Part shown: positions 1-64,000 of the stretch, in pieces | How positions within the stretch are numbered: position 1 is the stretch's first letter | Layout: the number at the start of each line of letters is the position of its first letter | NCBI GenBank assembly: GCA_947469885.1 | Contig: CANIQT010000022.1 | Location: 1-64,000, forward strand | Source of the DNA: Bacteroidota bacterium | GTDB lineage: Bacteria > Bacteroidota > Bacteroidia > 2-12-FULL-35-15 | Reading direction: 5' to 3' | Length of the DNA: 64,000 nt | Made by a program: the position numbers and the translations under genes | The notes under the pieces: model-generated | What the model was told of the DNA's origin: nothing | Databases searched by the model: none | What the model saw: only the letters and a program-made list of their open reading frames with translations

Positions 1-240
1 AGCCGTTACACTTTTGGATGCAGTCAGTTTTCTTATTCGCTTTCCCTCCGAATAGGTTGCAAGAGTTAAAGCGAAAAGCATTAACCCTTGCCGGTAGTGC
101 GCATCTTCTTACAGTCGGTCAAGGCGCAAGCCACAGGCGTATGGTATTTCTATTTGATAAAGGAATATGGAATTTTAGTTTTTTTATTTTGACAAACAAA
201 AAGAAAAGGATTTTTAAATGAATCAAAAAAATAAAAAACA

Positions 241-414
241 AAGCAAAGGTAGGGGGCGCGCACAATCCATCCCACATTGAAAGAAACAAAAGACTTCGGC
301 ATAATGAGAATCAAATAATATTTTTTATTTTTTTATTGGTTTTTGATTCTCACACTTCGTGACTTATTCCGATTCCTTTTGTTTCTTTCGCATTCGCCCC
401 CTCCTGATTTGCTT
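241..414. repeat. Large nested palindrome (MITE-like)
   Basis: The stretch 1-641 has no convincing gene. It contains a long interrupted palindrome. The nested arms are AAGCAAA (241-247) with TTTGCTT (408-414), AGGGGGCG (251-258) with CGCCCCCT (395-402), the 14-bp GAAAGAAACAAAAG (279-292) with its complement (376-389), and TGAGAATCAAA (305-315) with its complement (342-352). A-rich DNA on the left and T-rich DNA on the right extend the symmetry further. No transposase is present. A non-autonomous element or a large RNA hairpin are both possible. Confidence 0.6.
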
Positions 415-641
415 TCTTTTTTCTTTTTTTTTGTGGTTTTTTTTCTTTTTTCTTTTAGTTAATGTGTTGGTGGGTTCATTTTTTGACAGGGATAGTGCTA
501 TTTATTTGCCATTTGTCCCCTATATGAGTGCTATATGAGTGCACCAAATATAAAAAACAATGCAGGGTAAAGCAGGAAATTCCAGTGAATTTCGGGGTAT
601 TTTAGGCGATTTCTGAGGAGTTTTTTTTCAGGTAGGCACAA

Positions 642-678
642 AAAAAGAGCCCCGTCCAAGATTGGTAGAGCCCTTTTT
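642..678 (-). terminator. Probable intrinsic terminator of the orphan gene
   Basis: On the minus strand an A5-GGGCTC arm pairs with a GGGCTC-T5 arm, using two G-U wobbles, and ends in a T run. It lies 16 nt beyond the stop codon of the minus-strand gene at 694-1497. Confidence 0.45.
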
Positions 679-693
679 CGCAGTGGAATATTT

Positions 694-1497
694 TTAGAAT
701 ACTGTATCTACTCTCATTGCATTGTCTGATGCAAAAAGGTAATAATTTGAACCTACTTGCTGATAAAATTCAATTCCAATACAATTTAACACACTTACAT
801 CACTTGTCATTGTCGGACTGCCTGGCAATGTTGTTGTAATTGTTGTTAATGCAGTTGGTGCGCTTAAATCAAGATAACCAGAAAATTGAACATCTGAAAG
901 TTCGCTTAAAGTTGGTTCTAATGGTACATAAGTTCCAGAACCTGTATCAAATTTCCAATCCGATACAACTGTTATTGCATTCAACAATCTGAAATGAGTT
1001 GCACCTGCCGGAGCATTAATTAAATTCATTGGATTGAATATTGGGATGGTAAAAGTAGCAGAATCTCTCCCTACTGTGTTCGTAAGTGTGTAAGGTGCAT
1101 TAAAAATTCCTGCTAAACTTGTATTTACATCAAAGTTCAATCCGTTTAATAATTCAGGATTTAAAGACACCAAAATACTTCTTTGTCCCCTTGGACTGCC
1201 AGTATCCTCTTTATTAATTTCCTTCATTATTTTCGTCAAACGACCCGTTAAACGAGAATCTGAAAATTGCCTGATGACTTGTGCCAATCCTACTCTGATT
1301 GTTTTTGCACAAGATGCACTCCCTCCAAATTCGCTCATATTTTCGCGCGTTCTGATAAATGCTGCATCATTTTTTATTTGTGAATCGGTAGGACCACCTG
1401 CTAACCCTGCGAAATCACCCACAAGACCTTTAATCTTGAAGTGACGAACTCCGCCCATAGTTCCTGAATACTTAACTAAACCTTTTTGCCTTGCCAT
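694..1497 (-). CDS. Orphan hypothetical protein, no signal peptide
   Basis: The product is a 267-residue protein of unknown function. It opens with a basic stretch (MARQKGLVKYSGTMGG) and has no signal peptide or lipobox. Residues 30-110 look mainly helical and are rich in Arg/Lys. From about 110 to the end it is rich in Ser, Thr, Pro and Ile/Val, as in beta-sandwich domains. I recognise no catalytic motif. It lies alone, divergent from the nuclease gene, with its own -7 box and terminator. Its plan (helical N-terminus, beta-rich C-terminus, no export signal) recalls other orphan proteins here (37851-38501, 60920-61801), but I see no clear sequence identity. Confidence 0.75.
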   Translation of the reverse strand: MARQKGLVKYSGTMGGVRHFKIKGLVGDFAGLAGGPTDSQIKNDAAFIRTRENMSEFGGSASCAKTIRVGLAQVIRQFSDSRLTGRLTKIMKEINKEDTGSPRGQRSILVSLNPELLNGLNFDVNTSLAGIFNAPYTLTNTVGRDSATFTIPIFNPMNLINAPAGATHFRLLNAITVVSDWKFDTGSGTYVPLEPTLSELSDVQFSGYLDLSAPTALTTITTTLPGSPTMTSDVSVLNCIGIEFYQQVGSNYYLFASDNAMRVDTVF

Positions 1498-1541
1498 AAT
1501 TTTATGATTTTAATTTATTTTTATGTGTTTAAATTTCGTGA

Positions 1542-1549
1542 CAAAATTA
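1542..1549 (-). promoter_or_regulatory. -7 box TAATTTTG for the orphan gene
   Basis: The minus strand reads TAATTTTG, a match to the Bacteroidota -7 consensus TAnnTTTG, 45 nt upstream of the start at 1497. It sits back-to-back with a plus-strand box, forming a compact divergent promoter. No clear -33 TTG was found. Confidence 0.4.
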
Positions 1550-1553
1550 CTAC

Positions 1554-1561
1554 TATCTTTG
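1554..1561 (+). promoter_or_regulatory. -7 box TATCTTTG for the nuclease gene
   Basis: TATCTTTG matches TAnnTTTG and lies 23 nt before the proposed TTG start at 1585, so the leader would be short. Confidence 0.5.
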
Positions 1562-1584
1562 CGAAGTTAAACTATCTGTAACCA

Positions 1585-2085
1585 TTGAAACGAGTGCTAA
1601 ACAACGCTAAATCATCCTCAATAATTGAAACACATTTAAAAATCTCTCAAATCTTGGATGGAGATAGTTTAAAGGTTGTTTCTTTATTCAATAAAATTGA
1701 AAAAGAAATTCGGCTTTACGGTCTTGATGCTCCTGAAACAAAAGTTAACAGAAAGTTAAAAGAGGATGAAAAGAAAACACAACTTGCAGGAAGTTTTTTA
1801 ATTCAATTAGGGATTCAATCTTTAAAATTTATTTTGAAAGTTGCACCGCCTGAAACGAACATTACAATAATTACAGAGGAAGAAAATTTCTTTGATTTTT
1901 ACGGAAGGCAATTGGCTTATGTGATTTTGCCTGATGGCAAATGTTTGAACGAAATATTAATTACTGAAGGATATGCAAAAGCTTTCAATGAATACGCTTG
2001 TGATGAATTGGCGAATTATCAGAAATTAAACTTCGCTGCAATGCAAGCAGGTAAAGGGTTATATGCTTATGCGAAAAAGTTCTAA
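1585..2085 (+). CDS. Thermonuclease (SNase)-like nuclease
   Basis: This 166-residue protein is a staphylococcal-nuclease-type phosphodiesterase expected to cut DNA or RNA using Ca2+. The catalytic set is visible: acidic D25 and D27 in LDGDSLK, R43 and D48 with E51 in IRLYGLDAPET, and R108 in YGRQLAYV. These correspond to the Arg35, Glu43 and Arg87 triad of the type enzyme. The usual closing alpha-helices follow. There is no signal peptide, so it may be cytosolic, unlike most secreted SNases. The start is TTG; GTG at 1594 is an alternative. It is monocistronic and divergent from the orphan gene. Confidence 0.85.
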   Translation: MKRVLNNAKSSSIIETHLKISQILDGDSLKVVSLFNKIEKEIRLYGLDAPETKVNRKLKEDEKKTQLAGSFLIQLGIQSLKFILKVAPPETNITIITEEENFFDFYGRQLAYVILPDGKCLNEILITEGYAKAFNEYACDELANYQKLNFAAMQAGKGLYAYAKKF

Positions 2086-2164
2086 TTTGTTTACCCTATG
2101 TTTACCCCGATAGAAAAAATACTTCTGAAAGTATTGATTCTAAAGGAAAGTTTACATATTTCTG

Positions 2165-2238
2165 TGACCTCGAGAGGATTCGAACCTCCAACCTGCAGAA
2201 CCGGAATCTGCCATTCTATCCAGTTGAACTACGAAGCC
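2165..2238 (-). tRNA. tRNA-Arg (anticodon CCG)
   Basis: The minus strand folds into a full 74-nt cloverleaf. The acceptor arm GGCTTCG pairs with CGAGGTC, with two G-U pairs. The anticodon stem GCAGA/TCTGC encloses loop TTCCGGT, giving anticodon CCG, which reads CGG Arg codons. The T-arm has the canonical TTCGAAT loop. The discriminator is A and CCA is not encoded. Confidence 0.95.
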
Positions 2239-2250
2239 AATTAACGCTCG

Positions 2251-2258
2251 CAAAGATA
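2251..2258 (-). promoter_or_regulatory. -7 box TATCTTTG for tRNA-Arg
   Basis: On the minus strand TATCTTTG lies 13 nt before the mature tRNA 5' end, the spacing expected for a short 5' leader. Confidence 0.55.
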
Positions 2259-2371
2259 TATAAATTAGATGTTGAATCTCGGATATTTGATTTATCAAAA
2301 AAATATTTTCACCTTTACACAATAAAACGTAAACTTTTTCGTTAGTAGTAGGTACTAATGTTACTAAAATT

Positions 2372-4753
2372 ATGAAAAAATTAATTCTATTTCTCGCTTC
2401 GTGTGTTATTTTTCAATTTGTGATTGCACAAAAAGTTCCAATATTTCATTGGGCCGACCATCTTTCATACAGCAGCGGAGTGTCTGTTGCAGAAGGCAAT
2501 GGCAAAGTTTATTGCGCAACCAAAAGCGGAATATTTACTTATAACAAAGATGATAATTCGATGGACCGTTTATCAAAAATAAACGGTTTGTCTGATGTTG
2601 AAGCCACTGTGGTTAGTTTTAATCGCACCAACAATAAAGCGATTATTTGTTACGAAAGTTCGAATATTGATATTATTGACAATACCAATAATATTACCAA
2701 CATATCAGATATTAAAAGAAAAAACATAGTTGGTGACAAACATGTATATGGAGTTTATATGCTAAATCAATATGCATATTTAGCATGTGGCTTTGGTATT
2801 GTGGTTTTGGATATGAACAGAATGGAAGTTGCAGATACCTATTATATAGGACCAAATGGTAATCCAATTGTTGTTCGTGATATTACATCTGACGGCATTA
2901 ATTTTTATGCAGCTACTAATACTGGCATTTACCATGCAGCAATGAATAGTGCTTCACTTGCCGATTTTCATTCGTGGTCGGTATTGACGGGCACAGGAGT
3001 TACTCTTCCTGCTGGAATATATAACACCATAACTGCATTTAGAGGGAAAATATATACTAATCATTCTAAATATCTGATGACTTATGACCCCATTCATCTA
3101 AATAACGCAATTATTAATCAGGACGATGTCTTTACTTATGATATAAATACAAATGCGTGGGCTAATTGGGATACAATACCGGGAATTAGAGTGGTAACTT
3201 TGAAAGCAGAAAACAATAAACTTTTGTATATAAATTCAGATGCTGTGTATGCTTTTGTACCGGTTCCAACTAAAGATACACTTGTGTTCTATATGGGACT
3301 TCCGCCTTCATCTTATTTTGACAAATATGTTTATGGAGTAATTGCAAGCGATGGAGATGTATGGACTGCAAATGATGGAAATGGATTGTATGGCTGGAAT
3401 CATATGGTAGGAATTGAATCACATTATCCAAACGGTCCGGCAAGTGAAAAGACTTTTGGTATGAGTTGTTCGGGAGGAAATATGTTAGTTGTACCTGGAG
3501 GGTACGATGTAAGTTTTCATGGGCTTAACAGAGGAGGGGGAATATATGCCTTCAAAGATAATACGTGGACCAATTGCAAAGGAGCTTACCCAGGAGTAAT
3601 TAATATAGACACTACACTTGATTGGATTAAAACAATTGTTGACCCTACTGATGAAAATCATGGTTTCGCTTCATCATGGGGGCGAGGAGTAGTTGAACTA
3701 TATAACAATGTACCGATTAAACATTATGACCATTCTAACAGCCCATTAGGTGCCGCATTAAACTCATATCCACGTACAGACGGTTTAGCATTAGATGCAG
3801 GTAATAATTTATGGGTAGGTAATTCAGGTGCTCCCAATTGCCTCGTAAAAAAATCGCATTCAGGGGCTTGGACATCTATTGACTTTACAAGTTTAATTGG
3901 TTCCGGTGGGGCTATTGTTGGGCAGATTTTAGTGGATAAAAATGAACAAAAATGGGTTGTGCTTGGTGGAAAAGGATTAATGGTATGTGCAGCGGGAAGC
4001 TACACAACCGCAACAAACGCAAACACTAAACTTTTGACTTCAACAGTTGGAAACGGGGCTTTACCTAGTCAGAATATATATTGTATGGCAGAAGATAAAA
4101 ATGGAGAAATTTGGGTAGGTTCCGACAAAGGAATTTCTGTTTTTTATTCTCCAGAAAATGTTTTTGCACCTGGTGCAAATTTTGATTCGCAACAAATTTT
4201 ATTGGAGCAAGACGGACATGTTCAAATATTATTACTTACTGAACTCATACAAGCAATAGCAGTAGATGACGCTAATAGAAAATGGATTGCCACCGCAAAT
4301 TCAGGAGTATTTTTAATGTCGGCCGATGGCACACAACAAATTTATCATTTTGATGAAAGTAACAGCCCTTTGTTTAGCAACGATGTAAGAACAATTGCTA
4401 TTAATCACAAAACAGGAGAAGTATATTTTGGCACTGCAAAAGGAATTATTGAGTTTAGAGGCACTGCAACAGAAAGTAATGAAGATTGCAGTAGTTTGTA
4501 TGCTTTTCCTAACCCCGTAAAACCTGAGTATGACGGACCGATAGCGTTGAAAGGAATGATGGAAAATTCGACTATTAAAATTACTGATGTGAGCGGAACT
4601 CTTGTTTATGAAACAAAATCTGAAGGAGGGCAGGCACTTTGGTATGGTAAAAACTTTAAAGGACAGCGTGTAAGTACCGGAATTTATATGGCTTTTTGTA
4701 CCAACGAAGATGGCTCGCAAAAGTGTGTTACAAAAATTTTGTTTATTAATTAA
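2372..4753 (+). CDS. porZ: PorZ-like T9SS beta-propeller protein
   Basis: The 793-residue product has a signal peptide (residues 1-20, ending VIAQ). A long two-component-regulator-type beta-propeller region follows, with repeats such as IWVGSDKGISVFY. From about residue 715 there is a C-terminal T9SS type A sorting domain (YAFPNPV ... TGIYMAF ... TKILFIN). PorZ belongs to the cell-surface attachment complex of T9SS and delivers anionic LPS to the sortase that anchors cargo. Length, signal peptide, propeller and sorting tail all fit. The next gene is recO, a neighbour I recall for porZ in other Bacteroidota. Other propeller cargo proteins look similar, so the symbol rests partly on context. 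Confidence 0.8.
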   Translation: MKKLILFLASCVIFQFVIAQKVPIFHWADHLSYSSGVSVAEGNGKVYCATKSGIFTYNKDDNSMDRLSKINGLSDVEATVVSFNRTNNKAIICYESSNIDIIDNTNNITNISDIKRKNIVGDKHVYGVYMLNQYAYLACGFGIVVLDMNRMEVADTYYIGPNGNPIVVRDITSDGINFYAATNTGIYHAAMNSASLADFHSWSVLTGTGVTLPAGIYNTITAFRGKIYTNHSKYLMTYDPIHLNNAIINQDDVFTYDINTNAWANWDTIPGIRVVTLKAENNKLLYINSDAVYAFVPVPTKDTLVFYMGLPPSSYFDKYVYGVIASDGDVWTANDGNGLYGWNHMVGIESHYPNGPASEKTFGMSCSGGNMLVVPGGYDVSFHGLNRGGGIYAFKDNTWTNCKGAYPGVINIDTTLDWIKTIVDPTDENHGFASSWGRGVVELYNNVPIKHYDHSNSPLGAALNSYPRTDGLALDAGNNLWVGNSGAPNCLVKKSHSGAWTSIDFTSLIGSGGAIVGQILVDKNEQKWVVLGGKGLMVCAAGSYTTATNANTKLLTSTVGNGALPSQNIYCMAEDKNGEIWVGSDKGISVFYSPENVFAPGANFDSQQILLEQDGHVQILLLTELIQAIAVDDANRKWIATANSGVFLMSADGTQQIYHFDESNSPLFSNDVRTIAINHKTGEVYFGTAKGIIEFRGTATESNEDCSSLYAFPNPVKPEYDGPIALKGMMENSTIKITDVSGTLVYETKSEGGQALWYGKNFKGQRVSTGIYMAFCTNEDGSQKCVTKILFIN

Positions 4754-4798
4754 TCTAATGTACTTTAATTTGAAGTTCTAAAATTGTTTTAAAAAAAT

Positions 4799-5524
4799 AT
4801 GCTTCACAAAACAATAGGCATTGTTCTTCATACTCAAATATATTCCGACACTTCTTTAATCGTAAAATTATTTACCAAGCATTTTGGTTTACAATCTTAC
4901 ATCATAAATGGTGTAAGAAACAAAAAATCTAAAACCAAAGCAACCCTTTTTCAGCCACTATCTATAGTGGACATGGAAGTCTCTCATTCAGGTAAAGCTG
5001 GTCTTCAACGCTTAAATGAACTCAATAGTCATATTCCTTTTTCATCCATCCAAACTTCAATTACAAAAAGTTCGATTGTTTTATTTTTAAATGAAATACT
5101 TTACAAGTCAATTAAAGAAGCTCATACTGACGATGATTTGTTTGAGTTTATTAAAAACTCATTGTTGATTTTAGATTTAAAAACAGAAAGCTGTTCCAAT
5201 TTTCATATTTATTTTATGATTCATTTGAGCAAATTTTTGGGGTTTTACCCACACGGAAAATTTATTGACAATACTTCTTTCTTTGATTTGCAGGAAGGTT
5301 GTTTTGTTAATCAACTGCCCAAACACACCCATTATATAGATACAGAAGAAAGCAAATTATTGTTTTTGTTTATTAATGTAGGATATGAAACAATTCAAAC
5401 TATAAAACTCGCTAAAGCCAATCGTGCGCAATTATTAAAGTCGTTGCTTGTTTTTTACCGTTTGCACATCACAGGATTTGGAGAAATTAAATCGCTCGAA
5501 ATTTTAGAGGAAGTGATTGGCTGA
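4799..5524 (+). CDS. recO: DNA repair protein RecO
   Basis: At 241 residues this is the normal RecO length. It helps load RecA on SSB-coated single-stranded DNA in the RecFOR pathway. The N-terminal OB-fold opens with IGIVLHTQIYSDTSLIVKLF and continues through GLQSYIINGVR and LSIVDMEV. A helical C-terminal half follows (ILDLKTESC, FMIHLSKFLGFYPHG). The four-cysteine zinc cluster of some RecO proteins is absent. It starts 45 nt after porZ on the same strand and is probably cotranscribed. Confidence 0.9.
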   Translation: MLHKTIGIVLHTQIYSDTSLIVKLFTKHFGLQSYIINGVRNKKSKTKATLFQPLSIVDMEVSHSGKAGLQRLNELNSHIPFSSIQTSITKSSIVLFLNEILYKSIKEAHTDDDLFEFIKNSLLILDLKTESCSNFHIYFMIHLSKFLGFYPHGKFIDNTSFFDLQEGCFVNQLPKHTHYIDTEESKLLFLFINVGYETIQTIKLAKANRAQLLKSLLVFYRLHITGFGEIKSLEILEEVIG

Positions 5525-5587
5525 ATTTTGTCATGTAATAAAAAAGTTCTACTTTTGGAACCATATAAACCTTTAAACCAAAAAAAT

Positions 5588-6208
5588 ATGAAAAAACTTT
5601 ACACAATTATTTGTGCTTCGGCACTAACTTTATTAAGTATTAATTCAAATGCAGCCACACACGTTGTTGGCGTTGGTATTGACCCAGGTACTGGTCAAGC
5701 GGCAAATATGTTTGCCCCAGCTGCTACAGTGGCCAATGTAGGTGACGTAATCCAGTTTACTTGGATTTATGCGAATCCTCACAACGTTACTTTTACCTCT
5801 GTTCCTGCAGGTGCTTCATCAGTTGGTTCAGGTACTTTATCAACTGCGGGTGCTATGTTTAACTACACTGTTACGGTTGCTGGTGCTTATGCTTTTCAAT
5901 GTTCGTTGCACACTGGTATGACCGGAACAATTACTGTTGCAACCGGTATTGTTGACCCAACTCAAAGTTTGGTAACTACTGCATATCCTAGTCCTTTTAC
6001 TTCTAACTTAACTTTTACTTACAATGGTGTTGATAAAATATCTGTATTTAATGTGCTGGGAGAACAAGTAAAATCAATAGAAACAGGAGGAAACTTTGGT
6101 ACTATTGAAATGAATTTTGATGAAATGTCGTCAGGTATTTATTTCTACCGTACTTACAAAGACGGAGCAATTTTTGAAACAAGAAAAATTGTAAAATCTA
6201 AAAAGTAA
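5588..6208 (+). CDS. Secreted cupredoxin (plastocyanin-like) with T9SS tail
   Basis: The 206-residue product starts at the ATG followed by a clear signal peptide (KKLYTIICASALTLLSINSNA); an upstream GTG at 5528 would add 20 residues before it and is unlikely. Residues 23-117 are a blue-copper domain with all four type I ligands: H65 in PHNVTF, and C105, H108 and M111 in FQCSLHTGM. From about residue 128 there is a T9SS sorting domain (AYPSPFTSNLTF ... SGIYFYR ... ETRKIVK). A cell-surface electron carrier or copper-binding role is likely. A strong terminator follows. Confidence 0.85.
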   Translation: MKKLYTIICASALTLLSINSNAATHVVGVGIDPGTGQAANMFAPAATVANVGDVIQFTWIYANPHNVTFTSVPAGASSVGSGTLSTAGAMFNYTVTVAGAYAFQCSLHTGMTGTITVATGIVDPTQSLVTTAYPSPFTSNLTFTYNGVDKISVFNVLGEQVKSIETGGNFGTIEMNFDEMSSGIYFYRTYKDGAIFETRKIVKSKK

Positions 6209-6230
6209 TTAGTTAATACTACTTTTTATT

Positions 6231-6269
6231 ATCGCCCCCGACATTTATTTGTAGGGGGCGATTTTTTTT
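6231..6269. terminator. Bidirectional intrinsic terminator
   Basis: The 9-bp stem ATCGCCCCC/GGGGGCGAT (6231-6239 with 6254-6262) is followed by eight T on the plus strand. It separates the convergent cupredoxin and outer-membrane protein genes, and the latter's stop codon overlaps its end. Confidence 0.85.
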
Positions 6270-6933
6270 AATGTAGTTTAACAACGAGCCCAATACCTAT
6301 ATTAGCTCCATTTGCTTTTAATTGGAATTTGTAATTAACAATATTATATATGTTCGAATCGTCTGTCAATGTAAGGTTAGGATAATTATATCCTGCATAA
6401 CCAATGTTAAAAAACATACCAATATGGTCTCCAAAATAAATTCTTGGCACCAGCGCAATTCCATAATTAAGTCCTCCACCTTCTGCCGTACTGTTAGTTG
6501 AATTAAGTGCAAGGTATTTAATATGCGAATAGCCAACAGTTAATTGAATAGGCATATCAAAATGTTTAGTTTTCACAAAATGAAAGGCCAGCGTCAAATC
6601 TCCGTCCCAACCATGAACAGAAGGTTTAATACCTGTTATTGAATCCCTTTCAGCCCAATATTTTGAATACCCGAACCTACCTCCTATTCCCAACCAGTTG
6701 TTAACTGCATATTCAAGATTTAACGCATAAATTCCTGAAGCAGCACCATCAGTGGTATCTTGTTCTGCATGAAAATGCAAATAATCCCATTCTGTGTGCG
6801 ACTTAGTGGCATACAACCCAAATGAGGCACTGGCACCAATTATAAATTTACCTTTAATAAAGGCTTTTTCCTGAGCATTTGTTACTGTTACAGCAACAAA
6901 TAGAACTGCTAATAAAATTATTTTCTTTTTCAT
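6268..6933 (-). CDS. Outer-membrane beta-barrel-like protein
   Basis: This 221-residue protein has a signal peptide (MKKKIILLAVLFVAVTVTNA, cut before Q21). Alternating amphipathic beta-strands with many aromatic residues follow (WLGIGGRFGYSKYW, MFFNIGYAGYNYP), ending in hydrophobic GIGLVVKLH. The pattern fits a small porin-like barrel of Bacteroidota. No specific function can be assigned. It is monocistronic. Confidence 0.7.
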   Translation of the reverse strand: MKKKIILLAVLFVAVTVTNAQEKAFIKGKFIIGASASFGLYATKSHTEWDYLHFHAEQDTTDGAASGIYALNLEYAVNNWLGIGGRFGYSKYWAERDSITGIKPSVHGWDGDLTLAFHFVKTKHFDMPIQLTVGYSHIKYLALNSTNSTAEGGGLNYGIALVPRIYFGDHIGMFFNIGYAGYNYPNLTLTDDSNIYNIVNYKFQLKANGANIGIGLVVKLH

Positions 6934-7120
6934 GTTTTAAGTTTTAGTTTAAATTTGGTTTTGTTTGTTGCCATAAAAGTATAACTTTTTTCAATATCAA
7001 ACCAAGCAACTTTGTTTTGTTTTCAATTTTCTTTTGAAATTTTTGTCAATAAATTAAAGTCGCCTCCTTAAATTTTATTTTTAGTTTTACACAATACATT
7101 CTATAATACTACAACTGTTT

Positions 7121-8080
7121 ATGAAAATCATTTTTATGGGAACACCCGAATTTGCGGTGGAATCGTTAGACATTTTAATAAAAAACAATTACAACATTGT
7201 TGCTGTTGTTACTATGCCCGACAAACCAGCAGGACGAGGACAACAATTACAGCAATCGGCTGTTAAAAAATATGCGATAAAAAAAGGATTAACCATTTTG
7301 CAACCAGAAAAATTAAAAGATAAATATTTCTTAAATCAATTAAGAGAATTAAAAGCTGATTTACAAATTGTGGTTGCATTTAGAATGTTGCCCGAAGCGG
7401 TTTGGAACATGCCCCCAATGGGCACTATCAATCTTCATGGTTCTTTATTACCTCAATATAGAGGCGCTGCACCAATCAATTGGGCAATAATAAATGGTGA
7501 AAAAGAAACAGGTGTTTCTACTTTTTTTTTGCAACAGGAAATTGATACGGGTAAAATTATTTTTCAGGAAAAAATTGCTATTAACGAAACAGATAATGCT
7601 GAAACAATCCATGACAGATTAATGCACACAGGCGCACACCTTATATTAAAGACCGTTCGGGCAATCGAAAAAAAAATATATCCACAAATAAGCCAATCGG
7701 AATTAATTGGAGAAAATGAAATAATAAAAACTGCACCTAAAATTTTTAAAGAAGATGGTAACATCAACTTTAATAAATCAACAACCGAAATTTACAATTT
7801 TGTTCGTGGGTTAAGCCCTTACCCTGGTGCGTACACCACCCTTTGTTCGCCCGACAATAAAACCATTCTATTAAAAATATTCAAAACTCAAAAAGAAATG
7901 GTTGAACATATACAGCCAACAGGAAGTATTATTACCGATTCAAAAACATTTATCAAAATAGCTTGTACTGATGGATACCTTTCTATTATTGACTTACAGC
8001 TTGCCGGAAAAAAAAGAATGCAGATTTCCGATTTTCTTAGAGGGTTCAACATAGATAATAATTGGAAAACACAGCGTTGA
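7121..8080 (+). CDS. fmt: Methionyl-tRNA formyltransferase
   Basis: This 319-residue enzyme formylates Met-tRNAfMet with 10-formyltetrahydrofolate to make the initiator tRNA. The catalytic Asn-His-Asp set is N104 and H106 in INLHGSLLPQYRGAAP and D142 in QEIDTGKI. A C-terminal OB-fold tRNA-binding domain starts near residue 205 (NFVRGLSPYPGAYT). Length and order match the family. No def gene is adjacent, and there is no gene between it and HU. Confidence 0.95.
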   Translation: MKIIFMGTPEFAVESLDILIKNNYNIVAVVTMPDKPAGRGQQLQQSAVKKYAIKKGLTILQPEKLKDKYFLNQLRELKADLQIVVAFRMLPEAVWNMPPMGTINLHGSLLPQYRGAAPINWAIINGEKETGVSTFFLQQEIDTGKIIFQEKIAINETDNAETIHDRLMHTGAHLILKTVRAIEKKIYPQISQSELIGENEIIKTAPKIFKEDGNINFNKSTTEIYNFVRGLSPYPGAYTTLCSPDNKTILLKIFKTQKEMVEHIQPTGSIITDSKTFIKIACTDGYLSIIDLQLAGKKRMQISDFLRGFNIDNNWKTQR

Positions 8081-8295
8081 AATTATCTAAAACACTACAC
8101 CCTATAACTCCCTTTCACAATAGGATACAACCATTTTTACGCCTATCTTTAGGTGTCACACCACGATTCAAAAAACATCTTTTCTGTAACCTAGCTATAG
8201 ATGGCCTCACGGGACAAGTTATTAACAAAAGGGCTACTTATCAACAATTTTAGAGAATTTTACCTCTGAATAGGCTACTGTATATGATTTATAAA

Positions 8296-8303
8296 TATCT
8301 TTG
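8296..8303 (+). promoter_or_regulatory. -7 box TATCTTTG for the HU gene
   Basis: TATCTTTG matches TAnnTTTG and sits 43 nt before the HU start codon. An A-rich leader follows, as expected for a highly expressed gene. Confidence 0.6.
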
Positions 8304-8346
8304 TGCCGATAATTAATTTAATATTAATCAAAAAAACAAAAAACAA

Positions 8347-8622
8347 ATGAACAAATCTGAATTAGTTGACGCAATCGCTTCAGAAGCGAAGTTAACAAAA
8401 GCTGATGCTACAAGAGCATTGGAAGCATTCGTAAACGCAACAACAAAATCACTTAAAAAAGGTGATAGAGTTGCGTTAGTAGGTTTTGGTTCTTTCTCTA
8501 TCTCTAAAAGAGCAGCGAGAACAGGCCGTAATCCTCAAACAGGAAAAGCTATTAAAATTGCTGCTAAAAAAGTTGCAAAATTTAAAGCTGGCGCTGACTT
8601 AGCTAAAACTGTTAACAAATAG
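8347..8622 (+). CDS. HU-family DNA-binding protein
   Basis: This 91-residue nucleoid protein starts with the classic [11 protein letters not shown] and has the helical dimerisation body. The DNA-bending beta-arm carries RNP at residues 61-63 ([13 protein letters not shown]), and the C-terminus is Lys-rich. IHF-specific features are not evident, so HU is the best call. It is monocistronic, with its own promoter box and a strong terminator. Confidence 0.93.
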
Positions 8623-8642
8623 TAGTTAACACGTTTAAATAA

Positions 8643-8676
8643 AAAAGTCTCACAGAAATGTGGGACTTTTTTATTT
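8643..8676 (+). terminator. Intrinsic terminator of the HU gene
   Basis: A 12-bp stem (AAAAGTCTCACA with TGTGGGACTTTT, one G-U pair) and a 5-nt loop run into a T tract, 20 nt after the HU stop. Confidence 0.85.
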
Positions 8677-8706
8677 TTATATGGTTCTTCATCAATCTTA
8701 AGATAC

Positions 8707-8714
8707 TATATTTG
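8707..8714 (+). promoter_or_regulatory. -7 box TATATTTG for the ureohydrolase gene
   Basis: TATATTTG matches TAnnTTTG, 80 nt upstream of the start. The leader between them holds a short direct repeat built on ATAACCCT and CAGG. Confidence 0.35.
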
Positions 8715-8794
8715 CAAACGAAATTTTAAATAATAACCCTATCAGGCATCATAACCCTGACAGGGGTAACAAACAATAAACAACTAATTACTTT

Positions 8795-9850
8795 ATGTCT
8801 AAACAGGAAAAAATAAACAACTTCGACCCGAACGGTTTGGGCGACCAAGAGAACAATATTTATGGATTACCCTTCACTTCTGATGAAGCGGAAGTTGTAA
8901 TTATCCCCGTTCCGTGGGAAGTTACCGTTTCGTACAGTGCCGGAACAGCATTAGGCCCACAGGCTATTTACAATGCATCTTTTCAGGTGGATTTGTTTGA
9001 CCCAAAAATTAAAGATGCCTGGAAAATAGGCATTGCCATGGAGCCTGCTTCTAATGACATTGAAAGCAAAAGCGAAAGCCTTCGCAGAAAAGCAGAAACG
9101 TATATTGGTTTGCTGGAAGAAGGCGAAACTCCTGAAACCAATGATGAGATGGAGAAAACACTGAAGCTGATTAATGCCGAATGTATAATTATGAACGAAG
9201 AAGTAAAAGAAACCTGTCTTTCCTTTATTAATAAAAATAAAATTGTTGCCCTATTGGGTGGCGACCATAGCACACCTCTTGGCCTGATGCAGGCATTGGC
9301 CGAAAAAAATAATTCGTTTGCTATTTTACAAATTGATGCTCATGCCGATTTGCGAGATGCTTACGAAGGTTTTGAATTTTCGCATGCTTCCATTATGTTT
9401 AATGCTTTAAAAATTCAACAGGTTTCTAAATTAGTTCAAGTGGGTATTCGTGATTATTGCGAAGCAGAATATGATTTGATTCAAAATTCAAACGGACGCA
9501 TTGTTACTTTTTTCGACAGAGATATAAAACACAAACAACTGGATGGTGCCACCTGGACAAGTATTTGCAACGACATTATTGCTCAACTACCCAATGAAGT
9601 TTATTTAAGTTTTGATATTGATGGGTTGGACCCTAAACTTTGCCCAAGCACAGGAACTCCTGTTGCCGGTGGTTTTGAGTTCGAACAAATATTAATGTTG
9701 ATTGAAAAACTAGTGGATTCGGGGAAACAAATTATTGCTTTTGATATTAATGAAGTGGCTCCGGGTGGTGACGAATGGGATGCAAATGTGGGAGCACGGC
9801 TGTTGTACCGGATTGCTAATTTGGCTGCCAAGTCGAACGGGAGGGGGTAG
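8795..9850 (+). CDS. Agmatinase/formimidoylglutamase-family ureohydrolase
   Basis: The protein has 351 residues and the arginase fold. The binuclear manganese ligands are all present: H158 in GGDHS, D181, H183 and D185 in DAHADLRD, and D274 and D276 in SFDIDGLDP. It should hydrolyse a guanidino- or formimino-type substrate. Which one (agmatine, arginine or formiminoglutamate) cannot be told from sequence, and no polyamine or histidine-degradation gene is adjacent. An insertion at about residues 90-125 (SESLRRKAETYIG...) is longer than in small agmatinases. Heptamer repeats begin directly after its stop. Confidence 0.85.
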   Translation: MSKQEKINNFDPNGLGDQENNIYGLPFTSDEAEVVIIPVPWEVTVSYSAGTALGPQAIYNASFQVDLFDPKIKDAWKIGIAMEPASNDIESKSESLRRKAETYIGLLEEGETPETNDEMEKTLKLINAECIIMNEEVKETCLSFINKNKIVALLGGDHSTPLGLMQALAEKNNSFAILQIDAHADLRDAYEGFEFSHASIMFNALKIQQVSKLVQVGIRDYCEAEYDLIQNSNGRIVTFFDRDIKHKQLDGATWTSICNDIIAQLPNEVYLSFDIDGLDPKLCPSTGTPVAGGFEFEQILMLIEKLVDSGKQIIAFDINEVAPGGDEWDANVGARLLYRIANLAAKSNGRG

Positions 9851-9889
9851 TTCATTAGTCATTAGTCATTAGTTAATTGGTCATTTGTT
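9848..9889. repeat. Heptamer repeat after the ureohydrolase stop
   Basis: Degenerate tandem copies of the 7-nt unit ATTAGTC/ATTGGTC begin at the TAG stop codon of the ureohydrolase gene. Confidence 0.75.
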
Positions 9890-9915
9890 TACTAATAAGG
9901 ACTGAAAAAAGTCAT

Positions 9916-10062
9916 TAAACCTTTAGAAGAGGCTTCTAAACCTTTATAAAACGTTTTCGAACCTTAGAAAACAGTTTTTAAACCTTTAGAAAACGTTTTC
10001 GAACCTTAGAAAACAGTTTTTAAAGCCTTAATGACGGCTTCTAAGGCTTTAGAAGAGAATCT
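9916..10062. repeat. Seven 21-bp tandem repeats
   Basis: Units start at 9916, 9937, 9958, 9979, 10000, 10021 and 10042, an exact 21-bp period. Typical units read TAAACCTTTAGAAAACGTTT or CGAACCTTAGAAAACAGTTT plus one T. Alternate units match best, giving a 42-bp super-period. The array fills most of the gap between the convergent ureohydrolase and ridA genes. Confidence 0.85.
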
Positions 10063-10084
10063 GCTTTTTCCAATACCCAAATAA

Positions 10085-10468
10085 CTACTCCCCTATAGCA
10101 ATAACGCTGATTTCGACATTAACCCCAAGTGGAAGTTTGGAAACCTGAACGGTTTCGCGAGCAGGAAACCCTGCTCCAGTGAGGTAAGAGGCATATACTT
10201 CGTTTACGGCTGCAAATGAATTCAAATCCGTAAGAAAAATGGTGGTTTTCACTACATGAACAAAAGTAAGTCCTGCTTCGGCAAGTATTCCTTGAATGTT
10301 TTTCATCACCTGATTGGTTTCGGTGGCAATGTCGGCAAGCATCAACTCGCCAGTTTCGGGGTGTTTACCAACTTGCCCACTAACGAATAACATATTGCCC
10401 ACCATCACTGCATGACTGTATGGTCCGATGGGTGCTGGGGCATTTTTTGAGGTAATAATCTTTTTCAT
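10085..10468 (-). CDS. ridA: RidA/YjgF-family enamine deaminase
   Basis: This 127-residue protein hydrolyses reactive enamine/imine intermediates such as 2-aminoacrylate. The family signatures are IGPYSHAV at residues 14-21, the substrate-carboxylate Arg R104 in PARETVQV, and the catalytic-site Glu E119 in VNVEISVIA. Length and motifs match the trimeric RidA subgroup. It is a single gene. Confidence 0.92.
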   Translation of the reverse strand: MKKIITSKNAPAPIGPYSHAVMVGNMLFVSGQVGKHPETGELMLADIATETNQVMKNIQGILAEAGLTFVHVVKTTIFLTDLNSFAAVNEVYASYLTGAGFPARETVQVSKLPLGVNVEISVIAIGE

Positions 10469-10481
10469 GATACTACGAATT

Positions 10482-10639
10482 ATTGGTTACGAATTACGAA
10501 TGGTTACGAATTTACTAATCTGGACTTATTTGTGGCAAATATAAATACAAATTAATATCATCCAAGAATTTTTATAAAACTAAAATACACTCCTATTTGT
10601 AAATTTGTATTTATTCGTAATTCGTAATTCGTAACCAAT
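10482..10639. repeat. 20-bp inverted repeat of heptamers
   Basis: ATTGGTTACGAATTACGAAT (10482-10501) is perfectly complementary to 10620-10639. Both arms are built from the heptamer TTACGAA/ATTCGTA. They flank 118 bp containing the ridA promoter box. Further heptamers (AATCAAC type) run from 10636 to about 10666. Confidence 0.85.
10536..10543 (-). promoter_or_regulatory. -7 box TATATTTG for ridA
   Basis: The minus strand reads TATATTTG, matching TAnnTTTG, 68 nt upstream of the ridA start and inside the loop of the 20-bp inverted repeat. Confidence 0.4.
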
Positions 10640-10669
10640 CACAAATCAACAATCGACAATCAACAATTT

Positions 10670-13171
10670 TTAATAGTCATACCAATCCTTCCGTCTGCTT
10701 AGTTTCAAATCCTTGAGCATAGCTGATTTTACCGAAATATCAACTGAATAAGACTGGCGGAAACCAAACGGCACCCAGTTGAAACGCATTTCCCAGCAAT
10801 GCAAATCGCGATAAATATTGATGGACGTGAGTGTGAGTTTTTTGGAAGTAAAATCATAACCTGATGTGAGGCTTATTTTCCATTTTTTGGTGACGCTTAA
10901 ATCGCCACTAAAGGTAGCCGATTGAGAAATGATTTTGGTGTTCCCGGGTTTAGAGTAGTTGAGGTTGTAAAATACACTCAAAGTCCAGGGAATACTAAAA
11001 TCAACATAATAATCTCGGTGAGAATTGATGTAATCAAGTTCGTCAGAAGGCAGAGGTTTGGGGGCTTTGGTGTCGGTTTTTATTTCTTTGCTGTGCAGGG
11101 AAGTGCTAAGTGAAACGGTGGAAGAAGTTAGTCGTCCTAGTTTATTATTTACCCATTCGAACCGCTCTATTCTAACACCAGCCGTATCTATCTGATAAGG
11201 GTCGAGCACTGCACTTCCAATCAAATCAACCTTTTTGAACAATTTGGTTCTTCCATTAAAATTTATTTTTGACCAGTTGTAATTGCTCACAGCAGCGTTG
11301 TAAGAAAATGAAACACCGAGATTGTCGAAGATATTTATTTTTTTAAATACCGCTCCCGAATCGCTCTGATGTTTGGTTTTAGCTTCGAGTGTATTGTTCA
11401 AACTAAAAGAAATTAAGCCCGACTTGCCTGAAGCCGGACTACCATAAATACCATTTTGAAAAACCGAATACTGAACCACATTGTGTGTGTGTGCTTCTTC
11501 CACATTTTGATAATAACCATACTGACTTTCACTGAAATCGGGGCGATAAGAAGCAGTGATGGTAGGTGTTGCTACATGCCGAATTTGCTTAAGATGTTTT
11601 GTTTTGAAAAAATAATCACCATACAGATGTGTCGCAAAAGCAGTAGCCACACTAAAATCATTTGCCATATATGCACCTTTCACCGTATCCAGAAACACTG
11701 AATCTATTGCATTGTACTGTTTGTGTAATTTCTCAAAATAAATGCTGCTGCCCATGTTGATGCTTGGAGTAACCGTAATTATTTTTAACAAATTAAACGA
11801 AGTGGAGATGGGAACAGCAAAGTGAATTCCATTTTTCATTTGCTGAACTGTGCGATTGGTAAATAAAGTAGAGTCGTAAGCATTAATATCGTTTCGTGCA
11901 TTGGCAGAAGCTGAAATACCTATTTTATCATACCACTTTGTGCCTACAGCCTTTTTACTCTTGAAAGGATAGATGCGATTCATGGTCAACGACAATTCAG
12001 GCAGACTAAGATTAACAACATTTGTTTGGGTGTTCTGGGAATGACGAAGATTGGCAGAAAAATTAAAAGGAGTACCGGCAAAAGTTTTGGCATAAGCAAT
12101 ATTGGAAGAAAAAGTATTTTGCAGATAAGCACCCGTAACATTGCCGTTGTACTTATTATATTTGCTGCTTCCCGCATTTACATCAGCCGAAAATCTGCTA
12201 GTAGGGTGCGAGCGAGGGTCTTGTGCATGATTCCAACGCACAAAAAAATCGTTGCGGGTGGTGGTGGTGGGCAATACTTTATCGCCATCACTTATTTGCG
12301 AAAAACTAATGTTGAATGCACCTGTATAATGATAAATTTTATTGTAGCTGCTCGATGCTTTTGCCCCGTAACTGCCGTTACCATAAACATCGGCACGCAA
12401 CGCCAAATCTATTTTTTCGCTTCCTCCAAAATAAAAACCTCCATCCCTTAAAAAGAAACCCAAATTATTCGATTCGCCATAAGTAGGTAAAAGTATGCCG
12501 CTTCGTCTTCCTTTTTTATTGGGGAAATAACCAAACGGTATAACAAGAGGTGTTGGGATATCAGCAATATAAAGGCAGGCAGGACCAGTAATAATTTTAT
12601 CGTCAGGTATTACTTTTATTTTTTTTGCGCCAATGTAATAGTGAGGATGGGGTGCATCGCAAGTGGTATATTTGCCATGCGCCACATAATAGATGTTATT
12701 GGTATCTTTTTTAATATCACGTCCGTGAATGAACCCATCATTCTGTTGCGTGATAACATCGTTTATTTTTCCTTTTTTGGTTTTAAAATTATAGGTTATT
12801 TTTCCAGCTGTAAATTTATCAGCCGCCTGCTCAAACACTGGCAACTGACTGTCTTTTCCAACACTGTCTTTGCAACTGGTGGCATATACTAAATCTTTTC
12901 CAAAATCAATTTCAATGTAACCTGCTTGTAGTTTTATGTCTTCGTATGTTACATGAGCATTGTTATAAAGGTATGCTTTTTGATTTACCATGTCAATTCG
13001 CATGGAATCTTTGGCATCGTATTTTACTTTGTTATTCAAAAAAGAATCATCGTTTGTGGAAGTTAAAATGGTGTCTTTTTGGGGAGTTACAGGCAACTGT
13101 TGGGCAAAGTTTGTTACAGTTATTAACAAACAAAATTGAATAAATATAAATTTAACCCGAACCAAACGCAA
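10670..13171 (-). CDS. lptD: LPS-assembly protein LptD
   Basis: This 833-residue outer-membrane protein has a signal peptide (to about residue 24, NFAQ). An N-terminal OstA/LptA-like beta-jellyroll follows (residues about 45-190: MVNQKAYLYNNAHVTYED, ITYNFKTKKGKI). The rest is a large C-terminal barrel with many aromatic strands. The segment LVIPFGYFPNKKGRRSGIL is typical of LptD. It inserts LPS at the cell surface together with LptE, for which no gene is seen here. It is divergent from the amidase gene. Confidence 0.88.
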   Translation of the reverse strand: MRLVRVKFIFIQFCLLITVTNFAQQLPVTPQKDTILTSTNDDSFLNNKVKYDAKDSMRIDMVNQKAYLYNNAHVTYEDIKLQAGYIEIDFGKDLVYATSCKDSVGKDSQLPVFEQAADKFTAGKITYNFKTKKGKINDVITQQNDGFIHGRDIKKDTNNIYYVAHGKYTTCDAPHPHYYIGAKKIKVIPDDKIITGPACLYIADIPTPLVIPFGYFPNKKGRRSGILLPTYGESNNLGFFLRDGGFYFGGSEKIDLALRADVYGNGSYGAKASSSYNKIYHYTGAFNISFSQISDGDKVLPTTTTRNDFFVRWNHAQDPRSHPTSRFSADVNAGSSKYNKYNGNVTGAYLQNTFSSNIAYAKTFAGTPFNFSANLRHSQNTQTNVVNLSLPELSLTMNRIYPFKSKKAVGTKWYDKIGISASANARNDINAYDSTLFTNRTVQQMKNGIHFAVPISTSFNLLKIITVTPSINMGSSIYFEKLHKQYNAIDSVFLDTVKGAYMANDFSVATAFATHLYGDYFFKTKHLKQIRHVATPTITASYRPDFSESQYGYYQNVEEAHTHNVVQYSVFQNGIYGSPASGKSGLISFSLNNTLEAKTKHQSDSGAVFKKINIFDNLGVSFSYNAAVSNYNWSKINFNGRTKLFKKVDLIGSAVLDPYQIDTAGVRIERFEWVNNKLGRLTSSTVSLSTSLHSKEIKTDTKAPKPLPSDELDYINSHRDYYVDFSIPWTLSVFYNLNYSKPGNTKIISQSATFSGDLSVTKKWKISLTSGYDFTSKKLTLTSINIYRDLHCWEMRFNWVPFGFRQSYSVDISVKSAMLKDLKLSRRKDWYDY

Positions 13172-13214
13172 TTTTTAAAACTAATTTTGTGATTTAAGAT
13201 ACTATTAAATGGCT

Positions 13215-13222
13215 CAAAACTA
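13215..13222 (-). promoter_or_regulatory. -7 box TAGTTTTG for lptD
   Basis: The minus strand reads TAGTTTTG (TAnnTTTG), 44 nt upstream of the lptD start codon. Confidence 0.45.
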
Positions 13223-13310
13223 ACCAAAAAAACAAACACTTTTTTGTTGCTTATGATAGGTTGCGAACAATTAAATGTTGTTAAAATGAATAAAAAGTAA
13301 TTTCATAAAA

Positions 13311-15119
13311 ATGCTGAAGAAAATATTCTATCTGATTGTTATCTCAATTATTATTTTTATTGCAAGCTCGTTCTCTCCAAATTTCAAGCCAACATTTGCC
13401 ATCAAAACAGTTGTTATTGATGCAGGACATGGAGGTAAAGACCCTGGATGCCACGGTAGTCTTTACAAAGAAAAGGATATTGCACTTGCAGTAGCCCTGA
13501 AATTGGGCAAATACATTGAAGAGAATATGAAGGATGTAAAAGTAATTTACACCCGAAAAACAGACATATTTGTTGAATTGCAAGAGCGGGCAATGATTGC
13601 CAACCGAGCCAAAGCCGATTTGTTTATTTGTGTTCATTGCAACTCCGCTTGTGTTCGTGATAAGGTGAAGAAAAAAGATATTTGCAGAGATCAAGTGCAC
13701 GGTGCCGAAACGTATGTGATGGGAATTAAAAATGAAAAAGGGAAACTAGACGTTGCAAAAAGAGAGAACTCTGCTATTTTGCTGGAGGATGATTATGTGC
13801 AAAAATATCAGGGTTTCGACCCTAACTCTGATGAGTCGTATATTATTATGAGTATGTTTAATGATACTTATTTGAATCAGAGTTTGAGTTTTGCCGCTAA
13901 GGCACAAAAACAATATGCAGGCAAAGCAGGAAGAGAGGACCACGGAGTGAAACGTGCTAGTTTGTGGGTACTGTGGAGAACCTATATGCCTTCGGTTTTA
14001 ACTGAAATTGGTTATCTGACCAACAAAAGAGAAGAACTATTTTTAGGCTCCGAAAAAGGTCAAGACTACATTGCTTCGGGATTGTTTAGGGCGTTCAGAG
14101 AATATAAAGACGAACTGGAGGGCACTGCAAAAAAGTACAACGATGATATTGAAAACCAGGAACCTTATCATCTCACAAAAGAAGACAGCCTGGAAATGGT
14201 ATCTACCGCAAAACAAACATTGGTTGAAGATACAATCACAGGAGAGACCGAAACGGCTGTGGTTACAAAAGAAGAAGTGAAAGCGGAAACGGTTGTTGCT
14301 AAAAAAGAAGACACATCACCAAAAAGTGTGGTGGAGAAAAAGAAAGAGGAGAAAAAAGAGGAACCAAAGCCACTACCTATAAGCGATAGAAACAAAGACG
14401 ATATAAAACAAGTAGCTATCAACACAAAAAAAGAAACCAAAGTTGAACCTGTAATCGAGACAAAGAAAGAAGAAAAAAAGGAAGTAGTTTCTGAAAACAG
14501 AAAAGAAAATAAGATTATGCAGGTGATTGATAAGCCTGTTGAAAACAATACAGAGCCTAACAAATCGGCTAATACAGAAACACAACCCAAAACACCACCG
14601 GTTGCCGAGAAAAGGAAAGATGAACCTAAACCTGCTCCACCAATTGTTGAAAAGAAGAAGGAAGAGGTATTAGTTGTTAAACAAGAAGAACCTAAACCTA
14701 CACCACCCGTTGTAGAAAAAAAGAAAGAAGAGGTAGTAGCTAAAAAGGAGGTTGGGGATAGATCAAAACCAGAAACTGATAAAACAAATAAAGTAATAGA
14801 GCCTAAAAAAGAAACACCTGTGGCTAAAAAAGAACCTGCACCTGATAAAAAACAAACAGAGGTAACAGCTTCGAATGCAGCAATAGTTTACAAAGTTCAG
14901 TTTTTATCTTCTCCCAAAAAATATGCGCTTACGTCAGATAAATTTAAAGGCATAGAAAAACCTTGGGAGTATGAGGAAAATGAAACTTATAAATATACTG
15001 CAGGTGAATTTGCTACTAAAAAAGAAGCTGTTGCATTACAAAACGAGATGAGAAAAACGGGATATACTGATGCATTTGTAATTTCAACACAAGATGGAAA
15101 AAGAATTCCATTTAAGTAA
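13311..15119 (+). CDS. N-acetylmuramoyl-L-alanine amidase with SPOR-like tail
   Basis: This 602-residue cell-wall hydrolase cleaves the amide bond between MurNAc and the stem peptide. An N-terminal hydrophobic anchor or signal spans residues 1-20. The Amidase_3 zinc domain has H40 (IDAGHGGKDPG), E54, H109 (ICVHCNSA) and catalytic E232 (TEIGYLTNKREE). Residues about 285-515 are a Lys/Glu/Pro-rich linker with near-repeats of PPVVEKKKEE. The C-terminal 80 residues resemble a SPOR domain (VYKVQFLSS ... TKKEAVALQNEMRKTGYTDAFV), which binds denuded septal glycan. A role in cell division is inferred. The mlaD-like gene follows. Confidence 0.9.
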   Translation: MLKKIFYLIVISIIIFIASSFSPNFKPTFAIKTVVIDAGHGGKDPGCHGSLYKEKDIALAVALKLGKYIEENMKDVKVIYTRKTDIFVELQERAMIANRAKADLFICVHCNSACVRDKVKKKDICRDQVHGAETYVMGIKNEKGKLDVAKRENSAILLEDDYVQKYQGFDPNSDESYIIMSMFNDTYLNQSLSFAAKAQKQYAGKAGREDHGVKRASLWVLWRTYMPSVLTEIGYLTNKREELFLGSEKGQDYIASGLFRAFREYKDELEGTAKKYNDDIENQEPYHLTKEDSLEMVSTAKQTLVEDTITGETETAVVTKEEVKAETVVAKKEDTSPKSVVEKKKEEKKEEPKPLPISDRNKDDIKQVAINTKKETKVEPVIETKKEEKKEVVSENRKENKIMQVIDKPVENNTEPNKSANTETQPKTPPVAEKRKDEPKPAPPIVEKKKEEVLVVKQEEPKPTPPVVEKKKEEVVAKKEVGDRSKPETDKTNKVIEPKKETPVAKKEPAPDKKQTEVTASNAAIVYKVQFLSSPKKYALTSDKFKGIEKPWEYEENETYKYTAGEFATKKEAVALQNEMRKTGYTDAFVISTQDGKRIPFK

Positions 15120-15164
15120 GTCCAATAAATCCTTAAATTTGCCGAGCAAACAACTATAACCAAA

Positions 15165-16139
15165 GTGAAAATAAAAAAAGAAGTTAAAATAGGATTCGTT
15201 ACTACCATTGCCATTGCTTGCTTTATTTTTGGTTTTAATTTCCTTAAGGGGAAAAACCTTTTTTCTTCCCAACGCGAATTTTTTGCTGTTTATAACGACA
15301 TTGATGGATTAGTGGAAGCAAATCCATTATTAATAAATGGGAACAGAGTGGGTATGGTTGGCAAAATAAAATTTTTGCCCAACACCAAAGGACAAGTAAT
15401 TGTTAGTTTGATGATGCAGGATGAAATTGATATTCCAATGAATTCTGTTGCTAAAGTAGTTAGTTCGGATATTCTAGGCTCGAAAGCAATCACCATTTTG
15501 TTAGGCAGTTCGCCACAGATGGCTGTGAAAGGTGATACCCTTATTTCGTCACAAGAAGATAATTTGAAACAAGCGGTAAATAAAACCATTGCTCCTTTGC
15601 AACTAAAAGCACAGGCATTGCTTTCTTCTCTCGATTCGTTGATGATTGCTTTTAAACAAGTGTTTAATGAAAATACCCAACGGAATCTTTCTAAAAGTTT
15701 TGAAAGTATTAAAGATGCAATTGCTTCTTTAGAGACTACTTCGTTTCGGTTAGATACCATGGTGAGAACTGAAAAAGGGAAAATATCTAGCATTCTTACC
15801 AAGATAAATAAAATAGCTACTACTCTTGCCGATAACAGCGATAAGTTAGGAAATGTGATTAACAATTTTTCGAATATCAGCGATTCTATTGCTAAATCAA
15901 ATCTTACTTCGGCTATCAATAATGCTGATATTACATTGAAACAAACCTCGGCTATATTTACAAAAATAAATAACGGGGAAGGCACAATGGGTATGCTTAT
16001 TAACAATGACAGTTTATATAAGAAGCTTGATAAAACGGCAGGTGATTTAGATAAGTTAATTATCGAACTGAATGATAATCCAAATCACTTTCTTGCGCCA
16101 TTTGGTAAAAAGAGTCATAATAAACCGAAAGGCAAATAA
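15165..16139 (+). CDS. MCE/MlaD-family lipid-transport protein
   Basis: The product has 324 residues. A single transmembrane helix (about residues 8-27) is followed by an MCE domain at about 37-115 (DIDGLVEANPLLINGNRVG). A long helical tail (residues about 135-300) resembles the coiled tunnels of larger MCE proteins. MCE proteins form periplasmic hexamers that carry lipids between membranes, usually with an MlaE/MlaF ABC transporter, and none is adjacent here. The start is GTG; there is no nearby in-frame ATG. Its stop codon directly abuts the next ATG. Confidence 0.88.
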   Translation: MKIKKEVKIGFVTTIAIACFIFGFNFLKGKNLFSSQREFFAVYNDIDGLVEANPLLINGNRVGMVGKIKFLPNTKGQVIVSLMMQDEIDIPMNSVAKVVSSDILGSKAITILLGSSPQMAVKGDTLISSQEDNLKQAVNKTIAPLQLKAQALLSSLDSLMIAFKQVFNENTQRNLSKSFESIKDAIASLETTSFRLDTMVRTEKGKISSILTKINKIATTLADNSDKLGNVINNFSNISDSIAKSNLTSAINNADITLKQTSAIFTKINNGEGTMGMLINNDSLYKKLDKTAGDLDKLIIELNDNPNHFLAPFGKKSHNKPKGK

Positions 16140-17465
16140 ATGATTTCATCCATTATTTTCATTATTTTATTTTCTGCCGGTGCTGTTTGGTTTACTATCA
16201 ATGTTCTTAAAATTAGAAGAAACATATTGATAGGAAAAGAAATTGACCGGAAAGATAATCCTTCACAACGTTGGAAAATAATGACATTGGTGGCTTTAGG
16301 ACAAAAAAAAATGTTTGCCCGCCCCATACCGGCTATTCTTCATTTGTTTCTTTACAGCGCTTTTGTAATCACCCAAATAGAATTAATTGAAATTGTTTGC
16401 GATGGTGCTGTTGGTTCACATCGTATGTTTCGCCCTGCTTTAGGCGGATTTTATACTTTCCTTGTTAGTTTTATAGAAATACTTTCTGTCTTGGCATTTA
16501 TTGGAACGATTGCTTTTTTGTCAAGAAGAAATTTATTGAAAGTTCCCCGTTTGGTAAAAAGCGAATTAAACGGTTGGCCCAAACTAGATGCAAACTTCAT
16601 TCTTTTAGGAGAACTTACTTTAATCTGTTTTATTTTTATGATGAATGGTGCTGATGAAGTGCTGTATTCGCAAGGTTTATCTCATGCTGAAAATCTGAAT
16701 GATGGTTCGTTAGGTTTAGCCATCAGCAGTCATTTAGGTCCAATGTTATTTGGTGGCATGTCGCCCGAATCGTTACATATTGTGGAACGCATCGGTTGGT
16801 GGGGACATATAGCTATGGTGTTAGGGTTCTTAAATTATCTTCCATACTCCAAACATTTTCATATTCTGTTGGCATTTCCAAATGTTTATTTTTCCAATCT
16901 TTTAGCAAAAGGAAAGTTTACCAATCTTGAAAGTGTGACCAACGAAGTAAAATTAATGTTCGACCCCAATGCAGTGGTGCCTCCGCCATCAGCAGAGCCA
17001 ATGCGCTTTGGAGCAAAAGATGTAATGGATTTGAGTTGGAAACAATTGTTGGATGCTTATACATGTACTGAATGTGGAAGATGTACTTCTTCTTGTCCGG
17101 CAAACATTACAGGCAAACTTCTTTCTCCACGAAAAATAATGATGGACACCAGAGATAGATTAACAGAAGTGGGGAAAAACATGGATGCCAACAAAGGTGA
17201 ATTTAAAGATGATGGAAAAAGTTTATTGACTGGTTATATTACTCCTGAAGAATTGTGGGCTTGTACTTCGTGCAACGCTTGTGTGCAGGAATGTCCTGTA
17301 AACATTGACCCTTTAAGCATCATCATTGATATGAGAAGATATTTGGTAATGGAACAAAGCGCAGCACCAACGGAATTAAACATGATGTTTACCAATATAG
17401 AAAACAATGGTGCGCCCTGGCAGTTTGCTCAGGCGGATAGATTGAAGTGGAGTGAGGATTTGTGA
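16140..17465 (+). CDS. Membrane-bound 4Fe-4S dicluster oxidoreductase subunit
   Basis: The product has 441 residues. The N-terminal 240 hold several transmembrane helices, like the gamma subunit of nitrate or heterodisulfide reductases. The C-terminal part is ferredoxin-like, with two cluster motifs: C309, C312, C315 and C319 (CTECGRCTSSCP), and C375, C378, C381 and C385 (CTSCNACVQECP). It should pass electrons between quinone and the CCG-domain partner at 18048, from which it is separated by an inserted gene. The stop TGA forms part of the first TGATTGG heptamer repeat. Confidence 0.88.
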   Translation: MISSIIFIILFSAGAVWFTINVLKIRRNILIGKEIDRKDNPSQRWKIMTLVALGQKKMFARPIPAILHLFLYSAFVITQIELIEIVCDGAVGSHRMFRPALGGFYTFLVSFIEILSVLAFIGTIAFLSRRNLLKVPRLVKSELNGWPKLDANFILLGELTLICFIFMMNGADEVLYSQGLSHAENLNDGSLGLAISSHLGPMLFGGMSPESLHIVERIGWWGHIAMVLGFLNYLPYSKHFHILLAFPNVYFSNLLAKGKFTNLESVTNEVKLMFDPNAVVPPPSAEPMRFGAKDVMDLSWKQLLDAYTCTECGRCTSSCPANITGKLLSPRKIMMDTRDRLTEVGKNMDANKGEFKDDGKSLLTGYITPEELWACTSCNACVQECPVNIDPLSIIIDMRRYLVMEQSAAPTELNMMFTNIENNGAPWQFAQADRLKWSEDL

Positions 17466-17990
17466 TTGGTGATTGGTGAATAAGGGAATGGTGAAAGGTG
17501 AAAAATATTGGTGATGTTGAATAAAAGAATAATTGAATAAAAAAACACATTAAAGAATTCACCTATTAAAAGTGAATAAGAATGATTTAATAAATAGAAC
17601 AAAATTATTTGCTTATGCCTGCATTGATTTATGTATGAAATTACCAACTACTTATTTAGGCAATCATGTGAAAGGGCAATTAATAAGAGCTGCAACATCA
17701 GTAGCGGCAAATTACAGGGCTGTGAATCATGCACAATCAAAGGCTTCTTTTATAGCGAAAATAAGTATTGTTGTTGAAGAGTGTGATGAATCAGAATTTT
17801 GGCTTCAATTGATTATTGATAAAAATTTATTGCCAAAAGAGGAAGTAAATATAGTATTGAAGGAAGGAAATGAATTAACGTCAATATTTGTTTCGTCTAG
17901 GCGGACAGCCGTTGCAAATCAAAATAAATAAAGAATAAAAGTAATAAGCTAATAAGTTCACCAATCACCAATCACCAATCACCTATCACA
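17462..17990. other. IVS-like element: inverted heptamer arms around an S23-type gene
   Basis: The 19-nt left arm at 17462-17480 (built on TGATTGG) is perfectly complementary to 17957-17975 (built on CACCAAT). Further CACCAAT-type units follow on the right. The arms enclose 476 nt holding one gene, a four-helix-bundle protein of the 23S intervening-sequence family. This layout, with a long terminal stem and an S23 gene in the loop, matches rRNA intervening sequences cut out by RNase III, but here the host is a protein-coding operon. Mobility and processing are inferences. Confidence 0.6.
17572..17931 (+). CDS. Four-helix bundle protein (23S rRNA intervening-sequence family)
   Basis: This 119-residue protein belongs to the S23/IVP family (TIGR02436, PF05635). 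The family core is clear: LINRTKLFAYACIDL, QLIRAATSVAANYRAVNHA, SKASFIAKISIVVEECDES and WLQLIIDKNLL. Members form pentamers of helical bundles and occur inside 23S rRNA intervening sequences or as stand-alone genes; the relative bAvd acts in diversity-generating retroelements. No reverse transcriptase or variable repeat is seen here. The start is GTG. It interrupts an Fe-S oxidoreductase gene pair and is bracketed by inverted heptamer repeats. Confidence 0.88.
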   Translation: MNKNDLINRTKLFAYACIDLCMKLPTTYLGNHVKGQLIRAATSVAANYRAVNHAQSKASFIAKISIVVEECDESEFWLQLIIDKNLLPKEEVNIVLKEGNELTSIFVSSRRTAVANQNK

Positions 17991-18009
17991 AATCAACAAT
18001 CATCAATGG

Positions 18010-18042
18010 ATTCACCAATCACCAATCACCAATCACCAATCC
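18010..18042. repeat. CACCAAT heptamers abutting the CCG-protein start
   Basis: Four tandem CACCAAT heptamers end six nt before the ATG at 18048. They are open in the downstream frame, so an ATG at 18006 would add about 14 repeat-derived residues. Confidence 0.8.
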
Positions 18043-18047
18043 GCACA

Positions 18048-18812
18048 ATGGCTGATTACCTTGCAAAGGGTGAAGTTCCTGAAATATTATTTTGGGTGGG
18101 CTGTGCCGGTAGTTTTGACGACAGAGCAAAAAAAATCACAAAAGCAATTGTAAAGATTTTGAACTATGCTAACGTAAAATTTGCTGTGCTCGGTACTGAA
18201 GAAAGTTGTACCGGTGACCCCGCAAAACGGGCAGGAAACGAATTCCTTTTCCAGATGCAGGCAATGAATAATATTACTGTGCTGAATGGTTACGAAGTAA
18301 AAAAAATAGTTACCGGTTGCCCTCATTGTTTTAATACCTTGAAAAACGAATACCCTTCGTTGGGTGGAAATTATGAGGTGATTCATCACACCCAATTGTT
18401 GCAGGAATTATTAGACAGCAAACGCATTACCATAGAAGGAGGGAGTTTTAAAGGCAAAAAAATAACCTTTCACGACCCTTGTTACCTAGGCAGAGCCAAC
18501 GATGTGTACGAAGCTCCCCGACAGGTAATGCTGAACTTGGATGCTGAATTAACCGAAATGAAACGCAGCCGAGCCAATGGTTTGTGTTGCGGTGCTGGTG
18601 GTGCACAAATGTTTAAAGAAGCCGAAAAAGGAAATAAAGAAGTAAACATTGAGCGCACTGAAGAAGCCCTTTCCTTAAACCCCGATATAATAGCCGTTGG
18701 TTGTCCTTTCTGCAATACCATGATGACCGATGGAGTAAAAAACTTCAATAAAGAACAAACCGTTAAAGTACTGGATGTAGCGGAATTGATTGCTCAGGCA
18801 AAGGATTTATAG
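18048..18812 (+). CDS. CCG-domain Fe-S oxidoreductase subunit (HdrB/LldE-like)
   Basis: The 254-residue product carries two cysteine-rich CCG domains: VGCAGSFDD near residue 18, C91-C94 (CPHC), C145 (HDPCYLG), C180-C181 (LCCGAGG), and C219 and C222 (GCPFC). Such domains bind an unusual Fe-S cluster and work with dicluster ferredoxin-type subunits like 16140-17465 in HdrBC, GlpBC or LldEF-type electron transfer. The start at 18048 is preferred, since the upstream ATG reads through heptamer repeats. The substrate is unknown. Confidence 0.85.
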   Translation: MADYLAKGEVPEILFWVGCAGSFDDRAKKITKAIVKILNYANVKFAVLGTEESCTGDPAKRAGNEFLFQMQAMNNITVLNGYEVKKIVTGCPHCFNTLKNEYPSLGGNYEVIHHTQLLQELLDSKRITIEGGSFKGKKITFHDPCYLGRANDVYEAPRQVMLNLDAELTEMKRSRANGLCCGAGGAQMFKEAEKGNKEVNIERTEEALSLNPDIIAVGCPFCNTMMTDGVKNFNKEQTVKVLDVAELIAQAKDL

Positions 18813-18852
18813 TTCTTTTAATATCTGAAACAATCTGTTAAAATTTGTTACG

Positions 18853-19094
18853 GGTATATTGCCACCAAAAACAATATAGGTGAAACTTGTTTCAGGTATA
18901 TCGCCACCAAAAGCAATATAGGTGAAACTTGTTACGGGTATATTGCCACCAAAAGCAATATAGGTGAAACTTGTTACGGGTATATCGCCACCAAAAGCAA
19001 TATAGGTGAAACTTGTTACGGGTATATTGCAATTGAATGCAATATGGGTGAAACTTGTTACGGGTATATTGCAATTGAATGCAATATAGGTGAA
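18853..19094. repeat. Six 42-bp hairpin repeats
   Basis: GGTATAT recurs at 18853, 18895, 18937, 18979, 19021 and 19063, an exact 42-bp period. Each unit forms a hairpin with stem TATATTGC/GCAATATA or a one-base variant. The loop is CACCAAAA in the first four units and AATTGAAT in the last two, so the stem is kept while the loop differs. Because 42 is divisible by 3, the array stays open in several frames, but I see no gene in it. Confidence 0.85.
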
Positions 19095-19160
19095 ACGAAA
19101 TTTAACAATTGCGAATTCTAAAAAAGCATTACTTTTACAGATATTTAATTTATTGAAACA

Positions 19161-19646
19161 ATGACCACCATCAACCAAATGCCCGATAACGCCAAACTTT
19201 GGGTGTATCAAAGCAACAGAGCGTTTACAAACGAGGAAGCAAGCGAAATAACCAAAGCTGGTTTGGCTTTTATTGCCGATTGGGCGGCACATGGAGCGAG
19301 TTTAAATGCGGGTTTTGAAGTAATTTACAATCGTTTCATAGTATTGGCTGTTGATGAACAACAAGCTCTGGCAAGTGGTTGCAGTATTGATAAGTCGGTA
19401 AAGTTTATAAAAGACATTGAACTGCAATTCAATCTTAATTTGTTTGACCGTATGCAGGTGGCTTATAGAAAAGGAAACGAAATTGAGGTTTGTAAATTAT
19501 CAGCGTTTGAAAAACTAGCTGAACAAGGAATGGTAAATGAAACAACCATTGTGTTTAATAATATGGTGACAACAAAACTTGCTTTTGAAAATGAATGGGA
19601 AGTGCCTCTGAAACAAAGCTGGCATAAAATAGTCATTAGCCATTAG
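19161..19646 (+). CDS. Conserved Bacteroidota protein, function unknown
   Basis: This 161-residue protein opens NQMPDNAKLWVYQSNRAFT and is soluble. Homologues are often labelled ABC transporter ATPase, but there is no Walker A, Walker B or LSGGQ motif and it is too short, so that name should not be used. The last residues (IVISH) and the stop TAG are encoded by heptamer repeats, so the original C-terminus may have been replaced. Confidence 0.75.
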   Translation: MTTINQMPDNAKLWVYQSNRAFTNEEASEITKAGLAFIADWAAHGASLNAGFEVIYNRFIVLAVDEQQALASGCSIDKSVKFIKDIELQFNLNLFDRMQVAYRKGNEIEVCKLSAFEKLAEQGMVNETTIVFNNMVTTKLAFENEWEVPLKQSWHKIVISH

Positions 19647-19684
19647 TCATTGGTCAGTCACTATTGACTAATGACCAATGACTA
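19644..19684. terminator. Heptamer hairpin holding both convergent stop codons
   Basis: TAGTCATTGGTCA (19644-19656) is perfectly complementary to 19672-19684, with a 15-nt loop. The first three bases are the TAG stop of the plus-strand gene, and the last three complement the TAG stop of the minus-strand gene. It probably ends transcription in both directions. Confidence 0.75.
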
Positions 19685-20155
19685 TTCTTCCGTTTTTTTC
19701 CAGCCTGTTGGGTTGGCAATAATTCGTAATATACCTTCCAGTTCTCTTAATTGTGGCGGTGCGCCTTGCCGGTCGGTTACTTTTTTTGTTTTGCCATCAA
19801 TGGTATAAGTTGTAATCTGAGAAGGAAAGTCGGAAATATATCCTAGGTATTTATCTTCAAGTTCAAAAAACTTTGCTTTATCAAACTCATTTACAAGGGC
19901 AATGATTGAATCATTTGGGTATGGTTTGGTGTAAGTGCCTATGCTGTCCACATTTTGAAATCCCTGATAAGTAATAATTTGTGTGGCTCCCGTTATTGTT
20001 ATTTTGTAAGACGGACAATGACCAAAACAAGGAGTTGCTTCGTAAGTGATGACTACTTTGCTTACATCTGTTTTTGGGGGAGTGGTGGCTACACTTTTAG
20101 ATGTTTTGTTGCATGAAACAAAAAGAATGAGAACTGAATAAAAGATAAATTTCAT
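19682..20155 (-). CDS. DUF6438-like lipoprotein
   Basis: The 157-residue product starts at the ATG leading MKFIFYSVLILFVSC, a lipoprotein signal with the lipidated Cys at residue 15. A longer start at 20218 would add residues before the signal and is unlikely. The mature part has the short motif PCFGHCPSYKITI, which I associate with DUF6438. Function is unknown; it is expected to be attached to a membrane on the periplasmic side. Confidence 0.75.
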   Translation of the reverse strand: MKFIFYSVLILFVSCNKTSKSVATTPPKTDVSKVVITYEATPCFGHCPSYKITITGATQIITYQGFQNVDSIGTYTKPYPNDSIIALVNEFDKAKFFELEDKYLGYISDFPSQITTYTIDGKTKKVTDRQGAPPQLRELEGILRIIANPTGWKKTEE

Positions 20156-20208
20156 AGGATTATTTTTTGTAAAAGTAAACAAAGTATCATAAACAATACC
20201 AAAAAAGA

Positions 20209-20230
20209 AAAGCCCCAATAAAGGGGCTTT
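20209..20230 (-). terminator. Intrinsic terminator of the PKD gene
   Basis: An 8-bp stem AAAGCCCC/GGGGCTTT is followed on the minus strand by a T-rich tract. It lies downstream of the PKD-domain gene. A second weaker hairpin (ACCTCC/GGAGGT, 20247-20278) precedes it. Confidence 0.75.
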
Positions 20231-20285
20231 ACTTTTTATTTTATAACCTCCAAAGGGGACTTAAAGCCCATTCGGAGGTGTATGA

Positions 20286-22145
20286 TTAATGAACTACATT
20301 AATTTTCTTAACCACTACTCCATCTTTTGTTTTGCAAGATAAAGTATAAATACCTTTTGCAAATTCAGCTGTACTTATTTTCACTGAATTAGTTAAGTGT
20401 CCGGCATTGATATACACTACTTGTCCTAACGTGTTGGTTAATTTAATTTCTGAAACTTCGGTTGTGTTCCATTCTACATTTACTACATCAGTTGCAGGAT
20501 TCGGAAATACTAGAATAGAATTGTCATCAGCAAGAGAACCAACACCCGACCAGTTTACAAACATATCACCTCCCACTAAGTTAATAGGTCGGAATATTTC
20601 CATATTGCTGGACATCGTGGAACCAAACATGGTGGTGGATAATGCTTTTGCAGATGAGCTAAATGAAGTATGCAACGTACCAAGAGAAGAATTAAGTGTA
20701 AATGTAACGGTACCAATTTGTCCGAAACCGGAAGCAATTTGTGTTTTGTCGTATCTCACCACGGCTGCATCAATTTTACCTGCGGCAAAATTATCTTTTG
20801 TGAGCATCAACTCATTGGTGTTATTGCCCAGCCAATTGTTTGTTAAATCAATGGAAACAGAGCCTGGAACAATAAAAGCAGGGTCGTAATTCAAGGTAAA
20901 TGAATATCCATATAAATAGGTACAAGGATGAGCTGCTGTTCCTAAATAAATGGGTGCAGTATAAGTTCCGGCATTGCCTGACGATGGCAATTGAATATAT
21001 AAAGTAGGGTCGGCACTAGTAGCTTCAGGCATACCGCTCACATTGTTGTGGGTGGTGTGGCTCATTCCGTAATTTGCCATAACCACGGCTAAGTCAGTGC
21101 TATTGATGGTGCTGTCGCCATTACAATCAGCAATCTTTTTATTTTTCATTGCAGTAAGGTACATAAAGTCTGTCCAGTTTGCCCAGTCGGGTCCGGGTTG
21201 AGAAACGAAGTTGTTGGTAGCTCCCATACGTTGCAAACCATGGTCGCCATAGAACATACCAAGCGGGAATATATCGTCTTGGTCAACCCGACCATCTCCA
21301 TTGCAATCGCCCGGATAGCAATTACATTCTACCACACGTAAGCAATAAAGTATGGTTTGAGTGTCCACTCCATTGGATATAATTAAAGTAACAATAAAAA
21401 ATCCGGGAGCAGAGAATAAGTGTTTTGGATTGGAAAGAGATGAAGTATTATTTGCACCTGAACCTGGGTCGCCAAAGTTCCAATTGTATGTGGTGATGGT
21501 TCCGGTGTAAGAAACATTGAATACGGTAGAATCTTCGTAACAGTTAGCAAAGTTTCCTGAATAAAAAGTGGCACCGATGCAGCTTGCAGGAACCACTACT
21601 GTTTGAATACTTGAGTCGGAGGTGATGCCATTACTTGCTACTAACTTAACACTATAATTGCCAGCGGCAGCATATAAGTGGTAAGGATTAGGTAGTGTGG
21701 ACGTATTGTTTACTCCTGACGAAGGCTCACCGAAATCCCATGTTTGAGATATGGCTCCGGGGCTCACACTTGTAAAATACATGTAGTTGGAACCTCCGCA
21801 GGTGGTTGTAAAATCAGCATTGAAACAATTGGTACCGATGGTAATAATTTGTGTGGAATAATCCCATTCAGCTCCAACATTTACAAACAACATTACGGTA
21901 TAAGTTCCGGGAGTGTTGTAAACGTGAAAAGTGGTGGTGTCGTGGTTGATGTTGGTTTGAGAAGTATTATCTCCAAAATCCCAAGTATAAATGGCATACT
22001 GGTCGGCAGCAAAAAACCAAACGGTGTCGCCTGCACAGGCATTGGTGTGTGTAAAAGTAGCATTACAGGCAGTAATTGTTTTGCCCGAAGCAAGGAATAA
22101 TAACAGCGTGATGGCTGCAACAAGGTTTAGTGTAATTTTTTTCAT
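20286..22145 (-). CDS. Secreted PKD / dockerin-like / cohesin-like T9SS protein
   Basis: The product has 619 residues. Signal peptide residues 1-27 are followed by three PKD-type domains (TWDFGDNTS, TWDFGEPSSG, NWNFGDPGSG) up to about residue 270. Two dockerin-like calcium loops follow (GDCNGDGRVDQDD and ADCNGDSTINSTD). Residues about 380-530 resemble a cohesin sandwich (YGYSFTLNYDPAFIVPG ... IGTVTFTL). A T9SS sorting domain ends the protein (ILVFPNPATDVVNV ... KGIYTLSC). It should be an exported surface or extracellular protein that binds carbohydrate or protein. The cohesin-like call is by eye. Confidence 0.75.
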   Translation of the reverse strand: MKKITLNLVAAITLLLFLASGKTITACNATFTHTNACAGDTVWFFAADQYAIYTWDFGDNTSQTNINHDTTTFHVYNTPGTYTVMLFVNVGAEWDYSTQIITIGTNCFNADFTTTCGGSNYMYFTSVSPGAISQTWDFGEPSSGVNNTSTLPNPYHLYAAAGNYSVKLVASNGITSDSSIQTVVVPASCIGATFYSGNFANCYEDSTVFNVSYTGTITTYNWNFGDPGSGANNTSSLSNPKHLFSAPGFFIVTLIISNGVDTQTILYCLRVVECNCYPGDCNGDGRVDQDDIFPLGMFYGDHGLQRMGATNNFVSQPGPDWANWTDFMYLTAMKNKKIADCNGDSTINSTDLAVVMANYGMSHTTHNNVSGMPEATSADPTLYIQLPSSGNAGTYTAPIYLGTAAHPCTYLYGYSFTLNYDPAFIVPGSVSIDLTNNWLGNNTNELMLTKDNFAAGKIDAAVVRYDKTQIASGFGQIGTVTFTLNSSLGTLHTSFSSSAKALSTTMFGSTMSSNMEIFRPINLVGGDMFVNWSGVGSLADDNSILVFPNPATDVVNVEWNTTEVSEIKLTNTLGQVVYINAGHLTNSVKISTAEFAKGIYTLSCKTKDGVVVKKINVVH

Positions 22146-22240
22146 TTGTGTAATTGTTTTTATTTTTATTTAGTTTTTAATGGTTGTCTATTTTAATAGA
22201 TGGTAAAAATAAAAAATTGGTTGCATGGAAAAAAAAAAAA

Positions 22241-22293
22241 TATGAGATGTGAGATATGAGATGTGAGAAACCATATCTCATATCTCAAATCTC
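22241..22293. repeat. GAGATAT/GAGATGT heptamer inverted repeat
   Basis: Heptamers of the GAGATRT type (22241-22267) are followed by their complements (22272-22293). Together they form a hairpin directly downstream of the ABC transporter stop codon. Confidence 0.75.
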
Positions 22294-22295
22294 TT

Positions 22296-24095
22296 TCACA
22301 CCAACTCCATCTGCATACGACTTAAACTTCTATACATTCCGTTTTCAAGGTTCATGAGTTCTTCGTGGGTGCCGCTTTCTCTTACAGTTCCTTTGTCTAT
22401 CACCACAATTTTATCCGCTTTGCGGATGGTTGACAAACGGTGGGCAATAACAAAAGAGGTGCGCCCAACCATGAGTTTATCCAATGCCTCCTGCACCACT
22501 CTTTCTGATTCGGAATCGAGGGAAGAGGTAGCTTCGTCTAATATTAAAATGCTGGGATCTTTGAGTACAGCCCTTGCTATGGCTATTCGCTGACGTTGCC
22601 CACCCGAAAGTTGTATGCCCCTCTCCCCTACTACTGTTTCAAATTTCTGAGGGAAACTTTCAATAAAGTCTAAGGCATTGGCTTTGCGCGAAGCTTCGGC
22701 TATTTCTTCAATGGTAGCATTTGGTTTTCCGTAAGCAATGTTTTCTTTTATGCTTCCGCCAAAGAGCAATACATCTTGTGGAACTATTGCCATGTTGTTT
22801 CGTAAATCAGTGAGCGAATACGTTTTTGCGTCTTTGCCATCTATGAGTATGGTGCCTGCTTCTGGGTCATAAAAACGGAGGAGCATTGCTACCAATGTAG
22901 ATTTACCGGAGCCAGATGGACCCACTATGGCAATGGTTTCGCCTTTGCTGGCTTTTAAGGTTAAATTGTTTAATACTACTAATTCTTTGCGAGAAGGGTA
23001 TCGGAACACCACATCTTGAAATTCGACTGTTCCGTTTATTCTATTTACCACTGTTTTTTCTTCGTGAATGTCCAGTATTTCGGGATGTTCGTCCAAAATT
23101 TCGAATACTCTTTCGGTGGCTCCTACTGCTTTCTGAATTTGAGCATACAACTCGGCAATGCCGCCAATGGAAGCTCCAACAAAAATAGAATAGAGAAGAA
23201 ATTGCATCAACTGCCCAATAGATAATTCGTTGTTTATGGCAAGTACTACTCCGTACCAAACAACAGCTACAATGGCTCCAAACAAACAAAAGATGATGAA
23301 GGAGGCAAATGCACCACGATATTTGCCGCCAAGAATAGCATTTTGAACAATTACTTCGGTGCTTTTTTTATATCTCCTGTTCTCAAAAAACTCGTTGGCA
23401 AATGCTTTTACACTGGCAATACCTTGCAGGGTTTCTTCGATGATGGTGTTCGATTCGGCTATTTTTTCCTGAACTAATCGGGAGGTTTTGCGAATGAATC
23501 TACCAAAAATAACGGCTGCTATGGCTACCACAGGAACAATGGAAAGCATTAAGATGGTTAAGTGAAAGGAAGTGTAAGCCAGAAATGCAATGCCTCCGAT
23601 GATGATGACAAACTGACGAAGAAATTCGGCAATGGTGGTGGTGAGCGTGTCTTGTATCTGTACCAAATCGGAGGACATACGGCTGTTTAAATCGCCTACT
23701 CGGTTTTGAGCAAAGTACGACATGGGTAGTTTGATTAAATGGGAATACACCGCCTGACGAAGGTTGGCAAGGGTGTTTTCGGTATAGTTTACAAAAAGAT
23801 AGACCCGAAAAAAAGAAAATACTGATTGTAAAATTAGGACACACATCAAAACCAATCCTATTTCGTTTGCCAGTTGTCGGTTAGGATGTTTGGGGTCGGC
23901 AGCATCCACCAAAATGCCTAATAGTTTTGGAAAACCAAGTGCTGTGGCGGATGTTAGGAGTAAAAAAATTAATCCGACATATAGTTTCCAGCGATGGTGC
24001 CCGGTATATTGAAATATGCGTAAGGCTTTTTTGAGGGAGTCTTTGTTTAGTTTCGCTTTCGGTAAATCGTCTGTTTCTTTTACTTTTCGTGCCAT
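22296..24095 (-). CDS. MsbA-type ABC exporter, fused permease-ATPase
   Basis: The 599-residue product has six transmembrane helices in the N-terminal 330 residues and an ATPase domain. Walker A is G392-T400 (GPSGSGKST), the signature is LSGGQ at 496-500, and Walker B is ILILDE at 516-521, followed by the H-loop region (VIAHRLSTI). It works as a homodimer exporting lipid or drug-like substrates. The start at 24095 (MARKVKETDD) is 2 nt after the stop of the outer-membrane protein gene; an upstream start would overlap that gene. Confidence 0.92.
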   Translation of the reverse strand: MARKVKETDDLPKAKLNKDSLKKALRIFQYTGHHRWKLYVGLIFLLLTSATALGFPKLLGILVDAADPKHPNRQLANEIGLVLMCVLILQSVFSFFRVYLFVNYTENTLANLRQAVYSHLIKLPMSYFAQNRVGDLNSRMSSDLVQIQDTLTTTIAEFLRQFVIIIGGIAFLAYTSFHLTILMLSIVPVVAIAAVIFGRFIRKTSRLVQEKIAESNTIIEETLQGIASVKAFANEFFENRRYKKSTEVIVQNAILGGKYRGAFASFIIFCLFGAIVAVVWYGVVLAINNELSIGQLMQFLLYSIFVGASIGGIAELYAQIQKAVGATERVFEILDEHPEILDIHEEKTVVNRINGTVEFQDVVFRYPSRKELVVLNNLTLKASKGETIAIVGPSGSGKSTLVAMLLRFYDPEAGTILIDGKDAKTYSLTDLRNNMAIVPQDVLLFGGSIKENIAYGKPNATIEEIAEASRKANALDFIESFPQKFETVVGERGIQLSGGQRQRIAIARAVLKDPSILILDEATSSLDSESERVVQEALDKLMVGRTSFVIAHRLSTIRKADKIVVIDKGTVRESGTHEELMNLENGMYRSLSRMQMELV

Positions 24096-24097
24096 AA

Positions 24098-24829
24098 TTA
24101 AAATTTGCCTGTGAGTCCGATTGCGCCAACGTAAGGTCCTCCATAGCCAAGCCCTACTTCGGCATTTAATCCAACCATGCCCATAAACCAATAGCTGAAA
24201 CCGAAATGGGCTTGAACGGTGAAAGGAACAAAATGTACATCCAGGTTGGTTGGGTAAGCGGGGTCGTGAGCGGTGTAGGTACTGGTCATGGTGTAGGAAT
24301 TATAGCCTATTCTCAACCCTGTGTAAAGTCCGAATTCTTTTTTAGCAATGATACGATAATCGCCCCGAACGGCAAGGTGTATTCTGGTCCAGGTATCAGT
24401 TTCGTTGGGCAAACTGTTTATGGTGCCTGCTTGGTTGTATTGGTCGCGCTGCCAGTTTACGGTGGTGCGTTGATAGCCAAATGCAATGCCGGCAGTTACT
24501 CTTTCGGCTATGCCGTAATCTACAATTACATTGCCAATGGGAGAAGGGTTGATGCTATAGCTTGAGCCGTTTCGGCTGTCGTAAAAATATTCGCTCAAAT
24601 CGTATCTGAGCGCAAAATTTAGTCTTGCAAAATTATATCCTGCGCCAGCAGTAACAATTATTTTACCTTTTACTCCATCGTCATCGTCTTTTTTTCCTGG
24701 TTCAATAAGTTTGAATTTTTCAGCTTGGTATATTGTTTTGGCAATATAATCGAGATTGGTTCGGGCCGTGCCTGAAAGGACTATTGCTGAAAGGAAAAGG
24801 ACGATAAAGTGTTTGTTGTTGTTTTTCAT
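24098..24829 (-). CDS. Outer-membrane beta-barrel-like protein
   Basis: The product has 243 residues, with a signal peptide (MKNNNKHFIVLFLSAIVLSGTA). About eight amphipathic strands rich in Tyr, Phe and Gly follow (GAGYNFARLNFALRYDLSEYFY, in part; TGLRIGYNSYTMTS; GGPYVGAIGLTGKF). It ends in the Phe-containing terminal strand expected of Bacteroidota barrels. It is cotranscribed with the ABC exporter. A joint export path is possible but unproven. Confidence 0.75.
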   Translation of the reverse strand: MKNNNKHFIVLFLSAIVLSGTARTNLDYIAKTIYQAEKFKLIEPGKKDDDDGVKGKIIVTAGAGYNFARLNFALRYDLSEYFYDSRNGSSYSINPSPIGNVIVDYGIAERVTAGIAFGYQRTTVNWQRDQYNQAGTINSLPNETDTWTRIHLAVRGDYRIIAKKEFGLYTGLRIGYNSYTMTSTYTAHDPAYPTNLDVHFVPFTVQAHFGFSYWFMGMVGLNAEVGLGYGGPYVGAIGLTGKF

Positions 24830-24855
24830 GGTTGAGGTTTTTGTTTTTGATGGCG

Positions 24856-24863
24856 CAAATGTA
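24856..24863 (-). promoter_or_regulatory. -7 box TACATTTG for the OMP-ABC operon
   Basis: The minus strand reads TACATTTG (TAnnTTTG), 27 nt before the start at 24829. Confidence 0.5.
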
Positions 24864-24940
24864 GTGGTAATAAATTAATGAAGGAATGGGGAGGGGAGTT
24901 TTATTTTGTTAGAAGGGTTGAGAGGGAAAAGACGAAAAGT

Positions 24941-25127
24941 GAGAAATCCACTCGCGATGATGAGAAATTCACTTGCGATGATGAGAAATCCGCTTGCGAT
25001 GATGAGAAATCCGCTTGCGATGATGAGAAATCCGCTTGCGATGATGAGAAATCCGCTTGCGATGATGAGAAATTGACTTGCGATGATGAGAAATCCACTT
25101 GCGATGATGAGAAATCCATTTGCGATG
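24941..25127. repeat. Nine 21-bp tandem repeats
   Basis: GAGAAAT recurs every 21 bp from 24941 to 25109. The unit reads about GATGATGAGAAATCCGCTTG plus C, with variants TTCACTTGC, TTGACTTGC and TCCATTTGC. The period is exact and divisible by 3, so open frames (for example repeated DDEKSAC) cross it on both strands. These are judged not to be genes. Confidence 0.9.
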
Positions 25128-25128
25128 A

Positions 25129-25163
25129 CCTCACCCCCGACCCCTCTCCAAAAGGAGAGGGGA
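25129..25163. repeat. CTC-type palindrome, copy 1
   Basis: CCCCTCTCC-AAAA-GGAGAGGGG (25141-25162) is preceded by CCTCACCCC. The same element recurs at 25789 and 29905. Confidence 0.85.
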
Positions 25164-25248
25164 GCCGTTTCCTGAAGTACTATGTGTGACCTTGTTGCGA
25201 AAGTACTATGGCTGATAAAGGAATTTTGAATTAAAAATAAAATTGCTG

Positions 25249-25281
25249 TTGCTGAAAAGGATAGCATTTCCGCCAATGAGG
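25249..25281. repeat. 33-nt dispersed repeat, copy 1
   Basis: The sequence around GGATAGCATTTCCGCCAA recurs with two differences at 25731-25763. The two copies flank the small ORF at 25328. Confidence 0.8.
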
Positions 25282-25327
25282 ATGTTAGTTTTACCGCGAT
25301 TTTAATTGTAATTTACAAAAGATATTT

Positions 25328-25576
25328 ATGGATGATACTGAAAAAAGAATAGCTGTTACAACTATTAATAATATTGCTCTTTTGGAGAAACTGGCTGACA
25401 ACCAAGGAAGGGAAAATCTGAATTTTCAGCAGTTACTTGATTTTGCAAGGACAGAAAATTTTAAGGCTAACCTTGGAAATCCAGCTATAAGTTTTAATGA
25501 AAATAAAAAAAATAATCATATAAAAAAGGATAAAGCACGGATGTTGTTGGAGGAGTATAAACGAAACAATCCGTGA
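25328..25576 (+). CDS. Small hypothetical protein, doubtful
   Basis: This is an 82-residue, Asn/Lys/Glu-rich reading frame (MDDTEKRIAVTTINN ... ARMLLEEYKRNNP), predicted helical. There are no recognised motifs and no clear promoter box. It lies in repeat-rich accessory DNA between the two copies of a 33-nt repeat. It may be a small orphan gene or chance. Confidence 0.35.
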   Translation: MDDTEKRIAVTTINNIALLEKLADNQGRENLNFQQLLDFARTENFKANLGNPAISFNENKKNNHIKKDKARMLLEEYKRNNP

Positions 25577-25730
25577 TTTGGTTGGCAGTGATATTAGTAG
25601 ATGCCCGGATAAAAGTTATTTTAGATGGGCTTATTTTTTTGTTACACAGAGAAATAAGCGGAGGAGACACAGCGTACACAGAGAAAATAAATTATGCAGT
25701 AAACATAAAAGTTATAAACAAAATGGGAGT

Positions 25731-25763
25731 TTGCTGAAACGGATAGCATTTCCGCCAAAGAGG
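25731..25763. repeat. 33-nt dispersed repeat, copy 2
   Basis: This is the second copy of the element at 25249, same orientation, about 480 bp apart. Confidence 0.8.
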
Positions 25764-25788
25764 CAACTATTATTGTGCCGTGAAAAGA

Positions 25789-25825
25789 CCTCACCCCTTT
25801 ATCCCCTCTCCAAATGGAGAGGGGG
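25789..25825. repeat. CTC-type palindrome, copy 2
   Basis: CCCCTCTCC-AAAT-GGAGAGGGG (25803-25824) is preceded by CCTCACCCC. Confidence 0.85.
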
Positions 25826-25883
25826 AAGGATGGGATAAAATAAATACAAATAACTTAATACTAATAATTAAATTCTAAAAAAA

Positions 25884-26831
25884 ATGGCAGGATTAAATTT
25901 GAATTCGACAACGCATTTTAACCAATGGATTGGAATAAATGCATTAAACATTAAACCAAGTTCGGCAGCAGCTGTGGCGTTGCGCCCTGCTTTTGCAACA
26001 CGGGCAGGTTTGCTGACATCGGATTTGGTGTTGGTGGGGGTTGTGGCATTGCGGGCAAATGTTGATTTGGACGGGATAGCGGCAGTGAAAGATTTGGCTA
26101 AACTGGCAACGGCTGATGCTTATGGTGTGATAACATCGAATTGTGTAGCATTTGCGATACAATATAGTTTGGTTGATTTGCAGATTCAGATGGAGAATGC
26201 AACTGCAAGTATGATTTTTAAAACGAAGGATGAGAATTTTGTGGCAAAGTGTACTTTGTTAGGGACAACGCTGGCGGCAGTGATAACTGCTAACCCGGTG
26301 ACTGCGCTTGAGTATTTTACTGCTGCACAGTTGACTGCTGCTGCTGCTACTATTCCTACTTTTACAGGGAAGTTAGGTGTTTTTCAGGCGGCACAGGCTG
26401 ATGTGAGGAGTGCGAAGCGAGAGTTTAGCGGGACGTGGATGCCGAGAATGAAGGCTCATATTGTGTTTATGACAAAAATGTTGCCGGGTGCTATAACCAC
26501 AGGTTTTCCGGGTTATGTGGGAGCTTTTGAGTTGTTGTTGAAATTGGTGAATGCAGGAAAACGCGACCAAGGATTGAAACCAATTGTGTTGGATGGTGCT
26601 ACTGGTAACCCGTTTGCGTTGGTTGCAAGTTTTGAGCCGACTAATTATCCTGCGACTGTTAAGCCAAAATTGGGTAAGTCGGATGGTAGTGGTGATTTTA
26701 GATTGATGAAAATGAAGGTTGGTTTGTGGAGGATAAAGTTTAGTGTGCCGGGGTTTGTTACACAATATATAATGGTGCAGGTAACTGCACGGAATGTGGT
26801 GAGTATAACTGTGAGGATGGTGGCGGTGTGA
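25884..26831 (+). CDS. Ala-rich orphan protein with carboxypeptidase-regulatory-like tail
   Basis: The product has 315 residues. There is no signal peptide; it starts MAGLNLNSTTHFNQWIG. Residues 20-210 are very rich in Ala, Thr and Val and look helical. Residues about 235-315 resemble a carboxypeptidase-regulatory-like or prealbumin beta-sandwich (PIVLDGATGNPFALV, GSGDFRLMKMKVGLWRI, VPGFVTQYIMV). Function is unknown. It stands alone next to repeat arrays, its stop is followed by GGATTTA heptamers, and a terminator follows. Confidence 0.7.
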   Translation: MAGLNLNSTTHFNQWIGINALNIKPSSAAAVALRPAFATRAGLLTSDLVLVGVVALRANVDLDGIAAVKDLAKLATADAYGVITSNCVAFAIQYSLVDLQIQMENATASMIFKTKDENFVAKCTLLGTTLAAVITANPVTALEYFTAAQLTAAAATIPTFTGKLGVFQAAQADVRSAKREFSGTWMPRMKAHIVFMTKMLPGAITTGFPGYVGAFELLLKLVNAGKRDQGLKPIVLDGATGNPFALVASFEPTNYPATVKPKLGKSDGSGDFRLMKMKVGLWRIKFSVPGFVTQYIMVQVTARNVVSITVRMVAV

Positions 26832-26864
26832 GGGATTTAGGATTTAGGATTTAGGATTAAAAAA
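26832..26864. repeat. GGATTTA heptamers after the stop codon
   Basis: Tandem GGATTTA units begin directly after the TGA stop of the Ala-rich gene. Confidence 0.8.
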
Positions 26865-26895
26865 AATCCTGCTTTTAAAAGGCGGGATTTTTTTT
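26865..26895 (+). terminator. Intrinsic terminator
   Basis: An 8-bp stem AATCCTGC/GCGGGATT (one T-G pair) is followed by a run of T. It ends transcription of the Ala-rich gene. Confidence 0.8.
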
Positions 26896-27006
26896 GTTGA
26901 TTAATTTATATCTTTGTGAAAGAAATGGAAACAAGTTTATGTGAGTACAACTTACAGGATGATATTCAACCTAAGCCCCACCGCAGAAATCAAGGCTTCA
27001 GCTTAG

Positions 27007-27117
27007 CCTGTACAGGGGGATATATTCGCAAATGAGTTGGATGCCGGAAGCTATTTTTATGAAATAAAAGCCAATGATAGAAATGTGAAAGTGGATAAAT
27101 TAATTATTGTAAAATAA
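27007..27117 (+). pseudogene. Remnant of a T9SS C-terminal sorting domain
   Basis: After a stop codon the frame encodes 36 residues including AGSYFYEIKANDRNVKVDKL and ending IIVK. This has the shape of the last strands of a T9SS sorting domain (GxYFYEI ... KLIIVK). No start codon or intact upstream protein is present. A strong terminator follows, as after a former gene. Confidence 0.6.
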
Positions 27118-27127
27118 AAAAATAATT

Positions 27128-27166
27128 ACCCACCATTGTAAATACCTTGTTCAATGGTGGGTTTTT
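27128..27166 (+). terminator. Intrinsic terminator after the T9SS remnant
   Basis: A perfect 11-bp stem ACCCACCATTG/CAATGGTGGGT with a 13-nt loop runs into T5. It lies just before the next gene's start at 27171. Confidence 0.85.
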
Positions 27167-27170
27167 CTAA

Positions 27171-28178
27171 ATGAAAAAAAAAATATTAAATACATTTTTT
27201 ATTGTCATGCTGAACTTATTTCAGCATCTCTCTTTAAATGCTCAAACTAATCTTGTACCCAATTGGAGTTTTGAAGTAGATAGCTTATGTCCTGACAATG
27301 GTGGTCAAATAAGTTATGCTCCTCCTTGGCGTACTGGAGGGGGGACCCCTGACTACTATAATGCTTGTGATGGAATCGGTCTAACTACAGCAGGTGTGCC
27401 TTTAAACTGGGGCGGCTATCAATATGCAAAAACAGGCAATGCTTACGCTGCAATTTTTTGCTATTCTTTAAGTCCTCCTCCTACTGAAATTAAAGAATAT
27501 TTACAGGTAAAATTAACCGATAGTTTAGTAACAAACAGAAAATATTGTGTGAGTTTTTATTTGAATTTAGCTACTACATTGGCTCAGGCATATCATAATG
27601 TAGCTATTACAGAAATGGGAATGTATATATCTAATGATGCCGTATTATCTACCAACCTTTTAACTTTGCCTTTTACTCCTCAAATTATATCACCTTCTGG
27701 TGTTTTTTTAGATGATACCTTAAATTGGACAGAAATTTCTGGGGAATATATAGCACAAGGTGGTGAAAAATATATTACAATTGGTAATTTTAATAATCCT
27801 ACAGATACTTTTAATATGCCAAATAACAATAATAATCCTACCGTTGTATCTTATTATTTTATAGATGATGTAACGTTTAGGGACTGCACAAATGATGGGG
27901 TAAGTGAATTAGGAATTGGGAATGAGGAATTAGGAATAATGCCAAACCCGGCAAGTGAAAGCCTAACTTTAGAAATAAAAGAAGCCAGGATTCAAGAGTC
28001 AAGAATTAAGATTTATAATGTGGTTGGACAACTGATTTATTATACTACAATTACAACTCACCAAAAAATAATAGATATAAGCACTTACCCAAGTGGTGTT
28101 TATTTTGTTGAAGTGAGGTCCTTCGATAAACTCAGGATGACAGATGTTGTGGTAAGAAAGAAGTTTGTGAAGGAATAG
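27171..28178 (+). CDS. Secreted T9SS protein carrying repeat-derived segments
   Basis: The product has 335 residues. The signal peptide is unusual: MKKKILNTFFIVMLNLFQHL includes a MLNLFQHL stretch that I recognise as translated dispersed repeat DNA. The body (NLVPNWSFEVDSLCP ... YYFIDDVTFRDC) resembles exported proteins of Bacteroidota with a jelly-roll, carbohydrate-binding-like domain. The C-terminal T9SS domain (IMPNPASESLTL ... SGVYFVEV) is preceded by a GIGNEELGI tract from heptamer DNA and contains RSFDKLRMT, another known repeat translation. Export by T9SS is likely; function is unknown. Confidence 0.8.
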   Translation: MKKKILNTFFIVMLNLFQHLSLNAQTNLVPNWSFEVDSLCPDNGGQISYAPPWRTGGGTPDYYNACDGIGLTTAGVPLNWGGYQYAKTGNAYAAIFCYSLSPPPTEIKEYLQVKLTDSLVTNRKYCVSFYLNLATTLAQAYHNVAITEMGMYISNDAVLSTNLLTLPFTPQIISPSGVFLDDTLNWTEISGEYIAQGGEKYITIGNFNNPTDTFNMPNNNNNPTVVSYYFIDDVTFRDCTNDGVSELGIGNEELGIMPNPASESLTLEIKEARIQESRIKIYNVVGQLIYYTTITTHQKIIDISTYPSGVYFVEVRSFDKLRMTDVVVRKKFVKE

Positions 28179-28248
28179 CAATCCCTACTGTTTTTTTTCT
28201 TTAACATTCGTTCACAAATGCAAACCTGTGCCAAGTGGAAAATAATAG

Positions 28249-28256
28249 TATTTTTG
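28249..28256 (+). promoter_or_regulatory. -7 box TATTTTTG for nrnA
   Basis: TATTTTTG (TAnnTTTG) lies 24 nt before the nrnA TTG start codon. Confidence 0.5.
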
Positions 28257-28280
28257 TAGCCCATTAAAAAAAGACGAATT

Positions 28281-29300
28281 TTGAATCAAGCACAAACTAA
28301 AGAAGTAATTGCCCTTTTATCCTCTCCCAAAAACATTGTGATAGTAACTCACTGGTCGCCCGATGGTGATGCCATGGGTTCTTCGTTGGGGTTGTATAAT
28401 TATCTTATCCAGAAAAAACATAAAGTAACGGTTATTACTCCTAACGATTACCCTGCTTTTTTGAACTGGCTGCCGGGGAATAATAAAGTGATTGATTTTT
28501 CGAAAAATGCCAAAGTGGCTAAACCTAAAGTGGCAAAGGCGGATATTATTTTTTGTTTGGATTTTAATTCGTTGAAACGGATTGAGGATTTGGGTGTGGA
28601 AGTGGGAAAAGCAAAAGGGATAAAGTTTATTATTGACCATCATTTGCAGCCCGAAGGTTTTGCAAAATATATGCTTCATACCACTGAGGCTTGCTCAACG
28701 AGCGAATTGGTATTCGATTTTATACACATGATGGGGGATGCCAAAAAGATAAATAAGAGCATTGCTAATTGTTTATATACCGGTATGATGACGGATACCG
28801 GCTCGTTTCGGTTTCCAAGCACCACCGAGCGGACTCATACAATAGTGGCTGCTTTGATAAAGGCTGGAGCTGATAATTCGGAAATTCATAACCGGATTTA
28901 TGATGATAATACCGAAGGCAGATTGCGTTTGTTGGGGTATTGTTTGTCTGAAAAACTTACGGTGCTCAAAGAATATAATACTGCTTTTTTTAGTTTGAGG
29001 GCAGATGAACTGAAACGGTTTAATTATAAAAAAGGAGATACGGAAGGGATAGTGAATTATGCACTTTCGTTGGAAGGGATTTGTTTTGCTGCTTTTTTTG
29101 TAGAGAGAGATGATGCTGTGAAAACTTCGTTTCGTTCGAAAGGCACTTTTGATGTTAATGTTTTTGCTCGTAAAAATTTTAATGGTGGAGGTCATGCACA
29201 TGCTGCAGGTGGACAAAGCGATTTGTCGCTGGATGAGGCGGTGATAAAGTTTGTGTCGGTGTTGCCGGAGTATAAAAAGGAGTTGAATAAAAAGAAATAA
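28281..29300 (+). CDS. nrnA: Bifunctional oligoribonuclease / PAP phosphatase NrnA
   Basis: This 339-residue DHH/DHHA1 phosphoesterase degrades nano-RNA and dephosphorylates 3'-phosphoadenosine 5'-phosphate. The metal site is H24, D28 and D30 (THWSPDGDAMGS), D94 (CLDFNSL), and D119-H120-H121 (IIDHHLQPEG). The DHHA1 substrate-binding motif is NGGGHAHAAGG. The start is TTG, the only start that keeps the full first motif. It is probably the first gene of a run into the FKBP genes. Confidence 0.92.
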   Translation: MNQAQTKEVIALLSSPKNIVIVTHWSPDGDAMGSSLGLYNYLIQKKHKVTVITPNDYPAFLNWLPGNNKVIDFSKNAKVAKPKVAKADIIFCLDFNSLKRIEDLGVEVGKAKGIKFIIDHHLQPEGFAKYMLHTTEACSTSELVFDFIHMMGDAKKINKSIANCLYTGMMTDTGSFRFPSTTERTHTIVAALIKAGADNSEIHNRIYDDNTEGRLRLLGYCLSEKLTVLKEYNTAFFSLRADELKRFNYKKGDTEGIVNYALSLEGICFAAFFVERDDAVKTSFRSKGTFDVNVFARKNFNGGGHAHAAGGQSDLSLDEAVIKFVSVLPEYKKELNKKK

Positions 29301-29303
29301 TTT

Positions 29304-29341
29304 GTCAATTTGACAATTAGTCAATTTGAAAATTTGAAAAT
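29304..29341. repeat. TTTGNCAA-type octamer repeat
   Basis: Tandem 8-nt units (TTTGTCAA, TTTGACAA, TTAGTCAA, TTTGAAAA) begin 3 nt after the nrnA stop and cover the possible TTG start of the next gene. Confidence 0.65.
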
Positions 29342-29900
29342 CAAAGGAGTGGTTTGCAATAATAAAACAATAATATACTTGACTAATTATATTCTTATTG
29401 CTTCATTTATTACTATTACAGCTTGCAACAGGGGTAACAATCACGCTAAACCAGTGAATATAGAAAGTCAGGCGTTTAAGGAAAAGCTGATAGATGCTAA
29501 TAAAATGTATGTGAAGCAGGAGAGTGACGAAATTGATAGGTACGTGGAGCATCACAACTGGAAAATGACAACCACTGGTACAGGATTGCGATACATGATT
29601 ACAAAAAAAGGAACAGGAGAACAGGCAGCAGATGAAAAAAGGGCAAAGGTGAATTATAAAATAAGTTTGTTGGATGGTACTGTTTGTTATTCGTCCGACT
29701 CGACAGGAGCAAAGGAATTTTTGATAGGGAGAGACAATGTGGAGAGCGGCTTACATGAAGGAATAAAATATATGCACGTGGGCGATAAAGCAACGTTGAT
29801 ATTGCCTTCGTATTTGGCACATGGGTTGGTGGGAGATGAGGGCAAAATTCCGCCTCATGCTTCGGTACTTTACGAATTGGAATTGTTGGAATTGAGATAA
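29310..29900 (+). CDS. FKBP-type peptidyl-prolyl isomerase lipoprotein (1 domain)
   Basis: The longest frame is 196 residues. The start is uncertain: TTG at 29310 lies inside a repeat, and GTG at 29349 would give a better lipoprotein signal ending LIASFITITAC. The FKBP domain runs from about residue 85 to the end (TGLRYMITKKGTGEQ, VNYKISLLDGTV, SYLAHG, IPPHASVLYELELLEL). It should assist folding at proline bonds in the periplasm or at a membrane surface. It is the first of four consecutive FKBP genes. Confidence 0.85.
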   Translation: MTISQFENLKIKGVVCNNKTIIYLTNYILIASFITITACNRGNNHAKPVNIESQAFKEKLIDANKMYVKQESDEIDRYVEHHNWKMTTTGTGLRYMITKKGTGEQAADEKRAKVNYKISLLDGTVCYSSDSTGAKEFLIGRDNVESGLHEGIKYMHVGDKATLILPSYLAHGLVGDEGKIPPHASVLYELELLELR

Positions 29901-29904
29901 AAAG

Positions 29905-29941
29905 CCTCACCCCTTAATCCCCTCTCCAAATGGAGAGGGGG
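29905..29941. repeat. CTC-type palindrome, copy 3
   Basis: CCCCTCTCC-AAAT-GGAGAGGGG (29919-29940) is preceded by CCTCACCCC, directly after the first FKBP gene. Confidence 0.85.
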
Positions 29942-29968
29942 TAGGTGGTGATATGCTCAGAAAAAATA

Positions 29969-30871
29969 ATGAAATATAAACATCTAGTATATCTTTTACT
30001 TTTTGCTTTTATTTTCTCTTCTTGCTGGAGAAAATCGAAGTACAAAGGCTATACGCTTACTGATTCGGGGTTGTATTATAAACTTCAAGTTATAGGAGAT
30101 GGCAAACGAAAACCGCAACCGGGTCAATTTCTTCAACTCATTATTACTTATAAAACGGAAAAAGATTCGGTGTTTTTGGATAGTTATTCGAACAATGAAA
30201 CGGGTAAAGTAATTCTTCCGTTTCAACATTCATCGTTCGAAGGAAGCTTTGAGGAAGGATTGTTTACGATGAATGATGGGGATAGTGTTTCGTTTATTGT
30301 AAGTGCTGATTCGTTGTTCAAAAAGTTTTTCGGGGCACCTCTGCCATTGTTTTTGCCCGAAGGAAGTGTAGTAAAAATGGATGTAAAACTGCATAAAATT
30401 TTGACACCGGAACAATATCAGGAAGAGCTGAAAAACTATGAACAGATGGTGGAAGACCGCGACATTGAAGAGCAACGAAAACTACAAACCTATCTGGATA
30501 CCTGCAAAACAGAATACTATCCGCTGAACAACGGAATGTTTTATTTACCAATAAAACAAGGTGTGGGCGACAATGCAGAGGGAGGTAACGCAATAAAAAT
30601 ACATTACAAGGGATACTTTTTAAATGGAAAAATATTTGAGTCAACTTACGACCGAAAACAGCCGTTGGAATTGATTGTGGGCACACAAGGACAAATAATA
30701 AGTGGGCTAGAGTCGGCTATACGACTGATGAACGAAGGAGCAAAAACAAAATTTATTATTCCATCGCAACTGGCATTTGGAGAAGCAGGCTCTTCCACCG
30801 GAATAGTTCCGCCATATACCACCGTGGTTTACGAAATAGAATTACTGAGTTTAAATAAATACAATAACTAA
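29969..30871 (+). CDS. FKBP-type isomerase lipoprotein (2 FKBP-like domains)
   Basis: The 300-residue product starts at the ATG before a clear lipoprotein signal (MKYKHLVYLLLFAFIFSSC, lipidated C19). Residues about 35-150 are a divergent FKBP-like domain (SGLYYKLQVIGDGKRKPQPG ... VVKMDVKLHKIL). A charged helix joins it to a more canonical C-terminal FKBP domain (IKIHYKGYFLNGKIFEST, SGLESAIRLMNEG, QLAFGE, IVPPYTTVVYEIELLSL). An upstream in-frame start at 29945 would bury the lipobox. It is the second gene of the FKBP cluster. Confidence 0.87.
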   Translation: MKYKHLVYLLLFAFIFSSCWRKSKYKGYTLTDSGLYYKLQVIGDGKRKPQPGQFLQLIITYKTEKDSVFLDSYSNNETGKVILPFQHSSFEGSFEEGLFTMNDGDSVSFIVSADSLFKKFFGAPLPLFLPEGSVVKMDVKLHKILTPEQYQEELKNYEQMVEDRDIEEQRKLQTYLDTCKTEYYPLNNGMFYLPIKQGVGDNAEGGNAIKIHYKGYFLNGKIFESTYDRKQPLELIVGTQGQIISGLESAIRLMNEGAKTKFIIPSQLAFGEAGSSTGIVPPYTTVVYEIELLSLNKYNN

Positions 30872-30897
30872 TAATAAATAAATAATAATAACAAACA

Positions 30898-31899
30898 ATG
30901 AACATGACGATTACAAAAACAATTAAAATGGCAGCCTTTGGGGTTGTGCTAACAGTAGTAACCCTTACATCGTGCCACAAATCGCCTTATCCGGGATATG
31001 ATGCAAACGACAATGGTGTGTATTCAAAATTTTATACTCACAACACCGGCACTATGCCAAAAGACAGTGATTTGGTGAGATTAGTGATGTCGTACAAAAA
31101 CAGTAAAGATTCCGTTTTGTTTGATTCGAAAGGAAAAAACAATCCATCAGGTAAAGAATACATTGAATTTCCATTAATGAAATCTACTTTTCGCGGAAGT
31201 TTTGAAGATGCGTTGGGAATGATGTCGGAAGGTGACAGTGCAAGCTTTATGATTTCGGCAGACTCGGTTTATTTAAAAACATTTAAAGCAGAAAAACTTC
31301 CTCCATACATTATGGCAGGCTCTATGCTTACGTTTGAAGCCAAACTTATAAAAGTTACTGGCAAAGAAGAAGTGAAAGCAGAAAAGAAAAAGAAAATGGA
31401 AGAGCGCAATGCGATGCTTGAAAAACGCAAAGGAGAGGAGCAAGCAGAACTTTCGAAATATATTGCTGACAATAAAATAACTACTAAACCAACTGCAAGT
31501 GGTTTGATTTACATTGAAAAAACAAAAGGGAAAGGACCGAAACCTAAAAAAGGAGATAATGTGAAAGTAAAATATACTGGTATGCTTTTGGATGGTAAAG
31601 TGTTTGATACTTCTGATAAAGATGTCGCAAAAAAAGCAAATATATTTGATGAGAAAAGACCTTACGAGCCGATTGATTTTCCTTTAGGCACAGGTCAGGT
31701 AATTGCTGGCTGGGACGAAGGTATAATGTTGATGAGCGCAGGTGCGAAAGGGCAATTGGTTATACCATCGGCTCTTGGTTATGGTGAGCAAGGAGGCGGA
31801 CCTATTCCACCATATTCCACTTTGGTTTTTGAAGTAGAATTGGTTAGTTTCTCGGAAGGAAAAGCAGCTCAAGAGCCTGCAATGCCAACCAGAAAATAA
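30898..31899 (+). CDS. FKBP-type isomerase lipoprotein (2 FKBP-like domains)
   Basis: The 333-residue product has a lipoprotein signal ending VTLTSC at residue 26. Domain order matches the upstream gene: a divergent FKBP-like domain (GVYSKFYTHN ... MLTFEAKLIKV), a Lys/Glu-rich helix (residues about 160-190), and a canonical FKBP domain (VKVKYTGMLLDGKVFDTS, IAGWDEGIMLMSAG, ALGYGEQGGG, IPPYSTLVFEVELVSF). The two genes look like tandem duplicates. Confidence 0.9.
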   Translation: MNMTITKTIKMAAFGVVLTVVTLTSCHKSPYPGYDANDNGVYSKFYTHNTGTMPKDSDLVRLVMSYKNSKDSVLFDSKGKNNPSGKEYIEFPLMKSTFRGSFEDALGMMSEGDSASFMISADSVYLKTFKAEKLPPYIMAGSMLTFEAKLIKVTGKEEVKAEKKKKMEERNAMLEKRKGEEQAELSKYIADNKITTKPTASGLIYIEKTKGKGPKPKKGDNVKVKYTGMLLDGKVFDTSDKDVAKKANIFDEKRPYEPIDFPLGTGQVIAGWDEGIMLMSAGAKGQLVIPSALGYGEQGGGPIPPYSTLVFEVELVSFSEGKAAQEPAMPTRK

Positions 31900-31938
31900 G
31901 TGAGTTTTAAAAATTCATAAATAAATAAATTCATAAAA

Positions 31939-33129
31939 ATGAAAAAAATAGTAGTATTAATTATGTCGATAGCTGCATTGAGTACTTCAGCACAAGAAAA
32001 AAAAATAACAAGCGAACCAGTTAAAAATCCGAAAACAATTAAAACAGAATCGGGTTTGGAATATACCATTACCTCAAAAGGAAATGGAAAAAAAGCATCA
32101 GCAGGTGATAAAATAACGGTGAATTATACCGGAAAATTAACCAACGATACGGTGTTCGATAGCTCGATTCCGAGAGGACAACCTTTTGAATTCAAACTAG
32201 GAGCAGGACAAGTTATCAAAGGTTGGGACGAAGCATTTGCTCTTTTGCAAGAAGGAGATAAAGCAACCATTAAACTTCCTCCAACAATAGCTTATGGCGA
32301 AAGAGCAATGGGGAAAATTCCTGCAAACTCTATTCTTATTTTCGATATCGAATTATTGAAAGTAACCGAGGGGTTGAAACAATGGAGTGCAAAAGGTAAA
32401 GAGAAAGACACCATCACCACCAAATCGGGTTTGAAATACATTATGTTTGAAACTCACAAGGATGCTTTATCGTGTGCAGGTGCAAAGGTTACTGTTCATT
32501 ACAGCGGATTTTTCAGAGATGGAAAAATGTTTGATTCTTCGATGGAGAGAGGCAAACCATTTTCGTTGAAATGCGGAAGCGGACAAGTAATTCCGGGCTG
32601 GGACGAAGGTTTGGCATTATTGCACAAAGGAGATAAAGCAAAACTGATTATTCCTTATACTTTAGCTTACGGAGAAGGTGGTCGTCCGCCACAAATACCA
32701 GCAAAATCGGATTTAATATTTGATGTGGAGATTGTAGATGTTCAGCCTTCGGTATCACCTGTGCCTTATAAAATTACAGGTATTAAAGAACAAACTACTC
32801 CTTCAGGGATAAAATATTATGTAATAAATAAAAGCACTAACCCTGTGAAAGCAGAAGCCGGAAAAACCGTGAAGGTTCATTATTCTGGTTATCTTGCTGA
32901 TGGAAAAATGTTTGATTCTTCGGTAGAAAGAGGTGAGCCAATTGAGTTTCCTTTAGGACAAGGACAAGTAATTCCAGGTTGGGAAGAAGGAATTGCATTG
33001 ATGAATGTGGGAGATAAATTAAGAATTGTAATCCCTTATATTTTAGCTTACGGGGAACAAGGTCGCCCACCACAAATACCAGCAAAAGCTGATTTGACAT
33101 TTGATGTGGAGTTGGTGGATGTGCATTAG
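31939..33129 (+). CDS. Triple-domain FKBP-type peptidyl-prolyl isomerase
   Basis: The 396-residue product has a cleavable signal (MKKIVVLIMSIAALSTSAQ) and three full FKBP domains in tandem, each with VxYxGxLxDGxxFDSS, VIxGWxEgxALLxxGDK and YGexxxxxIPAxSxLxFDVEL-type motifs. All three keep the active-site aromatic and Asp positions (for example FDSS, IPGWDEG, YILAYGEQGRPP), so all may be active. Unlike its three upstream neighbours it has no lipobox. It is the last gene of the cluster, and a terminator follows. Confidence 0.92.
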   Translation: MKKIVVLIMSIAALSTSAQEKKITSEPVKNPKTIKTESGLEYTITSKGNGKKASAGDKITVNYTGKLTNDTVFDSSIPRGQPFEFKLGAGQVIKGWDEAFALLQEGDKATIKLPPTIAYGERAMGKIPANSILIFDIELLKVTEGLKQWSAKGKEKDTITTKSGLKYIMFETHKDALSCAGAKVTVHYSGFFRDGKMFDSSMERGKPFSLKCGSGQVIPGWDEGLALLHKGDKAKLIIPYTLAYGEGGRPPQIPAKSDLIFDVEIVDVQPSVSPVPYKITGIKEQTTPSGIKYYVINKSTNPVKAEAGKTVKVHYSGYLADGKMFDSSVERGEPIEFPLGQGQVIPGWEEGIALMNVGDKLRIVIPYILAYGEQGRPPQIPAKADLTFDVELVDVH

Positions 33130-33154
33130 TCACTGGTCATTAGTAAAAAGCAAG

Positions 33155-33188
33155 TCCCCCGGTGCAATGTAACGGGGGATTTTTTTTA
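33155..33188 (+). terminator. Intrinsic terminator of the FKBP cluster
   Basis: A 7-bp GC-rich stem TCCCCCG/CGGGGGA is followed by eight T. It comes after a short TCATTAG-type heptamer tract that begins at the TAG stop. Confidence 0.85.
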
Positions 33189-33264
33189 CTGCTAAAACAT
33201 AAAAAAAATATTGTTTAAAGAGAAACCTTCAAACTTGCAAAAGAGCAAGTTCGGATGAAAAAAT

Positions 33265-33272
33265 TACCTTTG
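33265..33272 (+). promoter_or_regulatory. -7 box TACCTTTG abutting the cca start
   Basis: TACCTTTG (TAnnTTTG) ends only 5 nt before the cca ATG. Transcription would start at or next to the start codon, giving a leaderless mRNA. Confidence 0.5.
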
Positions 33273-33277
33273 CCCCG

Positions 33278-34681
33278 ATGAAAGAAAAACTAACCCACCC
33301 GGTATTTAAAATTATTGGAGAATGTGCTGATGAGATGGGAATTCCTGCTTATGTAATAGGTGGTTGGGTGAGAGATTTGATTTTGCACCGCCCTTGCAAG
33401 GATATAGATATTGTAGCTATAGGTAGCGGAATTGAGTTGGCTGAAATGGTTGCAAAACGATTGGGAAATCAATATCATGTAAATCTATATAAAAACTTTG
33501 GCACTGCCCAGATAGTTTATGAAGATTATGATATTGAGTTTGTAGGGGCAAGAAAGGAATCGTATCGCTCCGAAAGCAGGAAACCAATAGTGGAGAACGG
33601 AACATTGGAAGATGACCAAAACAGAAGGGATTTTACAATTAATGCACTTGCCATTTCGTTAAATGAAAAAACATACGGTGAGTTGCTCGACCCTTTTTAT
33701 GGATACAAAGACATGGAAGACCAGATTATTCGTACTCCCCTTGCTCCTGATGTTACTTATAGCGATGACCCTTTGCGGATGATGCGCGCAATACGGTTTG
33801 CTACCCAGTTGGATTATGTGATTGAGGAAGAATCGTTGAAAAGTATTACAAGAAATAAGGAACGAATTACTATTATTTCAAAAGAAAGAATAGCGGATGA
33901 ATTGAATAAAATTATATTGGCAAAAAAACCATCTATTGGTTTTAAACTTTTGTTTGATACCGGATTGCTCCACATCATTTTTCCTCAAATGGTTTTACTT
34001 CAGGGAGTGGAAATAATAAACGGCAAAGGTCATAAAGATAATTTTTATCATACGCTGGAAGTGTTGGATAATATTTGTAAAACTACTGATGATTTGTGGT
34101 TGCGCTGGGCTGCTATTTTACACGACATTGCCAAACCACAAACCAAACGTTTTGAAAAGGAACATGGGTGGACGTTTCACGGGCATGAAGATAAAGGTTC
34201 GAGAATGGTGCCAAAGATTTTTGCAGAATTGAAACTTCCATTGAATGAAAAAATGAAGTATGTGCAAAAATTAGTATTGCTTCATCTTCGCCCTATAGTA
34301 CTTGCAAAGAGCGAGGTTACGGATAGTGCTATTCGCAGATTGTTGTTTGAAGCAGGTGATGATATTGATGATTTGATGAAGCTTTGTGAAGCAGATATTA
34401 CATCAAAAAATGAATATAAGGTTCAGAAGTATTTAAAGAATTTTGAACTGGTGAGAGAGAAGTTAAAAGAAGTAGAAGAGAAAGACAACATCCGCAACTG
34501 GCAGCCACCAGTAACGGGCGAAGATATTATGAAAACATTTAATATTCCGGCAAGCCGGGAAGTAGGGATAATTAAAAACGCAATACGAGAAGCCATTTTG
34601 GATGGAGTGATTCCAAATGAATATCAAAAGGCGTATGAGTTTATGGTGGAGATGGGGAAGGAGTTGGGATTGAAGAATTAG
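33278..34681 (+). CDS. cca: tRNA nucleotidyltransferase (CCA-adding / poly(A) polymerase family)
   Basis: The product has 467 residues. The nucleotidyltransferase head has GGWVRD at 28-33 and the catalytic D42 and D44 (KDIDIV). RNA-binding motifs follow ([23 protein letters not shown]). The C-terminal half has an HD phosphohydrolase domain ([22 protein letters not shown]). This layout is usual for Bacteroidota CCA-adding enzymes. Since tRNA-Arg here lacks encoded CCA, such an enzyme is needed. Heptamer repeats start at its TAG stop. Confidence 0.9.
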
Positions 34682-34707
34682 TCATTGGTCATTGGTTCAT
34701 TAGTTAG
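34679..34707. repeat. Heptamer repeat after the cca stop
   Basis: TAGTCAT-TGGTCAT-TGGTTCATTAG-type units begin with the cca TAG stop codon. Confidence 0.75.
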
Positions 34708-34810
34708 AATTTAGAAATTAGGATTTCGGATTTATTAAAACATAATTCTTATTTTTGTTCACGAAAAGAAAAAACAATTTAACAGTTTAACAAAAAAGCA
34801 ATTTAAAAAA

Positions 34811-35452
34811 ATGTCGGTTTACAGATTTAAGGTTTGGTTTGAGGATTACGAAGAAGTTTACAGAGAGTTGGAAATAAAGTCAACACAAACTTTTGAGGAG
34901 TTGCATTTTATAATTTTGCAATCGGTGGGGTTTGATACTTTACATAATGCTTCGTTTTTTATCAGTGATGATTACTGGAGAAAGGGAGATGAAATTATAT
35001 ACAAACAAGTGGAAGAAGAGGATTCGAAAAAAAAGAAGAAAGAAGACGAAGCACCTAAAAAATTAATGGGCAATTGCAAAATGGCATCATTGATAGATGA
35101 CCCTCATCAAAAATTTTTGTATATCTATGACCATTCAGCATTGTGGACTTTTATGGTTGAGCTTGTAAAAATATTACCTGATGATGCCACTATTAAATAT
35201 CCCCGAATAGCTAAAAAAGTGGATGATGCTCCTAAACAGTACAATGTAGTAGCATTGCCTACTATTGTTGATGAAGAAGAGTTTGATGAAGATGAGCCAA
35301 TTGTAGATGATGATGAAGCTTATAATGCAAAGGATGATGATGATATTGTGGAATTGGAAGCAGAAGAAGGAGAAGAAGAAATGGCAGAAGAAGAACCCGA
35401 TATGGAAGACATGGGAAGCGAAGATTTTGGAGAGCAGGCGGAGGAGGATTAA
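34811..35452 (+). CDS. pRiA4b ORF-3-like protein (IS1096 passenger TnpR family), acidic tail
   Basis: The product has 213 residues. The N-terminal half (VYRFKVWFEDYEEVYRELEI, TFEELHFIILQSVGFD, FLYIYDHSALWTFMVEL) matches the beta-sheet fold I know as plasmid pRiA4b ORF-3-like. The name comes from mobile DNA, but this version is a stable chromosomal neighbour of miaA and no transposase is nearby. The last 60 residues are almost all Glu, Asp and Met and probably disordered. Function is unknown. It ends 6 nt before miaA. Confidence 0.75.
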   Translation: MSVYRFKVWFEDYEEVYRELEIKSTQTFEELHFIILQSVGFDTLHNASFFISDDYWRKGDEIIYKQVEEEDSKKKKKEDEAPKKLMGNCKMASLIDDPHQKFLYIYDHSALWTFMVELVKILPDDATIKYPRIAKKVDDAPKQYNVVALPTIVDEEEFDEDEPIVDDDEAYNAKDDDDIVELEAEEGEEEMAEEEPDMEDMGSEDFGEQAEED

Positions 35453-35458
35453 ATTTAC

Positions 35459-36376
35459 ATGTCAACCAAAACCCTTATTGTTATTGTCGGACCCACAGCA
35501 ATAGGGAAAACCACACTTAGTATTTTAATTGCCAAAGAATTTAATTGTTCTATTCTTTCGGCTGATTCCAGACAGTTTTATAAAGAAATGACTATTGGCA
35601 CTGCTAAACCAACTGTATTGGAAATGCAGGATGTTCCTCATTATTTTATTGATTCGCATTCGGTAACCGAAGATTATAATGTGGGGAAATATGAAACGGA
35701 TGCAATACAATTACTGGATAAATTATTTTTAAAAGATGATGTAGCTATTTTAGTGGGTGGTTCGGGATTGTATATTGATGCGGTGTGTAAAGGATTTGAT
35801 GAGTTGCCCGAAGCAGATATAGAAGTAAGAATTAAAATAAATAAGTTGTACGAAGAAAAAGGTCTTGAAGGGTTGCAACAATTATTAAAAGAGTTGGATG
35901 AAGAATATTATTTGAAAGTAGATTTACAAAACCCACAACGGATAAGCCGTGCATTGGAAGTTTGTTTGACAACCGGAAAAAAATATTCATCGTTAAGAGA
36001 AGGAAAAACAAAACAACGGAATTTTAAAATTATTAAAATTGGGTTGAACACTAACAGGGAAGCCTTGTATGAACGAATCAACAAAAGAGTGGATGAAATG
36101 ATGGAGCAAGGATTTTTGGAAGAGGTGAAAAATTTAGTCAGCTATAAACATCTTAACTCATTGCAAACAGTAGGTTACAAAGAGTTTTTTGATCATTTAG
36201 ATGGAAAATCTGAATTAAGTGCTGCAATAAATTTGATAAAACAAAATACAAGAAGATACGCAAAGCGGCAACTGACATGGTTCAGGAGGGATGAAGAAAT
36301 AAAATGGTTTGAACCGAATGAAGAAGTGAAAATAATTGAATGTTTGAAATTCCAAATTTCAAATTTCAAATTATAA
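35459..36376 (+). CDS. miaA: tRNA dimethylallyltransferase
   Basis: This 305-residue enzyme transfers a dimethylallyl group to A37 of tRNAs reading UNN codons. The P-loop is GPTAIGKTT at 11-19. SADSRQFYKEMTIGTAKP and VGGSGLYIDAV are family signatures, with LQNPQRISRALEVCLTTG further on. The final residues (CLKFQISNFKL) are encoded by AATTTCA-type repeat DNA that overlaps the gene end, so the native C-terminus has been extended or replaced. Confidence 0.93.
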   Translation: MSTKTLIVIVGPTAIGKTTLSILIAKEFNCSILSADSRQFYKEMTIGTAKPTVLEMQDVPHYFIDSHSVTEDYNVGKYETDAIQLLDKLFLKDDVAILVGGSGLYIDAVCKGFDELPEADIEVRIKINKLYEEKGLEGLQQLLKELDEEYYLKVDLQNPQRISRALEVCLTTGKKYSSLREGKTKQRNFKIIKIGLNTNREALYERINKRVDEMMEQGFLEEVKNLVSYKHLNSLQTVGYKEFFDHLDGKSELSAAINLIKQNTRRYAKRQLTWFRRDEEIKWFEPNEEVKIIECLKFQISNFKL

Positions 36377-36378
36377 GT

Positions 36379-37623
36379 ATGTTACGAACAATAAAAGAAT
36401 ATTTAGCATTAGACAGAACGTTTCACAATTTGGTAATTGTGGAATTGTTTGTGCAAATAATAAATGTAACATTTATTACTGTGCTTCCGCTTTATATGAA
36501 GGCAGAGGGTTTTAGCGATGCTCAATATGCACACTTTACTTCGTACCGATATTTGGGAATGCTTGCTTTGGCATTGTTTCTGGGCATGTATATTAAAGGT
36601 AGAAAAATATTACCCATGTTTTATATTGCCGCTATTGGTGTTCCGTTTTTTGCATTGTTAATTTTGATTGGGGTGCATATTCATTCTACCAGTTTATTAT
36701 TGATTTCGCATTTGCTTTGGGGCACTACTTACACGTTTATACAAATTCCTATTCTTCCTTACATTATTCGTAATGCTCCAAAACATCAGCAAACATTAGC
36801 CATTACGTTAAACTTCGCAACATGGAGCATTGCAAGTATTGCCGGTAGTTTGGTGGTGGCAGTGTTCAACGGAATTAATAAAACAATTTTCAGCGAACAA
36901 AATTTATTGTTTGCAATAAGTGCTTTGGGATTTATTGGAGTTTATTTTGTGATGAAAATTACCAAGAAAGAACATGTGCCTGTTATTACTGAAAAGCGAA
37001 GCGACCTGAGGGAATACGATTGGAAAATAATTATTCGTGCACTGATACCAACTACTATTATTGCAATTGGTGCAGGGTTTACTATTCCGTTTATGAGTTT
37101 ATTTTTTTCGAATGTACACAACATGAGCACTTCCACATTTTCCTATCTCAATTTTTCAACTGCAGTATTGGTAACCATTGTAGCCATGTATGTTCCTAAA
37201 ATAAAAAACAGGTGGGGGTATCAAAAAGCAGTTTCGCGAACACAACTGATGGCAATTGGTTGTTTGATAATTATGGCAACAACACAATATTACAACACGT
37301 TTAGTTTTTCTGTATTGATTGCTTCGTTATTTTATTTGCTTCGCCAACCGCTGATGAGTACTGCTGTTCCGATGACTTCGGAAATAACAATGAAATATGT
37401 GGGCGAACGAAACCGGGAAATGGTGAGCGGACTAACTTCTGCTATCTGGTCGGGTTCGGCTTATTTTAGTGCCATTGGGTTTGGAATACTTCGTCACTTA
37501 GATGTTGCTTATGTAAATATTTTTTGGATAACTGCGGGCATGTATCTGCTGGGTGTGTTGTGGTACACCTTGCTAATAGTGGATTACAACAAAAAAGAAA
37601 TGGCAGGGTTGATTGTTCATTAG
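36379..37623 (+). CDS. MFS transporter
   Basis: The product has 414 residues and about 12 hydrophobic helices, with an MFS-like loop between helices 2 and 3 (GMYIKGRKILP). Substrate is unknown. The start at 36379 (MLRTIKEYLALDRTF) is preferred; an upstream start at 36340 would translate AATTTCA-type repeat DNA and overlap miaA. It lies 2 nt from miaA and may be cotranscribed. A long heptamer tract begins at its TAG stop. Confidence 0.85.
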   Translation: MLRTIKEYLALDRTFHNLVIVELFVQIINVTFITVLPLYMKAEGFSDAQYAHFTSYRYLGMLALALFLGMYIKGRKILPMFYIAAIGVPFFALLILIGVHIHSTSLLLISHLLWGTTYTFIQIPILPYIIRNAPKHQQTLAITLNFATWSIASIAGSLVVAVFNGINKTIFSEQNLLFAISALGFIGVYFVMKITKKEHVPVITEKRSDLREYDWKIIIRALIPTTIIAIGAGFTIPFMSLFFSNVHNMSTSTFSYLNFSTAVLVTIVAMYVPKIKNRWGYQKAVSRTQLMAIGCLIIMATTQYYNTFSFSVLIASLFYLLRQPLMSTAVPMTSEITMKYVGERNREMVSGLTSAIWSGSAYFSAIGFGILRHLDVAYVNIFWITAGMYLLGVLWYTLLIVDYNKKEMAGLIVH

Positions 37624-37703
37624 TCTATTGGTCATTGGTCATTGGTCATTGGGCATTGGTCATTGGTCAATAGTCATTAGTCATTGGGTATTGGGCATTA
37701 GTC
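37618..37703. repeat. Long GTCATTG/GGCATTG heptamer tract
   Basis: About eleven degenerate 7-nt units (GTCATTG, GGCATTG, GTCAATA, GTCATTA, GGTATTG) start at the MFS gene's TAG stop. This is the longest such tract on one strand in the window. Confidence 0.85.
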
Positions 37704-37743
37704 TTGTAATCACTAAAGAGAGAAATGAACCCCTTCGGAAAAT

Positions 37744-37776
37744 AAAAAAGCCCCGTATTTCTACGAGGCTTTTTTG
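37744..37776. terminator. Bidirectional intrinsic terminator
   Basis: A run of A, then GCCCCGTA, pairs with TACGAGGC and T6, with one mismatch. It sits between convergent genes and can work both ways. Confidence 0.8.
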
Positions 37777-37784
37777 TTATTTCC

Positions 37785-37848
37785 TATTGCCCAATTTCTA
37801 TTCGCTATTGCCTATTTTCTATTCCCTATTAACTATTCGCTATTACCT
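37785..37848. repeat. CTATTNN heptamer tract
   Basis: Consecutive 7-nt units CTATTCG, CTATTGC, CTATTTT, CTATTCC, CTATTAA, CTATTCG and CTATTAC lie just before the stop codon of the minus-strand gene at 37851. Confidence 0.8.
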
Positions 37849-37850
37849 GA

Positions 37851-38501
37851 TTACAATATTTTTGTACTAAACACTCCGCTTGGAGGGCTTATGCCTGCTG
37901 CATTTATAGAATAAGCAACAATAGAAACTTTTGCAAAATCAGAAAATCCAGTCAACCGCATGCTTTGTCTTCCGTTTGCAACTATTTGTACACCTCTGGC
38001 ATTATCAGGAATAATAAATTGAGTTCCCCGAATTATTAAATCCACCACCTCGCCTGTATAAATCACATAAAATAATTTATCGCAACCAATAGGTTTTTTT
38101 GCATTTACTTTCAAAACACCTCCCCCAATTGGTTTTAGTTTCAACACTTCCACCTTGTCGGTAATTACCGACCTTGAACGGGTGGTAGCTGTTGGTGTCC
38201 ATCCCCCGCTGATTATTTTGGTACGGTCGCCTTCCGATTTTTCGTTAATATACCTCGCCTGCTTATGCAACAGGTCGTCCAAATCAACTACTGCATCCTT
38301 AAATGCTTGCTTTTGCAACTCCGTTCCGTTTCGGGTTGGATATTTTGCAATCACCAAATCGGCTGCATCGTCCATGTCTGGTAAGGGCACATCAGGACTG
38401 GTGTAATTCGAGTTCCCCGTCATTTCGGTTACCGTGTGTTTAGCCTGACTTGCCATTTCCAATGGCTCGTCTTTGCTCCAAGTTATTTTTACTTCTTCCA
38501 T
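37851..38501 (-). CDS. Orphan helical / FN3-like hypothetical protein
   Basis: The product has 216 residues and no signal peptide. The N-terminal half is a predicted helical bundle with MTGNSNYTSPDVPLPD, LDDLLHKQARYINEKSEGD and an IISGGW hinge. The C-terminal half is beta-rich and resembles an FN3 domain (KLFYVIYTGEVVDLII, VQIVANGRQSMRLTGF, AKVSIVAYSINAAGISPPSG). The same plan is seen in 60920-61801 and, truncated, 60336-60767. Function is unknown. It is the only gene between a heptamer tract and a 42-bp array. Confidence 0.75.
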   Translation of the reverse strand: MEEVKITWSKDEPLEMASQAKHTVTEMTGNSNYTSPDVPLPDMDDAADLVIAKYPTRNGTELQKQAFKDAVVDLDDLLHKQARYINEKSEGDRTKIISGGWTPTATTRSRSVITDKVEVLKLKPIGGGVLKVNAKKPIGCDKLFYVIYTGEVVDLIIRGTQFIIPDNARGVQIVANGRQSMRLTGFSDFAKVSIVAYSINAAGISPPSGVFSTKIL

Positions 38502-39035
38502 AGTTTTTGTTTTTTTGGTTAATCGTTGTTTTTGTTTATTTATTTTTTAGTTACTTATTTTTCATTTCAAACTTTCCAATTTTTGTTTTTGCCAATGTTT
38601 GTTTAACTTTACCCTAAGTTCGAAAAGTTTTTGCCAATGTTTGTTCAACTTTACCCTAAGTTTGAAAAAGTTTGCCAATGTTTGTTCAACTTTACCCTAA
38701 GTTTGAAAAAGTTTTGCCAATGTTTGTTCAACTTTACCCTAAGTTTGAAAAAGTTTTGCCAATGTTTGTTCAACTTTTCCATAAGTATGAAAAACGTTTG
38801 CCAATGTTTGTTCAACTTTGCCATAAGTATGAAAAACTTTTACCAAAGTACGTTCTACTTTACCCTTTTTATGAAAAGTTTCTCTAACTGTCTTCCGATA
38901 ATCAACTTTAAAAAAGAACTAAACTCTTTGCGCAACAAAAATAACTGATTATCAAATTCAATTTCAAAATAAAGACACCAAATCAAGTATTTCGCTTAAA
39001 AGCATTGCTAATAAAGGAAAGTAAAATTCAGGACG
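38502..39035. other. Gene-free stretch holding the 42-bp array
   Basis: Besides the repeat array at 38591-38880 I see only AT-rich DNA. Open frames on the plus strand here are products of the repeat. Confidence 0.6.
38591..38880. repeat. Seven 42-bp tandem repeats
   Basis: GCCAATG (ACCAAAG in the last unit) recurs at 38591, 38633, 38674, 38716, 38758, 38800 and 38842, a 42-bp period with one 41-bp step. Each unit has GCCAATGTTTGTTCAACTTT followed by ACCCTAAGTTTGAAAAAGTT. The AACTT/AAGTT arms can form a small hairpin. The period equals that of the unrelated array at 18853. Confidence 0.88.
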
Positions 39036-39433
39036 CTATTTGCGGGTTTTAAAATAATGCTCCTTAAATTTCTCGGTACAATTGTTACTTATATTTATAG
39101 TGTAACCATTGCTCATTTCAGCTATCCAAAATTCGCCCGGTTCATATTCTTTCACCTGTATCATATTTATAATATACCCATTGCTATACCTGCCAAAAAA
39201 ATTGGACGGAAGCAATGCCGAATAATAAGTTAGATTAGCATAGCCCGTAATCTGCCTGTTATTGGTGAGATAAAATTTAGAAAATTCCCCCATGCTTCTA
39301 TATATATAATGTCTGCTAAAAGAACGGGAAGCATACCCTTACTTGTTTCCACATCAATTGTTTTTACCGAAAAAATAATTTTTGTAATTTGTTTGCCCAA
39401 TGCCCAAAGAGGATTTAGTTTTTGTTTTTTCAT
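39036..39433 (-). pseudogene. LytTR DNA-binding regulator, frameshifted
   Basis: Two overlapping minus-strand frames together encode one LytTR-type DNA-binding domain of about 131 residues. The first gives MLPVLLADIIYIEAWG; the second continues FSKFYLTNNRQITGYA, FFGRYSNGYIINMIQV, and TINISNNCTEKFKEHYF. One extra G in the G5 run (plus-strand C5, 39287-39291) would join them. There is no receiver domain, as in stand-alone LytTR regulators. Decay, phase variation, a natural frameshift or a sequencing error are all possible. Confidence 0.75.
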
Positions 39434-39521
39434 AATTTATATTTTAAGAAATTTATAAACACGAAATTAAAAAGGAATGGAAATTAATTAGTTGGATTGC
39501 GGGAAAGAAATATCTGATGCC

Positions 39522-39546
39522 TTTGTTGGTGTTTTTCACCAACAAA
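39522..39546. repeat. TTTGTTGGTG hairpin, dispersed copy
   Basis: A perfect 10-bp stem TTTGTTGGTG/CACCAACAAA has loop TTTTT. The same stem with loop ATAA occurs at 59591, and its core fills the array at 57457. Confidence 0.85.
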
Positions 39547-39635
39547 CGCTGGGAAAAAAGTATAAATTTTTAAACCCAGTTGAAACATCTTTTTATTAAT
39601 TTTGTTTTCATTAAAATTAATACCAAATCGTACCA

Positions 39636-40052
39636 ATGGAAAAAGTTGAAACGCTGGATATACCAGTAATAAAGCCTTCGGTTAAAATAGATAAAAAACT
39701 AAAAAAGAAATTATTGCCTAAAACCGAAGAGGAAGGGCAGGTGATAGTGCATTGCAATTTTAAAAGCAATAAAAATGTTGCCGGGATAAGAATATGGATG
39801 ACTACCTATCTTCGTCCGGGAGATTCGAGACGGAAGAGCAAATTGCTGCATGCAGAAAATATTGCAGTGGCTCCTCAAACTACACCGGTTAAAAAAGGAA
39901 TAACAAAACGTTTTACTTTAATATTTTCTTCCCTTCCGAAAAATTGTAAAGTATTTGATTTTTCGGAAGAAATTAATGACCCTTATAAGTTTGTTGTCAG
40001 AAACATTCCAAGAAATAAATCGGATGTTTATACAATAAATATAAATTTTTAA
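39636..40052 (+). CDS. Small orphan hypothetical protein
   Basis: The product has 138 residues. It is basic, with no signal peptide and no cysteine-rich or catalytic motif. It starts MEKVETLDIPVIKPSVKIDK. The middle looks beta-rich (GQVIVHCNFKSN, AGIRIWMTTYLRPGD, KRFTLIFSSLPKNCKVFDF). I do not recognise a family. It stands alone in accessory DNA. Confidence 0.6.
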   Translation: MEKVETLDIPVIKPSVKIDKKLKKKLLPKTEEEGQVIVHCNFKSNKNVAGIRIWMTTYLRPGDSRRKSKLLHAENIAVAPQTTPVKKGITKRFTLIFSSLPKNCKVFDFSEEINDPYKFVVRNIPRNKSDVYTININF

Positions 40053-40410
40053 CAAAACAAAAACTGTATCAAACCCCACTGCTAAATAAGCTGCCACGTT
40101 GAAATTGTGGTGGCGCTTAGGTTGAATCTTATCGCATAATTTTATAAGTCCCGTATTTACTTGTGGTAAAAGGCAATTCTATTCTTATACCATTTATAAA
40201 TTATTTGTTTGCCTGTTGCAATATCGTTTTACTAAATTTTTTGCTATTAAACTTCATAGTTCGACCCAACCGCGAACGTTTAATTTGTATCTCCTAGCAA
40301 TAAAAATAATTAGTGTATTGTAGTTTGCTCTCTTTAATTATATAAAAGTTTAAGAGAAAACTGTAACCTTTCCCCCATTAACTATTCCCATTTTTGTATG
40401 AAATAAAAAA
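40053..40410. other. Gene-free stretch
   Basis: No gene or clear promoter is seen. One small hairpin (GCCAC/GTGGC, about 40092-40112) may end transcription of the orphan gene. Confidence 0.5.
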
Positions 40411-41418
40411 ATGAGAATGGAAGTTCAGAATAAAAAAGTAAAGCAGCATAAAGTTACCGCAAACACCAAATCACAGCGGGTATGGGTAGTTTCGTATATA
40501 ATTATAGCGGTGCTATGTTTGGCAGTTTATTTTTTGGGGCGGTTTAGTGTATTTTCAATTCCTGAAAAATATTCGCTTGTAATCGAACATGTTTCGCTGG
40601 GAGGCTTTTTTGTAATTATCATTTTTACGGTATCTAAGATAATAGAAATACTAATTACAAAAAATGCGCAATCGAATTATAAAAGATACAACCTCATCCG
40701 GCTGACTCATCTAATCAGCCTTATTACAGCGGGAATTCTCATCACCTCGTTTTTATTTGCCAATTGGTATGCAGCAGCGGTATCGTTGGGACTCATTTCG
40801 TTGATTCTTGGTTTTGCATTGCAAACACCTATTTCTTCTTTTATCGGGTGGATTTATATTCTGATTCGGAACCCCTACCATATAGGCGACCGCATTCAGA
40901 TAGGGAATATAAAAGGAGATGTGGTGGAAATTAGCTATTTTGATACCACCCTGTGGGAACTGGCAGGAGATAACCAAACCAACAATTTGCCAAGTGGAAA
41001 ACTGGTACATTTTCCGAATAGTATGGTTTTTCAATCGTCCATCATTAATCATTCGTGGAAAGAATTTCATTTTGTATGGAACGAAATTCCATTTCACTTA
41101 GCGTATGAAAGTGATCTTGCTTATGTTGAAAAAACAATTAAATCAGTAACCATTGAGGAGCTTGGTGAGGAAATGAATGATAGAGTGGAAGAGTTAAAAA
41201 CATTGGTAAAGGAATCGCCCATTGGTGATATTGAGATAAAAGAATATCCATTTATTAACCTCAAAATAAACCACAATACTTGGGTAGAAGTTTCGGTAAC
41301 CTATCTTGTGCCACCCAGGCAAGCCGGAGCTGTAAGAACAAGAATAATTAAACGAGTGATAGCGGAAGTGTTGAAAGAACCTGGTAAAGCTCAGTTTCCA
41401 AAAGGAAATTCCAGATAA
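40411..41418 (+). CDS. MscS-type mechanosensitive channel
   Basis: The product has 335 residues. Three or four transmembrane helices lie in the first 140 residues. The pore-lining helix and beta domain are typical of MscS: LGFALQTPISSFIGWIYILI, NPYHIGDRIQIGNIKGDV and VHFPNSMVFQSSIINHS. The C-terminal alpha/beta cage follows. It should release solutes on hypo-osmotic shock. It is monocistronic. Confidence 0.88.
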   Translation: MRMEVQNKKVKQHKVTANTKSQRVWVVSYIIIAVLCLAVYFLGRFSVFSIPEKYSLVIEHVSLGGFFVIIIFTVSKIIEILITKNAQSNYKRYNLIRLTHLISLITAGILITSFLFANWYAAAVSLGLISLILGFALQTPISSFIGWIYILIRNPYHIGDRIQIGNIKGDVVEISYFDTTLWELAGDNQTNNLPSGKLVHFPNSMVFQSSIINHSWKEFHFVWNEIPFHLAYESDLAYVEKTIKSVTIEELGEEMNDRVEELKTLVKESPIGDIEIKEYPFINLKINHNTWVEVSVTYLVPPRQAGAVRTRIIKRVIAEVLKEPGKAQFPKGNSR

Positions 41419-41446
41419 AAGATTCTCGCCAAAAAAGTAGTTTCTA

Positions 41447-41655
41447 AGATGAAGAAATTTGTCATTAAGTTAAGGATTTAGTGTTTGCTAATTGCCACGA
41501 CCTTTAGGTCGTGGGCTGATAAAAAAGGCAAATTTGGCTTTAGCCAAACACCCCTATTTTTGGCTAAAGCCAAATTATTTCTGTTCATTTACCACGACCT
41601 GAAGGTCGTGGCAATTTACCAAATCCTTGATTTCATCTGCTAAATAAATCCTTAA
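41447..41655. repeat. Nested palindromic element (MITE-like)
   Basis: The ends AGATGAAGAAAT and ATTTCATCT, then AAGGATTT and AAATCCTT, then AATTGCC and GGCAATT, are complementary pairs moving inward. Inside, two CCACGACC-GGTCGTGG palindromes (41495-41514 and 41592-41611) flank two TTTGGC-GCCAAA palindromes (41533-41548 and 41559-41574). The inner palindromes can fold as four local hairpins or pair with each other in one long stem. There is no gene inside. This fills most of the MscS-peptidase gap. Confidence 0.8.
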
Positions 41656-41769
41656 CTTTATAACATTGCCCGCGCGAACAATTAATAATTAGGAATTAGT
41701 AGCGATTGATAATGCAATAAAACAATTTAATTCTTAGAAGAAGAATTTACAGCAATAAAACAATTCCTT

Positions 41770-41777
41770 TATCTTTG
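41770..41777 (+). promoter_or_regulatory. -7 box TATCTTTG for the S9 peptidase gene
   Basis: TATCTTTG (TAnnTTTG) lies 26 nt before the ATG at 41804. Confidence 0.6.
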
Positions 41778-41803
41778 CAACTTACTAATTAAATTTTTTG
41801 AAT

Positions 41804-43714
41804 ATGAAAAAAATAATACTTGTGGCTTGTGCATTAGGTTTTGGAATAACTGTGAATGCACAAAAGGTAATGACTCCCGAAATGCTGTTGCAGTTGGGCA
41901 AGGTGAATGCGATGGGAATTTCGAAGGACGGAAAAAGTGTGATTTATAGTGTGAAACAATATAGTGTGGCGGATGATAAGAGTGTGACTAAAAAGTATTC
42001 GATTGGGGTGGATGGCGGAACGCCTGTGTTAGTAACCAAAGCAGAGGAGATGTTGGTGGATAAAAACATTTCGCCTGATGGAAAATATAGCATCAGTAGT
42101 AATGAAGTAAAGGTGGAGAAGGTGTTTGGGAAAGATGCGTACCCTGATTTGAAAAATTCGGATGTGATGATATATGATAACCTGGCATACAGACATTGGG
42201 ATACGTGGGAAGATGGAATGTTTGGTCATGTGTTTTTGAATACGTTGAAAGGCGGGAAAGTGGCAGATAGTTTGGATATTATGGTAAAAGAAATGTTTGA
42301 TTGTCCGCAAAAACCTTTTGGTGGTGATGAAGATTACATTTGGAAACCGGATGGAAAAGAAATTATTTATGTAACCAAAAAGAAGCAGGGCAAGGATTAT
42401 GCGCTGAGTACCAATACAGATATTTTTTCTTATAACATTGAAACAAAAACTACAAAAAATTTGACCGAAGGAATGATGGGCTATGATATGCACCCTGCTT
42501 ATTCTTCGGCTGGTGTGCTGGCTTTTGAGAGTATGAAAACGGATGGGAATGAAGCCGACAAAAATGATATTGTGGTGGATAATGGGGTTAATAAAATGAA
42601 CTTGACACAAGCGTGGGACGGCACTGTGGGTGATTTTTTATGGAGCAAAGATGGTAATAACATTTATTTTACTGCACCTGTTGATGGTACCGTTCAGTTG
42701 TTTGTAGTGGATTATCCGGGTATGACAAAAAAAATGCCTCAAATAAAACAAATTACAAAAGGAGATTTTGATATTCATGGCATGGTTGGACAGGTTGGAA
42801 ACACAATGATTGTGGGACGTACGGACATGAACCATGCAAACGAAATTTGGTCGGTGGATTTGGCTAGTGGTAAAATAAAACAATTGACACATGTGAATGA
42901 TGATGTATATAATTCAATAACCATGGGCAAAGTGGAGAGCAGGATGGTGACTACCACTGATGGTTTGCAAATGTTGGTGTGGGTGGTGTATCCTCCAAAC
43001 TTTGACCCGACAAAAAAGTATCCTACTTTGTTGTATTGTCAAGGTGGTCCGCAGTCGGCACTTACGCAGTTTTATTCTTTCCGCTGGAATTTTCAATTGA
43101 TGGCAGCTAATGATTATATCATTGTAGCTCCTAACCGCAGAGGGATGCCGGGGCATGGTGTGAAATGGAATGAAGAAATAAGTAAAGATTATGGCGGGCA
43201 AAATATGCGCGATTATTTGTCGGCAATTGATGATGTTTCGAAAGAAGCGTATGTGGATAAAGCTCGGTTGGGTTGCGTTGGTGCATCGTACGGTGGTTAC
43301 TCGGTTTATTTTTTAGCGGGCATGCACGGCAAACGTTTTAAAACTTTTATAGCTCACGATGGAATTTTTGATTGGAGAACCATGTATGGTACTACTGAAG
43401 AAATGTGGTTTGTGAATAATGATATGGGTGGTGCATATTGGGAAAAAGAAAATGCGGCTGCACAAAAATCGTATTCGGAATTTAATCCCGTAAACTTTGT
43501 AAAAAAATGGGATACTCCAATGTTGATTATTCAAGGAGGAAAAGATTATCGAGTGCCAATAGAACAAGGGTTGAGTGCATTTCAGGCGGCACAGTTGCAG
43601 GGGATAAAAAGTAAATTGCTTTATTTCCCGAACGAAAATCATTGGGTGTTGAAGGAGCAAAACTCTCTTGTTTGGCAGCGGGAGTTTTATAAATGGTTGA
43701 AGGAAACGTTGTAA
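41804..43714 (+). CDS. S9-family prolyl-oligopeptidase-like peptidase
   Basis: The product has 636 residues. A signal peptide (MKKIILVACALGFGITVNAQ) is followed by a WD-like propeller (residues about 30-370; SPDGKYSISSNEVKV, WKPDGKEIIYVTKK). A C-terminal alpha/beta-hydrolase carries the nucleophile S495 (GASYGGYS) and H613 (NENHWV), with the Asp in IIQGGKDYRVP. It should remove di- or oligopeptides in the periplasm or at the surface, DPP-like. The ATG at 41804 is chosen over TTG at 41798. Confidence 0.9.
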   Translation: MKKIILVACALGFGITVNAQKVMTPEMLLQLGKVNAMGISKDGKSVIYSVKQYSVADDKSVTKKYSIGVDGGTPVLVTKAEEMLVDKNISPDGKYSISSNEVKVEKVFGKDAYPDLKNSDVMIYDNLAYRHWDTWEDGMFGHVFLNTLKGGKVADSLDIMVKEMFDCPQKPFGGDEDYIWKPDGKEIIYVTKKKQGKDYALSTNTDIFSYNIETKTTKNLTEGMMGYDMHPAYSSAGVLAFESMKTDGNEADKNDIVVDNGVNKMNLTQAWDGTVGDFLWSKDGNNIYFTAPVDGTVQLFVVDYPGMTKKMPQIKQITKGDFDIHGMVGQVGNTMIVGRTDMNHANEIWSVDLASGKIKQLTHVNDDVYNSITMGKVESRMVTTTDGLQMLVWVVYPPNFDPTKKYPTLLYCQGGPQSALTQFYSFRWNFQLMAANDYIIVAPNRRGMPGHGVKWNEEISKDYGGQNMRDYLSAIDDVSKEAYVDKARLGCVGASYGGYSVYFLAGMHGKRFKTFIAHDGIFDWRTMYGTTEEMWFVNNDMGGAYWEKENAAAQKSYSEFNPVNFVKKWDTPMLIIQGGKDYRVPIEQGLSAFQAAQLQGIKSKLLYFPNENHWVLKEQNSLVWQREFYKWLKETL

Positions 43715-43715
43715 T

Positions 43716-43792
43716 ATTTCAAATTGCAGATTTCAGATTTCAGATTGCAATCCGGAATCTGAAATTTGGAATTTGAAATCTGAAATTTTTTA
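43716..43792. repeat. AGATTTC heptamer inverted repeat
   Basis: AGATTTC units (about 43727-43750) are followed by complementary GAAATCT/GAAATTT units (43759-43790). They form a hairpin between the peptidase stop and the DUF2461 start. Confidence 0.8.
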
Positions 43793-43796
43793 AAAA

Positions 43797-44489
43797 ATGA
43801 CAAAAATAAAAATACAGCCATCGAGTTTAGAGTTTTTGAAACTGGTGAAGAAAAATAATAATCGTGATTGGTTTAATGCCAATAAAGAAAGATATCTGAA
43901 AGAGCACGAACAGATTGTTTTGTTTGCTGATGCTTTGTTGATGGAGATGAACAAGCATGATAAAATAGAAACAGCTTCGGGCAAAAAAAGTTTGCATCGC
44001 ATTTATCGGGATACTAGATTTGGGAATGACAAAACTCCTTATAAGAATAATTGGAGTGGAAGTTTTGCAAGAGCAGAAAAAAGCAGGAGAGGAGGATATT
44101 ATTTTCATATTCAACCGGGCAATGAAAGTATTATTGCAGGTGGCTTTTGGGCTCCCGACCCAAAAGACTTGAAACGTGTGAGGGATGAAATTGCATACGA
44201 TGATAAACCATTAAGAAAGATTTTGAAAAGTAAATCGTTTGTAACTACATTTGGAAAGCTGGATGGAGAACAAGTAAAAACAACTCCTAAAGGGTATGAT
44301 GCCAGCAGTCCTGGTATTGATTTGCTTCGTTACAAACAATATTTGATATATAAAAAATTTACGGATAAGGAAGTATTGAGCGATAACTTTTTGAAACAAG
44401 CAAACGAAACATTTAAAGCCATGCGTCCCTTCTTTGATTATATGTCGGAAGTATTGACGACTGATATGAATGGAATTTCGTTGGTCTAG
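43797..44489 (+). CDS. DUF2461 / TIGR02453 family protein
   Basis: The product has 230 residues. Family landmarks are present: FLKLVKKNNNRDWFNANKER, SLHRIYRDTRFGNDKTPYKN, GYYFHIQPGNESIIAGGFW and PKGYDASSPGIDLLRYKQY. It is a soluble protein of unknown function, conserved in many bacteria and fungi. It lies 15 nt from the end of a repeat hairpin and ahead of msrA. Confidence 0.88.
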   Translation: MTKIKIQPSSLEFLKLVKKNNNRDWFNANKERYLKEHEQIVLFADALLMEMNKHDKIETASGKKSLHRIYRDTRFGNDKTPYKNNWSGSFARAEKSRRGGYYFHIQPGNESIIAGGFWAPDPKDLKRVRDEIAYDDKPLRKILKSKSFVTTFGKLDGEQVKTTPKGYDASSPGIDLLRYKQYLIYKKFTDKEVLSDNFLKQANETFKAMRPFFDYMSEVLTTDMNGISLV

Positions 44490-44537
44490 TTATTGCAATA
44501 AGAATTGAAATTATTTCACGTTCTAAAACTAAAATCA

Positions 44538-45197
44538 ATGAAAAAATTAATTTTATTATTCTCAATATTATCATTCAGCACCGGATTTACTTCTTGCGCT
44601 CAAAAGAAAACAGACAATTCAGAAAACAAATCTAAACAACAACCATTAACAAAATCAGCTACTACTATGGATACAGCAACTTTCGGAGCAGGATGCTTCT
44701 GGTGTGTGGAAGCACAATTTCAATTACTAGATGGTGTGATGTCAGTTACATCAGGCTTTTCGGGAGGGACCGTAAAAAACCCTGCATACAGAGAAGTATG
44801 CAATGGAACAACCGGACATGCCGAAGTTTGTAACATTGCCTATGACCCTTCAAAAATTACTTATGATGAACTGCTTGCAGCATTTTGGAAAACACATGAC
44901 CCAACACAACTGAACAGGCAAGGGAATGACGAAGGCACACAATACCGTTCGGTTATTTTTTATCATAACGAAAAACAAAAAGAGTTGGCAGAGAAATATA
45001 AAAAAGAACTAAACGAATCTAAAGCATGGCCAAAACCAATTGTTACGGAAATAAGTCCGTTCACAGTATTTTATAAAGCAGAAGATTATCATCAAAATTA
45101 TTTTAATGCCAATGGCGATGCCCCTTATTGTCATTATGTAATCCAACCTAAAGTAGAAGAATTCAGAAAAGTGTTTAAGGCTAAATTAAAACATTAA
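44538..45197 (+). CDS. msrA: Peptide-methionine (S)-S-oxide reductase, lipoprotein form
   Basis: The 219-residue product starts at the ATG before a lipoprotein signal ending FTSC (C20). The catalytic motif GCFWC has C53 as nucleophile. Other MsrA marks are SGFSGGTVKNPAY, GTTGHAEVCNIAYDP and YHQNYF. It repairs oxidised methionine in exported proteins, using thiol donors at the membrane. No msrB is adjacent. Confidence 0.93.
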   Translation: MKKLILLFSILSFSTGFTSCAQKKTDNSENKSKQQPLTKSATTMDTATFGAGCFWCVEAQFQLLDGVMSVTSGFSGGTVKNPAYREVCNGTTGHAEVCNIAYDPSKITYDELLAAFWKTHDPTQLNRQGNDEGTQYRSVIFYHNEKQKELAEKYKKELNESKAWPKPIVTEISPFTVFYKAEDYHQNYFNANGDAPYCHYVIQPKVEEFRKVFKAKLKH

Positions 45198-45206
45198 CTT
45201 GTTTTA

Positions 45207-46430
45207 ATGGCTTCAAAAAACATAATAGTTATTGGTGGTGGTGCAGCGGGTTTTTTTGCTGCCATCAATTGTGCCCAGCTTCATCCTGAATATTCTGTTA
45301 CTCTTTTAGAAAAAACAAATAAACTGCTTACTAAAGTTCGGGTTTCGGGAGGTGGACGATGTAATGTTACCCATGCCTGTTTCGATAATAAACTATTAAT
45401 AAAAAATTATCCAAGAGGAGAAAAAGAACTATTGAATGTGTTTAGCAGATTTACGACAGAGGACACCATCAATTGGTTTTCGAAACGTGGGGTAGAACTG
45501 AAGACAGAAGCAGATGGAAGAATGTTTCCTACCACCAATACTTCTGAAACTATTGTGAATTGCCTGATGCAAGAAGCCACAAAAGCAGGGGTGAAAATAA
45601 AAACAGAAGTAACAATAGAAGAAATAGTAAAGGATGAGTACAATTCTTTTATCTTAATAACAAGTAATGGTGGTAATTTTCATTGCGATAAATTAATAAT
45701 TGCAACGGGTGGTAACTCAAAAGAAACTGCGTACAATTGGCTACATAAATTAGGACATACAATTATAAAACCTGTCCCATCCCTTTTTACTTTTAATATT
45801 CCTAACCATCCCATTACACAATTGATGGGAGTTTCGGTGCCTTATACAAGAGTGCGAATTGCAAATACAAAACTGGAAACAGAAGGACCATTATTAATAA
45901 CTCATTGGGGAATGAGCGGACCGGCAATACTAAAAGCATCTGCATGGGGAGCAAGGATATTAAGTGATATGAATTACGATTTTAAAGCACAAATAAATTG
46001 GCTACCTAAACACACCGAAGAAAAACTAAGAATCGAATTTAATAATCAACGAGAAGAAAACGGAGCAAAAACAATTATAAGTAATTCTTCTGTTGACTTA
46101 CCAAAACGGTTGTGGGAATATTTAATTAATAAAGCTGGCATTTCAGAGACAATGCGTTGGGCTGATTTACCCAAGAAAAATGCAAATGTATTGATCAATA
46201 GTTTACTTAATGATGAATACGATGTGAGAGGTAAAACTACTTTCAAAGAAGAATTTGTAACTTGTGGTGGAATTATTTTAAAGGAAATTGATTTAACAAC
46301 TATGCAAAGTAAACTTGTTCCCAATCTTTATTTTGCAGGAGAGATTATTGATGTGGATGGTATTACTGGAGGTTTCAATTTTCAGAATGCCTGGAGCACT
46401 GCTTGGGTGGCGGCTGTAAATTGTATATAA
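45207..46430 (+). CDS. HI0933/BaiN-family flavoprotein oxidoreductase
   Basis: The product has 407 residues. The FAD dinucleotide-binding motif is G10-G11-G12-A13-A14-G15 (VIGGGAAGFFAA), then VRVSGGGRCNVTHA and LIIATGGNS. It ends with LYFAGEIIDVDGITGGFNFQ, the second FAD-contact motif of the family often called aminoacetone oxidase. The substrate is uncertain. It starts 9 nt after msrA, which may point to a redox or repair link. It is convergent with the acyltransferase gene. Confidence 0.9.
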   Translation: MASKNIIVIGGGAAGFFAAINCAQLHPEYSVTLLEKTNKLLTKVRVSGGGRCNVTHACFDNKLLIKNYPRGEKELLNVFSRFTTEDTINWFSKRGVELKTEADGRMFPTTNTSETIVNCLMQEATKAGVKIKTEVTIEEIVKDEYNSFILITSNGGNFHCDKLIIATGGNSKETAYNWLHKLGHTIIKPVPSLFTFNIPNHPITQLMGVSVPYTRVRIANTKLETEGPLLITHWGMSGPAILKASAWGARILSDMNYDFKAQINWLPKHTEEKLRIEFNNQREENGAKTIISNSSVDLPKRLWEYLINKAGISETMRWADLPKKNANVLINSLLNDEYDVRGKTTFKEEFVTCGGIILKEIDLTTMQSKLVPNLYFAGEIIDVDGITGGFNFQNAWSTAWVAAVNCI

Positions 46431-46433
46431 ATT

Positions 46434-47285
46434 CTATTTTATATACTCTTCAAACGAAATTCCTTTCTTAAATTCATCAGAGTAAATATATTGTTTGATA
46501 TGGGCGGCCCAGGCTTTGTGAGATTTACTTTTATCTAAAATTTCAGACGGGTCGAATGGTTTGCCAAAATGAACTTTAACGGTATGCCCTTTTTGTTTAA
46601 ACATTTCGTCAGGTAAAAACAGCATTTCAATGTTAGCTCTGATACCAATCTTTTTGCGGAAGTTAGCAAAGCGATAAAAGAACTTTGAGTTTTCTCCCTC
46701 AATAAAAACAGGTACAATTAATCGTTTGTGGTCAATAGCTTGGGTTACAAAACTTTTTTTCCATTCTAAATCTCGAATCAAACCATTTTGTTTTCGTGAA
46801 ACCATACCAGCAGGAAAGAAGCCTACAGCTTCGTCAGTAACCAAAACACTTTCGATGGTACGAAGAGAAGTGGAAGAAGTTGTTTTGATTTTATTTATTC
46901 CGATAAAGACATCACCATAATTTTTCAGATTTTTCAGGACGTCATTTACCACAAAATGAATATCAGGACGAACTTCTCCAATTGCTTTTACAAATGCCAT
47001 TCCATCTAAACCACCAAGCGGGTGATTGGCGGCAAGTATAATACCGCCAGACTTAGGAATGTGATGAGAATTGATAGAAACCACTTCGGCACCTAACATT
47101 TCGATACAACCATTATTAAAATCAATCCCATATCTATCCTTCAATTTATGCATTGTAATATTTATTTCATCTTCATGAAGTTTTCGTTTCAGATAATTCA
47201 AAACAAAACGAGGCATCCACTTTTTTAAGCCGGGTGCTTTTTCTTTTAATACTTTTTCAATTTCAATAAATTTTTTGTCGGACAT
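46434..47285 (-). CDS. PlsC-like lysophospholipid/N-acyl acyltransferase
   Basis: The product has 283 residues and no signal peptide. The acyltransferase motif reads NHPLGGLDG with H88 and D94, five residues apart rather than the usual four. FFPAGMVSRKQNG and RLIVPVFIEG follow. This subgroup includes O-acyltransferases for ornithine or glycine lipids as well as glycerophosphate acyltransferases, so the exact substrate is unclear. It lies 32 nt downstream of lpxD, consistent with envelope lipid synthesis. Confidence 0.8.
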   Translation of the reverse strand: MSDKKFIEIEKVLKEKAPGLKKWMPRFVLNYLKRKLHEDEINITMHKLKDRYGIDFNNGCIEMLGAEVVSINSHHIPKSGGIILAANHPLGGLDGMAFVKAIGEVRPDIHFVVNDVLKNLKNYGDVFIGINKIKTTSSTSLRTIESVLVTDEAVGFFPAGMVSRKQNGLIRDLEWKKSFVTQAIDHKRLIVPVFIEGENSKFFYRFANFRKKIGIRANIEMLFLPDEMFKQKGHTVKVHFGKPFDPSEILDKSKSHKAWAAHIKQYIYSDEFKKGISFEEYIK

Positions 47286-47317
47286 ATATCAAGGCGTAAA
47301 GCCTATGGTTAGTATAA

Positions 47318-48361
47318 TCAGGGATTTAATATTTTTTTTATTTCCAACTCGAGGGAGCGAATTCTATCATTTAGTTTTTGTAAACTTCTGAACAAAACAT
47401 AACTTCTTTTGTATTGTCCAATTTCGTAAGCTGGAGAGCCTTGTACTGTTAATCCTTCTGTTTCAATGGTGGAGCCTACTCCCGATTGTCCAGCAATTTT
47501 AACTCCATCTGCCACTTTTACATGACCTACCACTCCTGCCTGCCCACCCATCATAATGTTTTTTCCTAATCGAGCAGAGCCTGCAACAAAGGCACCACCA
47601 GCCAATACGGTATTTTCTCCTATTTCCACATTATGTGCTATCTGAACTAAATTATCAATTTTTACACCTTTACGAATAATTGTTGAACCCATTGTTGCTC
47701 TGTCGATGGATGTATTGGAACCTATCTCCACATGTTCTTCAATAATTACATTTCCAATTTGAGGTATTTTTTTATAATCATTTTCGGAGCTAGGTGCAAA
47801 ACCAAAACCATCACTTCCAATTACAGAGCTTGCATGAATGGTACAATGGTTTCCTATAATACAATCGTGATATATTTTTACCCCTGAAAAGAAATTGCAA
47901 TTATCACCAATAGTCGTATTGTCACCAATATAACAATGGGGAAAAATTTTTACATTATTTCCAATTTTTACGTTTTCACCTATGTAAGCAAAAGCTCCAA
48001 CATAACAGTCCTTTCCATAAGTAGCGGTTGCAGAGATAAATGAAGGCTGTTCAATTCCTTTTTTATCCTGAGAAATTGCATAATAAATCTCAAGTAGTTT
48101 TGCAAAACTTCCGTAAGGATCCTCTACTCTGATTAATGTGAGAGTTGATTTTATTGGCCGGTCCAGAACAACGTTGTTTTTCAAAATTACAACTGTAGCA
48201 TCTGTGTCATAAACATAATTGGTATAAACCGGGTTAGACAAAAAACAAAGACTACCCTGTACACCTTCTTCAATTTTTGAAAGACTGGAAACGACTGCGT
48301 TTTCATTGCCTTCAACTGTACCGTTAAGTAATTCTGCTATTTGTTTTGCCGAAAATTTCAT
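47318..48361 (-). CDS. lpxD: UDP-3-O-acylglucosamine N-acyltransferase
   Basis: This 347-residue enzyme adds the N-linked acyl chain in lipid A synthesis. An N-terminal uridine-binding domain (to about residue 100) is followed by a left-handed beta-helix of hexapeptide repeats ([20 protein letters not shown]). The catalytic-base region is [20 protein letters not shown]-terminal helix of about 35 residues completes the protein. Length fits. Its -7 box abuts the start codon. Other lpx genes are not nearby, so this is not the fabZ-lpxA cluster. Confidence 0.93.
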
Positions 48362-48365
48362 TTGT

Positions 48366-48373
48366 CAAAGGTA
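48366..48373 (-). promoter_or_regulatory. -7 box TACCTTTG abutting the lpxD start
   Basis: The minus strand reads TACCTTTG (TAnnTTTG) and ends 4 nt before the lpxD ATG, predicting a leaderless transcript. Confidence 0.5.
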
Positions 48374-48461
48374 AGTAAAAGAATGATGATTGGTAATTGA
48401 TGATTAGTGATTTAAGAACAAGGACATGTTAAGAACTGAGAAAAACTTTTCTCTATTTAAT

Positions 48462-48469
48462 TATCTTTG
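48462..48469 (+). promoter_or_regulatory. -7 box TATCTTTG for the GNAT gene
   Basis: TATCTTTG (TAnnTTTG) lies 22 nt before the ATG at 48492. The lpxD-GNAT gap also holds a short TGATTGG-type repeat (about 48386-48412). Confidence 0.55.
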
Positions 48470-48491
48470 TCAAAATTAAAATAATAAATAA

Positions 48492-49040
48492 ATGCTCAGC
48501 TACAAGTTTAAACCCTTTCCGGTTATTGAAACCGAAAGATTAATTTTAAGAAGAATTACAAAAAAAGATGCAGAAGATATTTTTAATTTTCGAAAAGAGG
48601 CAGAAGTAATGAAATACATTGGCAAACCGACTGCTAAATCAATTAAAGATGTGAAAGAGTTGATTGTTAGAATTGAAGATGGAATTAAAGCTAATTCGAG
48701 TATTGCCTGGGGGATAACCTTTAAAAATGAAAATAGGGTAATTGGAACAATTGGTTACCACCGAGTGGATCGTGAACATTACCGAGCAGAAATAGGATAT
48801 ATGATCAATCAACCCTACTGGAACCAGGGAATAACCAGCGAGGCTATTAATCCGGTTATTGATTTTGGATTTAGTAAAATGAATTTACACAGCATAGAAG
48901 CAAAACTTGACGCGGCAAATATTGCATCAAAAAAATTACTGACTAAATTTGGATTTATTAAAGAAGCGTATTTTAAAGAGAATTATTTTTTTGAAGGGAA
49001 GTTTCAGGATACCGAAGTTTGTTCATTAATTAGAAAATAA
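48492..49040 (+). CDS. GNAT N-acetyltransferase (RimJ/RimL-like)
   Basis: The product has 182 residues. Acetyl-CoA-fold landmarks are ETERLILRRITKKDAEDIFN, AEIGYMINQPYWNQGITSEA (motif A region) and NIASKKLLTKFGFIKEAYF. It probably acetylates a protein N-terminus or small amine; substrate is unknown. It is convergent with the glycan operon, ending 4 nt from the beta-mannosidase stop. Confidence 0.9.
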   Translation: MLSYKFKPFPVIETERLILRRITKKDAEDIFNFRKEAEVMKYIGKPTAKSIKDVKELIVRIEDGIKANSSIAWGITFKNENRVIGTIGYHRVDREHYRAEIGYMINQPYWNQGITSEAINPVIDFGFSKMNLHSIEAKLDAANIASKKLLTKFGFIKEAYFKENYFFEGKFQDTEVCSLIRK

Positions 49041-49044
49041 AATC

Positions 49045-51687
49045 TTAATGAAAGGTATCGTATAAGGATTTAGCAAATAAAGAAATTGTTGAACTGGGAA
49101 GATTAGAATAAGGAAGGTTTGAACTTAATGAATGATCACTTTCAAAATAAATTGTTTTAGTTTCATTAGGTAATAAATCGAAATAGTTATCTGAAAGAAC
49201 AACCCCTGGTTCATTTGCAGTCAAAAAAAGATCTTTTACAAGAGTGTTTGTTGTTATTTCGAATGCATCTTCACTTTTAGAAAGAACGACTTCTATTTCT
49301 GGCTTTTGTAATAACAAGTCTTTTGGTTTTACAAAATAATAATTTGAACTGGCAGTTTTCTCATTACTTATTTTTATTGAAGCATTAAATACAATTTGTT
49401 TAATATCGTATTTGGAAAATTCACTCTCATCTATTGAAAAATAAACTGCACTGCTATTGGAATTGATAGTTATATTTTTGTTTTTAATCCATAAAATGTT
49501 TCCTGAGAAATCAATTACTTTCATTTCAAGAACCCCGTTACCTTGTTTCAATTCATCATTTACAATATATACTTTCAGTTGATTATCTTCTTCATTTATT
49601 GAAACAATACAATTCTCATAACTCCTCTTTGCAACGTAATGTGAAGCTTTCCAGTCGCCATAATAATCAACACTGCTCCAGGAGACACCAGGCCAGCAAT
49701 CATTCAATTGCCAAAATAAAGTTCCCATACAATAAGGCTTTGCTCTGCGATGTGCCTCAATTGCAGTTTTCATTCCTTCGGCTTGTAAAAGTTGCGAAAC
49801 ATAAATATAGTTTTCAAAATCTTTGGGAACAATATAATCTCGCTCCATATAGGTTGTAATAGTTTGATAGCCTGTTGGATGTTTTTGATGGGCATTGAAA
49901 ACAACAGAATCGAAAACATATTTGTCCGATTTTGAATTTAAGAAGGCTAAAAGATTATTTGAATAATCTATATAGTCATCGGTGCTACATCTTTCTCGTG
50001 TCTGTTTTTTCTCTTTATATATTCCCATTCTATAAAATGTGGATATATTCGGCATCCCCTGAAAACCATACTCACTCATAAACCTTCCGACTTTTTGTTT
50101 GTAAATATCAAATGATTCGAGGCCCCACCAAACGCCCCAATAATGTGCATCTCCCTGAAGTAAGCTTTCTTTGTGTCCCCAACCGATAGACGGTGATGAT
50201 TGCCAATAAGCATGTTGGGAATCATATTTTGAAACGATATTAGGAATTTTTTTTTGAAATAGATTCGTGTAATCATTCCAAATTTTTGTTGAATCCGTTT
50301 TTGAATATTGATATTGTTTTTGCCAGCCCCAGTTTTTCCAGCCTTCGTCAATTTCATTATTACCGCACCAAAGCGCAATGGAAGGATGATTTCTTAAACG
50401 GATAATTTGTTGTTTCATTTCCTCTGAAACATTATTTATAAAATGTTCATCACCCGGATACATTGCACAGGCAAACATAAAATCCTGCCAAACCAAAATT
50501 CCATTTTTGTCACAGGCCTTATAAAATTCATCATCGGCATACACTCCCCCACCCCACACACGAAGCATATTCATATTTGCATCCACTGCATTCTTAACTA
50601 TTTTTTCATAATCAGTTTTTTTAACGCGAGGCAAAAATTCATTAGGAGGAATATAATTTGCACCTTTCATAAACACTGGAACACCGTTCAGTTTAAAATA
50701 AAATGATTTTCCGATACTGTCTGTTTCCTGCATCAACTCAAGAGTTCGTAATCCAACTTTTAATGGCATATCATCTATTTGCTTTTCTTCATCCGTAAGT
50801 TGTATTCCGAAAGAATACAAATAAGCATTTCCTAAGCCATTACTCCACCATAGTTGTGGATTTTTTATAGAATGATTTATACTAAAAACATTCATTCCTT
50901 TTTTCAAATGAATAGTTTGCTGCGATGATGCAATTGCCATTTCACTAGCTTCCTGAGAAAGAAATCTTACAGCATTTAATGTAAACTCCGAATCAACATC
51001 TGATTTTATTTCACACTTAAATTCTAATTCGGCTACCTCTTTTGTAATTGATTTTAAATTGTAATGAACGTTTTCAATTTTCGCTTTGTTCCAAAAAATA
51101 AGTTTAACATCTTTATAAATGCCGCAAGTAACAAACCTTGGTCCAAAATCCCAACCATATTGGTATTGCGCTTTTCGTGTAAATACTTTTTCATCACCAG
51201 GCAAAGTATAAGGAAGTTTTTTTGCTTCTTCCTTGCCAATTTTAACTGCTGAATGAAAAATAATTTTTAGGTTATTTTCTCTTTTATGGACGAAATTCTT
51301 TACATCAACATTCCAACTCCTAAACATATTGTCAGCCGAAAGAATTAAGGAATCATTCAAATACACATTTGTATACGTGTCGAGCCCGTCAAATTGGATT
51401 TCTATATGTTGGCTATTAAATTCCTGCTTGGAAACATCGAAAATGGTTTTGTATTCCCAATCTTCGTTTTCTATCCATTGCAATTGTTTTTCATTGTCAC
51501 CATAAAATGGGTCGGGGATTTTATTGTTTGAAAACAAATCGGTGTGAACTGTTCCCGGAACTGTAGCAGGCAACCATTCTTTATTTCCATACTTGCGGAA
51601 TTCCCAATTTGATTTATTTAAAGATTTTTCTGATGTTTGAGAAATTGAAAGGAGAGGAATAAATAATAAAAGAAATAAATTCCTCAT
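49045..51687 (-). CDS. Beta-mannosidase (GH2)
   Basis: The product has 880 residues. A signal peptide (MRNLFLLLFIPLLSISQ) is followed by the GH2 jelly-roll domain (WEFRKYGNKEWLPATVPGTV), an Ig-like domain, and the TIM barrel. The acid/base is E445 in WCGNNEIDEGW and the nucleophile E539 in FMSEYGFQG. GYQTITTYMERDY and FWQLNDCWPGVSWSSVDY are typical of beta-mannosidases rather than galactosidases. It should release the beta-1,4-mannose of the N-glycan core in the periplasm. It is the last gene of the glycan operon. Confidence 0.9.
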   Translation of the reverse strand: MRNLFLLLFIPLLSISQTSEKSLNKSNWEFRKYGNKEWLPATVPGTVHTDLFSNNKIPDPFYGDNEKQLQWIENEDWEYKTIFDVSKQEFNSQHIEIQFDGLDTYTNVYLNDSLILSADNMFRSWNVDVKNFVHKRENNLKIIFHSAVKIGKEEAKKLPYTLPGDEKVFTRKAQYQYGWDFGPRFVTCGIYKDVKLIFWNKAKIENVHYNLKSITKEVAELEFKCEIKSDVDSEFTLNAVRFLSQEASEMAIASSQQTIHLKKGMNVFSINHSIKNPQLWWSNGLGNAYLYSFGIQLTDEEKQIDDMPLKVGLRTLELMQETDSIGKSFYFKLNGVPVFMKGANYIPPNEFLPRVKKTDYEKIVKNAVDANMNMLRVWGGGVYADDEFYKACDKNGILVWQDFMFACAMYPGDEHFINNVSEEMKQQIIRLRNHPSIALWCGNNEIDEGWKNWGWQKQYQYSKTDSTKIWNDYTNLFQKKIPNIVSKYDSQHAYWQSSPSIGWGHKESLLQGDAHYWGVWWGLESFDIYKQKVGRFMSEYGFQGMPNISTFYRMGIYKEKKQTRERCSTDDYIDYSNNLLAFLNSKSDKYVFDSVVFNAHQKHPTGYQTITTYMERDYIVPKDFENYIYVSQLLQAEGMKTAIEAHRRAKPYCMGTLFWQLNDCWPGVSWSSVDYYGDWKASHYVAKRSYENCIVSINEEDNQLKVYIVNDELKQGNGVLEMKVIDFSGNILWIKNKNITINSNSSAVYFSIDESEFSKYDIKQIVFNASIKISNEKTASSNYYFVKPKDLLLQKPEIEVVLSKSEDAFEITTNTLVKDLFLTANEPGVVLSDNYFDLLPNETKTIYFESDHSLSSNLPYSNLPSSTISLFAKSLYDTFH

Positions 51688-51693
51688 TTGGTG

Positions 51694-52368
51694 CTATAAA
51701 GAGATTTTGCTTTTCAGCAATAGGATTTCATTGGCATTGGCAATCTCCGTATTGTCATTAATTGCAGAAGAATGATAAAATGAAGTTTTTACTTTATCCA
51801 TTAGTAGTTTAATGTTTGAAGACCGGACGCCACCACCTGGTAAGATATTAATTCGATTATTGGCTTTGCTTACGAGCATTTCCAACAACACCATCCCTTC
51901 AATCGCGTTTGGTTTTCCACCTGATGTAAGCAACGTTTTGAAACCACATTCGACAACATCCTCTAATGCTTCCAAATGATTGTTTAATGTATCAAATGCA
52001 CGGTGAAAAGTACACGGAAGTGGAAATGCCAATTGCAAAAGTTCTTTATTTCTATTTATATCTACTCCTCCTTGATTATTCAAAATTGCAAAAACAAAAC
52101 CATTTACTCCTTCTTTTTTAAAATGAATAATATCCCTTTTCATTTGTTCAAACTCTTTGTCGGAATAAATAAAATTTCCTTCACGCGGACGAATCATTAC
52201 AAACAAATCAATTGTTAATATGTTTCTTGCCTGACGCACAGTTTCGTAATCGGGGGTAACTCCACCATCAGCAAAATCTTTACATAGCTCCACTCTATCT
52301 GCTTTATTAGCAAATGCTATTAAAGCCGATTCAAGATTAAAGCAAGCGATTTCGAGTTTGGAATTCAT
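51694..52368 (-). CDS. cutC: CutC-family protein
   Basis: This 224-residue TIM-barrel protein has LEIACFNLESALIAFANKAD, RVELCKDFADGGVTP, VMIRPREGNFIYSD, FVFAILNNQGGVD and ILPGGGVRSSNI. CutC was named for copper homeostasis, but that role is doubtful outside a few species. Here it sits inside a glycan-degradation operon, 6 nt from beta-mannosidase and 19 nt from glycosylasparaginase. A role in sugar or amino-sugar metabolism is plausible, but is inferred from context. Confidence 0.9.
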   Translation of the reverse strand: MNSKLEIACFNLESALIAFANKADRVELCKDFADGGVTPDYETVRQARNILTIDLFVMIRPREGNFIYSDKEFEQMKRDIIHFKKEGVNGFVFAILNNQGGVDINRNKELLQLAFPLPCTFHRAFDTLNNHLEALEDVVECGFKTLLTSGGKPNAIEGMVLLEMLVSKANNRINILPGGGVRSSNIKLLMDKVKTSFYHSSAINDNTEIANANEILLLKSKISL

Positions 52369-52387
52369 AATTTATTTTTTTAAAAAA

Positions 52388-53383
52388 TTATTTCATAAAA
52401 AAATCAGAGTCAATCAAATTATTTCCAGCATCGTTATGCACTGCATAATTAAATCCGCTCTGTACGCAATAAGCACCGTATTGCCCGTTTTGATTGATTG
52501 CAATAAATCCAACTTGAATATCTTTTAAATTCTTTCCTCTACCTTTTGTTATTCTCACAATTCTTGCAACAGCTTCTTCACAGGCTTGCTGAGGAGATTT
52601 TCCCTGACGCATTAATTCCACCACCGTATGACAACCAGCAATACGAATTACTTCTTCACCATGTCCTGTTGCAGTGGCAGCACCTACTTCATTATCAACA
52701 AATAATCCAGCACCAATAATAGGAGAATCACCTACACGTCCATGCATTTTATATCCCAAACCACTTGTTGTACAAGCTCCTGAAAAATTTCCGTTTGCAT
52801 CCATTGCTATCATTCCAATGGTATCATGGTTTTCGATATTTGCCTGAGGTTTATAGTTGCTTGTTTTCAACCATTCTTTCCATTCTTTCTGTGTTTCTTC
52901 AATCACTCCCTTTTCCTTTATAAATCCTTGCGATAAAGCAAACTGCAATGCACCATCACCAACTAACATTACATGAGGAGTTTTTTCCATCACTGCACGG
53001 GCAACAGAAACAGGATGCTTAATATGCTCCAGACACGCCACAGAGCCAATATTTGCGTACTCATCCATGATACAGGCATCAAGTGTTACATGTCCATCCC
53101 TGTCGGGGCGGCCACCTAAACCAACACTGCGCTCTTTCATATTGCCTTCAATAATTTTCACACCTGTTTCGACAGCATCCAATGCCCTGCCACTGTTTGC
53201 TAATATTTTCCACGCTTCTTCATTTGCTTCAATCCCAAATTTCCAAGTGGAAATCACAATTGGTTTCACGGTTAATGGTTTGTTTATTCTCTTGTTCTCT
53301 TCTGCCATTACTTTAGGCATTTGCGTAACTACAGCAGCTGCAGCTAATGCAGAGGTTTTAATAAAATTTCTTCTGTTTGCCAT
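52388..53383 (-). CDS. Glycosylasparaginase (N4-GlcNAc-asparaginase), Tat-type signal
   Basis: This 331-residue Ntn-hydrolase cleaves the GlcNAc-Asn bond. It is made as one chain that cuts itself before catalytic T188 (NHDTIGMIAMD). The substrate-binding regions are GRVGDSPIIGAG and ATGHGEEVIR. The N-terminus NRRNFIKTSALAAAAVV is a twin-arginine signal, so the folded enzyme is probably exported. It sits between GH20 and cutC. Confidence 0.92.
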   Translation of the reverse strand: MANRRNFIKTSALAAAAVVTQMPKVMAEENKRINKPLTVKPIVISTWKFGIEANEEAWKILANSGRALDAVETGVKIIEGNMKERSVGLGGRPDRDGHVTLDACIMDEYANIGSVACLEHIKHPVSVARAVMEKTPHVMLVGDGALQFALSQGFIKEKGVIEETQKEWKEWLKTSNYKPQANIENHDTIGMIAMDANGNFSGACTTSGLGYKMHGRVGDSPIIGAGLFVDNEVGAATATGHGEEVIRIAGCHTVVELMRQGKSPQQACEEAVARIVRITKGRGKNLKDIQVGFIAINQNGQYGAYCVQSGFNYAVHNDAGNNLIDSDFFMK

Positions 53384-53392
53384 GTGAGAAAG

Positions 53393-55039
53393 TTATTTTT
53401 TATTTTGAAATTGTTTACAATAATTCACTCCCATCTTATCCAATGTTTTAGAATGAATTTTTAATCGTCCTATAAAGTTTTTATAATTTTTTTTATCAAT
53501 TGGAGTCCACAACACTTCTGCCATTGCTGCCATTCGAGGCATTGACATGTATTGCACTTTTGAAAAATCAGTAATGTATTCGCTCCATACATTTGCTTGA
53601 GCTCCCATTATGTATTTTGATTCTTCCTGTGAAAGTGCTTTTGGAGCAGGATTATAAGCATACACTGAATCGAGTGGATTGAAGCCGCCAATAGCAAGTG
53701 GCTCTGTCTTTTTGCTTTTCGATTGGTAATGATCAAAGTAACAAGGTTTGCCGGGCGACATCACCACATTGTGTTTTTGTTTTGCTGCTGCAATACCTCC
53801 TGTTATTCCCTGCCAACTCATTACGGCAGCATTGGGTGCAAGTCCTCCTTCCAATATTTCGTCCCATCCTATTATTTGTTTCACTTTCGAATTCAAATAC
53901 TTTTCTATTCTTGTTATAAAATAAGTTTGCAATTGATTTTCATCTTTTAGTTTTTCATCCTTTATTCTCTTCTGGCATTTAGCACAGGTTTTCCATCTAT
54001 CTTTCAAACATTCGTCTCCTCCCACATGAATATATTTTCCGGGAAACAAATCGCATACTTCCGATAAAATATTTTCTAAAAAAGCAAAGGTGGAATCATT
54101 TCCTGCACAATAGGTATCTTCTGATTGTCCCCATCGAGTCCAAGTTTCAAAAGGTCCGCCATTGCATGAATATTGCGGATATGAAGCCAACGCAGCCATC
54201 GAATGTCCCGGCATTTCAATTTCTGGAACAATGGTTATATGACGCACTGCTGCATAATTAATAATATCTTTTATATCTTCCTGAGTGTAAAAACCACCAT
54301 AAGGAATACCATCATATTTATCAGTAGGGGATGGTTTTTTATCCGAACCGGGTTTACCAATAAGTGTTTCTTTTCTTTTGGAACCAACAACTGTAAGCAT
54401 CGGATATTTTTTTATTTCAATTCTCCATCCCTGATCATCTACCAAATGCCAGTGAAACACATTGAATTTATACATTGCCAAATAATCAATGTATTTTTTT
54501 ACATCCTCTTTTGCAAAAAAATGGCGGCTGCAATCTAAGTGCATTCCTCTCCACTGGTAACGTGGAGCATCTTTTATATCTGCACAAGGAATTTTTAGTT
54601 CTGGTTCACCAAGCACACCAGCCACTGTTTTTTCAAGCGGCAGCAGTTGAATCAATGTTTGTATTCCATAAAATAAACCTGCATTGTTTTCGACACTAAA
54701 CAACAATTGATTTTGATTCATCATCAAATCATAATTCTCTGTTAAGCCAGATTGTACTTCGGGTTGAGTGATGTAAATGTAATTTCCTTCTTTGGGTAAA
54801 CTGCTAATAATTTGCAATTCGAAACCATAATTTGTTTTCAAATAATTATTCAAATAATCTACTTCGGGTTTCAATTTGTCATTTAATAAAACAACTTTGG
54901 TTTTATTGGTCATCACAAATTCATCGTCTAATTGTTTTATTTCTTTGGGCATTGGAATCAAGGGAAGTATTTTTACTGGCTCCTGAGAATAAGCCATTAC
55001 TGAAACCATAGTGAAGGCAATTGCAATTATTTTTTTCAT
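53393..55039 (-). CDS. Beta-N-acetylhexosaminidase (GH20)
   Basis: The product has 548 residues. A signal peptide (to about residue 18, VMAYSQ) is followed by the GH20b domain (residues about 25-150) and the catalytic barrel. The Asp-Glu pair is D342-E343 in YIHVGGDECLKDRW. GMHLDCSRHFFAKEDVKKYI and FNVFHWHLVDDQGWRIEI shape the active site. It should cut the GlcNAc-beta-1,4-GlcNAc bond of the chitobiose core. It lies 10 nt from each neighbouring gene. Confidence 0.94.
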   Translation of the reverse strand: MKKIIAIAFTMVSVMAYSQEPVKILPLIPMPKEIKQLDDEFVMTNKTKVVLLNDKLKPEVDYLNNYLKTNYGFELQIISSLPKEGNYIYITQPEVQSGLTENYDLMMNQNQLLFSVENNAGLFYGIQTLIQLLPLEKTVAGVLGEPELKIPCADIKDAPRYQWRGMHLDCSRHFFAKEDVKKYIDYLAMYKFNVFHWHLVDDQGWRIEIKKYPMLTVVGSKRKETLIGKPGSDKKPSPTDKYDGIPYGGFYTQEDIKDIINYAAVRHITIVPEIEMPGHSMAALASYPQYSCNGGPFETWTRWGQSEDTYCAGNDSTFAFLENILSEVCDLFPGKYIHVGGDECLKDRWKTCAKCQKRIKDEKLKDENQLQTYFITRIEKYLNSKVKQIIGWDEILEGGLAPNAAVMSWQGITGGIAAAKQKHNVVMSPGKPCYFDHYQSKSKKTEPLAIGGFNPLDSVYAYNPAPKALSQEESKYIMGAQANVWSEYITDFSKVQYMSMPRMAAMAEVLWTPIDKKNYKNFIGRLKIHSKTLDKMGVNYCKQFQNKK

Positions 55040-55049
55040 ATATATTTAT

Positions 55050-55988
55050 TTATTTATTTTTTAGTTCCTTCCATATTAAAGATGCTGCTCCAAGTATAGC
55101 CGCATCATTTTCTTTTAACTGTGAAGGAAGTATTTTTATTTTATTTTTATAAATGTTTAATAAATTTCGTTCAAAACTTTCGATGGTTGGTTTAAAAATT
55201 AAATTTCCTGCCAAAGCCAGTCCACCAAATAAAAATATAGCCTGAGGACTAGTATATGCCACGCTGTTTGCCAACGCAAGACCCAAAACATCGCCAGTAT
55301 AGTTAAATGCTTCAATTGCATTTTTATCTCCTTTTAGTGCTTTTTTGTAAATAAATTTTGAGTCATGCTTCACGGATTTTGCTTCTTTTTTATTTAAGGA
55401 GTAGGTGGTAGCAATTCCGGTTGCTGAACAATAGGTTTCAAGACAACCTACTCTTCCACACCCGCATCGTCTTCCTTCCGGAAACATGATTACATGTCCT
55501 AATTCTCCGGCAAAACCATCGTGGCCATAAACCATTTCACCATCCACCACAATGCCACTGCCTAAGCCTGTTCCCAGAGTAACAAAAATAAAATCTTTCA
55601 TTCCTTTTGCTCCTCCAAACATCATTTCGCCAATGGCAGCAGCATTTGCATCATTGGTCAATACTGCTTTTACTTTTAATGTTTTCTCAAACATTTTGGC
55701 AATCGGAACAATGCCTTTCCATTTCAAATTGGGCGCAAACACAATACAACCATTAAAATAATTGCCGTTTGGTGCGCCAATTCCAACACCTGCCAATACA
55801 TATTTTTTGGAAAGCGTTGCAAATGCTTTGTCAATTTGCTTGCATACTGCTACAACCAATTCTTCGGGTAAGGGAAACTTTTCTGTAGCAATACTTTTTT
55901 TTAAAAGTATTTTACCTTTTGCATCTACCAGCCCAAATGTAGTATTGGTACCACCAATATCAATGCCCGCTACCAGCTTTTGTTTCAT
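55050..55988 (-). CDS. ROK-family sugar kinase (GlcNAc/glucose kinase)
   Basis: The product has 312 residues. The N-terminal ATP motif is GIDIGGTNTTFGLVD. The ROK signature contains the zinc-binding CGCGRVGCLETYCS preceded by ELGHVI. The ATG at 55988 is chosen; a TTG lies two codons upstream. It overlaps the end of the transporter gene by 29 bp, which suggests translational coupling. In this operon GlcNAc is the likely substrate, although glucose is possible. Confidence 0.88.
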   Translation of the reverse strand: MKQKLVAGIDIGGTNTTFGLVDAKGKILLKKSIATEKFPLPEELVVAVCKQIDKAFATLSKKYVLAGVGIGAPNGNYFNGCIVFAPNLKWKGIVPIAKMFEKTLKVKAVLTNDANAAAIGEMMFGGAKGMKDFIFVTLGTGLGSGIVVDGEMVYGHDGFAGELGHVIMFPEGRRCGCGRVGCLETYCSATGIATTYSLNKKEAKSVKHDSKFIYKKALKGDKNAIEAFNYTGDVLGLALANSVAYTSPQAIFLFGGLALAGNLIFKPTIESFERNLLNIYKNKIKILPSQLKENDAAILGAASLIWKELKNK

Positions 55989-57411
55989 AATCAATTCCTT
56001 GTGATTTCAATATTGAACTTACTTTCCAAGCATAAAAAGCTAAATAAACAAAACAAGCAACGCCCACCAAATAACTCCATTGAATGCCCAACAAATTATC
56101 GGATGCCAATGCACCCTGCAACCAGCTTACCAATCCACCACCCATTATCATCATGATTAAAAAACCAGAACCTTCGTTAGTATGTTTTCCTAAACCAGCA
56201 ATTGCAAGTGTAAAAATGCAAGGCCACAAAGTGGAACAAAACAAACCTACGCTGATAAAGGCATAAACACTAACCATACCTGACGAAAACATTCCGATAA
56301 ACAATGCTGCTATACCACAACCCGAATAAATTAATAGTTGTCGTGCCGGATTTCCTTTGCTTAAAATATCTGCAATAATTAATGCTACAATTACAAATAC
56401 ATAGATATAAAACGGTGTTAAATCGTGGCTTGCAATTTTGTTTACTAACAGAAAAACTCCAAAGGCAATGTATGGCATCAGAAAACTCAATACGGTTTTT
56501 ATTCCTCCTTTTAAATTAAATGCTCCAACAGATGAGGTCCATCTGCCAATCATTAAACTTGCCCAAAACAAGGACACATAAGGTGATACATGGTCGGTGC
56601 TAACACCTGCATGTTGTTTCATAAACTCCGGAAGATTGCTGGCAGTGCTCACTTCCACTCCTACATACACAAATATTCCAATCATGCCTAACCAAAGTTG
56701 TGGATATTTTAGTGCACTGCTTCGCTCGGCTGCTACAGGTATTTCGGATGGTGCATCATCGTTTACCGAATGTATTTTATCTGGTATAGAAGAAAATTTA
56801 AAAATAACAGCCACTACAATAAATGCTGCACCGAGTATTAAATAAGGTGTTTTAATACTTTCAATACTGGCTACAGAAGTGCCTCCTGCTGCAATGCTTC
56901 CGAATATCGCAAAGCTGATTAAGATGGGACCTATTGTTGTTCCAACATTATTTACCCCCCCTGCCAAACTTAATCGTTGTGAGCCTTTGCGTGGGTCACC
57001 CATTACAATGGCCAATGGATTGGCAGCTGTTTGCTGTAACGAAAATCCTAATCCAACAATAAATAATCCTGAAATCATTAAGGGGAATGATGCTGTTTGC
57101 GCAGCAGGATAAAACAACAGCGTGCCTATTGCCGAAATAACTAAACCCAGTGCAATACCGTTTTTATACCCTATTCTATTTAGAATATCTCCACCCGAGG
57201 TTTTTGAAATTAAATAATAAATAATGGAACCTACCGTGTAAGCCACATAAAATGCAACCGAAATTAATTGTGCCTGCCATTGCTCTAGATTCAGTTTTTC
57301 TTTGAACACCGGAATAAGAATATCGTTGCTGGCTGCAACAAAGCCCCAGAAAAAGAAAACAGAGATGAGTGTAAATAATGCAGATTGTTTTGTTTGATTT
57401 AAATTTTCCAT
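55960..57411 (-). CDS. Sugar MFS transporter (FucP/NagP-like)
   Basis: The product has 483 residues and 12 transmembrane segments. It belongs to the FucP-type sugar:proton symporters: FFFWGFVAASNDILIPVFK in helix 1, LGFSLQQTAANPLAIVMGDP and SLAGGVNNVGTTIGP further on. Relatives carry fucose, glucose or GlcNAc. It is the first gene of the glycan operon, followed by the kinase. Import of GlcNAc is the best inference from neighbours. Confidence 0.9.
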   Translation of the reverse strand: MENLNQTKQSALFTLISVFFFWGFVAASNDILIPVFKEKLNLEQWQAQLISVAFYVAYTVGSIIYYLISKTSGGDILNRIGYKNGIALGLVISAIGTLLFYPAAQTASFPLMISGLFIVGLGFSLQQTAANPLAIVMGDPRKGSQRLSLAGGVNNVGTTIGPILISFAIFGSIAAGGTSVASIESIKTPYLILGAAFIVVAVIFKFSSIPDKIHSVNDDAPSEIPVAAERSSALKYPQLWLGMIGIFVYVGVEVSTASNLPEFMKQHAGVSTDHVSPYVSLFWASLMIGRWTSSVGAFNLKGGIKTVLSFLMPYIAFGVFLLVNKIASHDLTPFYIYVFVIVALIIADILSKGNPARQLLIYSGCGIAALFIGMFSSGMVSVYAFISVGLFCSTLWPCIFTLAIAGLGKHTNEGSGFLIMMIMGGGLVSWLQGALASDNLLGIQWSYLVGVACFVYLAFYAWKVSSILKSQGIDYETKAGSGH

Positions 57412-57456
57412 AAATAAATTATTGAATTTAATTGACCGAAAATAAGTAAAATAATT

Positions 57457-57621
57457 GAGTTGGTGGTGATAACACCAACAACGGCTTTTGAGTTGGTGGT
57501 GATAACACCAACAACGGCTTTTGAGTTGGTGGTGATAACATCAACAACGGCTTTTGAGTTGGTGGTGATAACACCAACAACGGCTTTTGAGTTGGTGGTG
57601 ATAACACCAACAACGGCTTAA
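57457..57621. repeat. Five 33-bp hairpin repeats
   Basis: GAGTTGG recurs at 57457, 57490, 57523, 57556 and 57589, an exact 33-bp period. Each unit holds the hairpin GTTGGTG-GTGATAA-CACCAAC (one unit has CATCAAC) and ends AACGGCTTTT. The same stem occurs singly at 39522 and 59591. Confidence 0.9.
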
Positions 57622-57632
57622 TATGAACACAA

Positions 57633-58334
57633 TTAATCGCCAAGATAAAACACACAGCCAAACGAAAAGGTACGAAATTCGGCATAGGATATATCATAAA
57701 ACTGTGCGTGATGCGTGTTCAAAAAATAATCGACCCGAAGCACAAACCGCTTGAACCCCGCTTCTGCCATCACTGCCGGAGTGAGTTGAGCAAAAGCATA
57801 ATTAAACTGGTCGAAATAATAAAAATAGTTGAGTGCATAGCCTGCACCTGCGGTTAGGGTATATTCGGCTTCGGTGTAGGTGTTGGAGCCTTTGCCCAAA
57901 TGAAAATTAATATATACAGGTAATTTAAAAGTGGTGTATTCGTCAGAAAACGAAACAGCACTGTGCGCAGAAAGTCTTAACGATGCATCTTCTCCGAAAC
58001 CAATTAGTGGTGTATTTATTCCTCCTCCAATACTCAACCCTCCGCTCACTCCTTCTTCGTTGAGCCCCGGTTGCGACATTCGAGGGGTTTGTATCTGGTC
58101 TTGCAAATGAAGTTTCATCATTGCAATGTCAGCTCCGCTAACTAAAAACCACACAGGCAGATGGTCTTTGAAATGGATGGGCAACAAATCGAGTGTTGCT
58201 TTTTGTAATTTATTTTCTTCTAAAAAAGTGTGATGTTCCTTTTTGCGTATTATCAAATCGCTATCTATGGCCAGCAATTGACTGTTGACAAAAATAATTG
58301 TTACTAAAAAAAACAGTACTTTTTTTATATTCAT
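57633..58334 (-). CDS. Outer-membrane-like protein
   Basis: The product has 233 residues and starts at the ATG before a signal peptide (MNIKKVLFFLVTIIFVNSQLLA); an upstream start would overlap the previous gene. The body is rich in beta-strand patterns with Gly, Tyr and Phe (GLSIGGGINTPLIGF, TEAEYTLTAGAGYALNYFYY, FGCVFYLGD), as in an outer-membrane barrel. Function is unknown. It lies 4 nt after the lipoprotein gene and is the last gene of its unit. Confidence 0.75.
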   Translation of the reverse strand: MNIKKVLFFLVTIIFVNSQLLAIDSDLIIRKKEHHTFLEENKLQKATLDLLPIHFKDHLPVWFLVSGADIAMMKLHLQDQIQTPRMSQPGLNEEGVSGGLSIGGGINTPLIGFGEDASLRLSAHSAVSFSDEYTTFKLPVYINFHLGKGSNTYTEAEYTLTAGAGYALNYFYYFDQFNYAFAQLTPAVMAEAGFKRFVLRVDYFLNTHHAQFYDISYAEFRTFSFGCVFYLGD

Positions 58335-58338
58335 AATT

Positions 58339-58968
58339 TTAATTATGACAACGTAATTTTCCTGAAACATTATTATACATCACATAAGTGGTGTAGTTTC
58401 CCCAGTTTATCCACGAAAAGGATACTCCACAAAAAGTAAATTCCAGTTTATTACCTGCTATGGGTGTAACATATAATTTACCTGAAGTACTAAATATAGT
58501 TCCCGAAGGAAAATCAAATTCGATGCGAGCTTCCCAATCATTGTAAGTGTTGCTGCCTTGTTGATTGGTGAGATTAAATGCTCTTGTAACAGTAGGACGG
58601 GTGCCACCCACAATTATATTGCAACCAATGTAAGTAGTAGGCGAAGTGTTGCTACCATACATCACGTAATTGTTATCCACATTAACAACTCCGCCATTAT
58701 GTATTTGAAACGTATCCACCCTGTTCGAAAAACCTATAAAGCTGGTACTTCCGGCAAACATTACTGCATTGGTATCGGGCGAGCACGATGCAGCAATGGT
58801 TCCACAGGGTGCACATTCGCCACCGCAATCGGTATCCAGTTCATTAAGGTTTAATATCCCATCGCTGCAATGGTCGGCATACACTATTGGTTTGGGCTCG
58901 TATAGTTCTTTGTCAGTACAGCCTGCAAACAAAAGCAAACCAAGTATAGGTATTACTATTTTTTTCAT
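58339..58968 (-). CDS. Lipoprotein with CxDGxxN-DCGG-CxPC motif
   Basis: The product has 209 residues. The lipoprotein signal MKKIVIPILGLLLFAGC has the lipidated Cys at residue 17. Next comes a cysteine-rich motif (CSDGILNLNELDTDCGG, then ECAPC), known from many exported proteins of Bacteroidota and Myxococcota. The remainder looks like a beta-sandwich (WEARIEFDFPSGTIFSTSG). Function is unknown. It is coupled to the gene at 57633. Confidence 0.78.
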   Translation of the reverse strand: MKKIVIPILGLLLFAGCTDKELYEPKPIVYADHCSDGILNLNELDTDCGGECAPCGTIAASCSPDTNAVMFAGSTSFIGFSNRVDTFQIHNGGVVNVDNNYVMYGSNTSPTTYIGCNIIVGGTRPTVTRAFNLTNQQGSNTYNDWEARIEFDFPSGTIFSTSGKLYVTPIAGNKLEFTFCGVSFSWINWGNYTTYVMYNNVSGKLRCHN

Positions 58969-58991
58969 TGCTTATTTTTGGTAAAGATAAT

Positions 58992-59525
58992 TTATTTCGG
59001 TTTTGCAGAACTATAATTCTTAACTTTAAATTTGCCATTTGCAAAGCTCATCACTACCTCTTTAGATGTCACTCCTTGTTGTTTCCAATCACTCGGAATT
59101 TTACCCATCGGGTTATCAAAATTAAAATACATATCTAAAATTCCATCGTTATCAAAATCGTGCATCACCCATTGAAGACCTGGATTTTTTCCATATTTAT
59201 CAAGCAATTCCACTTTATTCAAATACGGCATATCGAGCTGAAGAAAAGGATAATCGAGCAATTGTGCGGTGGAACTTAGTTGTATTCGCAAATAAAAATA
59301 AGCATGTGCACCTCCGTTGCCAATAAAATAAAGTGAGTCGTTTTTTTTATCTCCGTCCACATCCCATTTATTGGAATAATTATACGACATGTTTTTAGTT
59401 TTTGTTCGGATATTGTAAATTAGTTGTATGTGTCCGCTCTCGGGCAGTACTACTGCCGAATCGGATTGAGCAAAAGTAAATCCAATAGCAAAAAGTAGAA
59501 GCGTGGTGATCATTCGTTTTTTCAT
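58992..59525 (-). CDS. Exported protein with two Ca-binding-like loops
   Basis: The product has 177 residues and a signal peptide (MKKRMITTLLLFAIGFTFAQ). Two VCBS/FG-GAP-like acidic loops are visible (DVDGDKKNDSLYF and DFDNDGILDMYF), which usually bind calcium. No T9SS tail is present. It is the first gene of a unit with 58339 and 57633, under its own promoter box. Confidence 0.72.
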   Translation of the reverse strand: MKKRMITTLLLFAIGFTFAQSDSAVVLPESGHIQLIYNIRTKTKNMSYNYSNKWDVDGDKKNDSLYFIGNGGAHAYFYLRIQLSSTAQLLDYPFLQLDMPYLNKVELLDKYGKNPGLQWVMHDFDNDGILDMYFNFDNPMGKIPSDWKQQGVTSKEVVMSFANGKFKVKNYSSAKPK

Positions 59526-59548
59526 TTTCGAATATATTTTTATAACTG

Positions 59549-59556
59549 CAAACGTA
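59549..59556 (-). promoter_or_regulatory. -7 box TACGTTTG for the three-gene unit
   Basis: The minus strand reads TACGTTTG (TAnnTTTG), 23 nt before the start at 59525. Confidence 0.5.
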
Positions 59557-59590
59557 CGAAATTTACTATTCCGAATTATGCTTCCAATTG

Positions 59591-59614
59591 TTTGTTGGTG
59601 ATAACACCAACAAA
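59591..59614. repeat. TTTGTTGGTG hairpin, dispersed copy
   Basis: A perfect 10-bp stem TTTGTTGGTG/CACCAACAAA has loop ATAA. It is directly followed by the terminator at 59628. Confidence 0.85.
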
Positions 59615-59627
59615 GGCAAAAAAAAAA

Positions 59628-59649
59628 CCGCTGTTATTACTAACAGCGG
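59628..59649 (-). terminator. Intrinsic terminator of the His-rich lipoprotein gene
   Basis: A 9-bp stem CCGCTGTTA/TAACAGCGG with a 4-nt loop is followed on the minus strand by a long T run. Confidence 0.85.
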
Positions 59650-59681
59650 CTTCATTCACTTTACCAAACTAAACTATGAAC

Positions 59682-60176
59682 TTAAAAACTCGGAGTAATG
59701 CTAACCGTGCTTCTTTCGGTATTGTTAACCGAAGTACCAATATTAAAATTAATGTTTACAATATTTGGTTGAACATCATCTTCATCATGATCGTTTCCAT
59801 GATGACCACCAAATGGCCCGGCATGAGGATGTGGATGATGACCACCATTTCCGCATGCGTGTCCCTCCTCTTTCAAATTGTTAACTGTAATTTTATCAGT
59901 TCCTCTGTAATTTAATTCAGGGGTGTACTGAAATATTTCGTTACCGTTTGCATCTTTACCAACAGCGCTGATGCTGAAATGCGCTGCCTGAACAGTAATT
60001 TTATAAGGCAATGGCGTGGTGTTGGCAGGCAGTGTAAAGGTATATGCTTCGTTTTGTTTCAGCGTAATGTCGAGGTTAGTAGTAATAGGCGGCTGTGGTT
60101 GTTTTTCTTTTTTGCACGATGGCAAACCTGCAATTCCTAGAACTGCAACGGCTAACAGGATGATTGTTTTTTTCAT
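59682..60176 (-). CDS. His-rich lipoprotein
   Basis: The product has 164 residues. The lipoprotein signal ends IAGLPSC with the lipidated Cys at residue 21. Residues about 110-135 hold a dense His/Asp cluster (HACGNGGHHPHPHAGPFGG, then HHGNDHDED), which suggests binding of nickel, zinc or copper. No transporter for metals is adjacent. It has its own promoter box and terminator. Confidence 0.75.
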   Translation of the reverse strand: MKKTIILLAVAVLGIAGLPSCKKEKQPQPPITTNLDITLKQNEAYTFTLPANTTPLPYKITVQAAHFSISAVGKDANGNEIFQYTPELNYRGTDKITVNNLKEEGHACGNGGHHPHPHAGPFGGHHGNDHDEDDVQPNIVNINFNIGTSVNNTERSTVSITPSF

Positions 60177-60202
60177 TTTCTTTTATTTATTGATTTATGA
60201 CA

Positions 60203-60210
60203 CAAAAGTA
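60203..60210 (-). promoter_or_regulatory. -7 box TACTTTTG for the His-rich lipoprotein
   Basis: The minus strand reads TACTTTTG (TAnnTTTG), 26 nt before the start at 60176. Confidence 0.5.
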
Positions 60211-60277
60211 AATAATAAATTAAACAGAAAGCAAAACATACGACAGACAACCAGAATGTGTTCCCGAACGACTTAAA

Positions 60278-60336
60278 AATTTCAGATTTTAAATTTCAAA
60301 TTCCAAATCTGAAATCTGAAATTTGAAATCTGCAAT
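60278..60336. repeat. AATTTCA/AATCTGA heptamer repeat
   Basis: Degenerate 7-nt units of the same family as at 43716 and 36346 lie directly beyond the stop codon of the minus-strand gene at 60336, partly as an inverted pair. Confidence 0.75.
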
Positions 60337-60767
60337 TATTTTCCAAACCCTGAATTTTTAATAACCATATTGGAGTTGCCCGATAGTTCGGCTTTTTGCA
60401 TCACTTCTTGGGCAAGGCTTTTGAGCTGAAGCAGCAATAGATGTCGTTTTTCTTTTACTCCTCTTACATCTAATCCGGTTTCTTTTTCGTGCACTCCCAT
60501 CATCATTGCTCTCATTTTGCTGTGCAAACGTATCACCGATAATTGCTCGGTTTGGTACAACGGATTTTGCGACATACAATCTATAATGTGTGCAGCAAAA
60601 GCAATGAGTTTTTTGTCGGGCAGTTGCTTATAATTAATTTTTACTCTTGCATTTTGTTTCAATTTTTTGGCCTTCATTGGCTCTGCAACCTTTGCCTGGG
60701 GCATTAAATAAAAGATTATATTATTTAACAATTTTTTGATAGAAATTATTTTTGTTAGGTTTTTCAT
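60336..60767 (-). CDS. Orphan helical protein, possibly truncated family member
   Basis: The product has 143 residues, basic and predicted all-helical, with no signal. An internal start at 60704 (MPQAKVAEPMKAKK) is an alternative. The core KLIAFAAHIIDCMSQNPLY, then LLLLQLKSLAQEVMQKAELSG and VIKNSGFGK, lines up by eye with the N-terminal half of 37851-38501. Unlike that protein it stops just after the NSGF hinge, where the FN3-like domain would begin. It may therefore be shortened. Heptamer repeats lie on both sides. Confidence 0.65.
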   Translation of the reverse strand: MKNLTKIISIKKLLNNIIFYLMPQAKVAEPMKAKKLKQNARVKINYKQLPDKKLIAFAAHIIDCMSQNPLYQTEQLSVIRLHSKMRAMMMGVHEKETGLDVRGVKEKRHLLLLQLKSLAQEVMQKAELSGNSNMVIKNSGFGK

Positions 60768-60815
60768 TTTTCAAATTATTAAATTGTTTGTTGCTGTTTA
60801 CAAGTTTTGGGTTTT

Positions 60816-60914
60816 AGTCATTGGTCATTAGGCATTAGGCATTAGTCAATAGGCATTGGTCATCAGGCATTGGTCATTGGTACGCTACCAATGAACCAAT
60901 GACCAATGAACCAA
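60816..60914. repeat. GTCATTG/GGCATTA heptamers with inverted end
   Basis: About ten units on one strand (60816-60880) are followed by complementary CCAATGA units (60889-60914), forming a hairpin between two minus-strand orphan genes. Confidence 0.85.
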
Positions 60915-60919
60915 CTAAC

Positions 60920-61801
60920 TTAATTAAAAGGCACAAAAGTGGTTTGAATGTTTGCCCACTGACCTTCGGTGGTGCCAGTGTTAGCCACCATTACAAAACC
61001 ATACAACTCTCCGGCAGGCAAACTCGAAATTAAAATTCGGGTAGTTCCTACTTTCGATTTCCAAGTTGCAGCATCGTAAGTGGCACCAGGACCATAATAC
61101 ACCGTGTAACTTTTTGCATACCTCACTTTTTTGCAACTCACGCCCACTTTGCTTCCCCCTTTTTTCAAGTTTAAGCGAAACACTGTAGGTGGCAATTGCT
61201 GATGGTTGCGGGTTGCAGGTCTGCGGGTAGCTACTCCGGTAAGTGCAAACATAAGTGCATTGCCGTTCGACAAGTTGGCACACGAATTAATCATGTTGTT
61301 AAAATTCTCAATCAACTGACTGTACAAGGTATCTCTTTCGAGTTTTTCGGCACTGGTAATATCACCTCTGTCCATGTTGGCATAAGGCAATAGTGCATCC
61401 GAAATAGCCTCCACATCAGCCACCGCAGGGTTTGCATCTGCGTAGGCAGTAACGACAGATATGCGCGGATATTTATCAGCCACATAACTACAAATTTGCA
61501 CAAAATTCATCGACCTTAATTTGGGAGCGGGGAGAATACTGCTAACCGGAGGAGCGGGCAAAGCAAGCAACTCCGCATATTTTGCTTCGGTGCTTGCTTT
61601 AATTTTTGCTCTTTGTTTAAACGTCAACTTTTTTACTTTTGGCGTTTCTTTTGCTTCAGCAGCTTTGTCTTTTTCTTTCATAAAAGCAAGAATCTGAAAC
61701 ATTGTTTTTTGCGGATGAAGTTTTTTCATCTCTTTCATTTTGTTTTTTTCGGCAAGTTCTTTATAAAAGAATTGCTGAACGGTAATGGTTTGTTTTTTCA
61801 T
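60920..61801 (-). CDS. Orphan protein: basic N-terminus, helical core, FN3-like C-terminus
   Basis: The product has 293 residues and no signal peptide. Residues 1-75 are strongly charged and helical (EMKKLHPQKTMFQ, KVKKLTFKQRAKIKASTEAK). Residues about 90-190 are a helical core (MNFVQICSYVADKYPRI, IENFNNMINSCANLSNGN). From about 205 there is an FN3-like domain (KVGVSCKKVRYAKSYTVYYG, ILISSLPAGELYGFVMVANT). The last two parts repeat the architecture of 37851-38501. Function is unknown. It is followed by heptamer repeats and the gene at 60336. Confidence 0.75.
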   Translation of the reverse strand: MKKQTITVQQFFYKELAEKNKMKEMKKLHPQKTMFQILAFMKEKDKAAEAKETPKVKKLTFKQRAKIKASTEAKYAELLALPAPPVSSILPAPKLRSMNFVQICSYVADKYPRISVVTAYADANPAVADVEAISDALLPYANMDRGDITSAEKLERDTLYSQLIENFNNMINSCANLSNGNALMFALTGVATRRPATRNHQQLPPTVFRLNLKKGGSKVGVSCKKVRYAKSYTVYYGPGATYDAATWKSKVGTTRILISSLPAGELYGFVMVANTGTTEGQWANIQTTFVPFN

Positions 61802-62011
61802 TTTTTTGTTTTTTGTTTTTAAAAATTATTTATAAAAATTATTTATCTGTCCGACACTCATAAAATATCGGAGTGCAAATTCACGAAATAATTTTTACAT
61901 GGAAATGGATTTCTTTAACTTTAAGGTTGCCCATACCAATGCCCAATTTGAAATCAACAATTGAGCATTTACAAGGCTTTTGGAAGATTTGTTGGGAAAA
62001 ACGCGTACTCC

Positions 62012-62450
62012 TTAGAGTATTATATCGAGGTCTCTATTTATTAAATAAAGCAATTTTTTCAACGAATTTATGCCCAAAATACTAAAACCGGTATCTATTT
62101 GATGATTGGTGGTGCTTGTACTTTTTTTAGAATTGCCCGATGCTCCTTTTCTGAATTTACTTACCGAATAGTTGGCTACAGCTGTTGCTACCTCATGGCT
62201 CATTCCCTTTTGAGAAGCCCATTGGGTTAGCTTTTCGATTAAGGTTTTTTTTAGATATTACTTTTAGTGGTATAAATTGTTCAATCTCATGTCCACAGTT
62301 TAATACCACCAATTGCCGTTTCACACTTTTTTTTCGTTTCATCAATCGCTTTATGGCATCTGCTACTTCTTCATAATGCTGAACCCCTAAATTGTACCAA
62401 ATACCCATTTTGCCGTTAGGCAATTTAATTCGAATGTGGTAAGTTTTCAA
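62012..62450 (-). pseudogene. Small unknown gene split by an A8 homopolymer
   Basis: The first frame (TTG start) encodes MKTYHIRIKLPNGKMGIWYN ... VVLNCGHEIEQFIPLKVISKK, then runs out of frame. The second frame continues LTQWASQKGMSHEVATAVAN ... LLYLINRDLDIIL. Reading the A8 run (T8 at 62245-62252 on the plus strand) as A7 gives one protein of about 145 residues. I recognise no family. Transcriptional slippage, phase variation, decay or a sequencing error could explain it. Confidence 0.6.
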
Positions 62451-63058
62451 ATTATTTTACGTTTTGGTTTCTCAAAAATACCACTTACAAAGGCTGGTAT
62501 CATTATCTTTTTCTCCAATTTATTAACACCTTATTGTTAATTTTTTCGGAAAAGACAATAGTGCTTTTTGAAAAAAACATATCATTGTTCAAATCAAACT
62601 AGTCAATGTTCAAATCAAACAATGATAGATTAATTAAGTACTTTTTTAAATTCGATATATTAATGATTTAGGAAAGTATTTGTAAATTTGGAGATAAATA
62701 AAATAGTATATTTTGAGGAGGGAAATAAGTTGGATTGAAAAAATATAGAAAACGAATGATAAACGGGAGTTGGCAACCAAAGGTGGAAGAAAGAGACGGG
62801 CAGGAACATCATTGTTACTTACCAAGGCGAAGCCGTGAAATGAATTAAGAATTAAGAATTAAGAATTAGGAATTAGGAATACGGTAGTATTTTTCAAAAA
62901 GCAAAAAAACTTACGAAACCCAAAACTTTCGTAAGTTCCTATTAAAAGTACGGACTTACGAAAGTTTTGGTAAATTTGTTTCGCATATTAATATGTTAGC
63001 AGAAATTTTACGAACGCGCACGAACGAACTTTATAGCATAACGTGGTAATTCTTAAAA
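62451..63058. other. Gene-free stretch with repeats and palindromes
   Basis: No gene is recognised. It holds two similar TCAAATCAAA-type tracts (about 62590-62630), a TAAATTTG box (62683-62690) with no obvious gene, GAATTAA/GAATTAG heptamers (about 62843-62880) and a 17-bp palindrome. Confidence 0.55.
62909..62970. repeat. Triple ACTTACGAAA palindrome
   Basis: CCAAAACTTTCGTAAGT (62920-62936) is perfectly complementary to 62954-62970 with a 17-nt loop. A third ACTTACGAAA copy (62909-62918) can compete for the same arm. The left part or the right part can form a hairpin, but not both. Confidence 0.8.
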
Positions 63059-64000
63059 ATGAAATTAAAGTCCTTTAAAATAATCCCGAATAGCTTACCT
63101 GATAGTACTATCTTACTTGATTTTATTCCAACATCAAATGATTCAGCTATTGCATTTTATTTTGATTTTTCCGATGAAAGTTGGGAATCAGAGGAAAAAT
63201 CCAGTCCATTCTATTTAATTAAATCAAAAGAAATAAAAAACATTAAAATTGATTTTATAAACATTCCACTTGAAGATAGAATAATATGGCATAGGACATC
63301 TATATTCAAAACAAATACAGACATAGGTGTATTAACGGATTGCAATGTTGTTTATCTTTATGAAAATATTGAGAAAGTTCCAAGAAGAATTTCAATAGAT
63401 TATAGCGAACTAAAAATAAATCAAGAAAAAAATGTTTGTGAGATTAAACATACTGGTTTTTCCGATGACAATGTTATTCCGTTTTTGTTTAAATATGAAC
63501 ACACTTATGGTAATTATATTTCATTGTTAACAATTAATAATGAAAATTATACTGCAAAGTGGGGAGAAAGGGTTCAATTATTAGCAGAAGATTTTCCTCA
63601 ACAATTTTCTGATTGGTTAGAAGAAGAACTTTTCAGCGATTTAACACCGATTATAGAATCTATTATAAGAGTTGAAGGGTATTTAATTGCTTGTACAAGA
63701 GGAAGACATTTATCTAATAAAGAATCGTGTGAAATTATCAAATTAGATTCAAAAGGGAGATTAGTAGAAACTTTATATTCTATTAAACTTCAGGTTGGAA
63801 ATGTTAGCAAAAGCAAAATAGAGGATGTTGAATGTAAATTCAGTCACTCTCATAAGTACGCAATTTTAACTACACAATATAAAAATTATAAATGGAAATC
63901 TAAACAGAAATTGTTTGACTTAAAGAAACGAAAAATTATAAATATAGAGATGCCGGAAGGATATTCAGATTACAAAATTATAGACCATTTTGACAACACC
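63059..64000 (+). CDS. Unidentified protein, 3' end outside the window
   Basis: An ATG frame stays open for 314 codons to the window edge. It starts MKLKSFKIIPNSLPDSTILL. It is soluble with no signal peptide, rich in Asn, Lys, Ile and Phe, and its codon use is similar to that of real neighbours. Beta-rich segments such as YEHTYGNYISLLTINN and KYAILTTQYKNYKWKS may hint at a propeller, but I do not recognise a family. No stop is seen within the window. Confidence 0.75.
   Translation, partial: MKLKSFKIIPNSLPDSTILLDFIPTSNDSAIAFYFDFSDESWESEEKSSPFYLIKSKEIKNIKIDFINIPLEDRIIWHRTSIFKTNTDIGVLTDCNVVYLYENIEKVPRRISIDYSELKINQEKNVCEIKHTGFSDDNVIPFLFKYEHTYGNYISLLTINNENYTAKWGERVQLLAEDFPQQFSDWLEEELFSDLTPIIESIIRVEGYLIACTRGRHLSNKESCEIIKLDSKGRLVETLYSIKLQVGNVSKSKIEDVECKFSHSHKYAILTTQYKNYKWKSKQKLFDLKKRKIINIEMPEGYSDYKIIDHFDNT

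Follow-up and report, generated by a model that had tools for sequence, protein, structure and literature searches.

The superfamily of CGTC-tagged REPs is known from Bacteroidetes, is sometimes met within genes and seems to be devoid of a dedicated transposase (Di Nocera et al. 2013, PMC3733652). The RPE-4 and RPE-6 elements of Rickettsia are counted among the CGTC-type REPs (PMC3733652). In the C-terminal sorting domains (CTDs) of T9SS cargo proteins, the C-terminal motif and loop b3-b4 are conserved and needed, and the other loops are variable (PMC11285876). In the locus analysed here, one gene for a secreted T9SS cargo protein harbours two REP-like, GTCA-tagged elements that appear to be retained within its targeting signals. 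One of them is the core of a putative Sec signal peptide, and the other forms the tip of the final hairpin in the CTD.

The gene (27171..28178, plus strand) belongs to a window of 64,000 nucleotides on contig 22 of a 4.07-Mb Bacteroidota assembly (50 contigs, 91% complete). It reads exactly as set out in the preliminary description of this locus. The encoded protein of 335 aa has a signal peptide, a CBM4-like beta-sandwich domain and a type A CTD. Judged by eye, the N-terminus is a putative Sec signal peptide composed of MKKK, a hydrophobic stretch and NAQ (leader sequence MKKKILNTFFIVMLNLFQHLSLNAQ). The structural model, with a mean pLDDT of 85, shows a leader helix (residues 3-18), a beta-sandwich that has CBM4/CBM22 and gingipain adhesin domains among its Foldseek matches, and a CTD rich in strands. 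The latter (27936..28178, plus strand, up to the stop codon) scores above the curated cut-offs of both PF18962 (48.6 bits) and TIGR04183 (43.2 bits). Like other T9SS type A CTDs (Por_Secre_tail), it retains the PNP motif, the beta-sandwich strands and the basic C-terminal motif; unlike them, it has a repeat element as the tip of its last hairpin. The scores and the predicted fold are consistent with the earlier view that the T9SS tail looks functional. At least 150 T9SS CTDs are encoded in this ~4-Mb genome.

The element in the signal peptide, which we call MLN (GTCATGCTGAACTTATTTCAGCATCT, 27204..27229, plus strand), codes for residues 12-20, VMLNLFQHL, in the signal-peptide core and within the leader helix of the model. 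As an exact 26-mer, this segment matches a palindromic element with a perfect 8-bp stem (ATGCTGAA/TTCAGCAT), a 5-nt loop (CTTAT) and a GTCA tag, and its predicted fold has an energy of -6.7 kcal/mol (z -4.4). Across the genus, 22 of the 36 genomes hold copies at up to 3 mismatches, 158 in total and up to 39 per genome, whereas the backwards control gave none. The copies vary at one stem pair, which is G..C, C..G or T..A. Fifteen double-change cells were counted versus 6.7 in shuffled data, and none of 500 shuffles gave as high a value, showing that the palindrome is maintained by compensatory change.

The second element, SFD (GGTCCTTCGATAAACTCAGGATGAC; GTCATCCTGAGTTTATCGAAGGACC on the minus strand, its own orientation), occupies 28117..28141; read on the plus strand, it codes for RSFDKLRMT, residues 316-324 of the protein. 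In the model this segment forms the tip between the final two CTD strands (309-319 and 324-334). As an exact 25-mer, it matches an element found at 11 places in the same genome (control, 0). No stable fold was predicted for SFD, which has 4 outer pairs followed by mismatches instead of an uninterrupted 8-9-bp stem; we therefore name it a GTCA-tagged imperfect palindrome and not a CGTC REP. Three of its 11 copies lie in T9SS CTDs, in three different frames or orientations (RSFDKLRMT, SHPELVEGQ and LRQAQDD), with a chance probability between 8e-5 and 8e-4 given the 150 or more CTDs. One copy is found inside TruB, and most others are intergenic. The preliminary description had considered both segments to be translations of dispersed DNA elements that are seen in many bacterial genomes. 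This was borne out for SFD within its own genome. The 335-aa gene holds the sole MLN copy of the genome at up to 3 mismatches, and thus MLN is dispersed in the genus and not in this genome. Since MLN is nearly absent from this genome, the gene may already have contained it when it was inherited or acquired, and insertion need not have taken place there.

Repeat elements in CTDs occupy loops b1-b2, b4-b5 and b6-b7, according to our own loop assignment. The CTD tips of L043, a paralogue from the same genome, and of L049 carry a sister subtype of SFD (TACTTCGACAAGCTCAGTA..., YFDKLSNRG). At L009 (G000:C8:20620), an SFD copy in a CTD is placed between the near-identical direct repeats TCAACCATCAATA and TCAACCATTAATA, a possible target duplication. 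The TruB protein (L006, G000:C1:127505-127529) is ~37 residues longer near the N terminus than solved TruB chains, and the corresponding DNA consists of AATCAAG heptamers, an SFD-type element (RHPEIVEG) and CCAACAA heptamers. In putative SpoIIE-like phosphatases, so named from their motif (L076, L280 and L288), the loop PLWIVR/ALWIVR holds in-frame palindromes that differ from gene to gene, and palindromes of both kinds are hosted there.

MLN resembles the CGTC-tagged REPs in most respects. It falls within their 20-40 bp size range, has an 8-bp stem opening with A-T, T-A where 8-9 bp are typical and a 5-nt loop where 4-5 nt are, bears a TGTC/CGTC tag through the TGTC variant at one end, and occurs in many cases as head-to-head pairs, the majority of its copies being intergenic. 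In one orientation each, MLN and SFD both begin with GTCAT(N)CTGA. The base preceding GTC(A) is mixed (T 28, C 11, A 11 and G 11 in 61 copies outside GIY-YIG loci), and GTCA thus fits the tag in this genus better than CGTC. The differences from CGTC-tagged REPs are the imperfect stem of SFD, the service of the elements as signal-peptide and sorting-domain sequences, and the framing of GIY-YIG genes by related palindromes. As in Rickettsia, palindromic repeats lie in frame within functional-looking genes. The preliminary description had drawn this comparison and had read both palindromes as being in frame, which they are; with RPE-4 and RPE-6 among the CGTC-type REPs (PMC3733652), the likeness is closer than first supposed. 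The situation by which the Rickettsia elements are recognized, an in-frame palindrome inside an otherwise conserved gene, is found in the 335-aa gene, in TruB and in T9SS CTDs. In contrast with Rickettsia, the elements are single 25-26-bp units concentrated in the targeting signals of exported proteins, and MLN has a copy number of one in its own genome.

The 335-aa protein is one of a family that has numerous members in each genome, of which 21 per genome were scored among up to 229 candidates. Alignment showed that its nearest relatives diverge exactly at the signal peptide. The leader of L014b (genome G004) harbours CTCACCCCTCTCCTTTGGAGAGGGGCAGGCGGTGAG, a palindrome other than MLN (type CTCTCCTTTGGAGAG) translated as LTPLLWRGAGGEAYAQ; the leader of the neighbouring L014a is plain and free of palindromes, and L043 has neither palindrome in its leader. 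The L014b-type palindrome was found at 36 places in the genome of the window at up to 2 mismatches (control, 0). The differing palindromes of the closest relatives have no flanks in common. Among 75 family members, 13 have a leader hairpin of at least 8 bp. Dinucleotide shuffles gave 1.6, and in the mature parts 7 of 588 windows of the same size hold such a hairpin; for stems with at least 3 GC pairs, the corresponding values are 9 of 75, 0.18 and 2 of 588. The signal peptides of the gene's dozens of paralogues have acquired at least three unrelated palindromes.

Whether the repeat segments are clean insertions relative to orthologues had been posed as a test in the preliminary description. 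Homologues lacking the elements do have other residues at the element sites, which leaves the repeat origin of these residues uncontradicted. No empty-site allele was found for either element, and the flanks and lengths show no clean insertion; replacement of variable segments would be as likely as insertion for both MLN and SFD.

The pattern is not a peculiarity of this protein: other secreted proteins in the genus show it as well, a point that the preliminary description had missed. We searched the genus for an MKK start followed by the MLN core within 33 nt and obtained 14 matches, against none in the backwards search. Eleven are in frame (P = 7e-4), and each of these opens a reading frame of 248 aa or more whose start is shaped like a signal peptide. 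MLN makes up the putative signal-peptide core of these 11 proteins in one shared frame, and most of them are unrelated to the 335-aa protein; from our own reading of the sequences, they would include TPR proteins, a 7TM sensor, a barrel-like protein and a collagen-like protein. A phylum-wide search yielded few matches because most of the sampled families seem devoid of the MLN element. In genome G005, two genes that are otherwise unrelated have in common, at 93% identity, a 69-bp leader cassette that starts at the ATG and extends as far as the presumed cleavage site. This MLN-bearing cassette, common to two unrelated secreted proteins, was noted at the loci L265, L271 and L272, and leaders and mature parts seem to have been shuffled in that genome.

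Two segments of the 335-aa gene had been ascribed to GAATTAG-type heptamer DNA. The segment at 27906..27937 (plus strand) is a real array, (GAATTAG)4.6, called by TRF with period 7 and coding for residues 246-256, ELGIGNEELGI, in a low-confidence linker ahead of the CTD. That at 27987..28016 (plus strand) is a degenerate run, AGGATTC AAGAGTC AAGAATT AAGATTT, coding for RIQESRIKIY in CTD strand 2, for which TRF gave no call. At the position of the array, homologues have linkers of equal length (±1) with other residues, and the array is therefore not a clean insertion. The idea of heptamers as insertions was thus ruled out by the alignment in favour of replacements or in-situ repeats. The repeat class also occurs outside genes, as with (GGATTTA)3.7 at 26833..26858 (plus strand), upstream of the gene, and the heptamers probably represent low-complexity DNA of a separate, independent class. 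Among the short periods of the window, period 7 stands out in both TRF and the lag profile, and about 17 period-7 tandem arrays, unusually many, are distributed over coding and intergenic DNA between 413 and 62880. Longer tandem arrays are present at 24940-25128, 18841-19096, 38587-38881 and 57455-57619, with periods of 21, 42, 42 and 33 bp, respectively. SFD copies tend to adjoin heptamer arrays. Target-site duplications were looked for around the element copies and discounted: the excess of direct repeats is weak (4 versus 1 at 8 bp or more), partly stems from the heptamer arrays and is confounded by those adjoining several copies.

Some MLN copies of sister genomes flank small GIY-YIG genes. 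A strict perfect-hairpin detector overlooked imperfect palindromes near such genes, and we therefore compared arm against arm, defining as framed those loci with inverted arms that start with GTCA and are identical at 14 or more of 20 positions past the tag. By this definition, 36 of 70 small GIY-YIG loci of the genus are framed (all 36 among L109-L137 and L168-L205), compared with 1 of 44 in a shifted control; about half of the sampled genes are unframed. GTCA is the best tag of all 256 tetranucleotides for these arm pairs. In framed genes of sister genomes, the PF01541 catalytic domain scores 71 and 57 bits (cut-off 22.6). The palindrome type tracks the nuclease clade (Mantel r 0.50, 0 of 5000 permutations, with proteins extracted using the profile): proteins starting with MKIGYVYIMSN are paired with MLN-type arms, those with MKTMYVYIL with CTGAGC..GTCGAAG (SFD-type) and those with MNLN.AYVYIL with CCCGTG..CACGGG, among others. 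The relation between MLN copy number and the presence of its nuclease clade is at most suggestive, with P 0.037 after removal of the flanking copies. RAYT/Y1 transposases were rejected as the mobilizing enzymes, inverted GTCA-tagged arms being found at none of 30 Y1_Tnp loci of the same genomes.

This arrangement is reminiscent of the REP/RAYT pairs (REPtrons, REPINs), in which a small enzyme gene is also placed between inverted tagged palindromes and its clade matches the palindrome type. The framed gene here codes for a GIY-YIG nuclease, in contrast with the Y1 (HUH) transposase of those systems, and the GTCA palindromes and GIY-YIG genes possibly form a REPtron-like mobile unit without RAYT. 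In the window's own genome, just two GIY-YIG matches were found, one in a 620-aa frame and one in a 465-aa frame, and the element copies of this genome are therefore probably relics.

Altogether, we assign a probability of about 0.7 to the reading that REP-like palindromes were kept where targeting peptides tolerate them and that GIY-YIG nucleases probably spread these repeats. The phenomenon is real and more general than first described, and the reuse of repeat palindromes in secretion signals is most simply accounted for if random insertion or exchange was succeeded by selection of a tolerated frame. Elements would enter genes almost randomly and survive where one frame is free of stops and the protein is tolerant, the most tolerant places presumably being signal-peptide cores and, in the many T9SS CTDs, loops that are not essential. 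The association with small GIY-YIG nucleases is observed, and we infer that these enzymes spread, or still spread, the elements that frame their genes; the genome of the window, which seems to lack the nuclease, would retain old copies. Insertion might instead be targeted, if the DNA preference of the enzyme makes signal-peptide and CTD coding DNA true hot spots. This would fit with one element class recurring at the same positions, such as the last CTD turn of the 335-aa gene, L043 and L049, with signal-peptide elements always lying a few residues ahead of AQ and with intragenic copies recurring in one SpoIIE-like phosphatase loop. Nevertheless, unrelated palindromes (GTCA-tagged and CTCTCCTTTGGAGAG) are found at the same places, signal peptides use a single hydrophobic frame only and most copies are intergenic, all of which is expected from selection after random insertion, and we hold targeted landing to be improbable.

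Somewhat less doubtful, while still unlikely as the full explanation, is recombination, whereby ready-made signal-peptide or CTD cassettes would be swapped among paralogues and unrelated secreted proteins with the palindrome carried along. The G005 cassette of two genes without other relationship (93% identity), the common mature part of L265 and L271 with distinct leader starts, and the near-identical CTD ends of L043 and L049 all point to such exchanges; yet these leave the first entry of the elements unexplained, and the closest relatives of the 335-aa gene have differing palindromes without common flanks. Recombination is compatible with retention of spread palindromes as a second step. 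We give very little credit to the notion that LNLFQ-type leaders and FDKL turns are merely common peptides. Signal peptides are low in complexity, and decayed leaders such as L243 and L247 can be called only alongside the others, but the exact 25-26-nt identity to multi-copy elements with backwards controls at zero, and the leader hairpin excess over shuffles, argue against chance or convergence. Slighter still is the prospect of an assembly artefact, in which the repeats would mark chimeric joins; the assembly is indeed fragmented (50 contigs, 91% complete), but the frames stay open across every junction and several separately assembled genomes display the same architecture.

The components of this system are of known kinds, and the use of repeats as signal-peptide cores and their pairing with GIY-YIG genes appear new within the searchable literature. 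Our literature search, whose coverage stopped short of subscription journals and most preprints, gave no paper linking GIY-YIG nucleases to REPs. These nucleases are a candidate enzyme for the CGTC-tagged REPs. We consider the odds to be about even that the small GIY-YIG nucleases are the missing enzymes of GTCA/CGTC repeats, forming a second, non-RAYT REPtron, and that the repeats are a standing source of new signal peptides and CTD loops, with mobile palindromes making up the secretion signals of unrelated proteins. If so, there would be a concrete route from non-coding repeat DNA to a protein-targeting signal, taken several times in one genus, and the mover of CGTC-tagged REPs, including those in Rickettsia genes, would become a directly testable question.

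Outside the phylum, several of the plasmid GIY-YIG loci examined had no framing inverted repeats. Others did: a Sphingobium plasmid gene (L312) is framed by GTCACCCCGGGCTTGACCCGGGGTC (19/20), and inverted repeats were also found at plasmid GIY-YIG genes of Methylobacterium (L308) and Sphingomonas (L309). The framing repeats in Alphaproteobacteria include a CGTC-type arm pair.
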